IMG/VR virus record: IMGVR_UViG_3300017764_004456
Coordinates: 1 to 39,845 of that record
Strand: one strand, 5' to 3'
Length of the DNA: 39,845 nt
Origin: a virus
In this document: piece by piece, positions 1 to 39,845 of the stretch
Position numbering within the stretch: the stretch's first letter is position 1
Layout: every line of letters begins with the position of its first letter
Program-made: the position numbers and the translations under genes
Notes under the pieces: generated by a model
Told to the model about the DNA's origin: nothing
Database searches by the model: none
Seen by the model: the letters and a program-made list of their open reading frames with translations, nothing else

Positions 1-3000
1 AATACCGATGGGGGTGGAGATGTAACTACAAAAAAAAGATTTGGTGGTTATAATAGTATAACAAGTATTCCAGAACGACCAGATATTGCTAACATGCCAA
101 TTGATGAGGATTTATTAGAAGCTGTTTCAACTTTGGAATCGCGATTAGATTCACTTAACGAGCAAAGAGTGAGTAACCAAACTGCATTGGATGAGCTAGC
201 TGAAAATATTCTTGAAAAAGTAAATCAGATTAAAATTTTACAATCAATTGAAAACGCTAATATATTTGATTCTGAAAACGCAGGTATAGAACAACTTACT
301 GGTGGAAGATATAGTCGAAATGCATTTAATGCTGATGGAACACTAAAAACTGATGCTGAAATGACAATTGAAGAATTAGGGTCTGGTGTTAGTCGTGTGC
401 GAGCGAGAACTAATTATGGGTATAGTGGCGAACCCACCCAAAGAGATGCTGCGGGTAATAATATTTTTTCTGGATTTAGTAATTTTCTTAGAAATCAAGA
501 AGGAAATTTTGATGAAAACACTGGTGAGAATAAAACTTTAATTGTACTCAATAATGCACAAAACAATCAAACCCCTACTGTCACTAAAGAATATATTTTG
601 TATGCGTTTTATGGTCTGCGAACAGATAATTTTGAAAGGGTTGATGGTGATGGTGGCGGCGAACAAACAAATTTTATAAATAATTCTACGGCTCAATCAA
701 TTTTAGAGGACATAGGTGCAGAGCGTTTCTTTGAAGATGGATTAGATCTTACTGGCGATGGAAAAGTTAACTTTGATGATTTCTTTAAATTGGTTGATAT
801 GGGAGAAGATGTAAGTGGATATCAAGAAGAACGATTAAATAAGATAGTAGAAGAGTTTCAAGGGTTTGTTAATAGAAAACTAGCTCAAATATCTAGACTC
901 AACAATGAATTAGAACCCTTATATATAAGATATGAATTTCACAATTCTAATTTAAATGCGGTGGAGAGTCAAATTACAGATATCAACATAAAACTAGTTC
1001 AGTATAGAGGGTTTTATACAGAAAATAACCGAGCAGAATCACTTAGTTTATATGATGATACTTCTGTTTTTGATGATGTTTTAGAAGTTCCAATGAGTCG
1101 AGCACAACCGATGAGGTTAACAACTAAAGTAGCTCAACAATGGTATAGGCTGTTTGCTCCCTTGCTTCAAAATGGTGTGGGTGACATAACTAATTACGGA
1201 CCGGCTAAAGGAGGTACATGTTATTTTCCACCGTCAAATATTAAAACATTTAGATATGATGAGAGAAAAGGAAGCAAAGATGCGGTTGGTTTTCCAAAAA
1301 TAGTTCTTGATCCGCTTGGTTATCAAAGAGCTAAAGGAGATGATGAAGATTATATAAGACTAAGTTTAGAAGAGGGCGCAGAAACTAGCAGCACTAACGA
1401 TGGTCAATTTGCTTTTCTCAATTGGCAATTATTCGGTAATCCAACTGCCCCTAATGATCCCGATTTTATTAATGGAAATGAATATGGGTTTAGAAGCGGC
1501 CCTAGACAAGAAGAATTTGATAACGAGGGAAATTTAGTAAGAGTTAGTGGTGGGAGCTACGTAAAAGATTATCAAGCTTTTTTAGATCTTTTTAATGTTG
1601 AAATAGACTCCACTCTTCCCGATGAATACACCATTGTTGGTACTTGGCCTGTTCGCTACGAGACCGGCGGTTTTCCAGATATTCCTTATCATATGATAGA
1701 TGAGGAAAATAATATTATTGTTGAGAGATCCGACAGACCCGGCACTTTTAGAACGACTGGATGGTATTTGGAGAGCGCTGCACTTCCTGTTTATTTGTAT
1801 CCAAGTCGAAAAATGGCCACACAAATTGATCCTACAAGAACAACTGTGGCGATGCCAAATGGAACACCTAATGGGGAGTACGGTCTTTCAGAACCAGCAA
1901 AGCCGATGGGTTATGATAAACCTACAGATGATGGCACGGGTGGAGGTCATTACAAAGATATCCGAAAAGATGGTGATAGAAATGGTTTATATAATCAATT
2001 GAGTAGATTATTTGACGTTAAAGGAGACGCTAAAAAAGGTACTACGTTAACAAAAAACCGTCAAGAAGGATGGTCTGATATTGACGATGATGTAAAAGTT
2101 TTAAAACGCATGGGGCCGGGCGCCGATGGTGCGCCAGTGATTAATGCAGGCACCCCTTCAAAACCTAATCTTAGAAAAGAGATAGCCTTTACTTATACAT
2201 ATGTTGAGGGCGTGTTAGAGGATGTTATTATACAAGGAACAACATTTGAAGATGATGAAGCTGATTTAACAACTTACGGTTGTCGGATAGCGGCGAATGA
2301 ACACTGTCCCAATTTAACTTTGGATATGAAAAGAGCGTTGGTTATTAGAAGAAAAAATTGGTATAAAAAATACAAAACTAATCCACCTTCGGGTCGATGG
2401 GAGGAAAAAGCATATTGGTCTTTAGGTCACGATGATCCCGCTGCTCATAACGGTTCTCCGGGCAGCGCTGGTGCATCTAAAGTCGATACAAGAAGATTAA
2501 CTAAGAGAGTTACAATATTAGGTGAGGAAAAAGTATTTAGATATTGGGTGGTTAAAGACGATCAATTTGCCGGAACAAGTAGAATGATACCGGTTTACGC
2601 TCGGCCGGGAAGTACTGTACCTTCCTTAGATGCTTATGAGAGAGATGGAAATAATACAATAAACGTGCCGAGTGATGATGAGGATTTTGATATAGTTGCT
2701 GTTTATAAACCCAAACCAGATTCTACAGTTCAAGGACCGAGAGTCGATAAAACAAAGGGGTATACAAATCAATATTACCCATATGGTACAGGCCGATATG
2801 TAAATAATAGAGATTATCGTGGGTCTGCACAAGTTCCAGAGAGAAGCCCAAATATCAATTGGTTAAATATTGGTGATCTTTTAGATCGGTTGCCAGGTCG
2901 TGGATTTTTCACAAGAATTAATAACGATAATAACAGCCCTAGTATGCTTTTACCGAATGGAGAAATTGTAGATGGAGAGGAGTTAAACGTAGGTTTTGTA

Positions 3001-4155
3001 AAGTTTATTGTAGAAAATGTTTTAGCACCTCTACCTCAAAATAGAAGAATAGGAAGTAGAAGTCGGCGTAGTATACCTAAAGGTCGATTAAAAGTTATTA
3101 ATAAGAAAGGTGTGGGAGATCACGATGAGTGGAGAATACAAGATGTAACATATGGTCATTTATTTAGGCCAGATGAAAGTGATGATGAAGAAGATGAGAA
3201 TACCTTAAACAATTATCCACAGTTTGGAGATTTATCATCCTTTACTATTGATAATGTGTCTGATATGCCTATACGTAGAGAGCTTATAGAAAACTTAATG
3301 AATAAACAAAATTCTAATATGTCTTTATTTCAATTTATGCAACAAATAATGAAACCCGATGCTATAGGAGTGGAAGGTAAAAATATTAATATAGGTTTTA
3401 GAACAAGGCCCGATGGAGTTATGGAAGTATTCCCTGCAACAAAAAATTGGAGAAATACAGCAAGACAAGCAACGTCTCAAATTGATGAAGCCGTATTTAG
3501 AAACAGATATCCCGAAGAAAATTTATTACTTGACTATAAAAAGAACGATTCTTTAATAGAAAGATTAGATATGAGTTCTAAGTTTGACGCTGGCATGACT
3601 ATGACTTTTGAGTTAGGTGCAAGAGCTTTTGCTGGTGATCCAAATAAATTTGTTCAATTTATATCATACGGAAATATAGCTGTTGAACTCAGAGATTTTT
3701 TGATAGCCGAAGATCCAAGATTTAAAGGTATAATAGAAATAGCTGAAGATAATGCGACAGGTGTGGCTGGAAGAGTTACAATTGCAAGAAATGCATTTTT
3801 TGCTGACGGAGAAGGTAACAACCCAACAGTTCCTGCAGGTATTATTACAAAATTTTTAATGAATAATCCGGAAAGAATGGCTAAACTAAATGCTATGTTA
3901 GTTGCTGAGTCAGGCGCTAATTTTGCCACTCAGTTATTATCAAATTATATGAGAAAGACAACTGTAACAATTCACGGAACAACAAATATATTTCCTAGTA
4001 GTACTATTCATGTTAGAGGTGTAGTTCCTCAATTAGAAGGTATGTATTTAATTACTGCAGTGAGAGAGTCAATAACTCCAAGTGGATTTCAAACAATACT
4101 AGAGGCTACTTTGATAGAAAATAGAAATCTTGACGCTACTGGAGATGTTGTTTAA
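1..4155 (+). CDS. Giant baseplate hub-like structural protein, 5' truncated by the window edge
   Basis: The frame is open from base 1. The first internal ATG (94) has no Shine-Dalgarno sequence, and the 31 codons before it contain no stop, so the real start lies upstream and at least 1384 residues are encoded. The C-terminal ~60 residues (TTVTIHGTTNIFPSSTIHVR, then LEGMYLITAVRESITPSGFQ and ending LEATLIENR) have the beta-rich pattern of the last domain of gp27, late-control-D and XkdQ-type hub proteins, a ring that links tail tube and baseplate. Counting from Met 94, residues 1-50 and about 245-310 are heptad-like helices. Residues 218-230 (DLTGDGKVNFDDF) match a dockerin/EF-hand calcium loop. 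The middle ~700 residues are unrecognised. The OB-fold spike gene follows two small genes later, which fits a hub role. Hub assignment rests mainly on the C-terminus and on gene order; a general baseplate protein is the alternative. Confidence 0.6.
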   Translation, partial: NTDGGGDVTTKKRFGGYNSITSIPERPDIANMPIDEDLLEAVSTLESRLDSLNEQRVSNQTALDELAENILEKVNQIKILQSIENANIFDSENAGIEQLTGGRYSRNAFNADGTLKTDAEMTIEELGSGVSRVRARTNYGYSGEPTQRDAAGNNIFSGFSNFLRNQEGNFDENTGENKTLIVLNNAQNNQTPTVTKEYILYAFYGLRTDNFERVDGDGGGEQTNFINNSTAQSILEDIGAERFFEDGLDLTGDGKVNFDDFFKLVDMGEDVSGYQEERLNKIVEEFQGFVNRKLAQISRLNNELEPLYIRYEFHNSNLNAVESQITDINIKLVQYRGFYTENNRAESLSLYDDTSVFDDVLEVPMSRAQPMRLTTKVAQQWYRLFAPLLQNGVGDITNYGPAKGGTCYFPPSNIKTFRYDERKGSKDAVGFPKIVLDPLGYQRAKGDDEDYIRLSLEEGAETSSTNDGQFAFLNWQLFGNPTAPNDPDFINGNEYGFRSGPRQEEFDNEGNLVRVSGGSYVKDYQAFLDLFNVEIDSTLPDEYTIVGTWPVRYETGGFPDIPYHMIDEENNIIVERSDRPGTFRTTGWYLESAALPVYLYPSRKMATQIDPTRTTVAMPNGTPNGEYGLSEPAKPMGYDKPTDDGTGGGHYKDIRKDGDRNGLYNQLSRLFDVKGDAKKGTTLTKNRQEGWSDIDDDVKVLKRMGPGADGAPVINAGTPSKPNLRKEIAFTYTYVEGVLEDVIIQGTTFEDDEADLTTYGCRIAANEHCPNLTLDMKRALVIRRKNWYKKYKTNPPSGRWEEKAYWSLGHDDPAAHNGSPGSAGASKVDTRRLTKRVTILGEEKVFRYWVVKDDQFAGTSRMIPVYARPGSTVPSLDAYERDGNNTINVPSDDEDFDIVAVYKPKPDSTVQGPRVDKTKGYTNQYYPYGTGRYVNNRDYRGSAQVPERSPNINWLNIGDLLDRLPGRGFFTRINNDNNSPSMLLPNGEIVDGEELNVGFVKFIVENVLAPLPQNRRIGSRSRRSIPKGRLKVINKKGVGDHDEWRIQDVTYGHLFRPDESDDEEDENTLNNYPQFGDLSSFTIDNVSDMPIRRELIENLMNKQNSNMSLFQFMQQIMKPDAIGVEGKNINIGFRTRPDGVMEVFPATKNWRNTARQATSQIDEAVFRNRYPEENLLLDYKKNDSLIERLDMSSKFDAGMTMTFELGARAFAGDPNKFVQFISYGNIAVELRDFLIAEDPRFKGIIEIAEDNATGVAGRVTIARNAFFADGEGNNPTVPAGIITKFLMNNPERMAKLNAMLVAESGANFATQLLSNYMRKTTVTIHGTTNIFPSSTIHVRGVVPQLEGMYLITAVRESITPSGFQTILEATLIENRNLDATGDVV

Positions 4156-4250
4156 CCTTAACATGGGTAAAACAATCGTTTATGATCTAAATATTATAAA
4201 AAATAAAAATTTTATTAAAATAAAATGTTACTATATATAAAAGGATAATT
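4156..4250 (+). other. AT-rich intergenic leader before the sigma-like gene
   Basis: These 95 bases are almost pure A/T. They hold an imperfect AT-only inverted repeat around 4202-4216 and the string CTATATATAAAAGG just before the next start. The latter supplies the AAAGGA ribosome-binding site (about 4239-4244) and resembles a late-promoter box only loosely. There is no GC stem with a T-run, so I do not call a terminator. It is the largest gap in the window. Confidence 0.35.
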
Positions 4251-4904
4251 ATGAAATATTGGGGAACTGAACAAGAAGAAGCTATCGTTGAGTTTAACAC
4301 CAACGAAGATATTGAAGATAAGCATAAAGTTTTTGTAGCTATAATAGAACCTGCCTTTCGTAAGCTCGTAGAAAACATTTACTATACTTACAATTTTAAT
4401 AAAATACTTTGGGATAGAGAACAAATTGAGCATGAAGTAATGACTCATCTTTATGAAAAACTCAATAAGTTTGATATATCAAAAAACAAAAAATCTTTTT
4501 CATACTTTGGAACTATCACAAAGAATTGGATGATTCAAAGATGTAATGCCGATAAGAATAAAAGATTTATTGATGATGATAACCAAGACATCATTGTGCA
4601 AAATATTAGTATTAACGCTTATGAAGAAAACGAAGTCAATCAACATAATCAAGATTTTATTTCTGGTATCATTGAAGATTTTGATGATTGGGGTTCAAAA
4701 GAAAATTATAACCAAGAGGATTTTGCGGTTTTAGAAATAGTTAATGATATATTGAAAAACTATCACCGATTCAATATTTATAATAAGAAACAACTTTATG
4801 TATACATTAGAGAGGCGACAGACTTGCCAAGTCGTAAGATAACCAAGTCGCTTAAGAAAATAAAGATAAATTACTCAGACATAAAAGAGGATTTTATCGG
4901 TTGA
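4251..4904 (+). CDS. gp55: gp55-like late sigma factor (sigma region 2-like)
   Basis: The 217-aa protein resembles phage late-transcription sigma factors (T4 gp55 family, usually somewhat shorter than 200 aa). These bind host RNA polymerase core and direct it to TATAAATA late promoters. Residues about 55-105 follow the sigma region 2 pattern: an acidic helix (EQIEHEVMTHLYEKLNKFD), then KKSFSYFGTITKNWMIQ, with the aromatic-rich, basic segment typical of -10 recognition helices. There is no full region 4. Residues 178-210 (LPSRKITKSLKKIK) could form a small helical tail. The start is well supported by AAAGGA nine bases upstream. Its place inside a baseplate operon is unusual. A TATAAATA box is present elsewhere in the window (26350), which fits the assignment. 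Family membership is judged by pattern only. Confidence 0.65.
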   Translation: MKYWGTEQEEAIVEFNTNEDIEDKHKVFVAIIEPAFRKLVENIYYTYNFNKILWDREQIEHEVMTHLYEKLNKFDISKNKKSFSYFGTITKNWMIQRCNADKNKRFIDDDNQDIIVQNISINAYEENEVNQHNQDFISGIIEDFDDWGSKENYNQEDFAVLEIVNDILKNYHRFNIYNKKQLYVYIREATDLPSRKITKSLKKIKINYSDIKEDFIG

Positions 4905-4905
4905 T

Positions 4906-5094
4906 ATGGATGAAAAAGAGTTAAAAGAAAATGCTGAAAGGTATTGTGAGTTATTGATAGTTTACGATAATATGTTACAAGCTATGGAAGCTGTTACAAA
5001 AAAATTAACAGAAACGAGAAAAGAGTTAATTTTTTTAGAAGATATTTTACAAAAAAATGGTGTTAAAATCAAAGACGTTGAGGTAGATAAATGA
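4906..5094 (+). CDS. Small acidic coiled-coil protein, function unknown
   Basis: A 62-residue protein, highly charged and almost entirely helical in character (ENAERYCELLIVYDNMLQAM, then VTKKLTETRKELIFLEDIL), with heptad-like spacing of Leu, Ile and Val. It begins one base after the sigma-like gene's stop and its stop overlaps the next start (ATGA), so it is probably translated by coupling; no strong ribosome-binding site is seen. A small partner of either neighbour, for example a sigma co-activator or a hub chaperone, is possible but nothing in the sequence shows which. I do not recognise it. Its reality rests on the tight packing and on codon use like the neighbours. Confidence 0.6.
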   Translation: MDEKELKENAERYCELLIVYDNMLQAMEAVTKKLTETRKELIFLEDILQKNGVKIKDVEVDK

Positions 5095-6869
5095 GACTTG
5101 GTGGCGAAGATCTTTTAAAACAATTTAATAGGGGTATGGATTATGCCCAAAATAGTTTTAATAGTTCACAAGGTATCGGTGTTGATCACTCTAGTTTAAT
5201 ATACAGAGGTATAGTAATAGAGGTCGATTTTACAATTTACCAATCAGTTACTTCTTCCAACGCGCGGCCGCCCTTTAGTGTTTACGCAAAAATAATAGGG
5301 TTGGATGATAGCACTGCATATCCAGAAAGAGAATCAGACAGAACATATTATCCTCCGCTTTTTCCAATGCATAATATTTGTATTCCCGAAATTGGTGAAG
5401 AAGTATTAATATTAAAAGAAGAACCTAACCCTGCAGCGGCTGGTTTTTATGTGGGTAGAGTTAATGATTCATCATCTTTAAATGTTAGTTACGCTAGAGA
5501 ATTTGTTGGTATAGAAGACCCGGAAACTAATAACGCCTATAAGTATGGTTTTAATTTTGATGTAAAAAGATTAAGAAACAGATATAGTAATTTAATGCCA
5601 TCTGATGAAACATTAAATATGTCAATACCTATAACTTTTGGTGATGTAGTTCAACAAGGTAGGAGTAAAACTTATTCTCGACATTCATTTAATAGAAATA
5701 ATAAAAAAGGAGTGTTAGAACAAGGAATAAAATTAGAAGGGCAAGAGTCATCTAATAATGATACGCGTAATAATTTTACATATTTAACATCGGGTGATAA
5801 TAGTCAAACATCGGATAAACCTACTGAAGTGCAAATTTACAATAAAGAAGTTGGAGAAGAGACAATTGTATCATCAAAATCGGTTATAAACGACCCCAAT
5901 TTTGGATTGCCTCCAAATCTTGTGAAAGCCATTAGTTACGACCCTTCTATTGGTGAAACTAGCACTAAAACTATTCATTTTATTGATTCATCTATAAAAA
6001 GACTAGGTAACTATTCTTTACAAACTGTAGCTAATAATACAGAAGGTTCTCAAAATGAATTAGATGGAGAAGACAAATCAATAATCGCTAACATATCAGA
6101 TGAAATTTATAATATTTCTTCAAAAGAAACAAGCGGTGTATTGTATCGTCAAGTATTAGGAGAAAAATTAGTTTCTCAACAAAAGGAAAATAATAATTTA
6201 ATGAGGCAGGTTTTAACAACACTTGAAGGTTTTGCAGATTCTACTCAAGTTTTATTGGATGCTTTTTTAGACCATACTCATGCCCTTCCCAAGATAGAAC
6301 TAAATTTAGAAAAAGAAATTAAAGTTAAACAAGTAGTAAATGTACCTGCAAAATATCAACCCCGCCCAAATAGAACTATAACAACACAAGGTAGATATGT
6401 GGGTGGTGGCACTAGAAGAATAAGAACAGGGTCAGAAAAACGCACCAGAAGAGAAAGTAGAACAGCGTGGATGAAAAGAACTGGTGGCCGTCAGCCGCAG
6501 CGTACTGAAACATACTACGTACCTAAATATTCAACTGTAAGATTACCAAGAACATATGTGCCAGGAACTAGTATATCTGTTCCTCAACCACCTAAACTTG
6601 TAAGAAGAGCATTTAAATATACAAAAAATAAAAAACAGAAAATTAATTTTGAAGCAATTATTGGTGGAGCTGATAATCCAAGATTTACTGCACCTATAGA
6701 AACTGATAGTGGTGATCCACAGAACCCAGCGCCATTAGGTCAACAGACAGAAATGGTGAATACAGGATTACAGGAAGCTGTTGAATCATTTACTGAACAA
6801 AAAATTAAATTATCAGAATTAACACAGAGGGTTTCTAAATTTTTAAGTAACAATCAATTTATAAATTAA
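5091..6869 (+). CDS. Baseplate spike/hub protein with gp5/gpV-like OB-fold domain
   Basis: The 592-aa protein begins with a probable OB-fold of the phage baseplate V/gp5 type: residues 37-125 run IYRGIVIEVD, SVYAKIIGLDD, PPLFPMHNICIPEIGEEVLI and GFYVGRVND, the usual strand order of the domain that caps the tail spike. T4 gp5 carries a lysozyme domain after the OB-fold, but I see no lysozyme motif here and no clear octad beta-helix repeats. At residues 394-400 the sequence DHTHALP resembles the metal-binding HxH motif of some spike tips, although here it is mid-protein. Residues ~420-510 are rich in Arg, Lys and Tyr, and the last ~60 are helical. It overlaps the small upstream gene by four bases and precedes gp25, the expected baseplate context. 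Confidence 0.65.
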   Translation: MRLGGEDLLKQFNRGMDYAQNSFNSSQGIGVDHSSLIYRGIVIEVDFTIYQSVTSSNARPPFSVYAKIIGLDDSTAYPERESDRTYYPPLFPMHNICIPEIGEEVLILKEEPNPAAAGFYVGRVNDSSSLNVSYAREFVGIEDPETNNAYKYGFNFDVKRLRNRYSNLMPSDETLNMSIPITFGDVVQQGRSKTYSRHSFNRNNKKGVLEQGIKLEGQESSNNDTRNNFTYLTSGDNSQTSDKPTEVQIYNKEVGEETIVSSKSVINDPNFGLPPNLVKAISYDPSIGETSTKTIHFIDSSIKRLGNYSLQTVANNTEGSQNELDGEDKSIIANISDEIYNISSKETSGVLYRQVLGEKLVSQQKENNNLMRQVLTTLEGFADSTQVLLDAFLDHTHALPKIELNLEKEIKVKQVVNVPAKYQPRPNRTITTQGRYVGGGTRRIRTGSEKRTRRESRTAWMKRTGGRQPQRTETYYVPKYSTVRLPRTYVPGTSISVPQPPKLVRRAFKYTKNKKQKINFEAIIGGADNPRFTAPIETDSGDPQNPAPLGQQTEMVNTGLQEAVESFTEQKIKLSELTQRVSKFLSNNQFIN

Positions 6870-6881
6870 ATGAGATAATAC

Positions 6882-7415
6882 ATGCCAAAAGAAAATTATC
6901 ATGGTGGGTTACAATCATTAGACCCTTTTTATCCGGATGGTTACGTATCCACCGATCAAGATAGACAACAAATTATTGCTCAAAAACAAAGATATGCAGC
7001 AAAGGTTAACTCTATAAATTATAAATTTCCTTTAAGGTCATTTAGACGAGGATTTTTTGAAGGTAATACCGATACTATTTCTGCTGTAAGAGAAAATATA
7101 AAAACACTTTTACTAACTCTTAAGGGTGAAAGAATTAATGATGCTAATTTAGGAACTAATATTCCTGTATTACAAGGTCAACTATTTGAACCCATAACAA
7201 GAGAAGAGACATTTGAAAATATAAGGTTAGAAATAGAAACTGCAATTGCGCGATATTTACCTTATATAAGAATAACAAACATTAGGATGATAACCCAAGA
7301 GGAAGAACCAATTTTAGGTAATAATAAAATTAGAGTAAATATGACTTATGTTATTACAGATCAGCAAGCTATGGTTGATAATATAAACCTTACTTTGAAT
7401 AATCCAGAGAGTTAA
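6882..7415 (+). CDS. gp25: Baseplate wedge subunit, gp25/GPW family
   Basis: At 177 aa this is slightly longer than T4 gp25 (132 aa) because of about 45 extra N-terminal residues. Residues 62-165 carry the family signature: TDTISAVRENIKTLLLTLKG, then GERINDANLGTNI (82-94) and LFEP (101-104), followed by a long helix and a beta-strand tail. gp25 forms the core bundle of the baseplate wedge with gp6 and helps start sheath polymerisation. The lysozyme-like name sometimes given to the family does not imply enzyme activity. The next gene, gp6-like, starts two bases after the stop, exactly as the physical interaction would suggest. This is one of the safest calls in the window. Confidence 0.92.
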   Translation: MPKENYHGGLQSLDPFYPDGYVSTDQDRQQIIAQKQRYAAKVNSINYKFPLRSFRRGFFEGNTDTISAVRENIKTLLLTLKGERINDANLGTNIPVLQGQLFEPITREETFENIRLEIETAIARYLPYIRITNIRMITQEEEPILGNNKIRVNMTYVITDQQAMVDNINLTLNNPES

Positions 7416-7416
7416 G

Positions 7417-9264
7417 ATGCCCCTAACTAAAAATAGAGAAATTAACTATTTATCTAAAGATTTTGATTCTATTAAAGCAGATTTGATAGAATACACAAAA
7501 AGACATTTCCCAAATGATTTTCGTGACTTTAACGATGCATCTGGAGGCATGGCGATTTTAGATATGATCGCTTATGTTGGTGATATATTATCATTTAATA
7601 TAGACAGACAAGTTAATGAAGCATATATTAATAGAGCTGTTGAAGCTAAAAATATTGTGTCTCTTTCACAAAACTTTGGATATACCCCAAAAAATACAAC
7701 ACCAGCCGTAGTAAATCTATCTATTAGTGCAACATTACAAGAAAGTGTTTCGGGTGATTGTTTGTTTGTATTGCAAAAGGGCGCAACTGTTGTTACAAAC
7801 TTTGACCCTATTGTTTCGTTTGAAGTTTTAGACGATGTAGATTTTACTCAACCAAAAAATAGAATAGTTAATTCAATAGGCGGCACCACTACAGTAACTG
7901 TAACAGGGGTTTCCGCGGCAGCAGGTATTTCTAAAACTTTTAAATACAGAGCAAATGACCCAGTAAAATTTTTAAAAGTTGTTTTACCCGAAAGTAATGT
8001 TAATGAAGTAGTATCGGTATCAGCGTCTGATGGTAGTCAGTATTTTCAAGTTGATAATTTAGCTAGAGATACTGTTTTTACTGGTGAAGTAAACACTAGC
8101 GACAGCTCTGGTGACGCAGGGTATATTATGAAACTAAAAAGAGTTCCTAAAAGATATGTTGTAGAAAGAGAACCAACTGGATTAACTTCCATTAGGTTTG
8201 GGTCAGGCGTTTTGATGGAGGCTGACAGTGAAATAATTCCTAATCCAAATGATTTTGTATTACCTCCATCTTTAAGAGGATCTCCATCTGGTTTTACGCC
8301 TGCAGCCATTGATTCAACTAATTTTCTTAAAACAAAAACATTGGGAGTTGCTCCCCAAAATACTGAAATTTCTATTCAATATAGAGCTGGTGGTGGTGTT
8401 AATACAAATGTAGGAGCAAATACATTAAACAGATTTATAAAACAAGAATTGGCTTTCGCGAAACCAAACATAACATCACTTTCTGCTGCTGTAGTTAGAG
8501 GTATTTTTGACACTTTATCTTGTAGTAATGGCGAGCAAGCTAGTGGAGGAGAGGAAGCTGAAACTATATCTTCTATTAAAGAAAACGCTGTTTTTAATAT
8601 GAGTTCTCAAATGAGGTGTGTAACACTCCAAGATTATCAAACTAGAGTGATGTCAATGCCGGCACATTTTGGAAGTGTATTTAGAAGTTTTGTAAGAAAA
8701 GACCCAACTAATAATTTAGGGGTTCAGTTATTTCTAATAACAAGAAATGATGTTGGTAATCTCACACTTCCAAGTGAAGTGATAAAAAATAACATAGAAA
8801 CTTATATGAAAAACTTTAAATCGTTTTCTGACACTATAAGAATAACCAATGGTCGTATAATAAATATTGGGGTTGATTTCACTATTGTCCCGATGGCTGA
8901 TGTTAATGAGTCTCAAGCTATGATGGATTGTATATTAGTTTTACAAAGATATTTTGACACTGCTCGTTCTAATTTTAATGACAGTATTGTAATTTCTGAT
9001 ATTCAATCACGATTACAAAATTTATCGTCTGTGAGAGCTGTTCCCACTTTAAATATAACTAATAGGGTAGGTGTGGTAGAGGGAAGAGGGTATTCGGGTA
9101 CGCAATTTAATATAAAGGCTAATACGACAAGTGGTATTGTTAAACTTCCTCAAGATGCTGTATGGGAGTTAAAGTATCCAAATTTTGATATTATAAGCAG
9201 AGTTGCCGATCAATCAACAGTTGCAGCGTTTGGAACTGGTGGTGGTGGCGGTGGCGGATATTAA
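7417..9264 (+). CDS. gp6: Baseplate wedge subunit, gp6/baseplate J family
   Basis: The 615-aa protein (T4 gp6 is 660 aa) opens with the characteristic N-terminal motif: a helix followed by DFNDASGGMAILDMIAYVGD, then LSFNIDRQVNEAYINRA. The latter is the conserved helix that dimerises wedge subunits in gp6 and gpJ proteins. The body alternates beta strands and helices, with AVFNMSSQMRCVTLQDYQTR marking the central J domain. The C-terminus ends in a run of glycines (FGTGGGGGGGY), an unusual flexible tail. gp6 binds gp25 and gp7 to form the wedge ring around the tail tube; gp25 lies just upstream and a gpI/gp7-like gene two genes downstream. A GAGAG ribosome-binding site for the next gene follows immediately. 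Confidence 0.92.
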   Translation: MPLTKNREINYLSKDFDSIKADLIEYTKRHFPNDFRDFNDASGGMAILDMIAYVGDILSFNIDRQVNEAYINRAVEAKNIVSLSQNFGYTPKNTTPAVVNLSISATLQESVSGDCLFVLQKGATVVTNFDPIVSFEVLDDVDFTQPKNRIVNSIGGTTTVTVTGVSAAAGISKTFKYRANDPVKFLKVVLPESNVNEVVSVSASDGSQYFQVDNLARDTVFTGEVNTSDSSGDAGYIMKLKRVPKRYVVEREPTGLTSIRFGSGVLMEADSEIIPNPNDFVLPPSLRGSPSGFTPAAIDSTNFLKTKTLGVAPQNTEISIQYRAGGGVNTNVGANTLNRFIKQELAFAKPNITSLSAAVVRGIFDTLSCSNGEQASGGEEAETISSIKENAVFNMSSQMRCVTLQDYQTRVMSMPAHFGSVFRSFVRKDPTNNLGVQLFLITRNDVGNLTLPSEVIKNNIETYMKNFKSFSDTIRITNGRIINIGVDFTIVPMADVNESQAMMDCILVLQRYFDTARSNFNDSIVISDIQSRLQNLSSVRAVPTLNITNRVGVVEGRGYSGTQFNIKANTTSGIVKLPQDAVWELKYPNFDIISRVADQSTVAAFGTGGGGGGGY

Positions 9265-9276
9265 TGAGAGAATAAA

Positions 9277-10881
9277 ATGAGCTACGCAAGAGCATTTTCA
9301 TCTAAAGACACATGGATAACAGAATATTCTACCACCGCTAATTTTGGGTTGACACCAGTGTTAGAGGTTTGGAATAAAATTAATGATCGTCGTGATAAAC
9401 GGAAAGAGTTTGCTAGAATTTTGATTAAGTTCGGGCTTACTTCACTAAGTGCCGGTATTATTAGCACAGGTAAGTATCCCGATCCAAGAACAGACTCCAA
9501 TGTGTCAGCTTACATTTATATGTTCAACACACCATCTACTGATACAGTTCCGCAAAACTTTGATATAAATGCGTTTCCTCTTACTGGTGGTTGGGCTGAA
9601 GGTCGTGGATTAGATAATGACAACTTTAGTAACACAGGATTCGCTAATGCATTATCTGCCACAAATCAGTTACCTTGGAAAACTGCTAGTAATGCAGGTC
9701 AGACAGGTGGTAGCAATTACATAGGTTATGCTACTAAAATTTATGATTCTAATTCAGCTTCCATGAATTTTCCCGAAGGTGAAGAAAATCTTAAGTTAGA
9801 TGTTACTGAATATTTTAAAGCATATCTCAATTATTCTGAAGGAACAACTATTGCTAATGGTGGCTCGGCAGATCATGGTTTCCTTATAAGAATGTCAGAC
9901 GCACAAGAATGTAAAGACGCTACCGAAGCCACTGCAGCAGGTGTAGCCACATCAGTTACAGCAGAGAACTTTTATTCTAAGAAGTTTTATAGTAGAGAGA
10001 CAAACACTCAAAAAGCACCATACCTACAATTAGAATGGGCAGGCGCTATTAAGGATGATAGAAACAATATTAAGTTTTCTAAGTCTGGTTTATTATTCTA
10101 TTATAGTGTAGTAGATGGTGCGTTAACCGACTTAAACGGAACAGGTCCGTTTCCCGGCCATGTTACTTTAAGCGCAGCCAACGAGTCAAGCGCAGGGTCA
10201 AGTGGAATAGCTTTAGGAGTCGCTGTAACAGCCGCGAGAGCATCAAAGGGGATATATAAGATAAATGTTGGTGACGCAGGCACAGAGACTGCTGCAGCGG
10301 GTTTAACAGGTATTAACATAGGGCTATCAAGCTCCACTTCTTTTACAGATAGTTGGACAGTTACCACTGCGGGCGAATATAGAACTGATACTTTTTCTTT
10401 TAGTTGTATACTACCTACTTCTGGCCATAGTAGTTATACAACCTCAAACTATCAAATTAGTTTAAGTAATCTCGTTCCTCAATTTCAACCGGGAACAATG
10501 CAAAGGATTCGTGTGAACATTAGAGACAGAACTACTTCGTTAAGAAGTGTTACGGGTAGTTCAACAGCATTGAATAATTTTATTGTTAGATCTGGTAAAA
10601 TTCAGATTAGAGAAAGATACACCGACGACATAGAGGTAAACGATTTTGATATATCATATGATTCTGAAGGTAACTTTTTTGATTTAGATACCAACCTTTT
10701 ATACCCTGGCATTCCTTACAAGATTTACTTACAACTTGATGTCAGAGGTGATACTTTTAATTATGATTATCCCGATAGGTGGAGTTTTGTTGTTGGTGAA
10801 TCTTACGACACGGAAGACACCAACCCCTCATCAATGGCAAGACGTACGCGTGATGCTAATTATGATTACGGTCTTTTATAA
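9277..10881 (+). CDS. Tail/baseplate structural protein with DNRLRE-like domain
   Basis: The 534-aa protein begins TANFGLTPVLEVWN, then FARILIKFGLTSL, and continues with a beta-rich region, PLTGGWAEGRG (about 103-113), a KLDVTEYFKAYL strand-helix (about 171-182) and SRETNTQKAPYLQLEW (around 240-255). This order matches DNRLRE-type beta-sandwich domains: a D/A-x-F-G start, a central aliphatic F-x-L-x-S-L, a W-x-EG-x-G loop and a final YL-x-L strand. The second half is Ser/Thr/Gly-rich and ends in TRDANYDYGLL. Its place between gp6 and the gpI/gp7-like gene makes it a baseplate or proximal tail component, perhaps replacing a T4 wedge protein. DNRLRE domains are known from bacterial surface proteins; the family call is by pattern and tentative. 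Confidence 0.55.
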   Translation: MSYARAFSSKDTWITEYSTTANFGLTPVLEVWNKINDRRDKRKEFARILIKFGLTSLSAGIISTGKYPDPRTDSNVSAYIYMFNTPSTDTVPQNFDINAFPLTGGWAEGRGLDNDNFSNTGFANALSATNQLPWKTASNAGQTGGSNYIGYATKIYDSNSASMNFPEGEENLKLDVTEYFKAYLNYSEGTTIANGGSADHGFLIRMSDAQECKDATEATAAGVATSVTAENFYSKKFYSRETNTQKAPYLQLEWAGAIKDDRNNIKFSKSGLLFYYSVVDGALTDLNGTGPFPGHVTLSAANESSAGSSGIALGVAVTAARASKGIYKINVGDAGTETAAAGLTGINIGLSSSTSFTDSWTVTTAGEYRTDTFSFSCILPTSGHSSYTTSNYQISLSNLVPQFQPGTMQRIRVNIRDRTTSLRSVTGSSTALNNFIVRSGKIQIRERYTDDIEVNDFDISYDSEGNFFDLDTNLLYPGIPYKIYLQLDVRGDTFNYDYPDRWSFVVGESYDTEDTNPSSMARRTRDANYDYGLL

Positions 10882-10891
10882 AGGAAAATAA

Positions 10892-13800
10892 ATGGCAGAT
10901 TCTGGATTCACATATGATAGTTTAGTATCCTCTCTTTCTGCGGTAGGGGCTAGTAGTGGAGCCTTTATTAGCTTAAGCGTAACGGGTCAAGATGATAAAG
11001 TATTACCATTGGTTGATTATGGTGATTTCTCTCAACATATATTTTTTAGTGATGCGGTAAGAAAATTTAACACATCCTACGAGCACATATTAAGATACTA
11101 TCCAATTGGAGCAAGTGGTAGTGATGTTTCATCTCTATGTGCAGAAAATATTTACAAGGTTGATAATTTTAAAAAAAATGCAAATGGGTTTGACTTATGG
11201 TTGTTAGAGAAGTTAGGAACAACAGGATCAAGTTCTGCAGATGCTAACGCTGAACCTAATGTAACAGTTAACGCTACTAATCAAGATGGCGACTTAGTTC
11301 CCTTAATACATATTGTTAGGGGTGCTACAAATAGTTTAACTGGTTCACAAACGGGTATGGTGGATTCAATATCTGCCCGTGCGGTTAATTTTGAAGATTT
11401 AAACCTTAATGTTGTAGATAGAACATCTGGCACTGCTGAGTATTTAACTATTGATACATCTCCCGATGGTATGAGAAGAGGAACTCCAAGAAAAGCTGTC
11501 ATAGAGTTTCCCGCAACTGCTGAGACTAGAGTATCAAGAGGTCCGAATCTTAAAAACTTATTACCCCAAGTTTTATTTTCTGGTGACGATGATAAAATAT
11601 TAGAGAAACTATTAGCTACTATGGGTGATGAGTTTGATGAAATAAAAACATATATCGGCCAAATAGCAAATGTAAAAAGAATAAGTTACGATAAATATAA
11701 TAGAGTTCCAGATAAGTTTTTACCAGCTTTAGCTGAAGAATTTGGGGTGCAACTTTTTGGTATGGCAACCAAATCCGATTTTAGAAAATATTTAACTGAA
11801 TCTACATCTGGTTCTACAAGACAAGAAATAACTCACGATATTTGGAATAAAATTTTAAATAATATCACTTATCTTTTAAAGACAAAAGGCACAAAAGAAG
11901 TAGCTGAAGCTATTAGTAGAATATACGGCGTTGATCATAACTTTGTTAAATACAATGAATATTCAGCTTTTCATAAACCAACATCTGTAAGAGTTGTAGA
12001 GGAGGTTGATTTCCCTGCCTTCTATACTTCGGGTGATGCTTATATTCAAACTACATCTAACGCCACAACAGGTTCATCTCTTGCTTTTGATTTTCCAGCC
12101 TCGACAAATTTTACTATTCAAATGAGGGTGTCGGCTACTGCCGATACTGCTATGACCTTGTTGAAGCACCCACTATATACTATTGATATGGATGCTAGTG
12201 GAAGAGCGGCTTTCAAATCTACTACAACTGCATCTATGTCAGCCATAACTGATTTGACTTCTATGTCGGGTTGGATTAAGGGAGGTGGTAGTGCTGATAA
12301 TTTTGTTAATGTGGTTGCTTCAAGATCGGGTGATACATTAAGAGTATGGACTTTAGCATTATCTGGATCTCCTACCGGTGGTAATGACATTGTAGTATAC
12401 TCATCTGGTGCGACTGCTCATTATGATGTGTCAAGAATAAATTTTTCTTCTACTGGTGGAGTTGGCGCAATATCTAAAGGTGGAACTAACTACTCTCAAT
12501 TCCCTGCTTACTTTCCAGCGTCTGGTTCTTTTAAAGGTTATATACATGAGGTTAGGGCGTGGAACAATGTAGCCTTACAAAATGAAGATTTATTTGAACA
12601 TACAAGAAACTTTGAGTCGATATCTTTTCAAAACTCTACTGGTGCAGCTAACACCGTTGGTGTAACAAACAAAGCTAATTTTTCTAGCTTGTCAGCTCAT
12701 TACAAATTAAGAGAAAATATTGTATTAAAAGGTGATTATAATTTTGTTGTTGACTCTACAACTGCAGGTAACACGGCTCACCCGATTGCTTTTGGTGGAT
12801 TAACCGAAAAACACTATAGAGTTTTTGAAAATCAAAAGAAGGTCGGTAACTACTCACCTGTTGGTTTAGCACCAGATAACGATAAAATAAGACAAGAAGA
12901 TACAGGAGATAAATTAGCAGATGTGGGTTATATTAGTTATTCACTAAGCCCAATAAGTGTTTTAAATAATGCGATACGTAATTTTTACCAAAACTTAGAT
13001 ATTGCTGGAACGATGGGTGATCCCGAAGATCTTTATAGAAAAAATTACACCGGTCCTTTCGCACAACAATGGCACGATATAACATCTCAAATGGGTTTAG
13101 CTCCATCAGCAACATTTGCAACTCAATCTTCTACAGCTTGGGATAGAATAAGAAGTGGCGGTGGAGTGTTGGGTAGTAGTATAAGTGGTGCTAGTGGTAG
13201 CACAGTTAGTGTTACAGATTTGAATGCGTTTGTAAAAGGAGTTTCTAATTTTAATGATACTTTTGGGGGTATTTTTACCTTTATAAAACAGTTCATTCCC
13301 GCTAAGACTAATAGTTTAGGAGAAGGCGTTTTAATCGAAAATCACTTATTAGAACGACCTAAAATGAAGAGAACATTTGGGTTAAGAGAAACAACTGGAA
13401 CAGGTTATGTGGGTGCTCCGTCAATGAGCGGAGATAGAGGTGTGATATCTTTTGATGAGGGTAGAACACCAAATAACCAAGTTCCGAGTTTGATAAACAT
13501 ATCTGTCACATCATTTACAATCAACAACAAACATAATGCTGCTGATGTATCGACTCAAGGTAGTAACAGTGCAAATGACTCTACACTAATGGCCTCAGCA
13601 GCTACTACCGCTGAGTTTCAAGGATTTCAATATCAAGGAGGTGTGCAAGAATTTTTAGATAATGCTGTTACCTCCGTAAGAAACGTAAGTGCCTTAAGTG
13701 TTCAAAGTTCTACTAACGTGCCGAGATTCATACCAACTAGTGTAGGTAGGGTTTTACCATTAACTGTTAAACCATCTTCGCCTGCTGAATCACAAATTGA

Positions 13801-14311
13801 TTTAACTGTTGATGCTTTACTAATTTCACCCACTGCTGTTCCTATTTCAGCCAATGTAGCCGCAGTAATAAAGGGATCTGCAAGATTACTATCAAGAGGC
13901 AATGTTTTTACTACTGAGTCACCCGCCTTAAGATTTGATTTTCCAACATCTGGTAACGGTGATAATTTTTTTGAAGCTACTATAGGCAACATTGCTGCAG
14001 GTAGGGGTAGAGAGATTAAAGAAAAAGATGTATCTTTCACAACTAATTTGGAAACAGGCACTGTAGAGTTTGAATTACGGTTGTCGGATGGTATAAGATC
14101 ATTAACCGCTATTGATAATGCTCGTAACATAAGTCAACAAGTGGTAGATATAACAGCATCTGGTTCTATTGGAATTGTTCCTATAAGAATAACTAATCTA
14201 TTTAATAATGAGGCTACCGTATTCAGAGTTGGTATCAATTCTGATTCTACAAAGGATAGTGATCTGATACGACAAATAGCTGATCAAGGCGGTTCTAAAA
14301 TACAATCATAG
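10892..14311 (+). CDS. Large gpI/gp7-like baseplate wedge protein with embedded LamG-like domain
   Basis: Residues 220-358 of this 1139-aa protein resemble tail protein I and the core of T4-type gp7: ILEKLLATMGDEFDEI, KFLPALAEEFGVQL, LLKTKGTKEVAEAISRIYGV and FVKYNEYSAF, the GTK-then-yGV pattern being typical. Residues ~370-580 form a probable LamG/concanavalin-like beta-sandwich (SSLAFDFPASTNFTIQMRV to GYIHEVRAWNNVALQNEDLF), a fold often used for glycan binding. The C-terminal third is beta-rich and Ser/Thr-rich. gpI and gp7 attach fibres to the wedge, so a LamG insertion could expose a receptor-binding surface at the baseplate edge. The start follows a GGAAAATAA ribosome-binding segment that recurs before another tail gene (18783). 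Confidence 0.72.
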   Translation: MADSGFTYDSLVSSLSAVGASSGAFISLSVTGQDDKVLPLVDYGDFSQHIFFSDAVRKFNTSYEHILRYYPIGASGSDVSSLCAENIYKVDNFKKNANGFDLWLLEKLGTTGSSSADANAEPNVTVNATNQDGDLVPLIHIVRGATNSLTGSQTGMVDSISARAVNFEDLNLNVVDRTSGTAEYLTIDTSPDGMRRGTPRKAVIEFPATAETRVSRGPNLKNLLPQVLFSGDDDKILEKLLATMGDEFDEIKTYIGQIANVKRISYDKYNRVPDKFLPALAEEFGVQLFGMATKSDFRKYLTESTSGSTRQEITHDIWNKILNNITYLLKTKGTKEVAEAISRIYGVDHNFVKYNEYSAFHKPTSVRVVEEVDFPAFYTSGDAYIQTTSNATTGSSLAFDFPASTNFTIQMRVSATADTAMTLLKHPLYTIDMDASGRAAFKSTTTASMSAITDLTSMSGWIKGGGSADNFVNVVASRSGDTLRVWTLALSGSPTGGNDIVVYSSGATAHYDVSRINFSSTGGVGAISKGGTNYSQFPAYFPASGSFKGYIHEVRAWNNVALQNEDLFEHTRNFESISFQNSTGAANTVGVTNKANFSSLSAHYKLRENIVLKGDYNFVVDSTTAGNTAHPIAFGGLTEKHYRVFENQKKVGNYSPVGLAPDNDKIRQEDTGDKLADVGYISYSLSPISVLNNAIRNFYQNLDIAGTMGDPEDLYRKNYTGPFAQQWHDITSQMGLAPSATFATQSSTAWDRIRSGGGVLGSSISGASGSTVSVTDLNAFVKGVSNFNDTFGGIFTFIKQFIPAKTNSLGEGVLIENHLLERPKMKRTFGLRETTGTGYVGAPSMSGDRGVISFDEGRTPNNQVPSLINISVTSFTINNKHNAADVSTQGSNSANDSTLMASAATTAEFQGFQYQGGVQEFLDNAVTSVRNVSALSVQSSTNVPRFIPTSVGRVLPLTVKPSSPAESQIDLTVDALLISPTAVPISANVAAVIKGSARLLSRGNVFTTESPALRFDFPTSGNGDNFFEATIGNIAAGRGREIKEKDVSFTTNLETGTVEFELRLSDGIRSLTAIDNARNISQQVVDITASGSIGIVPIRITNLFNNEATVFRVGINSDSTKDSDLIRQIADQGGSKIQS

Positions 14312-14322
14312 AGGAGAAAAAA

Positions 14323-14853
14323 ATGATCTATTTAAATAAGTATAGACATATTACAGAGGAAGCAGAAAAAAGTCTATATAGTTTGGTTAAAGATTTAATT
14401 AATAAAAATACGACTAATATTTTAGAGGTAGGTACAATGGCCGGTCAAGTTACGGTAATATTAGCTGCGGCTGCTGCAGAAAAGAACGAATCAGTAAATG
14501 TGATTTCTATTGATCAAAACTATGATACGTTTAGTCCCACAGCTGCAGAATCTTTACAGGTTAACAATTTGACTAATTGTTCTTTTGAGTCAGACAAACT
14601 TGAGGAAAGATTTGAAGATAATGTTGCAAATGCAAATATTATTTACATTGATAGGTTTCACGATAAAATTGATAAGAAAATGGATCTTATTAAAAAGAAC
14701 GCAACAGCTCCTACAAAAGTTATTTATAGAAACCCAAAGGCTTCAAGTAATTTCCCGTTTGAAGTTACTGAGGTTTCACCTCAAGTAAAACCGAGACAGA
14801 GGAAGAAATCAACTGAAGATACTAAAGCTACAACAAAAGTATCAACTAAGTAA
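14323..14853 (+). CDS. Small class I SAM-dependent methyltransferase inside the tail operon
   Basis: The 176-aa protein has the Rossmann signature of class I methyltransferases: NILEVGTMAGQVTVILA (32-48, SAM-binding glycine loop), VNVISIDQN (about 58-66, acidic residue for the SAM ribose) and ANIIYIDRFHD (around 103-115). These are close in style to the Methyltransf_24 and sugar O-methyltransferase genes in the glycan cassette downstream. The last ~30 residues (PRQRKKSTEDTKATTKVS) are a basic, Lys/Thr-rich tail, probably disordered. It has a strong GAGGAG ribosome-binding site and sits between a wedge gene and the fibre genes, where an enzyme is unexpected. It may methylate a virion protein or its glycan. 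Substrate cannot be read from the sequence. Confidence 0.65.
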   Translation: MIYLNKYRHITEEAEKSLYSLVKDLINKNTTNILEVGTMAGQVTVILAAAAAEKNESVNVISIDQNYDTFSPTAAESLQVNNLTNCSFESDKLEERFEDNVANANIIYIDRFHDKIDKKMDLIKKNATAPTKVIYRNPKASSNFPFEVTEVSPQVKPRQRKKSTEDTKATTKVSTK

Positions 14854-14875
14854 ACCAAAAAAGGAATCACACAAA

Positions 14876-14886
14876 TATTTATATAG
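14876..14886 (-). promoter_or_regulatory. CTATATAAATA box in antisense orientation in an intergenic gap
   Basis: The 82-base gap between the methyltransferase and the next structural gene contains, on the minus strand, CTATATAAATA. This is identical over 11 bases to the plus-strand box at 26347-26357 and includes the T4-late consensus TATAAATA. Transcription from it would run leftward, antisense to the tail genes; no gene lies on that strand. In such AT-rich DNA a chance match is quite possible. The same gap carries the AAAGGAAAG ribosome-binding site for the gene at 14936. Confidence 0.3.
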
Positions 14887-14935
14887 AATTTATCTTGGTA
14901 TACATATTTATTAAGATTAATAAAAGGAAAGAATT

Positions 14936-15508
14936 ATGGCATTTTTAGATAGCTCTACAGCGGTCATAGACGCAATACTTACAAGAAAAGGTAGAGAACT
15001 ACTTGCAAGAAACGATGGTAGTTTTCAAATTACTAAGTTCGCTTTTGGTGATGATGAAATAAACTACCAGCTTTTTGATGCAACAAAATCTACGGATCAA
15101 GATGCTGATATTTTAAATTTACCGGTATTAGAACCTGTATCCAATGAAAATGTAGCATTATTACATAGGCTTATAACACTACCAAAGGGAAGTTTAAGAA
15201 TAGCTAACCTTCAAATTTCACCTACTTCTGGTAGTATAAATTATGGTGACGATTTAAATGTTACTGTTTCTACTGAAAATGGATCTGATACACAGGGATA
15301 TTCCGCTACTGTAAGAGATACAGATATTGCAGCTTTGAATAATATAACTGCGGTTCCTAATGAAAATGGTGTAGGAACATTTACAATAAGAACAGGTGCT
15401 AATGCTGGCAGTAAATCTGGTCAAACTATAGTTGACATTACAGGTATCAATAGTGGAGCAAGAACAGAATTTACTTTAACGGTAAGTGCTTCAGGCGCTC
15501 TATCATAG
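14936..15508 (+). CDS. Short virion structural protein: conserved N-terminal domain plus Ig-like tail
   Basis: The 190-aa protein has two parts. Residues 1-55 (FLDSSTAVIDAILTRKGREL, then SFQITKFAFGDDEINYQLFD) look like a compact N-terminal domain of a kind I associate with T4-like marine phage tail proteins, though I cannot name a formal family. Residues ~95-190 are a beta-sandwich of Ig-like character (LQISPTSGSINYGDDLNVTV through TVRDTDI and ARTEFTLTVSASGALS), as in phage surface Ig-like domains that bind cell-surface glycans weakly. It is the first gene after the 82-base gap and opens the run of fibre paralogues. It has a good AAAGGAAAG ribosome-binding site. A short fibre or fibre-attachment role is inferred. 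Confidence 0.55.
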   Translation: MAFLDSSTAVIDAILTRKGRELLARNDGSFQITKFAFGDDEINYQLFDATKSTDQDADILNLPVLEPVSNENVALLHRLITLPKGSLRIANLQISPTSGSINYGDDLNVTVSTENGSDTQGYSATVRDTDIAALNNITAVPNENGVGTFTIRTGANAGSKSGQTIVDITGINSGARTEFTLTVSASGALS

Positions 15509-15519
15509 GGAAATAAATA

Positions 15520-16395
15520 ATGTCTATAAATAATTATGACTTAGGTCGCGATGTAATCAACACTGAAGTAATAACAAAAACCAATTTTGAAATTACATCT
15601 GCTACAGCAGCTCAAGAAAGAAATATTAATTCGTTTGTAATGGAAGCTGCCTCCACCGGTTTCTTAGTTAACGCTAAAGGAACTACCACAAGCACTCCTT
15701 TAAGTGCAGCCTTTCGTAACATTTCAAACTATTTCTTTTCTTCATCAGCAGCTAACAGAATACCAGTGGCTCAAAATAATATAGCCACAACGGGTATTTC
15801 AAGGGTTATTACAATTGGAAGAACAACCACAGATGATTCTATTTTATCGGGTAGTGTAACTGGAACATTTTCTTTTGGAACACAAGCCAATAAGGTTATT
15901 ATTGATTTGCCCGAACAATCAATTTCTGGCGCTGTTGGTCGTAAGGGTGACTTAGTAGAGAAAGCAGATACTACTAATATTGTGGGCACTATTTTTTATG
16001 ACACAGGAACTATGGTATTCCACGGTGGTGATTCTTCAAGAAACACAAACTTTTTGATAGAATCAGCATCTGGCTTTGTTTTCGGGCCTGGCGCTACTGC
16101 GGGTAATGTAGCAATAAACAATATAAGTTTTGTAAGCTTAAATATGTTAAAGAGAAGTGTATTCTTTACGAGAGCTTTTAATCAAGAGTTTAATTATTCT
16201 AACAATCCAACTGCAATCGCAAACGCTTCTTTAGGGTCTATATCTTCTAACTTAACTGGTATGCCAACATCTTTTATTACTACGATTGGTTTGTATAACA
16301 GCGATAATGAGTTAGTTGCCGTGGCTAAAACCGCTCCTCCCGTCAAGAAGGATTTTGATACTGAAAAAGTGTTCGCAGTAAGGTTGCAGTATTAA
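15520..16395 (+). CDS. Tail fibre-type protein, paralogue 1 of 3 sharing a C-terminal domain
   Basis: A 291-aa Ser/Thr-rich protein. Its C-terminal part shares blocks with the next two genes: VGTIFYDTGTMVF (near 155), QEFNYSNNPT (near 225) and the terminal FITTIGLYNSDNELVAVAK, followed by a PPVKK-type basic segment and a beta-strand ending RLQY. The N-terminal ~130 residues differ from the other two, so this is a common distal or oligomerisation module on variable bodies, as in many phage fibres. I see no enzyme motif and no signal peptide. The stop TAG of the upstream gene runs straight into the ribosome-binding site (TAGGGAAAT). By chance or not, a TATAAATA string lies at 15525-15532 inside the first codons. 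Confidence 0.6.
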   Translation: MSINNYDLGRDVINTEVITKTNFEITSATAAQERNINSFVMEAASTGFLVNAKGTTTSTPLSAAFRNISNYFFSSSAANRIPVAQNNIATTGISRVITIGRTTTDDSILSGSVTGTFSFGTQANKVIIDLPEQSISGAVGRKGDLVEKADTTNIVGTIFYDTGTMVFHGGDSSRNTNFLIESASGFVFGPGATAGNVAINNISFVSLNMLKRSVFFTRAFNQEFNYSNNPTAIANASLGSISSNLTGMPTSFITTIGLYNSDNELVAVAKTAPPVKKDFDTEKVFAVRLQY

Positions 16396-16409
16396 GAAAA
16401 TAAAATGAA

Positions 16410-18773
16410 ATGGCATATAAAGCATTTGAAGAAGATCAAATTAACGGGCGACCTTTTGTCGAAGAACAAACTATATCTATATCTGAAGATAGCCCTTGCG
16501 CTAGTCATCTTCACTTGTTCACCGGCATACGGTCATTGGGTAAGTTAGATGTTTTTAAAGCAGATTCTTTACCTTCCTTTAATGAAATAGACAAAAAAGA
16601 AATAAAATATCAGTGGGATTTTGATAGTAATGTTTTAGCTGGACAAACACTAACAGCAGATATTACTACTGGTGTTTTTCTTAGTTCTGCAGACCAAACG
16701 TATAACTCTTCTACCAACACAGATTCACTGCAATCAAGTCAAGATATTTTTAGATACAATCAAGGATATCTATATCGACCAGATAATAACTATGAAAGCA
16801 CTACGGCTTTAGTAAGTTCTTCGTCTGCGGGTAGAGAGGTTGCGGTGGTTAGGCAAATAAATTTAAGAAAAGATATTTTTCACTCCTCTTATAAACAAGC
16901 TGCATTTAAATTTCAGATAAACAATTCTAATACTTCACTAACTGCTTCTATTGACGGGCCTTCGTCTAATGCGGCATATACTACAATAGCAAGTGGGTTG
17001 TTTGGTAGTGAGACACCAAATGTTTCAGCCTATACAACAGCATTAGATTTAAAAAATCCTTTTGGTGGAGCTGAAGGCACAGGTCGTAAATCATTTTTTG
17101 GTGTAAATGTTTCTACACCATTAACTAATAAATTTGCAGTTACTAACGGGTTGGGTTATACCGCTGGTAATAATTTAGATACAGTTAGAACAGCTTGCAC
17201 AATAGAGGCTATTGTTAGACCAATGAAGTCAAACTCTGTTTTGTACTTTAGAAGATTAGCCACAACTCAAGATACGTTAACTAAAGATAAGTTTATGAAG
17301 TTAGAACTTACCCAATCTGCGGATAACAGAGAATCTGCGTTTAGGTTTTACATAAGAGATGCAGATACGGAAGCTTCTTTTACCGAAGATTTTGCACAAC
17401 CTAATGTTCAAGCGTCGGGATTGTTTGTTCCTGCAGACGTTGGTATAAATTTATATGATGGAGAATTTCACCACATAGTTGTGTCATGGGACATATTTGA
17501 GATAGAAACTCTTGATAACAATGCGTCAGCCGAACGTGGAGCTGGTGTTGTTATGGGGTATATAGATGGGTATAAATTACTTAATAAAGAACAAGTGTTT
17601 CCAAGATTATCTGGAGCTGATGCAGCTGGCGGACCTTCAATTCAAGCCAATATGGTAGACCAAAGAATACCTGTAAAAAATACAGAATTATTTGCAAATC
17701 AAATAACGAGCGCACCAACAGGTAATAATGTTTATATTGGAGCTTCTAACTATAATAGAAATGATGGAGTAAGAACGGGAGATATGGGTGCTTTAGCTAG
17801 TGAAAACGATTCACAGTTAGAGGGTCTATATGATGGGCAAATATCTCATCTTAGACTATGGAATCATAGATTGAAAGATGGAACTACTGGATTTAGGGAT
17901 GGTGTTGGTAAACTAATTTCTTTAGACCCGACAGATGCTCAAACTAATGGGTCTAATCCTTTGGGGTTAAGTTTTAAAAACTTCAAAAGTCAATCATTAA
18001 CAGGTGTATCAGCTTCTAATATAGCAGCTTGGTGGTATTTTAATAACATAAATGGGTTAACCGGAGCTGATTTTGCTGGAGGATTAAGTGCTCAATCAAA
18101 CACGACTGCGATGGCCGCAGATAGGACTGGTAATTTATCTTCTAATACAGGTAACGCTGTGGGTAATGCATCTATCAAAATATTTGACGCTAAAGATATA
18201 ACACTTGGAACAAGTGGTAACACGATTACTGACTTACAAGTTTCTGGTATACCAAGAGATTTTCTTTATTTTGATCAACCACAAATCAACAATCCAGTTG
18301 ATAGTAAAAACACACAAGGTAGAATAGTTAGAAAAACTATACAAGATAATATAAAAAGAGTTGGTTTAACTTTTTATGATTTAGGTGTGATAACTATTGA
18401 TGGTGATGATACTAACGCCCGTTTAGATTTCACATTTCCTGCAAGTGGAGTTACTGGAGACTTTGGTTTTGCGGTAACTGGTCATAATAATACTGCTTTC
18501 AATTTACAACGAGTGGTATATAATGCTCAAACTGACAGAGGAAGATTGTTAGTAGATGCTGTAGCTTCCGGTAGTGAAATGAACTTTTCGGGTAATCCTA
18601 GTGGTATTAACCCAGAAACAGGAGCTAGTGTTTTTGATGAACCGGCAAGCTATATTACAAGTATTGGATTATACAATAGTAACAATGAATTATTGGCAAT
18701 TGCCAAACTATCTAAACCAGTAAGAAAAGATGAGGCTACTACTTTAGGTGGTCAAGTAAAATTAGATTTTTAG
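16410..18773 (+). CDS. LamG-domain tail fibre protein, paralogue 2 of 3
   Basis: The longest of the three paralogues (787 aa). Residues ~260-490 form a probable LamG/concanavalin-like domain (CTIEAIVRPMKSNSVLYFRR, then LYDGEFHHIVVSWDIF, GYIDGYKLL, NVYIGASNYNR and GQISHLRLWNHRL). The H-H-x-V-x-W strand and the final L-x-L-W-x-R strand are the landmarks. A second landmark, NIAAWWYFNN, follows near 540 and recurs in the 588-aa LamG gene downstream. The C-terminal ~160 residues match the shared domain: VGLTFYDLGVITIDG, SEMNFSGNPSG and YITSIGLYNSNNELLAIAK. LamG domains commonly bind carbohydrates, so a receptor-binding role is reasonable. The ATG chosen (16410) overlaps an alternative ATG (16404) in another frame. 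Confidence 0.65.
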   Translation: MAYKAFEEDQINGRPFVEEQTISISEDSPCASHLHLFTGIRSLGKLDVFKADSLPSFNEIDKKEIKYQWDFDSNVLAGQTLTADITTGVFLSSADQTYNSSTNTDSLQSSQDIFRYNQGYLYRPDNNYESTTALVSSSSAGREVAVVRQINLRKDIFHSSYKQAAFKFQINNSNTSLTASIDGPSSNAAYTTIASGLFGSETPNVSAYTTALDLKNPFGGAEGTGRKSFFGVNVSTPLTNKFAVTNGLGYTAGNNLDTVRTACTIEAIVRPMKSNSVLYFRRLATTQDTLTKDKFMKLELTQSADNRESAFRFYIRDADTEASFTEDFAQPNVQASGLFVPADVGINLYDGEFHHIVVSWDIFEIETLDNNASAERGAGVVMGYIDGYKLLNKEQVFPRLSGADAAGGPSIQANMVDQRIPVKNTELFANQITSAPTGNNVYIGASNYNRNDGVRTGDMGALASENDSQLEGLYDGQISHLRLWNHRLKDGTTGFRDGVGKLISLDPTDAQTNGSNPLGLSFKNFKSQSLTGVSASNIAAWWYFNNINGLTGADFAGGLSAQSNTTAMAADRTGNLSSNTGNAVGNASIKIFDAKDITLGTSGNTITDLQVSGIPRDFLYFDQPQINNPVDSKNTQGRIVRKTIQDNIKRVGLTFYDLGVITIDGDDTNARLDFTFPASGVTGDFGFAVTGHNNTAFNLQRVVYNAQTDRGRLLVDAVASGSEMNFSGNPSGINPETGASVFDEPASYITSIGLYNSNNELLAIAKLSKPVRKDEATTLGGQVKLDF

Positions 18774-18782
18774 GGAAAATAA

Positions 18783-19772
18783 ATGGCAATAACTATAACA
18801 CAACAAACAATGTTAGATGGTTCTGTTACTGGAGGGCCGGTAGTTCCAATACCTACTCACCCAAGAATACAAACAGCTTATGCACCCTTAAATATTAATG
18901 ATGTATATATTTGTAATTTTGAAACGTCAAGACAATTTACGTTAAGTGGGTTAAGTGGAGTCACAATGGCTAATGCTATTGATGGCGCAGCAGATCATGG
19001 TATGGTAGCTTCACCTAAAGACTCTATGACAGCAGTTACTGCAAGTGTTACAGGATCAATGTCTGGGTATTTTATGACCGTAGGGATGCTTTTGAACAAT
19101 AGAGGGTTTACAGACAGCTTTACAGGAACAACAACGGCTTCTATAGCTGCGGCTGGTGTAGCTGATATTGGAGTATTTGCTTTAAGAAAAAGATTATATG
19201 ATACATGCTTACAGCCAGGGTGTTTGACAGCTACGGTTACAGGAACTAATTATGCAGGTGCTAGTATTGCTGGCGACTATTATGATTCTGGCTCTGGTCA
19301 ATTTATTCAGAAGTCTACCGGTAACACTATTGGCGCATCTTTACTTGATGATGGGATGTTTGTGGTTACTACCGCAAATATGAGAGAAGTTGCAACGTCT
19401 GTTACGTCTGTAAAATATAAAACAAAAGTGTTAGGAACAACTATAAATGTTTTTTGTAAGTGTCAACCCGATGAAATGAATTTCTCTACTAATTTTACTT
19501 CTGCAGTTGTGAGTACGGTAAGTAGTGAAACAACAAGTTTAGGTGAGATACAACAATCATATGACAACATATTGACTAAATCACCTTTAACTAGTAGCAC
19601 AGATAGGTTTGAGTTTACTCAATCTATGACGGGTAATGGTGACGGTCCTTTTATTACGACCGTTGGTTTATACAATAACAATAATGATTTAATGGCTGTT
19701 GCAAAGCTAGCAAGACCTTTAAAGAAACCCACAGATCTTCCATTAACCTTTAAGGTACAAATAGATATATAG
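18783..19772 (+). CDS. Tail fibre-type protein, paralogue 3 of 3
   Basis: The 329-aa protein ends with the shared C-terminal domain: IGASLLDDGMFVVT (near 183), DEMNFSTNF (near 230) and FITTVGLYNNNNDLMAVAK, then RPLKK and a final strand FKVQIDI. The N-terminal ~170 residues are unlike those of the other two; they hold TAYAPLNINDVYICNFETS and several Ser/Thr/Gly-rich beta segments, and four cysteines occur in the protein, more than in its neighbours. Its start lies in a 15-base sequence (GGAAAATAAATGGCA, 18774-18788) identical to that at the 10892 start, and its SD overlaps the upstream stop. Likely a short fibre or fibre-tip subunit. Function is inferred from the paralogy and position only. 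Confidence 0.58.
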   Translation: MAITITQQTMLDGSVTGGPVVPIPTHPRIQTAYAPLNINDVYICNFETSRQFTLSGLSGVTMANAIDGAADHGMVASPKDSMTAVTASVTGSMSGYFMTVGMLLNNRGFTDSFTGTTTASIAAAGVADIGVFALRKRLYDTCLQPGCLTATVTGTNYAGASIAGDYYDSGSGQFIQKSTGNTIGASLLDDGMFVVTTANMREVATSVTSVKYKTKVLGTTINVFCKCQPDEMNFSTNFTSAVVSTVSSETTSLGEIQQSYDNILTKSPLTSSTDRFEFTQSMTGNGDGPFITTVGLYNNNNDLMAVAKLARPLKKPTDLPLTFKVQIDI

Positions 19773-19780
19773 GATTCAAA

Positions 19781-21547
19781 ATGGCATTTAAATATATAAA
19801 CGCTGCAATATCGGGAGAATATCAAAAAATTCTCTCAAGACTTATAGAAGACCCCGAAACTGTGGACCTTACCGATACCCCTACGTTTAATTTACCTAAT
19901 TCAGTACCTCAGAAGGGATTAAACGCTGACGGTGTTCTAACAGGCTCTGAGAAATCTGTGCAGTTTGATGGTTCAGACGATTTCTTACAACTTGCAACTA
20001 CTGGCGGATTAGGAACAGAGATATTATTAGAAGATATAGGAACACTGCCAGTAAAACATGGAGCTACTACAAATAATATTGCCTTAGAATCATGGATAAA
20101 ATTAGATTCTTCTTTAACTGCTATTGGAGGCAACAGTGAATATTTTAAACTCACAATTCAAAGAAACTCAAGTTCATCTACTAGAGGTTTTGATGGCGGT
20201 TATTTAGCAAGAAATATATATGCTGTTAGTGCTTTCGGTTCTAATGCAGCTACCGTGCAAGGTACATCATCTGCACACTTTATAGATTTTCAATTTGCGA
20301 CAGGTGCTGCATTCGCATATTCTCTTAGCTCTACTTGTAATATCCCTACTGATGAATGGGTTCATGTTTGGTGTGAACATACAGTTACTGGTTCCGATAG
20401 AAATCCAAGATTTACACCAACTCCAAGAGGTCTTATGAAGATCTATATTAACGGAACACTTAATAGGTCAGAAACAACCGATAAGTTAACTGATTTAGCT
20501 TTAGGTAGTGATGGATTACCTTTTCCTTCTACTGGAGACGCAATTGCCAACGCTTATAGTAGAGGGGTAAGTTTTGATGGTAAGGTTGATGAGATGAGGT
20601 TGTGGTTAAATAGTGGATCAACTGAATCTGTTGCAGCCTTAGCTAATAAAGGTAATGTTGGTGTTCCCACTGATGCCTTTAGTAGTCAAACAGATTCTGA
20701 TAAAGTAAAATTATCTTTTTCTCCATCTGCAGAATACTTGGCGGCATGGTGGAGATTTGAAACATTATCAGCGGTTGATCTGTTTGCAAATATAGTTGAC
20801 TCAATAGTTGACTCAACCGATTATGGTCATAGCGCTAGCCCTAAAAACTTTAGTGGATCAGTTGACTTTTCAGAGGAACAAACAATTGTAGCTGGCCAAA
20901 CTGTATCGGGATTAAACAACTCTATAACTGGTCAACTTAATTTAGCTGATTTAAGAGGTGGATCATATGATCATGGAGGCATGACAGTTATACACGATAA
21001 TCAAAACGCTATAAACTTACAAAGTGCTGTGGATAATTTAGTAACTTGTGCTAGTAACGCATGGGCTGCTTCAGGCAATGCGGGTGTTACAAGAGATGAT
21101 CTTAATATATTCTATGGTTCTTCAGCGGTTATTGTTAACACAACTAAAGCCGGTCAAGGCGCAACACATACCATAGATTATAGTCACTTACTGTTTGATA
21201 AAAATGACTATACTGTATCCTTGAGATTGTTATTAACATCTGGTTCACCAACAGCACAAGTAACTTTTACTTTAGGTAAATTTACAAATAAAGTTGCAAC
21301 TACAGCTATGATGAATAGAAACTCATGGACACCGGTAGTTTTAAGAAATACTGCAATTGCTGACCCAAACGAAAGTAGTATTACAGGTAGTGTTGTTGTA
21401 CAAACATTAGGTACAAACTCAAATGATGTTGGAGCATTATTTAGTATTGATGGTTTACAATTAAATGAAGGGTCATTCCCCGCTGACTTTGTAGGCCCGA
21501 ATCAAATTAGAAAAGGTGGTGAAATAAGCTGGATGGTGGGAGATTAA
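19781..21547 (+). CDS. LamG-like tail fibre/adhesin protein
   Basis: Residues ~58-285 of this 588-aa protein look like a LamG/concanavalin-like domain: KSVQFDGSDDFLQLA (the classic opening strand, F-DG-x-D-x-L), ALESWIKLDSSL, TDEWVHVWCEHTV, LMKIYINGTLNRS and GKVDEMRLWLNSG. Residues ~318-328 (YLAAWWRFET) mirror NIAAWWYFNN in the 787-aa gene. The C-terminal ~200 residues (from about 390) form another beta-rich region with SSAVIVNTTKAGQGATHTID and MMNRNSWTPVVLRN, resembling carbohydrate-binding-module sandwiches, then SIDGLQLNEGSFP, a typical closing strand of such modules. Two sugar-binding-type domains in one protein suggest a receptor-binding adhesin. It ends WMVGD one base before the next start. 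Confidence 0.65.
   Translation: MAFKYINAAISGEYQKILSRLIEDPETVDLTDTPTFNLPNSVPQKGLNADGVLTGSEKSVQFDGSDDFLQLATTGGLGTEILLEDIGTLPVKHGATTNNIALESWIKLDSSLTAIGGNSEYFKLTIQRNSSSSTRGFDGGYLARNIYAVSAFGSNAATVQGTSSAHFIDFQFATGAAFAYSLSSTCNIPTDEWVHVWCEHTVTGSDRNPRFTPTPRGLMKIYINGTLNRSETTDKLTDLALGSDGLPFPSTGDAIANAYSRGVSFDGKVDEMRLWLNSGSTESVAALANKGNVGVPTDAFSSQTDSDKVKLSFSPSAEYLAAWWRFETLSAVDLFANIVDSIVDSTDYGHSASPKNFSGSVDFSEEQTIVAGQTVSGLNNSITGQLNLADLRGGSYDHGGMTVIHDNQNAINLQSAVDNLVTCASNAWAASGNAGVTRDDLNIFYGSSAVIVNTTKAGQGATHTIDYSHLLFDKNDYTVSLRLLLTSGSPTAQVTFTLGKFTNKVATTAMMNRNSWTPVVLRNTAIADPNESSITGSVVVQTLGTNSNDVGALFSIDGLQLNEGSFPADFVGPNQIRKGGEISWMVGD
20792..20815 (+). repeat. Perfect 12-base tandem duplication inside a fibre gene
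   Basis: ATAGTTGACTCA occurs twice without a spacer, in frame, duplicating the residues IVDS in the 588-aa LamG protein just after its AAWWRF motif. It is a small in-frame slippage product and does not disrupt the protein. Confidence 0.8.
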
Positions 21548-21548
21548 T

Positions 21549-23057
21549 ATGCAAACTAAAGATTTTACAGTTCAACACACCGCGAGATTTTTGAGTAATA
21601 AAACTAATTTTACAAAGCAACCTTTATTTGTAATGACCAACAATTTAGGTTTAACTGGTGATGACTTTATAGCTGTTTACAGAATAACAAGAGGTCATGC
21701 ATTAGAAGAAACATGGAGAGAAAGTGCAGCCATATCTAGTACTGCTGCTAGCAATGCAGTAAGTGGTGACGGTGTTATAGGGATTACCATAGGCTCTTCT
21801 ATGGGATTGACTTCCGCTACAGGTAGTAATAGAATTAATGCTAACTCCATTACAGCGTCAAAAGCAGCGCTCAATAATTGGGATGGAACAAACCCACTAT
21901 CTGCAGATGTTGGTCTTACAAGCTCATTAATATCTACTACATCTCAAGGCACACAATACGTTATAAGCACTACCATGAAAGGTACTGATAGAATTGATGT
22001 GGTTGTAAACGATGGCGATCAAAACTTTGCTGACATAACAATAACAGGATTACCAACATTATCTGATATGCATGTTATAGGTAATGGTATTAGACCTAAA
22101 GGTAAACAAAGCAGCACATATGTTGTTAACGCTACTACTGATATGAATGGGGCTGCAGGTAGTGCTGACATAACAACATATCTTTATAACCAACAAGATC
22201 AACAACAAGTGTGGGCATCATCTGGTCTTACTGGGGTTTTTGATTTATCCTTTAATGGTTTGAGTGCATCAGTTAGAGGTAAGGCCGCAGGTCATGGTGT
22301 GATGCAGGCTGCGGGTTTACAAGGAGCTGGGTCAGGTACTGTTACAGGGTGGACAGCAGGTCCGATAGAAGGTGGTTTTAGATTAGATAATGATAGTTTC
22401 TTAGAAGGAGTAACATCTTCTTTATTTAATACACGACATCATACTACTACAGGTATGACCTTAATGACTTACGTAAAGTTTCACGCTACCGGTAGCAATC
22501 AAACTTTTATGAATATATGTGGAGCTGAAGAAGGTCTTAATCTTTCAATGATTGGAGGAGGATTAAGTTTTTCTAATCCTAAAGCTTCAATTACTGCAGG
22601 TGCTCTTACTACTGCAGGTGGAACTGTTGGTAAATCCACAAACAATATGGCTGGTCAGTTTTCAATTCAACTAAATCGTTGGTATCATGTAACGGGAGTT
22701 GTATCTGCTACTGGCTCTAATTCCGGTATGAGAATTTATGTTGACGGTCATAAAATGCAATTAGCAAGAACTAGACAAGCGGGTGCTGTAGGTCTTAATA
22801 ACATTCCATTATCTGCATCAGTTTCTGGTTCACAAGATCAAGATAAGACTACTTCTGCTAATGTTGTTGCAATACCTACTTTAACTTCACCTAGATTACT
22901 TATAGGTTCTGATAGAGCATTAGCCGGCGCTAATGTAGCCCATGATGTAGCTGTTACTAGAGTTTTTAATAGAGCCTTAAGTGACTCAGAAGTCTTTCTT
23001 AATTTTATTTCTACTATTCCTTCTAATATTTTACTTGATAATTTTAGAATTGGATAA
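21549..23057 (+). CDS. LamG-like tail fibre/adhesin protein, last of the fibre block
   Basis: A 502-aa protein. The C-terminal half (about 275-490) is a probable LamG-like sandwich: GGFRLDNDSFLEGVTSSLFN, MTLMTYVKFHATGSNQTFMN, QLNRWYHVTGVVSATG, MRIYVDGHKMQL, LLIGSD and VAVTRVFNRALSDSEVF. The order W-Y-H-V-x-G-V, then Y-V-D-G, then the V-F-N-R-A-L-S-x-x-E signature is close to the family textbook pattern. The N-terminal half (DFTVQHTARFLSNKTNF and many Ser/Thr/Gly strands) is not recognised. With its upstream neighbour it ends the adhesin block. A receptor-binding function is inferred from the domain type and the position, not shown. The start ATG is one base after the upstream stop. Confidence 0.65.
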   Translation: MQTKDFTVQHTARFLSNKTNFTKQPLFVMTNNLGLTGDDFIAVYRITRGHALEETWRESAAISSTAASNAVSGDGVIGITIGSSMGLTSATGSNRINANSITASKAALNNWDGTNPLSADVGLTSSLISTTSQGTQYVISTTMKGTDRIDVVVNDGDQNFADITITGLPTLSDMHVIGNGIRPKGKQSSTYVVNATTDMNGAAGSADITTYLYNQQDQQQVWASSGLTGVFDLSFNGLSASVRGKAAGHGVMQAAGLQGAGSGTVTGWTAGPIEGGFRLDNDSFLEGVTSSLFNTRHHTTTGMTLMTYVKFHATGSNQTFMNICGAEEGLNLSMIGGGLSFSNPKASITAGALTTAGGTVGKSTNNMAGQFSIQLNRWYHVTGVVSATGSNSGMRIYVDGHKMQLARTRQAGAVGLNNIPLSASVSGSQDQDKTTSANVVAIPTLTSPRLLIGSDRALAGANVAHDVAVTRVFNRALSDSEVFLNFISTIPSNILLDNFRIG

Positions 23058-23118
23058 ATAAAAATTTAAAGTGAAACGGTGGTACCTAGTATGTGCTATA
23101 TTACGGGGAATATAAACT
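23053..23118 (+). promoter_or_regulatory. Leader with weak promoter-like elements between fibre block and region 3
   Basis: The 61-base gap after the last fibre gene begins with GATAAATA (23053-23060, overlapping the stop), a partial match to the NATAAATA late-promoter form. It also carries TGCTATATT (23094-23102), which fits an extended -10 of a host-type promoter although I find no good -35. GGGGA (23105-23109) is the ribosome-binding site for the gene at 23119. Either element may be chance in AT-rich DNA. Confidence 0.25.
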
Positions 23119-23865
23119 ATGGATGATAAAAATTTTCAAATAAATAAAAAAGACCTTGTTTCTAAGTTTAGAGCTTTGGTAAAAAAACATGCTGAGAGAG
23201 GTGATGATTATAATCCCAAACATGGTAAAACTTCAGCTAATCATAGGGATTATTTTGTATTAGATAAAATAAGAGCTGTGTATAATTGGGTTATAGGTGA
23301 AATTAAAATAGAGTTAAGAAGAAAATATATACACGATGATAAAATGTATCATAAGGCTGTTGGTGAGTTAGAAAACTATGTTCGTAATAAAATCCGTTCT
23401 GAAAAAGATGGCACTATGTATCTTAGGGTTAATAATCAATTAACATTTAACGGTGATAGTAAGCAATACAGAGATCACTTTGTGCAAAACCTTAATAAAC
23501 AACTATCTGTATTTAGAAAAATAGTAGATGAACTCAATGGTTTTTTAAGTGGTCAAGAAGATGAAGATAAGAACAAACCGATACTAAATGATGTATCACC
23601 AAGAATGATACGTAAAGAACACACTGCAGAAGAAGTAGCTGACATTATACTTAAAGAGGTGCCGACAGACTATTTATTAGAGATTAATAATCAAGAATTT
23701 AATAACTTTAATAATAAGTTATATGTGTTATTAGACAAATATAATGTAACTGCTTTTGAAACAAAAGAACTATTAGATAAAATAAAGGAATCTTATACAC
23801 CGCAAGAAGAGAGCAATGATGAATCTGAAACAGATAATACAGAATCAGAAAACACAGAAGTTTGA
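23119..23865 (+). CDS. Hypothetical helical protein with acidic C-terminus
   Basis: A 248-aa, mostly helical, charged protein that I do not recognise. Residues 1-140 alternate basic and acidic helices (KDLVSKFRALVKKHAERGDD, IRAVYNWVIGEIKIELRRKY, KAVGELENYVRNKIR). Residues 165-225 are another helical stretch, and the end is strongly acidic (EESNDESETDNTESENTE). It overlaps the start of the 837-aa gene by about 50 bases, so the two are probably co-translated and may work together. Lack of any enzyme motif and the position after the fibres leave neck, head-internal or accessory roles open. Confidence 0.65.
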   Translation: MDDKNFQINKKDLVSKFRALVKKHAERGDDYNPKHGKTSANHRDYFVLDKIRAVYNWVIGEIKIELRRKYIHDDKMYHKAVGELENYVRNKIRSEKDGTMYLRVNNQLTFNGDSKQYRDHFVQNLNKQLSVFRKIVDELNGFLSGQEDEDKNKPILNDVSPRMIRKEHTAEEVADIILKEVPTDYLLEINNQEFNNFNNKLYVLLDKYNVTAFETKELLDKIKESYTPQEESNDESETDNTESENTEV

Positions 23866-26329
23866 TCTTACAAGTTTAGTAAGAGATACAGAAGATAAAC
23901 TGCACGAAAGTTCTACAGGATCTTCATCAGGCGATGCTGTTACATCTTCTACTTGGGCTACGATAAAGTCTTTGTATGAAAGTGAAGAGTATGATAAACT
24001 TTTAAAAAAACAAATAATTGATAAAGACGGCCAACAAATACAAGTTGGAACTGCTATAGGTTTTTCTTATAAAAAAGGTCAAATGAATAAGTCTGAAAAA
24101 GACGCTTATCGACAAGCTATAGCTGCAATAGGTGATGCGGTAGCAAAAGGTGAGTTAGAAACAGAAGATATACCCGATAACGAAAGAGAAGTTTTAGATC
24201 AAGCAAGAAAACAAAGTACTGCCACTGCAACCGAACCTACACAGACTACACAAGATCGAAAAAAAGATGCTGATAAAGAGATAGGTGATTTTTTAGGTAG
24301 TGATGACGATGATAAAGAGGGAAAAAGTGATGATAGTAAAGATGTTGTTTCTAAACCCGAAGCAACTGAAGAGGATATAGAAACAGCTCAAGAAAATATT
24401 GAAAATGCAGGTGAACCTAATACAAAAGATAAGAGTCTTAGCGATGTTGATGAAAATGTATTTTCGGCTACTATACCTCCGGCTGTTACTGACAAACAAT
24501 TTAAACAAAATATGAAAGCCGCTAAATCTAAAAATATAGAACCTCCGTTTAGCTTTACTGATGAACAAAAAGAAAAACTTTTTAATAAAGTGCCTGCTGT
24601 TTACAGTACTGTAATAGAAAGAATGCTCAATCAAACTAAGGGCAAGTCAACTGTAACTGATTTTATGGAGGGTGTAGGAGCAGGTCAACCATCATCACAA
24701 GCTGGTGAAATAATAACAATGGCAGCCATAGCTATGGATGATGAATCTGCTAATGAATTTTTTAATATGCTTAGAGAGAGAGTGAAAGATTCAAACTACC
24801 CTAAAGATTCTTGGATTGATAAAAGTTGGGTAGACTCAGCACAACAAGTTAGAAACGGTACTATTGCAAGGTATAACGGAACATACGGTGAAGGTAACTG
24901 GGAAATTGAAAAAGGGTGTTGGGATTCAAAGACAGAAGTAGAAGCTATGGGATTGTCTGATTATAAAAAAAATAAAGGATTTTCAACTGACACTTATATG
25001 CGAATAAAAGTAGACGGGCAGTCTCAACTTGATGAAATATCACTAAAAAAAGATTTATCTGTTAATTTTTTAAATAAGAATACGGCAGCCTTAGTAGATT
25101 TTGCTATATTAGGTTCAGATGATGCCGGGCTATATACTGAGTTAAATGATTTATGGTCTGAGATTCCAACAAACAAAAGGAACAACAATAAGATAACATA
25201 TGATGTTGATGGGGAACAAATAACTGCACGAGAAATTCAATCAAAAATAAATGACATGAGGTCAAAAGCTTTTAGTAAACTTTCAGAATCTAATCCAGAG
25301 TTAGCCGAGCAAATTAAGTTAGCCGATTCGGATAACGCTAAAGTTAAACAAAGATCCCTTTTAGGTGATTCTATTAGTGATAAAGGTAATCTTGTATCAA
25401 TGAGAGCGGCAGCAAAGGATTTTGAAAAACTTAAAGATGAAGAACCGCTAAATGGAATTTTAAATAGTTTAGTTGGTGGAGGTCAAAGCCGAAAGGCTAT
25501 AGAAGACTTCGCCAAGAACGCTGTAGAAGTTTTATTAGATGGTGATAAGCTTGATGGGATTACTTTTGGAAAAGATGAAAATGGTGATGCATTAGATCCG
25601 ATGGTTGTCTATAAAAACGGCGAAGAGCTTAAAACAAAAGATCAGAAAGAGGCTATATTCGGAAAAGGAAACTCCGGGTCTGATAGAATACAAAAGATAG
25701 CTTGGTATGCTACAGTTGTAGGTTCGTCAAAAAGTAGATCTCTCAATAAACAGAGAGAGCGCATAGAGGAAAATATTACTCAACACACTAACGCTGTTAT
25801 GAGTACAATAAATGATATACCACAAATGAGAGAAGGTATGTTAAATGCAATTCGTGAAGAGTTTCCTCTAAAAGCTTTATTTGAAGGCGAAGAAAAAATG
25901 TCACTAGCTCAGTATAACTGCGACCCTAATGTTTTAAAAGAAATATTTAGTGGTGCCGAAAGCTATGAAGAAATTCAAGATAAGTTGGGAGTAGAGGAAG
26001 ATGACAGTGGGCAATTGTCATTAGTATATAAAGCTGAGGCTGGAGGAAAATCTATTCCTGTTGCCCAACTTGAAGCGCGATCAGATGGTAAAGGATATGG
26101 AAATAGTTTTAAGTTTACATTAAAAGTACATAGACAATTTCAAGACGCTCTTAAAGAAGGTAATAAAGCTGCCTATCCGCAATCTGGCGTTTATGAAGTA
26201 TCAATTAAGTTAGGTGATATTTTATCTGAAGAAAAGATAAACACATTAGCTCACCATTGGAAGATAGCCGAAGATGACTACCCCGTTGACCTATTTATAA
26301 AGGAACTAAACGAAAGAAGTTTAAACTAA
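23816..26329 (+). CDS. Large unrecognised protein with acidic linker and a possible nuclease-like motif
   Basis: The 837-aa protein starts at a double ATG (23816 or 23819) behind AAGAGAG, overlapping the previous gene by ~50 bases. Residues 1-140 are helical. Residues ~150-215 form an acidic low-complexity linker (FLGSDDDDKEGKSDDSKDVV). Around residues 385-425 lies TDTYMRIKVDGQSQLDEISLKKD, in which an Asp, then E-x-S-L-K-K a short distance on, resembles the core of PD-(D/E)xK-like nuclease folds; this match is weak. The C-terminal part contains YGNSFKFTLKVHRQFQDALK. Length, helicity and place after the tail genes would suit an internal or injected virion protein. I do not recognise the family. 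Confidence 0.5.
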   Translation: MMNLKQIIQNQKTQKFDLTSLVRDTEDKLHESSTGSSSGDAVTSSTWATIKSLYESEEYDKLLKKQIIDKDGQQIQVGTAIGFSYKKGQMNKSEKDAYRQAIAAIGDAVAKGELETEDIPDNEREVLDQARKQSTATATEPTQTTQDRKKDADKEIGDFLGSDDDDKEGKSDDSKDVVSKPEATEEDIETAQENIENAGEPNTKDKSLSDVDENVFSATIPPAVTDKQFKQNMKAAKSKNIEPPFSFTDEQKEKLFNKVPAVYSTVIERMLNQTKGKSTVTDFMEGVGAGQPSSQAGEIITMAAIAMDDESANEFFNMLRERVKDSNYPKDSWIDKSWVDSAQQVRNGTIARYNGTYGEGNWEIEKGCWDSKTEVEAMGLSDYKKNKGFSTDTYMRIKVDGQSQLDEISLKKDLSVNFLNKNTAALVDFAILGSDDAGLYTELNDLWSEIPTNKRNNNKITYDVDGEQITAREIQSKINDMRSKAFSKLSESNPELAEQIKLADSDNAKVKQRSLLGDSISDKGNLVSMRAAAKDFEKLKDEEPLNGILNSLVGGGQSRKAIEDFAKNAVEVLLDGDKLDGITFGKDENGDALDPMVVYKNGEELKTKDQKEAIFGKGNSGSDRIQKIAWYATVVGSSKSRSLNKQRERIEENITQHTNAVMSTINDIPQMREGMLNAIREEFPLKALFEGEEKMSLAQYNCDPNVLKEIFSGAESYEEIQDKLGVEEDDSGQLSLVYKAEAGGKSIPVAQLEARSDGKGYGNSFKFTLKVHRQFQDALKEGNKAAYPQSGVYEVSIKLGDILSEEKINTLAHHWKIAEDDYPVDLFIKELNERSLN

Positions 26330-26346
26330 ATGAATACCTTATTAAA

Positions 26347-26357
26347 CTATATAAATA
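26347..26357 (+). promoter_or_regulatory. Candidate phage late promoter (CTATATAAATA)
   Basis: CTATATAAATA contains the full T4 late-promoter consensus TATAAATA (26350-26357), 28 bases before the next start codon (26386), with its own ribosome-binding site in between (GGAG, 26373-26376). It lies in the 56-base gap between the 837-aa gene and the glycan cassette, an ideal position for an initiating promoter of that block. A gp55-like sigma gene in the same window fits its recognition. The same 11-mer occurs on the minus strand at 14876-14886. Confidence 0.55.
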
Positions 26358-26385
26358 ATAAGGTTATAGGTTGGAGAGTAAAATT

Positions 26386-26817
26386 ATGATGGCTGATACG
26401 CTACTCTTGGCTACATTTTGTAAGGCAAGAGATGTAAAAACTACAATAGATTTGATTACCGATGAGTTTGAAGTTGTCGGTGGTAAAATCTTTGTTCTGC
26501 AGGATGAGTCAGATAGATATAAGAAAATTCTAACTTATAACATTGTTAAAGAAAAGGTTGTTTTTTCAGAAGTAATCAAAAACACGATTTCCTTACATCG
26601 TAAAAAGGAAACGAATACTTTATATACTCTTAATGCTTTAAACGAAGTAGTGAGGGAACAGAACGGCGGTAATGAAGATCCTAAGTTTTCAGTAGATTGG
26701 GAGCCACATCGTAATACTCTGTTGGTTACATATAAAGATGATGAAAGTGGAGAACAATTTTTAAGGAGAATAGAAACAAGATTAATTAGTATTGTTAATC
26801 TTGATGAAGACAATTAG
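26386..26817 (+). CDS. Hypothetical small protein at the head of the glycan operon
   Basis: 143 residues from ATG 26386 (a second ATG follows directly); a longer TTG-initiated reading upstream is less likely because GGAG lies nine bases before this ATG. The protein alternates strands and helices: TLLLATFCKARDVKTTIDLI, then GGKIFVLQDESDRYKKILTY, an Arg/Lys-rich helix, and LYTLNALNEVVREQNGG followed by VDWEPHRNTLLVTY. This last block looks conserved in style, but I cannot name the family. There is no signal peptide and no catalytic motif. It is the first gene after the candidate late promoter and stands just upstream of the giant glycosyltransferase. Confidence 0.6.
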   Translation: MMADTLLLATFCKARDVKTTIDLITDEFEVVGGKIFVLQDESDRYKKILTYNIVKEKVVFSEVIKNTISLHRKKETNTLYTLNALNEVVREQNGGNEDPKFSVDWEPHRNTLLVTYKDDESGEQFLRRIETRLISIVNLDEDN

Positions 26818-26839
26818 TTAATAAGAAAGGTTTTTAAAT

Positions 26840-29263
26840 ATGGTAGATGATAACACTTTAGTTTCTGTTATTCTTCTAACTGAAGATGCTGTAGATGATG
26901 ATGTATTTAACACTTTCAAAAATATCACCGAACAGACACATAAGAATGTTGATATTATTATCTCTACATTTAGAGAAGATCTTGATGATATCAAAGATAG
27001 GTGTGCAGAATTACATTTAGATGTAAGGTGGGCACAACAATCTGCCGGTGGAGATTTTATCGCAGAGCTGATAGATTTAGCAGACGGTGAATTAATTTTC
27101 TACAAAACAGTAAACAACTGCTTGTGGTATCCTCGCCACATTACATCTCACATTGAAAGCTTTAACAGAGATAAGGGAACCAAGTGGGCGTTGTCTCATG
27201 TAGAGAACAGAAATGTTGATCAACATGATAGCCCATTTAATACTTTAAGTTTTAGGATTGATAATCCCCCGCACCCCGATAAGATTACATTAGATGAAAT
27301 TTGTCATTATAAATCTTTACCTGTGGATTGGGCTATTTGTTTAGTTCAAAAGAATGATATCGCTTTGTTTTATCCCGGCTATGCCGTAAAGTATTGGATT
27401 GAACAAAATCACAGAGGAACAATACCCTCTGAAATTACAGTGATTCAATGGATTAAGCCAGATGGAACAGGCCCGAACGATAAAGAATTAGAAGATTTCT
27501 ATCAGCAAGTAGGTGTTCCACAAAGCACTGAGATTAAAGAAGAGCCAATTGAGACAGAAGACGGAATTGAAATTAGAAGAGTGTTGCCAACGGTTGTAGG
27601 TAACAGACATTTTAAAGAGTATACCGATAGTATATTAGAAGTCATTAATCAAACGGAAGATGTAACCAGTATTGCACTTAAGCGGTCTATCGGTATGGGT
27701 GATGTTGTCGTAGCAGAACCTATTGTTAGAAAACTCAAGCAAAAGTATCCCAACGCAAAACTAACCTTTTATTCTGCGAAACCAGATGTTATTAAATACT
27801 TTGAAACACAGCCCGATGAAGTTATTCAAATAGATGAAAATGATGTAGTTAAAGATACTCTGTTTAATGTAGAGAGTGAAGTAAAGTTTGATTTAGATTT
27901 ATCCTATGAATCAAGAGAAGAAACTTCTTTTATTGATGCGTATGCTCAAGTTGTTGACGTTGAGTTTGATAGTGAAGAAGATAAGTATGTATCTTTAGTG
28001 TGTGATGAAGAACCATTAGTTAAAGAAAAGTATGTGGTTGTTTGTGGAGATGGATCTGGTTGGCCTGGCAAAAGTTGGGATATGGAAAAATATGCTGAAG
28101 TAATTAAGTATATAAAAACTATGGGATACAAGGTATACGAAACTGGCGCTTCTCATACAGAAGAAAGTGAAAACGAATATCATAGTTGTGAGTTTAATGA
28201 GATGGTTAATCTTATTGCTAACTGTGAGTTCTATGTAGGTACTGATAACGGCCCGATGCATGTCGCGAGAGGTTTTAAGAAACCTTGTTTTATTATCGCT
28301 GGCGCAGCACTACCTTATTATAGTAACCCGTATAGAGAAAATATTTTTTACATTCAAGACAGCACCCATCCTGGCGTTGGTATAAAACATAAGCAGTTTT
28401 TTAATCTTACCGATCAAGGTTTGACCTTTATGCCATATTATCCCGATGAACCTAGCTGTGGTTTGAATAACATTTACCCTAAACATGTAATAGACGCTAT
28501 TAATAAATTCTTTAGTAAACCTTTAAGTATTGTTGATAATAGTGAATGTAATTTTCTTTTTAACGTATCGGGTAATTTAGTAATGAGGGATGTGTTGCCA
28601 GGGTTCGCTTACTATAAGAGTAACGACACCGGTGTAGTGCAAAGAGAAAACCCTTATTACCACCCCGATCAAAGATTAGATATTAGTCAAGTATATGCGA
28701 ACGATAAGCAAAATATTTGGGTAAACAACTTTACACCTATGATTAAAGATTGGCGTAACAACAAAGGCGAAAAACTTAAGATTTTAGATGTAGGCTGTAA
28801 CATGGGTATTTTGGTAGAAGGTGCATCTAATGAAGGTTTTGATATTAGGGGGTTAGATATCAATCGCCTAAGTATAAAAGCCGGCCAAGACCAATGGCCG
28901 AAGGTAAGAGAGCTATTAACGGTGGAAGATTTTACCCAACCACAAACAGAAGAAAAGGTATACGACGTTGTGGTGTTAAGCGATATTCTTAGTCATGTAG
29001 GTAATCCAGTAAAACTAATTGAAAATGCTTTACAGGTGTTGAAAGATGATGGGTTTATCTATATTAACATTGTTAACTTTGGCTGTGACAAGGCAAGAAA
29101 AGATTTTCATAAGTGGGATGGTATTGGCGTTGGAGAAAACATTACTCTGTTTGATAGAGATAGTTTCACTAAGTTTACTGATAGGTTTGGTTTAGATTGT
29201 GTTGATTATCGAGAAGATGAAGAAGACGAAATGATTTTTGTTCGTTGCACAAAGAGAGGTTAA
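26840..29263 (+). CDS. Three-domain protein: GT2-like, GT9 heptosyltransferase-like, methyltransferase
   Basis: Three units are visible in 807 aa. Residues 1-230 resemble a family 2 glycosyltransferase (LVSVILLTEDAVDDDVFNTF start), but where DxD is expected the sequence reads FYKTVNNCLW, so the metal site seems lost. Residues ~275-530 resemble GT9 (ADP-heptose:LPS heptosyltransferase): IALKRSIGMGDVVVAEPIVR at 278 and VGTDNGPMHVARGF at 463, both family landmarks. Residues ~645-807 form a class I SAM methyltransferase (LKILDVGCNMGILVEGAS, motif I near 648; YDVVVLSDILSHVGNP; and FIYINIVNFG). A single polypeptide could transfer a sugar and methylate it. No membrane segment is seen. The fusion and the degenerate first domain are unusual. 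Confidence 0.72.
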   Translation: MVDDNTLVSVILLTEDAVDDDVFNTFKNITEQTHKNVDIIISTFREDLDDIKDRCAELHLDVRWAQQSAGGDFIAELIDLADGELIFYKTVNNCLWYPRHITSHIESFNRDKGTKWALSHVENRNVDQHDSPFNTLSFRIDNPPHPDKITLDEICHYKSLPVDWAICLVQKNDIALFYPGYAVKYWIEQNHRGTIPSEITVIQWIKPDGTGPNDKELEDFYQQVGVPQSTEIKEEPIETEDGIEIRRVLPTVVGNRHFKEYTDSILEVINQTEDVTSIALKRSIGMGDVVVAEPIVRKLKQKYPNAKLTFYSAKPDVIKYFETQPDEVIQIDENDVVKDTLFNVESEVKFDLDLSYESREETSFIDAYAQVVDVEFDSEEDKYVSLVCDEEPLVKEKYVVVCGDGSGWPGKSWDMEKYAEVIKYIKTMGYKVYETGASHTEESENEYHSCEFNEMVNLIANCEFYVGTDNGPMHVARGFKKPCFIIAGAALPYYSNPYRENIFYIQDSTHPGVGIKHKQFFNLTDQGLTFMPYYPDEPSCGLNNIYPKHVIDAINKFFSKPLSIVDNSECNFLFNVSGNLVMRDVLPGFAYYKSNDTGVVQRENPYYHPDQRLDISQVYANDKQNIWVNNFTPMIKDWRNNKGEKLKILDVGCNMGILVEGASNEGFDIRGLDINRLSIKAGQDQWPKVRELLTVEDFTQPQTEEKVYDVVVLSDILSHVGNPVKLIENALQVLKDDGFIYINIVNFGCDKARKDFHKWDGIGVGENITLFDRDSFTKFTDRFGLDCVDYREDEEDEMIFVRCTKRG

Positions 29264-29264
29264 T

Positions 29265-29714
29265 ATGACCGTTGGATATTTGTTAGACCTGTTAATTATT
29301 AATGAAGTAAGAAAAGAAAAATTAGCTGATACTTTAGAATTGGATGTAGTGCATGATCTAAATAAACAAAATGGTTTTTTACTAAAAGAAATTGGTAGGT
29401 ATCTTATAGAGGTTGCCGATGGAAAAAGGCCAGGCATTTTTTCTAAACATAAAAATTATGATGAGGGCGTAGGTGAAAAAGAAAATCCTAATTTTATAAA
29501 GGTGTTATATAATCTATATCTGCGTCATTCAGAACTATGGGATTTAGAAGATGAACGTAGAGATACAGAAAATAAAGGCGATAATGAAAGATTATATGCT
29601 GCCGATAGAGTTTCTATTGTTAATAAGAAAAGAAACGATTTAGTTGAGCAGATAGATAAGATAGTTAATACTGACTTAAAGAAAATGAAAATATGGGGTA
29701 GTTTAGTAGAATGA
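29265..29714 (+). CDS. DUF4254-like small helical protein
   Basis: 149 aa from ATG 29265; GAGAGG seven to twelve bases upstream supports this start over in-frame codons further left, which would run back into the previous gene. The helical protein contains NFIKVLYNLYLRHSELWDLE (near 76-95) and YAADRVSIVNKKRNDLVEQI (111-130). These match the DUF4254 pattern of L-W-x-L-E-D followed by a basic I-x-x-x-N-x-x-R-N-D-L-I/V-E-x-I-D helix, a family found beside heptosyltransferases and LPS genes in bacteria. Its biochemical role is not known to me. Its stop overlaps the next start by four bases (ATGA). Confidence 0.6.
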   Translation: MTVGYLLDLLIINEVRKEKLADTLELDVVHDLNKQNGFLLKEIGRYLIEVADGKRPGIFSKHKNYDEGVGEKENPNFIKVLYNLYLRHSELWDLEDERRDTENKGDNERLYAADRVSIVNKKRNDLVEQIDKIVNTDLKKMKIWGSLVE

Positions 29715-30643
29715 AAAAGGTATTAATAAGTGGTGCCGATGGGCAACTTGTAACAGACATAATTAAAACTTTATCTAACCCCGAAAACGATATGCTTTTT
29801 AATGTATTGGCTTTCAATAGAAAAAAATTGGATGTTACACATAAAGAAGCGTTAGAGGTAGAATTTAAGAAAAACAATCCCGATTTCTTTATACAGGGTG
29901 CAAGCTACCATGTAGTAGAAGAAATAAATAAAAACCCTAAAGAAGCTTGTGATGTTAATATCGCCTCTCTTCATTATTTAACTGATTTATGTAATGAGTA
30001 TGATTGTACTCTTATTAATTTTTCTACTAATTATGTGTTTAATGGGATGGCAGTACCGTGGGAAGAGTTTCATGGAGCCGGTCATTACAGTGAGATGGAT
30101 GAACCATACCCTATTAATTTGTATGGTATTCTTAAGTATGCTGGCGAACAAGTTATTTCTACTAGTTGTGAAAAATATTACAATATCAGAGTAAGCGGTT
30201 TGTTTGGAAAAACTGGAAGTCGTGCTAAAAATGGTTCTAACTTTCCCTATACAATCAAAAATAATTTAGAAATAAATGATAGAGCAGATCATCTTGAGCC
30301 TGTTAAAGTAGTAAACGATCAACTTGTTAATGTAGGGTATACGGTAGATTTGGCCGAGATCATCGTAAAGATGATGCGCGATGAAAATGAAAATCTTCAT
30401 GGATTATACCATTTAGCTAACAAGGGCGAGTGTACTTGGTATGATGTGGCTTGTAAAGTTGCCAAAGTGTTAGGGTATAATAGAGATAGAATAATTCCAA
30501 TCACTTCTGATGAGTTTTATAGTAATCTTAAAAGACCTAAAGACACAACCCTCAATATGTGGAAAGTAGAAAGTAGGTTTGGATTAACGATACCACAATG
30601 GGAAGATGCAATAGAAAGGTTTTTTAGAGATGAGGTTTTGTAA
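29711..30643 (+). CDS. RmlD-like NDP-sugar 4-keto reductase (SDR family)
   Basis: At 310 aa it matches the length of dTDP-4-dehydrorhamnose reductase (about 290-300 aa) and follows its layout: MKKVLISGADGQL (NAD(P)-binding loop, G8, G11), NFSTNYVFNG (103-112; usually STDYVFDG), YGILK (Y138, K142 catalytic pair, then GEQ), RVSGLFG and VNDQLVNVGYTVDLAEII. RmlD reduces the 4-keto group of dTDP-4-keto-sugars in deoxysugar synthesis. One oddity is that the third Gly of GxxGQLG is Val14, and Asp of STD is Asn107, so substrate or cofactor may differ. It is coupled to the genes on either side (4-base and 1-base overlaps). The exact substrate is inferred only. Confidence 0.72.
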   Translation: MKKVLISGADGQLVTDIIKTLSNPENDMLFNVLAFNRKKLDVTHKEALEVEFKKNNPDFFIQGASYHVVEEINKNPKEACDVNIASLHYLTDLCNEYDCTLINFSTNYVFNGMAVPWEEFHGAGHYSEMDEPYPINLYGILKYAGEQVISTSCEKYYNIRVSGLFGKTGSRAKNGSNFPYTIKNNLEINDRADHLEPVKVVNDQLVNVGYTVDLAEIIVKMMRDENENLHGLYHLANKGECTWYDVACKVAKVLGYNRDRIIPITSDEFYSNLKRPKDTTLNMWKVESRFGLTIPQWEDAIERFFRDEVL

Positions 30644-31197
30644 TGGAACATTTTCACGATGATGTATATGGATTTTCTCAAGGAGATTTATTTTCTCTAT
30701 ACAAAAATGTAATTGATAGAGCTGAGTCAGGCTCTCATTTTGTAGAGATAGGAACTTTTTTAGGTAAAAGTGCTGTTTATATGGCTGTTGAGATTATAAA
30801 TTCGGGAAAAAATATTAAATTTGATTGTGTAGATCATTGGCTTGGTTCAGAGGAACATCGTGATAATGATAATGTAAACATAGATACACTGTATGAAGAT
30901 TTTTTGAAAAACATTGAACCAGTAAAAGGTGTAATTAATCCTGTAAGAATGGGTAGTGTAGAGGCATCATTCTTGTATGAACCAGACTCTTTGGATTTTG
31001 TTTTTATAGATGCGAGCCACGATAGAGATTCTGTTAAAGCTGACTTAGCATCTTGGATGGTAAGAGTAAAAGAAGATGGTATTATAGCAGGTGACGATAT
31101 TGGTGCTAGCGGAGTTTCAGAAGCAGTCAAGTGGTTTTTTGATACTACTAAATTAGAGATACTTGGTAGACAGTGGATGGTTGATTTAAGCAACTAA
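30643..31197 (+). CDS. Class I SAM methyltransferase (Methyltransf_24 type)
   Basis: 184 aa with a complete small Rossmann fold: HFVEIGTFLGKSAVYMAVEI (32-51, SAM-binding motif I), IKFDCVDHWLGS (around 60-70, acid at strand 2), DFVFIDASHDRDSVKADL (motif near 120-140) and DGIIAGDDIG. The SHDRDSV stretch is typical of methyltransferases that modify sugar hydroxyls or amino sugars in polysaccharide clusters. It begins in a TAATG junction with the reductase gene. The C-terminal ~25 residues are short; no substrate domain is present. Likely methylates a nucleotide sugar or glycan produced by the same cassette. Confidence 0.7.
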   Translation: MEHFHDDVYGFSQGDLFSLYKNVIDRAESGSHFVEIGTFLGKSAVYMAVEIINSGKNIKFDCVDHWLGSEEHRDNDNVNIDTLYEDFLKNIEPVKGVINPVRMGSVEASFLYEPDSLDFVFIDASHDRDSVKADLASWMVRVKEDGIIAGDDIGASGVSEAVKWFFDTTKLEILGRQWMVDLSN

Positions 31198-31208
31198 GGA
31201 TAATTGAC

Positions 31209-31655
31209 ATGATTAGATGGTGTATGGATCTTGACAACACTCTTGTAAAAACGAATGGTAGTGATTATAAAAATAGCACACCTATTCCAAAAGCAATAGA
31301 GAAGGTAAGACGATATAAGGAACGGGGTGATCATATTATAATTATGACAGCCCGTGGAGCAGGTAGTAAAACGGATTGGAGAGAGTTCACAGAAAAACAA
31401 TTAAACGATTTTGGTATTCCTTATGATCAATTGATTGTAGGGTTAAAGCCTGGCGGTGTTGATGTTTTTGTAGATGATAAAGCAATTAATGCACTTGATT
31501 GGTTAGCAGATGAAGAAAAAGCTTTAAGTAGAATAGAGACAAAAGAGCATTACAAAAATGTTCAAATCTTTGATCCATTTTTTCCTTACGCTCAAAAAGT
31601 TTTTGATGAGCTTGGGATTGACCCAAACGAACACCTTAAAAGAGGAGATGACTAA
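31209..31655 (+). CDS. HAD-superfamily phosphatase, capsule-biosynthesis subtype
   Basis: 148 aa. Motif I is CMDLDNTLV (catalytic Asp7, Asp9), motif II is HIIIMTARGAG (Thr47), motif III Lys80 occurs in VGLKPGGVD, and motif IV is FVDDKAINAL (Asp89, Asp90). The K-P-x-x-V-D-x-x-x-DDKA ending matches small HAD phosphatases of capsular-polysaccharide clusters, which dephosphorylate sugar phosphates during nucleotide-sugar synthesis. No cap domain is visible. The C-terminal ~40 residues (KEHYKNVQIFDPFFPYAQKV) are an extra. AAGGATAATTGAC precedes the start. It could be the phosphatase step of a heptose-type pathway together with the nucleotidyltransferase downstream, but no isomerase or kinase is in the window. 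Confidence 0.75.
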   Translation: MIRWCMDLDNTLVKTNGSDYKNSTPIPKAIEKVRRYKERGDHIIIMTARGAGSKTDWREFTEKQLNDFGIPYDQLIVGLKPGGVDVFVDDKAINALDWLADEEKALSRIETKEHYKNVQIFDPFFPYAQKVFDELGIDPNEHLKRGDD

Positions 31656-32236
31656 TGTCACAGCCAGCACAAGAAATGAAACACGGTGGAAGGTTTCACG
31701 TAGATGATAGAGGAACAAGATATTGTGATATTTTTCCAGAGATTGGTAAGGGTGATATTAATGTTACAATAGTAGAGCCAGGAGCTGCAGCGCTTTGGCA
31801 CAGGCATATGTATCAAGACGATTATCAGTTTGTTATTAAGGGTAGTTTGAAAATTGGTGTATGTAATGCGCCATATATGGGCGGTGATGATTTAGAAGAA
31901 TTTGGAATGTCAGAAGAAGATGCGGCTAATGTTTATGAACAAAGAGAAGAGTTATTAACTAATTGGAAAGAGTTGAAAGAAGCTGATCGACTAAGCTCAC
32001 AACAACTACAACAATGGCCTGTTGATGAGGGTAAAGTAGAGTGGCATTATCTTTCTGAAAGAACCGCGAAAGACGGGCCTCTGTTCATTCCTCGTTTTTT
32101 ATGGCACGGCTGTTATAACTATACCAACGAACCAGCTATACTTATCTATCATGTCACCAACAAATATACCGGTGAAGATGAAGATAGATTAGATCCTTTT
32201 ATTGCCGGTTGGAACTATGAAAGAGTTGTAAAGTAA
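31655..32236 (+). CDS. RmlC-like cupin (sugar epimerase or ketoisomerase)
   Basis: 193 aa forming one cupin barrel: IVEPGAAALWHRHMYQDDYQ (39-58, metal/substrate His49 and His51), FVIKGSLKIGV, then a helical insertion (about 75-135, rich in Glu and Gln), and FIPRFLWHGCYNYTNEPAI (145-162, His151) before YTGEDEDRLDPF, which recalls the RmlC ending. RmlC (dTDP-4-dehydrorhamnose 3,5-epimerase) acts on the product that RmlD reduces, so the pair with the gene at 29711 fits. The 60-residue insertion and the altered motif around the first His (H-x-H instead of the RmlC R-G-L-H) make a ketoisomerase or a simple sugar-binding cupin equally possible. Confidence 0.6.
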   Translation: MSQPAQEMKHGGRFHVDDRGTRYCDIFPEIGKGDINVTIVEPGAAALWHRHMYQDDYQFVIKGSLKIGVCNAPYMGGDDLEEFGMSEEDAANVYEQREELLTNWKELKEADRLSSQQLQQWPVDEGKVEWHYLSERTAKDGPLFIPRFLWHGCYNYTNEPAILIYHVTNKYTGEDEDRLDPFIAGWNYERVVK

Positions 32237-33276
32237 TGGTAGATAATTTTGTTAGTGGCAATGTCGATCCACAAGGTGAAGTTTATTTAGTTACTGGTTC
32301 ACATGGTCATATTGGTAGTTATATCGTTGAAGAGTTAGCTAAGCAAAAAGATGATATTACTATTTTATGTGTGGATAATCTATACAATGGTGATGTAGGT
32401 AATCTAAAAGAAGCTTATTCTATTGCTGACAATAAGAATGTAAGAATAATCCCTATCGTTGCGGATGTTAGCGTTGAAGATGTAATGAGAGAAATATTCT
32501 CAAAACATAAGCCTAATTATGTTTTCCATACTGCATCATACCTTACTTTAGATTCTAACAAATATAAAAGTAGAAGTGTTAAGGTAAATGTATACGCTAG
32601 TGCATTGTTGTTTGAATTGTGTTTAGAGTTTGGAGTAAAGAAGGTAGTCTATAGTTCTTCTGCTTCGGTATATGGAACTCCCGAAATAACCCCTACAACA
32701 GAGGATTATCCGTTTGATGATTGTAAATTATTATATGGAACATCTAAGGTTGCGTTAGAATATATTGCAAAATCCTTTATGGAGTTTGGATTAGATATTG
32801 TCGGCCTCCGTTATTTTAATGTTTATGGTCCGAGACAAAGTTTATCTAATGTATATACACAGATTGTTCCTAAGTGGGTTAACGCTATAGCTACTGGAGG
32901 AACTATTACAATATACGGTGACGGTAAACAAACAATGGATATGATTTTTGGTGGAGACATAGGTAGGGCTAATATAGCAGCTATGGAAAACACTGAGTGT
33001 AAAAATATTTTTATAAATGTCGGCACCGGCCATGAAACATCAGTTAAAGAATTATTTTATTTGATTTCTAGTAGGATGGAAAGTTTGTTGGATAATCCTA
33101 AGATTAATGTGGAGTATGAAGAGCATGACCCTAATCTTGTAAGAAGAAGATGTGCTAGTGTTACACAGATGCACAAATATTTAGGTAAAAATCAAGTAAG
33201 TATTGATCAAGGTATTGACATAACTTGTAAAGAATTATACCGCCGATCAACTGAATGGCAACCACATAACGGATAA
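32236..33276 (+). CDS. GalE-like NAD-dependent sugar epimerase/dehydratase (extended SDR)
   Basis: 346 aa with all extended-SDR landmarks: VYLVTGSHGHIGSYIVEEL (NAD-binding G21, G24, G27), ADVSVED at the adenine pocket, VVYSSSASVYG (Ser141-143 region), YGTSK (Tyr167, Lys171 catalytic pair) and LRYFNVYGPRQS, then IYGDGKQTMDMI. These match UDP-glucose 4-epimerase and related nucleotide-sugar epimerases or dehydratases; the FNVYGPRQ motif is the specificity-linked part. It overlaps both neighbours by one base at TAATG junctions on its left, so it is part of the coupled cassette. Whether it is a 4-epimerase, a 4,6-dehydratase or an ADP-heptose epimerase-like enzyme cannot be decided. Confidence 0.78.
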   Translation: MVDNFVSGNVDPQGEVYLVTGSHGHIGSYIVEELAKQKDDITILCVDNLYNGDVGNLKEAYSIADNKNVRIIPIVADVSVEDVMREIFSKHKPNYVFHTASYLTLDSNKYKSRSVKVNVYASALLFELCLEFGVKKVVYSSSASVYGTPEITPTTEDYPFDDCKLLYGTSKVALEYIAKSFMEFGLDIVGLRYFNVYGPRQSLSNVYTQIVPKWVNAIATGGTITIYGDGKQTMDMIFGGDIGRANIAAMENTECKNIFINVGTGHETSVKELFYLISSRMESLLDNPKINVEYEEHDPNLVRRRCASVTQMHKYLGKNQVSIDQGIDITCKELYRRSTEWQPHNG

Positions 33277-33281
33277 TTAAA

Positions 33282-33797
33282 ATGTCTTGGTATGATAAAA
33301 TTTATGATGTAAAAGATTTTGATATTCAAGGAGGCATTTTTACAAATGGTTGTTTTGACATCATACATAAGGGTCATATAGAGTTATTTCAATTTTGTCA
33401 TAATTATCGTGCCCGAAAAGGTTTTACTTTAGATAATTGGCATAGTAAGATTATAGTTGGTGTTAATAGTGATTCTTCTATTAAAAAGTTAAAAGGTAAT
33501 GATCGCCCCATAATAGATCAAGATAACAGATTATCTATTTTGAACGCTATAAGTTTTATTGACTATATTGTGTTGTTCGACACTGAAAGCGTTCTCCCTC
33601 TAATACAAAAAATAAAACCTAAAGTGTTAGTAAAGGGTGGCAATTATAACACCAAACCTTGCGCAATACAAGAGCAAATAGTAGGTCAAGAGTTTGTGGA
33701 AAGTTATGGCGGCGAGGTAATAACCGCACCTATGGTAGAAGGTTTATCTACCACTAATATTGTAGAAAAAATATCAAGGAATAATCATGTTATATAA
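33282..33797 (+). CDS. HldE/RfaE C-domain-like sugar nucleotidyltransferase
   Basis: 171 aa that fits the adenylyltransferase half of HldE (RfaE2): GIFTNGCFDIIHKGHIELFQ (18-37, H29-K-G-H32 nucleotidyltransferase motif), IIVGVNSDSSIKKLKG (57-72), NDRPIIDQDNRLSIL, FIDYIVLFDTES, PKVLVKGGNY (113-122) and GLSTTNIVEKI near the end. HldE-C joins a nucleotide to heptose-1-phosphate to give ADP- (or a related) heptose. The neighbouring HAD phosphatase and two GT9 domains fit that chemistry. A small insertion (ARKGFTLDNWH, 44-54) lies after the first helix. It overlaps the FkbM gene by eleven bases. Glycerol-3-phosphate cytidylyltransferase (TagD) shares the H-x-G-H fold and is the alternative, but the STT and KGG motifs favour HldE. 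Confidence 0.8.
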   Translation: MSWYDKIYDVKDFDIQGGIFTNGCFDIIHKGHIELFQFCHNYRARKGFTLDNWHSKIIVGVNSDSSIKKLKGNDRPIIDQDNRLSILNAISFIDYIVLFDTESVLPLIQKIKPKVLVKGGNYNTKPCAIQEQIVGQEFVESYGGEVITAPMVEGLSTTNIVEKISRNNHVI

Positions 33798-34659
33798 TAT
33801 ACAAGATAAATTAAAAATAAATTTACCTACTCGTCATGCAGATAAAGTTGATGCTTACAATGAAGAATGGGATAAAGAAAACGGTCAAGGTTGGGAGTTA
33901 AGGAACTTTATTGAATTAACTAAAGGTAGAAAAAGTCTTTATGATGTTGGAGGCAATGTAGGTTTTTTTTCGTATGTATTTTGTTTGAATAATAATGACG
34001 ATAAGACGAAAAGAGCATACTGTTTTGAACCATCACCCGAAGGTCTTACTAATGCTGTAGAGATTGTTAACCATAACGATTGGTTTGATCGTATCAAACT
34101 TTTTCCCATGTTTATCGGTGATAAGAATGGAGTTGTAAGTATCCTTACTGAAAAGTCGGGTACTTTTGTTGTTAGATATGAAAAGGAAGATCCTAACTTT
34201 AAGATAGTAAAAAATAAAGACAATGTAACCAACGATGTAGCTAGTAGGATAGCTACCATTGATGACTTCACTTGGATAGCAGAGATGGGTAATGAAGACA
34301 AAAAATATGGGTTAGATATGGTCTTTGAAGATAAAAAAGAAAGAAAGAATAAAGATTATCCCGGCTTTAATAATGGCTTTGACTTAGATACTTTAAAGAT
34401 TGATGTAGAGGGTTATGAGCAAAGAGTGTTAAAGGGTGCTAAGGAAACAATAATGAAATATAGGCCATTAATTTTTTTAGAAATCCATTCACATTTATTA
34501 AAGTTATACAACAATGATGTTTTTGAAATATATAATACTTTAGAGAAATATGGGTATAAAATTTTCGATATCCATATGGATGAAATAAAAAATAAACAAC
34601 AGTATGAAAGTTTGTTCGGTGCTAAGAATGAAATAAGGGTTGTTTGTAAAGGAGATTAG
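33787..34659 (+). CDS. FkbM-family SAM-dependent methyltransferase
   Basis: 290 aa. Motif I is LYDVGGNVGFFSYVF (51-65). An acidic motif CFEPSPEGLTNA (79-90) binds the SAM ribose. Near 204-225 comes LKIDVEGYEQRVLKGAKETI and then LIFLEIHSH. The K-I-D-V-E-G-x-E-x-x-V-L-x-G-A block is the FkbM fingerprint. FkbM-type enzymes O-methylate sugars and polyketide hydroxyls and are common in surface-polysaccharide clusters. The first 35 residues are charged and not part of the fold. It overlaps the nucleotidyltransferase by eleven bases, indicating coupled translation. The substrate is presumably a sugar of this cassette; that is inference. Confidence 0.85.
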   Translation: MLYNIQDKLKINLPTRHADKVDAYNEEWDKENGQGWELRNFIELTKGRKSLYDVGGNVGFFSYVFCLNNNDDKTKRAYCFEPSPEGLTNAVEIVNHNDWFDRIKLFPMFIGDKNGVVSILTEKSGTFVVRYEKEDPNFKIVKNKDNVTNDVASRIATIDDFTWIAEMGNEDKKYGLDMVFEDKKERKNKDYPGFNNGFDLDTLKIDVEGYEQRVLKGAKETIMKYRPLIFLEIHSHLLKLYNNDVFEIYNTLEKYGYKIFDIHMDEIKNKQQYESLFGAKNEIRVVCKGD

Positions 34660-34660
34660 A

Positions 34661-35059
34661 ATGCACGAATATCAGGCAAACTTGATAAAAATAGTTGATG
34701 GTGATACTTTAGACGCAGACATAGATTTAGGGTTCTCTGTGTGGGTAAGAAAACGCGTTCGGTTGGTAAATATTGACACATGGGAAAGCAGAACAAGAGA
34801 CAAGGAAGAAAAGAAGCGTGGATTAGCTGCAAAAGCACGATTGAAGGAATTGATCAAAGAAAACAAAAATCAATTTATCTTGATTTCACATGGTCTTGGT
34901 AAGTTTGGTAGAGTGCTTGGAGAAATACTTTTAGATGACGATAGGAATGTAAATGATATTTTGATAGAAGAAGGCCACGCTTATGAATATCATGGCGGAA
35001 ATAAAGAAGAAGCCAGAGCAAAAGCTCAAGCCATCTTATCTGAAAGAAACAAATATTAA
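34661..35059 (+). CDS. SNase-like nuclease (thermonuclease family)
   Basis: 132 aa beginning at ATG 34661, chosen because AAAGGAG (34648-34654) stands seven bases upstream. The protein is a near-minimal staphylococcal nuclease fold: YQANLIKIVDGDTLDADIDL (Asp15 equivalent to SNase Asp21), RVRLVNIDTWES (Arg34, Asp39, Thr40, Glu42 corresponding to Arg35, Asp40, Thr41, Glu43) and KFGRVLGEIL (Arg84 for Arg87). All catalytic and calcium-binding positions are present, so activity is expected. No signal peptide is seen; it would act inside the cell. A nuclease amid sugar genes is out of place; degradation of host or rival nucleic acid is a plausible role, unproven. Confidence 0.88.
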   Translation: MHEYQANLIKIVDGDTLDADIDLGFSVWVRKRVRLVNIDTWESRTRDKEEKKRGLAAKARLKELIKENKNQFILISHGLGKFGRVLGEILLDDDRNVNDILIEEGHAYEYHGGNKEEARAKAQAILSERNKY

Positions 35060-35060
35060 A

Positions 35061-35732
35061 ATGGAGTTAAATATATCTGAATACCATATTCGTAATGTAA
35101 GCCCCGATGAATATGGGATAAAAAGACCACACTACTCTGTATTATTATCTCACCTATCAACATACTTTAATGACTCTATAATTGTTGATTTAGGAACACG
35201 CGATGGAGACAGCGCAGTTGCTTTAGCTTATAATAAAACTAATCGTATATACACTTATGATATTTCTCATAGTGCAGATGCTGCAGAAAAATTTGACAAC
35301 TTTGATAATATTAAGTATATTATAGGTAATTGTTTAGAGTCTAATTGGAACGGAATGACTTTGGATGATGATATACCGAGAAAGGTATATTTTTCAAGTA
35401 TAGGTGATAAAACTGATATAAAGGGTAATCCCAAACAAGCTATAAGTGACAAGGAAATATTTTTATCAAGCAAACTTATATTTCTTGATGTTGACCCACA
35501 CGATGGTTTACAAGAAAAAATAGTATCAGACTTTTTAATTGAGAACGATTGGAGAGGGGTAATGGTTTGCGATGATATTGGCACTGGCAGGGAAGTGGAA
35601 AACAGCCACCCAGATATGTTAGCATGGTGGAATAGTATTGATGTAAGAAAGTATAATATTGCAGATAGCATATACTCTGCCGGTACAGGCACTGGTATCA
35701 TCTGTTTTGATAATCAAAAGGTTATAATTTAA
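35061..35732 (+). CDS. SAM-dependent methyltransferase-like protein
   Basis: 223 aa from ATG 35061, one base after the nuclease stop; an alternative ATG (34983) would overlap the nuclease by 77 bases and add an unstructured Lys-rich leader, so I prefer 35061. The region 40-60 (IIVDLGTRDGDSAVALAYN) is SAM motif I, IYTYDIS provides the strand-2 acid, LIFLDVDPHDGLQEKIV (near 142) resembles motif IV, and GVMVCDDIG follows. The pattern resembles Methyltransf_24 enzymes and the two others in this window. There is no strong ribosome-binding site, which suggests coupling with the nuclease gene. Its C-terminus (SIYSAGTGTGIICFDNQKVI) ends as a beta strand. Likely substrate: a glycan or nucleotide sugar. 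Confidence 0.62.
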   Translation: MELNISEYHIRNVSPDEYGIKRPHYSVLLSHLSTYFNDSIIVDLGTRDGDSAVALAYNKTNRIYTYDISHSADAAEKFDNFDNIKYIIGNCLESNWNGMTLDDDIPRKVYFSSIGDKTDIKGNPKQAISDKEIFLSSKLIFLDVDPHDGLQEKIVSDFLIENDWRGVMVCDDIGTGREVENSHPDMLAWWNSIDVRKYNIADSIYSAGTGTGIICFDNQKVII

Positions 35733-38482
35733 TGAAGACATTTCATATACTACAGTTAGCAGGGTATGGTGATACTTTATCAGCTATTACAAGATTACCT
35801 GCTTTAAAAGAAAAATATCCCGACTATAAAATTAAATTTTGGTTAGGTGGTTTTGGTAAGTCACCACAATTTTCTAAAGAGCAATTAGAGAGAGAAGGTT
35901 ACGAAGCTGCTCTAATTAAAAATCTAACTTTTCATAATCAACTGGCATCTATGCGTGACTTCTTATTGAACAAGGTCGTAAAGCCAGATGATAAGTTTGA
36001 AGATTGGTCATTTTGTGAAGAGATATTTGATAATAAAAAACCTCACTTTGCACCTTACGATATGCAGTTTCCTTATGAGTATAAGACGGGTGAGCCATCA
36101 TATCACGTAGAAGATATAGTTAAATGCGTTAAAGAAAAGAATGGCGTAGCTATTCACCCATTAACCAAAGATGGTAATGCAGAAGGTTTTGAAAGTGATG
36201 TAAACAATGGTAGGTTTTGGAAGAAAGAGTTTTGGCAAGAGATTTGTGAGCTATTGAATGAAAAAGGTTTAACGCCAACATTTGTTGGTATCAATGATGA
36301 GGATTGGGGATTAAGAGAATATTGTGATAGGCGACGGATAGACTATATTGATGCTATGGGTGTTGATATAGAAAACACTATTCATATACTTAAAAATGTG
36401 TCGGGATGTATTGCATGTAATTCATGGGATTGGGAAGTTACCAGTCGCCTTAATATTCCTACTGTTGTATTTTACACTAAGAATCATTTCTTTATTCAGA
36501 ACCATACACCCCCAACTAATCACCCATTTTGGAATACTTGTTACATAGAAACAAATTGTGTTCAAACCAAAGTAGCCACAATACCTGCAGGTGATTCAAG
36601 TTTAGCCGGTAGAATAATGAAGGGGCAAGAAGAACCGTCTGAAATCTTTGATAAGTTTTTCTACTTATATGAAAACAACAAAAGACCAGATACAAAATAT
36701 TCTGTTTGTATGATTACGTATAACGATGAAGAATGTGTAAGAGATACAATGGAAAATGTCACACCATATATAACAGATGATTTTGTAATTACGGATGGTG
36801 GGTCAATAGATAAAACGATAAGTATTATAGAGGAGTATAATGCTAATCTTATTCATAGAAAATGGGATGATAATTTTGAAATTCAAAAAAATAATTCACT
36901 GGATGCAGCAAATCAAGAATGGCGAATTTGGATTGATGCTGATGAAACCTATGAGCCGATATTTTGGAATCAACTATGTTGGTATATCAGAGATGCAAAT
37001 AATCGTGGGGTTGATTGTATTAATGTACCACGTATTAACACAGTAGAAGGTATAACTCAAGAATTTGCTGATCAACAAGCTTGGAATTTAAGTTATTTTA
37101 ATTGGGTTAATTATCCCGACTATCAACAAAGGGTTTTCAAATCCCACTGTAGGTTTGCTGGCAGAACCCATGAAAGAATTATCAATGTTAAAAAAGATGC
37201 AGCTATTGTTGGTGTTCATTGTAATCACCCAAAAACATTAGAGAGACAAAAAGCTGGTATTAAACGAGAACAAGATCAATATAAGATGACAGCTCAACAG
37301 GTTAAGAAAAATATAAACCTTGCTTTTAATAAAAAACTTGTTGTTCACTATCTTCATCATTTAGGTATTGGCGGAACAGCCAAGGTTGTGCAGATTTTAT
37401 GTAAATACTTTAAGAAGATGGATAAGGATTTTCATCATGTGTTGGCATACAAGGCACACGGTGAGTTAGAAAGAGAACCATTCTTTGAGGAAATTCTTGG
37501 TAGAGAAAATCTAATACCATATGCATCAGTTCCAGAGTTTTACGAAGTTATTAAAGAGATAAAACCGTTTATAATGCATCGTCAAACATCTGGTCAACCA
37601 GAAATGCCGTTTGTTCCACCTATAGTTGAACAATGTAAACACGTAATATCTACCTCTATATTTGGTCACGTAGATGAAAGTATTAATCTAAGTAGAGCTA
37701 TATATATCTCTAACAATATGCAACATTGTGCAGGTGTGTTTAATCATAATACAAGATTGATAGCCATTCCTGTAGAAGCCCCACTTACCAATGAAGACTT
37801 ACGAGAAGAATTAGATATACCTCAAGACGCTTTTGTATTTGGTCGCTTAGGAAGAGATGATAATGATATTTATGACCCTATTAATCTTGTTTCGTTCGCA
37901 CAGTTAGAAGATGATAGTTTATATTTTGTAGCTTTATCTCCGTCAGAAACTCTGAAAAGAAAAGCTGAAAGTTTAGGTATAACTAATATTCGTTATGTTG
38001 ATAAGACCTTAGATGACGTTAGAATCAGCAAGTTCTACAACACACTAAATGTACTAGCTCATAGTAGGAAAGACGGTGAGTGTAACCCTGGCAACATTTG
38101 GGAGGGTTTCTCACACGGTAAGCCAGTCGTGAGTCATTATGGTATACCTTACAATGGTCATATACAAGAAATTGGTAACTGTGGTTTTGTTGTTAATAGA
38201 AAAGATAACTTTCATAATGTGTGGCAAGATTTAAACCCATCTAGTATTGTAGATATCTTAGAGTATTCACGTAGTATAGGTGTTGCTAATTTTACCTGTG
38301 AAGATAGCACTAATTCTATTAAGAACGACCAAGATGAGTATACGAGAATTATGAGGGCGTTTGCAGATGGAACAATAGATTACAATACAATGAGTAAGAA
38401 TTGTGTTAGTAGATGGGAAAGACAAGCTAAGCCAGAAGTTATTACTCAACAACATTTAGATTTATATAAAGAACTATCATAA
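35732..38482 (+). CDS. Three-domain glycosyltransferase: GT9-like, GT2, GT4
   Basis: In 916 aa three transferases follow each other. Residues 1-310 resemble GT9: FHILQLAGYGDTLSAITRLP (3-22) and, near 220, NTIHILKNVSGCIACNSWDW, the usual site of the terminal acceptor-side motif, here without the typical GxDxGPxH. Residues ~322-490 are a GT2 domain with YSVCMITYNDEECVRDTMEN, VITDGGSIDKT and WIDADETYEP (D402-A-D404), which gives a complete metal-binding DxD. Residues ~535-916 are GT4-like: VHYLHHLGIGGTAKVVQILC at about 538 and the ExxxxxxxE motif in ECNPGNIWEGFSHGKPVVSH (about 786). The chain could build a multi-sugar chain alone. It begins in a TAATG junction. Confidence 0.78.
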   Translation: MKTFHILQLAGYGDTLSAITRLPALKEKYPDYKIKFWLGGFGKSPQFSKEQLEREGYEAALIKNLTFHNQLASMRDFLLNKVVKPDDKFEDWSFCEEIFDNKKPHFAPYDMQFPYEYKTGEPSYHVEDIVKCVKEKNGVAIHPLTKDGNAEGFESDVNNGRFWKKEFWQEICELLNEKGLTPTFVGINDEDWGLREYCDRRRIDYIDAMGVDIENTIHILKNVSGCIACNSWDWEVTSRLNIPTVVFYTKNHFFIQNHTPPTNHPFWNTCYIETNCVQTKVATIPAGDSSLAGRIMKGQEEPSEIFDKFFYLYENNKRPDTKYSVCMITYNDEECVRDTMENVTPYITDDFVITDGGSIDKTISIIEEYNANLIHRKWDDNFEIQKNNSLDAANQEWRIWIDADETYEPIFWNQLCWYIRDANNRGVDCINVPRINTVEGITQEFADQQAWNLSYFNWVNYPDYQQRVFKSHCRFAGRTHERIINVKKDAAIVGVHCNHPKTLERQKAGIKREQDQYKMTAQQVKKNINLAFNKKLVVHYLHHLGIGGTAKVVQILCKYFKKMDKDFHHVLAYKAHGELEREPFFEEILGRENLIPYASVPEFYEVIKEIKPFIMHRQTSGQPEMPFVPPIVEQCKHVISTSIFGHVDESINLSRAIYISNNMQHCAGVFNHNTRLIAIPVEAPLTNEDLREELDIPQDAFVFGRLGRDDNDIYDPINLVSFAQLEDDSLYFVALSPSETLKRKAESLGITNIRYVDKTLDDVRISKFYNTLNVLAHSRKDGECNPGNIWEGFSHGKPVVSHYGIPYNGHIQEIGNCGFVVNRKDNFHNVWQDLNPSSIVDILEYSRSIGVANFTCEDSTNSIKNDQDEYTRIMRAFADGTIDYNTMSKNCVSRWERQAKPEVITQQHLDLYKELS

Positions 38483-38506
38483 TAAGTTTTGTTTAAAGGA
38501 GAAAAT

Positions 38507-39373
38507 ATGTTTGACCCAAAAGATGTGCATGTAATACTTATTGGATGCCAACGAACCCAAGACTATCGACACAACCTTGAGATTATGAGGTATAACTATC
38601 CAGACATAGGCACTAAGTTATGGGTTACCACAGTCTTTAATGGTGATCAAAATCACTGCCCATCTGGTATAGGAGAAAACACTTTTATATATCTGCCTGA
38701 AAATACAGGTTATGGATATGGAGCTTTAGATTCTTTTAATGCAGGTTTGGATTTTGCACGTTGTGGATATAGACCTTATGTAGCTATATTTAATTTTGAT
38801 GTTTGGTTTCTGACACAAAATGGTTTTAGAACAGCTATGAATGATTTTATTGAAAGTGGTAAACAATTTGCAGCAGGTTATCACCAAACTCATCATTGGG
38901 CTATGACAGATTGTATGTTTTTCCGAAGAGAGTTTTTAGAAAAACTATTACCCATACAAGATAAGGTTTTGAATAGTCGTAAAGAGAATGGTTGGCTTAA
39001 GAATGAAATGAGTGGCACTCAGCTTGGATTTGAAAATATGGAAGAGTGGATGCTTTATTCTTTAAATCGTGCAGTAAGTGATGGTGAACCCCGTGCTATT
39101 GTAGATAATAAAACAAACGATGATCTTATGAATAATCTTGACCCTAAGATTATAGATGTTTGGTTTCAAATGGAAAGGGATGGTCACCCAAGATATAGAT
39201 ATACAGAAAAATATAAACTTATCCATGAACATGATGACGATGTTAAAAAGAAATTGTTAAAGGATAACAACGCCACCAAGGGGCATAACATCTGTAAATA
39301 TTTAGGTGTGAAGATACCACATAAAGTTTTGAATGATGTTCGTCAACCAGATGGTTCAACAATGGCAATATAA
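38507..39373 (+). CDS. GT-A-like glycosyltransferase-like protein
   Basis: 288 aa from ATG 38507, fixed by AAAGGAG (38495-38501). Residues 60-85 (IYLPENTGYGYGALDSFNAG) have the P-E-N-x-G-Y-G-x-G style of GT2 transferases at the nucleotide-sugar pocket, and AIFNFDVWFL (93-102) occupies the place of the DxD strand, with F-D-V in place of DxD. Residues 115-175 hold QFAAGYHQTHHWAMTDCMFF and an MEEW segment, plausible for an acceptor site. The C-terminus (YTEKYKLIHEHDDDVKKKLL) is a charged helix. I call a small GT-A enzyme or a close relative; the altered metal motif leaves activity in doubt. It follows the giant transferase and ends in a TAATG junction with the next gene. Confidence 0.55.
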   Translation: MFDPKDVHVILIGCQRTQDYRHNLEIMRYNYPDIGTKLWVTTVFNGDQNHCPSGIGENTFIYLPENTGYGYGALDSFNAGLDFARCGYRPYVAIFNFDVWFLTQNGFRTAMNDFIESGKQFAAGYHQTHHWAMTDCMFFRREFLEKLLPIQDKVLNSRKENGWLKNEMSGTQLGFENMEEWMLYSLNRAVSDGEPRAIVDNKTNDDLMNNLDPKIIDVWFQMERDGHPRYRYTEKYKLIHEHDDDVKKKLLKDNNATKGHNICKYLGVKIPHKVLNDVRQPDGSTMAI

Positions 39374-39845
39374 TGCTACGATCAATATCTTCACTATCAT
39401 TACAGACATCTGATATATCAAGAAGAAAGCCAATTGTGATTCACCATCATAATCAGCTTACGATGGGTGGCACAGAAAAGATGAGTCAAATATTTTGTAG
39501 ACACTTTGTAAAAGATAATACTTTTGAACATTATGTAGCTTATAAAAAAGGCGTAGAAAACACAAGAGAGCCTTACTTTAAAGAAATAGTAGGGTCGGAG
39601 AAAATGCTATGTTACGAGTCTCCTTCAGAGTTGTTAAACATCATAAAAGAAAAGAAGCCGTTTATATTGCACAGATATTCGGCTGGTATACCCGAATTTC
39701 CTTTCGTGAAAGAAATAAAAGAGCATACTCGCCATTTTGTTTCAACTGCCGTATTTGGTAATCAAGATAATACGATTGATATAAGTAAGGTTATTTATGT
39801 ATCAAAACATATACAATGGTTAGCAGGTACTCAAGATACAAAGAA
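39373..39845 (+). CDS. GT4-like glycosyltransferase, N-terminal part, truncated by the window end
   Basis: The frame opens at ATG 39373 (TAATG junction with the upstream stop) and runs without a stop to the edge, at least 157 codons. After a short leader it reads VIHHHNQLTMGGTEKMSQIF, FEHYVAYKKGVENTREPYF, LLNIIKEKKPFILHRYSAGI and HFVSTAVFGNQDNTIDISKV. Every block aligns with the start of the GT4 domain in the 916-aa protein (VHYLHHLGIGGTAK, KPFIMHRQTSGQPEMPFV, HVISTSIFGHVDESINLS), so it is a paralogue. The C-terminal donor-binding half and its E-x7-E motif lie beyond the window. Confidence 0.75.
   Translation, partial: MLRSISSLSLQTSDISRRKPIVIHHHNQLTMGGTEKMSQIFCRHFVKDNTFEHYVAYKKGVENTREPYFKEIVGSEKMLCYESPSELLNIIKEKKPFILHRYSAGIPEFPFVKEIKEHTRHFVSTAVFGNQDNTIDISKVIYVSKHIQWLAGTQDTK

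Follow-up and report, generated by a model that had tools for sequence, protein, structure and literature searches.

Does this marine phage carry the genes to make and use a heptose-type activated sugar of its own? The question arises from IMG/VR record IMGVR_UViG_3300017764_004456, a viral genome fragment of 39,845 nt that was analysed over its entire length (the window); it stems from a marine phage and has baseplate wedge homology at about 7.4-9.3 kb. A sequence-only reading had noticed an HldE-C-like nucleotidyltransferase (NTase), a HAD phosphatase and an extended SDR within 2.6 kb and had interpreted these as the last steps of NDP-heptose synthesis and use. All three are present as intact reading frames at 33282-33797, 31209-31655 and 32236-33276, respectively. 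On balance, we consider it probable that they are part of a glycan module with which the phage makes a nucleotide-activated sugar, most likely of the heptose type, and puts it to use. A phage able to produce rare activated sugars of its own can give virions or the host surface a new coat.

The sugar genes of the window

The sugar genes form one longer run, entirely on the plus strand, in the order GT9/methyltransferase (26840-29263), DUF4254, RmlD, methyltransferase, HAD, cupin, SDR, NTase, FkbM, nuclease-like gene and 916-aa glycosyltransferase. The DUF4254-like protein, which had been spotted before, is indeed nearby (29268-29714; PF14063 30.5 bits, cut-off 27) and precedes the gene of an RmlD-like nucleotide-sugar 4-keto reductase (29711-30643; RmlD_sub_bind E 3e-62; TIGR01214 191.5 bits, cut-off 224), a synteny that is kept in the relatives G017, G018 and G019. 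The FkbM-type methyltransferase (33787-34659; Methyltransf_21 E 6.7e-13) is followed by the nuclease-like gene, judged by eye to be of the staphylococcal-nuclease type. Of a GT4 glycosyltransferase the window holds the start (39373-39843); the complete copy in the sister contig G002 has 362 aa.

Domains of GT9, a heptosyltransferase family, had been proposed for both giant transferases. This is correct for the 807-aa protein (26840-29263), a fusion of GT9 (Glyco_transf_9 E 1.1e-12, residues about 381-503) and a SAM methyltransferase (Methyltransf_23 E 1.4e-17, residues 644-788), with an N-terminal region that is GT2-like in appearance and has no Pfam match; a single-protein search, sensitive to close relatives alone, returned relatives from a sister contig only. 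The 916-aa fused protein (35732-38482) consists of a weakly GT9-like N-terminus, a GT2 centre (Glycos_transf_2 E 5.7e-13) and a GT4-like C-terminus that resembles the GT4 of G002. Its GT9 part stays below threshold (PF01075: no Pfam match; homologue 13 bits, E 0.065; hhalign 51% probability), and because of this weak match the proposal is just half shown.

The HAD protein (31209-31655, 148 aa) is, as far as its sequence tells, EcbF/BcbF-like, with a weak match to this capsule phosphatase subfamily (TIGR01689, EcbF-BcbF, 56.5 bits, E 2.5e-15, cut-off 162). Its catalytic set DxDxT...T...K...D is complete (D7/D9/T11/T47/K80/D90) and invariant across phage relatives, which adjoin or are fused to HxGH NTases. 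An identity as GmhB was rejected: no GmhB model of Pfam or NCBIfam matched, and hhalign with E. coli GmhB matched only 47 columns (54% probability). The protein is a candidate heptose-1,7-bisphosphate phosphatase.

The extended SDR (32236-33276, 346 aa; Epimerase E 2.1e-43) is GalE-like: scores for GalE, LegB and HldD are nearly equal and all far under the cut-offs. Where HldD has REGHKG, the SDR reads RQSLSN, without the catalytic lysine (K178 of E. coli HldD). As the scores are below every cut-off and the HldD lysine is missing, the label of a heptose epimerase is not justified, and HldD ADP-heptose 6-epimerase was discarded as an assignment. Between HAD and SDR sits a gene that the sequence-only reading had passed over; it encodes a metal-cupin-like protein (31655-32236, 193 aa; Cupin_2 25.4 bits, cut-off 27.2) with WHRH and LWHG strictly conserved in four relatives. 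The cupin has no Pfam match above cut-off and no PDB relative at E<0.1, and structure prediction from four sequences gave a mean pLDDT of 35.

Family placement of the nucleotidyltransferase

The NTase (33282-33797, 171 aa) matches Pfam CTP_transf_like with 53.8 bits (cut-off 21). Among the NCBIfam models, rfaE_dom_II (TIGR02199, heptose-1-phosphate adenylyltransferase domain) scores 146.1 bits and g3p_cytidyltrns (glycerol-3-phosphate) 25.5; the former value is lower than the curated cut-off of 181.5, which is likewise true for the NTase of cyanophage P-SSM2 (106 bits). Of the HMMs built in this study, that of bacterial HldC gives 162 bits, that of the phage NTases found alongside GHMP kinases (GHMP-type) 48 and that of the TagD-type 43. 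The top match of a PDB sequence search was the cytidylyltransferase-like chain 5x9q.

The motifs HxGH, KGG and STT that had been read from the sequence are all found (HKGH, VKGG, STT). Five substrate motifs of HldC have been defined (PMC7993394), and of these five plus STT the NTase retains five out of six: TNG, NSD, KG, KGG and STT. The exception is ExTP, which is replaced by T101-S103-V104, with T and P being near-invariant in the other aligned sequences; the weight of this change is uncertain, because the X residue contacts the substrate via its backbone in a docking model (PMC7993394). In a tree of 117 rows the NTase is placed with bacterial HldC and with phage NTases linked to PfkB at a support of 86, which is modest because alignment columns are few; in the AU test, alternative positions have p 0.17-0.20 and none is formally rejected. 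The closest bacterial relatives are HldE/HldC with 40-49% identity; many of them are adjoined by gmhA, gmhB or hldD and several are in gmhA-gmhB-hldD operons, in a search that is biased if taken alone because it was seeded with a TNG-type pattern.

Scores, motifs and the best tree thus support a grouping with HldC/HldE-C, as the sequence-only reading had it; an identity as a cytidylyltransferase for glycerol- or ethanolamine-phosphate was rejected because of scores and motifs, albeit without formal rejection in the AU test. With HldC/HldE-C the NTase shares HxGH and the five retained motifs; it differs in standing alone in the phage, in having T-S-V for ExTP and two inserts, in having no adjoining HldA-type kinase and in its score below the curated cut-off. 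The two inserts are short (residues about 46-55 and 125-130) and missing in most aligned HldC relatives; the second is the least confident region of an otherwise confident AlphaFold model with a mean pLDDT of 89.5.

It could be argued that NTase and HAD activate another phosphorylated sugar or a polyol, such as one linked to CDP, and that the likeness to heptose enzymes is a family likeness only. This would fit the scores of both proteins under the curated cut-offs, the altered ExTP, an SDR that is not HldD and the membership of the HAD in the capsule EcbF group. However, the preference for the HldC over the TagD-type HMM (162 versus 43 bits), the retention of TNG, NSD, KG, KGG and STT and the position of the closest bacterial relatives in heptose operons (with the seeded search in mind) all argue against it, and we regard this explanation as improbable.

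Isomerase and kinase genes in sister contigs

GmhA and the heptose kinase (HldA/HddA) had been noted as absent from the window, and searches found neither of them there. The suggestion that the phage carries them elsewhere agrees with two sister contigs, G001 and G002, which match the window at ~94.5% nucleotide identity across the entire overlap and extend past it with GT4, a third SDR (SDR3), a GHMP kinase and a SIS isomerase. By offset from G002, the kinase is at about 41.8-42.8 kb and the isomerase at about 42.8-43.4 kb, 2-4 kb beyond the window's end. The top curated model of the GHMP kinase is, by far, HddA (153 bits, cut-off 600), and its closest solved structures include heptose-7-P kinases. 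The SIS protein has GmhA as top model (62 bits, cut-off 209) and keeps the GNGGS loop and the catalytic histidine of GmhA; the position of E. coli E65 is D. All assignments are under the curated equivalog cut-offs (NTase 146/181.5, HAD 56.5/162, GHMP 153/600, SIS 62/209).

From the presence of these genes, their family placement, their conserved catalytic motifs and their linkage in the sister contigs we infer substrates, nucleotide, step order and acceptor of the module as follows. Sedoheptulose-7-phosphate would be isomerised by the GmhA-like SIS protein, encoded past the window in the sister contigs, and the HddA-like GHMP kinase would phosphorylate the isomerised sugar at C1. The second phosphate would be taken off by the EcbF-like HAD (31209-31655), leaving a sugar-1-phosphate that the HldC-type NTase (33282-33797) would join to a nucleotide. 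Remodelling of the sugar may fall to SDRs, RmlD and cupin; its transfer to an acceptor on the phage or on the host surface would be the task of the giant glycosyltransferases, of which at least one has a GT9 domain. Of the last NDP-heptose steps proposed earlier, the NTase family stands and is joined by the linked isomerase and kinase; the SDR as epimerase and the HAD as GmhB proper do not stand. The weakest step is the link from GHMP to HldC, because HldC-type NTases pair with PfkB in other phages.

Two relatives speak against a heptose module. The syntenic relative G017 has the order DUF4254-RmlD-HAD-methyltransferase-cupin-SDR-GT-GT4-SDR-GHMP-SIS and lacks, at that place, the block NTase-FkbM-nuclease-orf249 (window 33282-35732). 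The 84-kb relative G018 has, like G019, kept the GHMP kinase and is without a sugar NTase of the HldC- or GHMP-type. G016, from the same sample as G017, has homologues of the NTase (57% identity) and of the nuclease located together, and its HldC-type NTase (158 bits) and GHMP-type NTase (174 bits) are about 2 kb apart. G016 has a few genes in common with the end of G018, so it is possible that G016 and G017 come from a single genome. Judged from gene order, the block looks as if it were a movable cassette.

Pairing of kinase and NTase in phages

Viral contigs were scanned with NTase, HAD and GHMP kinase, yielding at least 80 loci each. Among the matches listed, an HxGH-class NTase is present within 300 bp of the HAD at 37 of 80 HAD loci and 28 of the 80 are HAD::NTase fusions, counts that are not frequencies in nature because loci were picked by likeness to the queries; this proximity and the fusions support a joint action of the two enzymes. 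Such sugar-activation modules are common in phages.

For 164 non-redundant phage NTases, a kinase was sought within 6 kb. NTases of the GHMP-type clade (SH-aLRT 99, no HldC motifs) have a GHMP kinase in 50 cases and PfkB alone in none, and HldC-type NTases have PfkB in 85 cases and GHMP alone in one (51 bits), a pairing that arises partly by construction, since GHMP-linked rows served to build the model of the GHMP-type. HldC-type NTases thus go with PfkB and GHMP kinases with another NTase clade, a testable rule with an apparent exception: the phage of the window, whose HldC-type NTase with a GHMP kinase is an unusual pairing, against the survey pattern. Across the window and its sister contigs, about 59 kb in all, neither a PfkB kinase nor a GHMP-type NTase was found.

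An HddA-like GHMP kinase normally belongs to the alpha/GDP route and an HldC-type NTase to the beta/ADP route. The fact that the known GHMP route produces the alpha anomer (and uses HddC) and the HldC route takes the beta anomer (PMC7993394) argues against a single route, and the pairing seen here reflects a hybrid route or else fragments of two pathways. The latter is the main rival to the heptose-type module: two kits would adjoin, with the HldC-type NTase using a PfkB kinase from elsewhere in phage or host, and with GHMP kinase and SIS isomerase serving another sugar, together with a GHMP-type NTase of their own that would lie beyond the known contigs. The survey counts (50, 85 and only 1), the two NTase types of G016 and the absence of the NTase block from G017 at this place all point in this direction, and so do four contigs (L211, L213, L219, L228) with both kits back to back, PfkB-NTase-cupin and then GHMP-SIS-HAD::NTase-SDR. 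On the other hand, the about 59 kb contain neither PfkB nor a GHMP-type NTase, the latter is also absent from the 84-kb and 64-kb relatives, and G016 and G017 may be separate genomes; we take two adjoining kits to be a possibility that deserves serious consideration, if not a likely one. A hybrid NDP-heptose route, with the HddA-like GHMP kinase feeding the HldC-type NTase and the EcbF-type phosphatase replacing GmhB, can be put forward tentatively and seems rather unlikely; it would mean that anomer or nucleotide specificity has changed in one of the two enzymes. The enzymes of these cassettes could show how the choice of anomer and nucleotide is set.

The kind of cassette that we favour for the window, a heptose-type module, is already known: cyanophages P-SSM2 (PSSM2_309-313), P-TIM68 and S-SM2 share its gene families, with HldC-type NTase, EcbF-like HAD, cupin and SDR clustered as in the window; in P-SSM2, HldC-type NTase, HldA-like kinase, the same kind of HAD, a small cupin and an epimerase are side by side. 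The cyanophage cassettes differ in having a PfkB/HldA-like kinase, whereas the sister contigs of the window have a GHMP kinase, and in their cupin, which is smaller and of a different family. The phage cassette GHMP-SIS-(HAD::NTase)-SDR (SynMITS9220M01, L196-L228) shares GHMP kinase, SIS isomerase, EcbF-like HAD and an HxGH-class NTase with the window phage, but its NTase is of the other clade. In these cassettes lie the fusions of HAD and HxGH-class NTase in a single protein (L196, L197, L200-L228 and SynMITS9220M01_206, L022:16052-16804). The HddA/HddC (GDP-heptose) route is matched by the GmhA-like and HddA-like proteins of the sister contigs; in contrast, no HddC-type guanylyltransferase was found here, the NTase is of the unrelated HxGH type and the HAD is not GmhB.

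A literature search on viral ADP-heptose genes found none; gmhA and genes for heptose kinase/adenylyltransferase in phages are mentioned just in passing (PMC9238414, PMC11671562, PMC9611531). PSSM2_311 of P-SSM2 (L020:13098-13442; phrog_1238) is labelled 'phosphoheptose isomerase', yet has no SIS domain: PSSM2_311 and phrog_1238 match the EcbF/BT0820 HAD phosphatases and are homologous to the HAD of the window. The label is misplaced on this cyanophage HAD family, and mislabelled EcbF-like HAD proteins of this kind may have entered gmhA counts for marine phages. The 'cysteine dioxygenase' beside PSSM2_311 is a small cupin.
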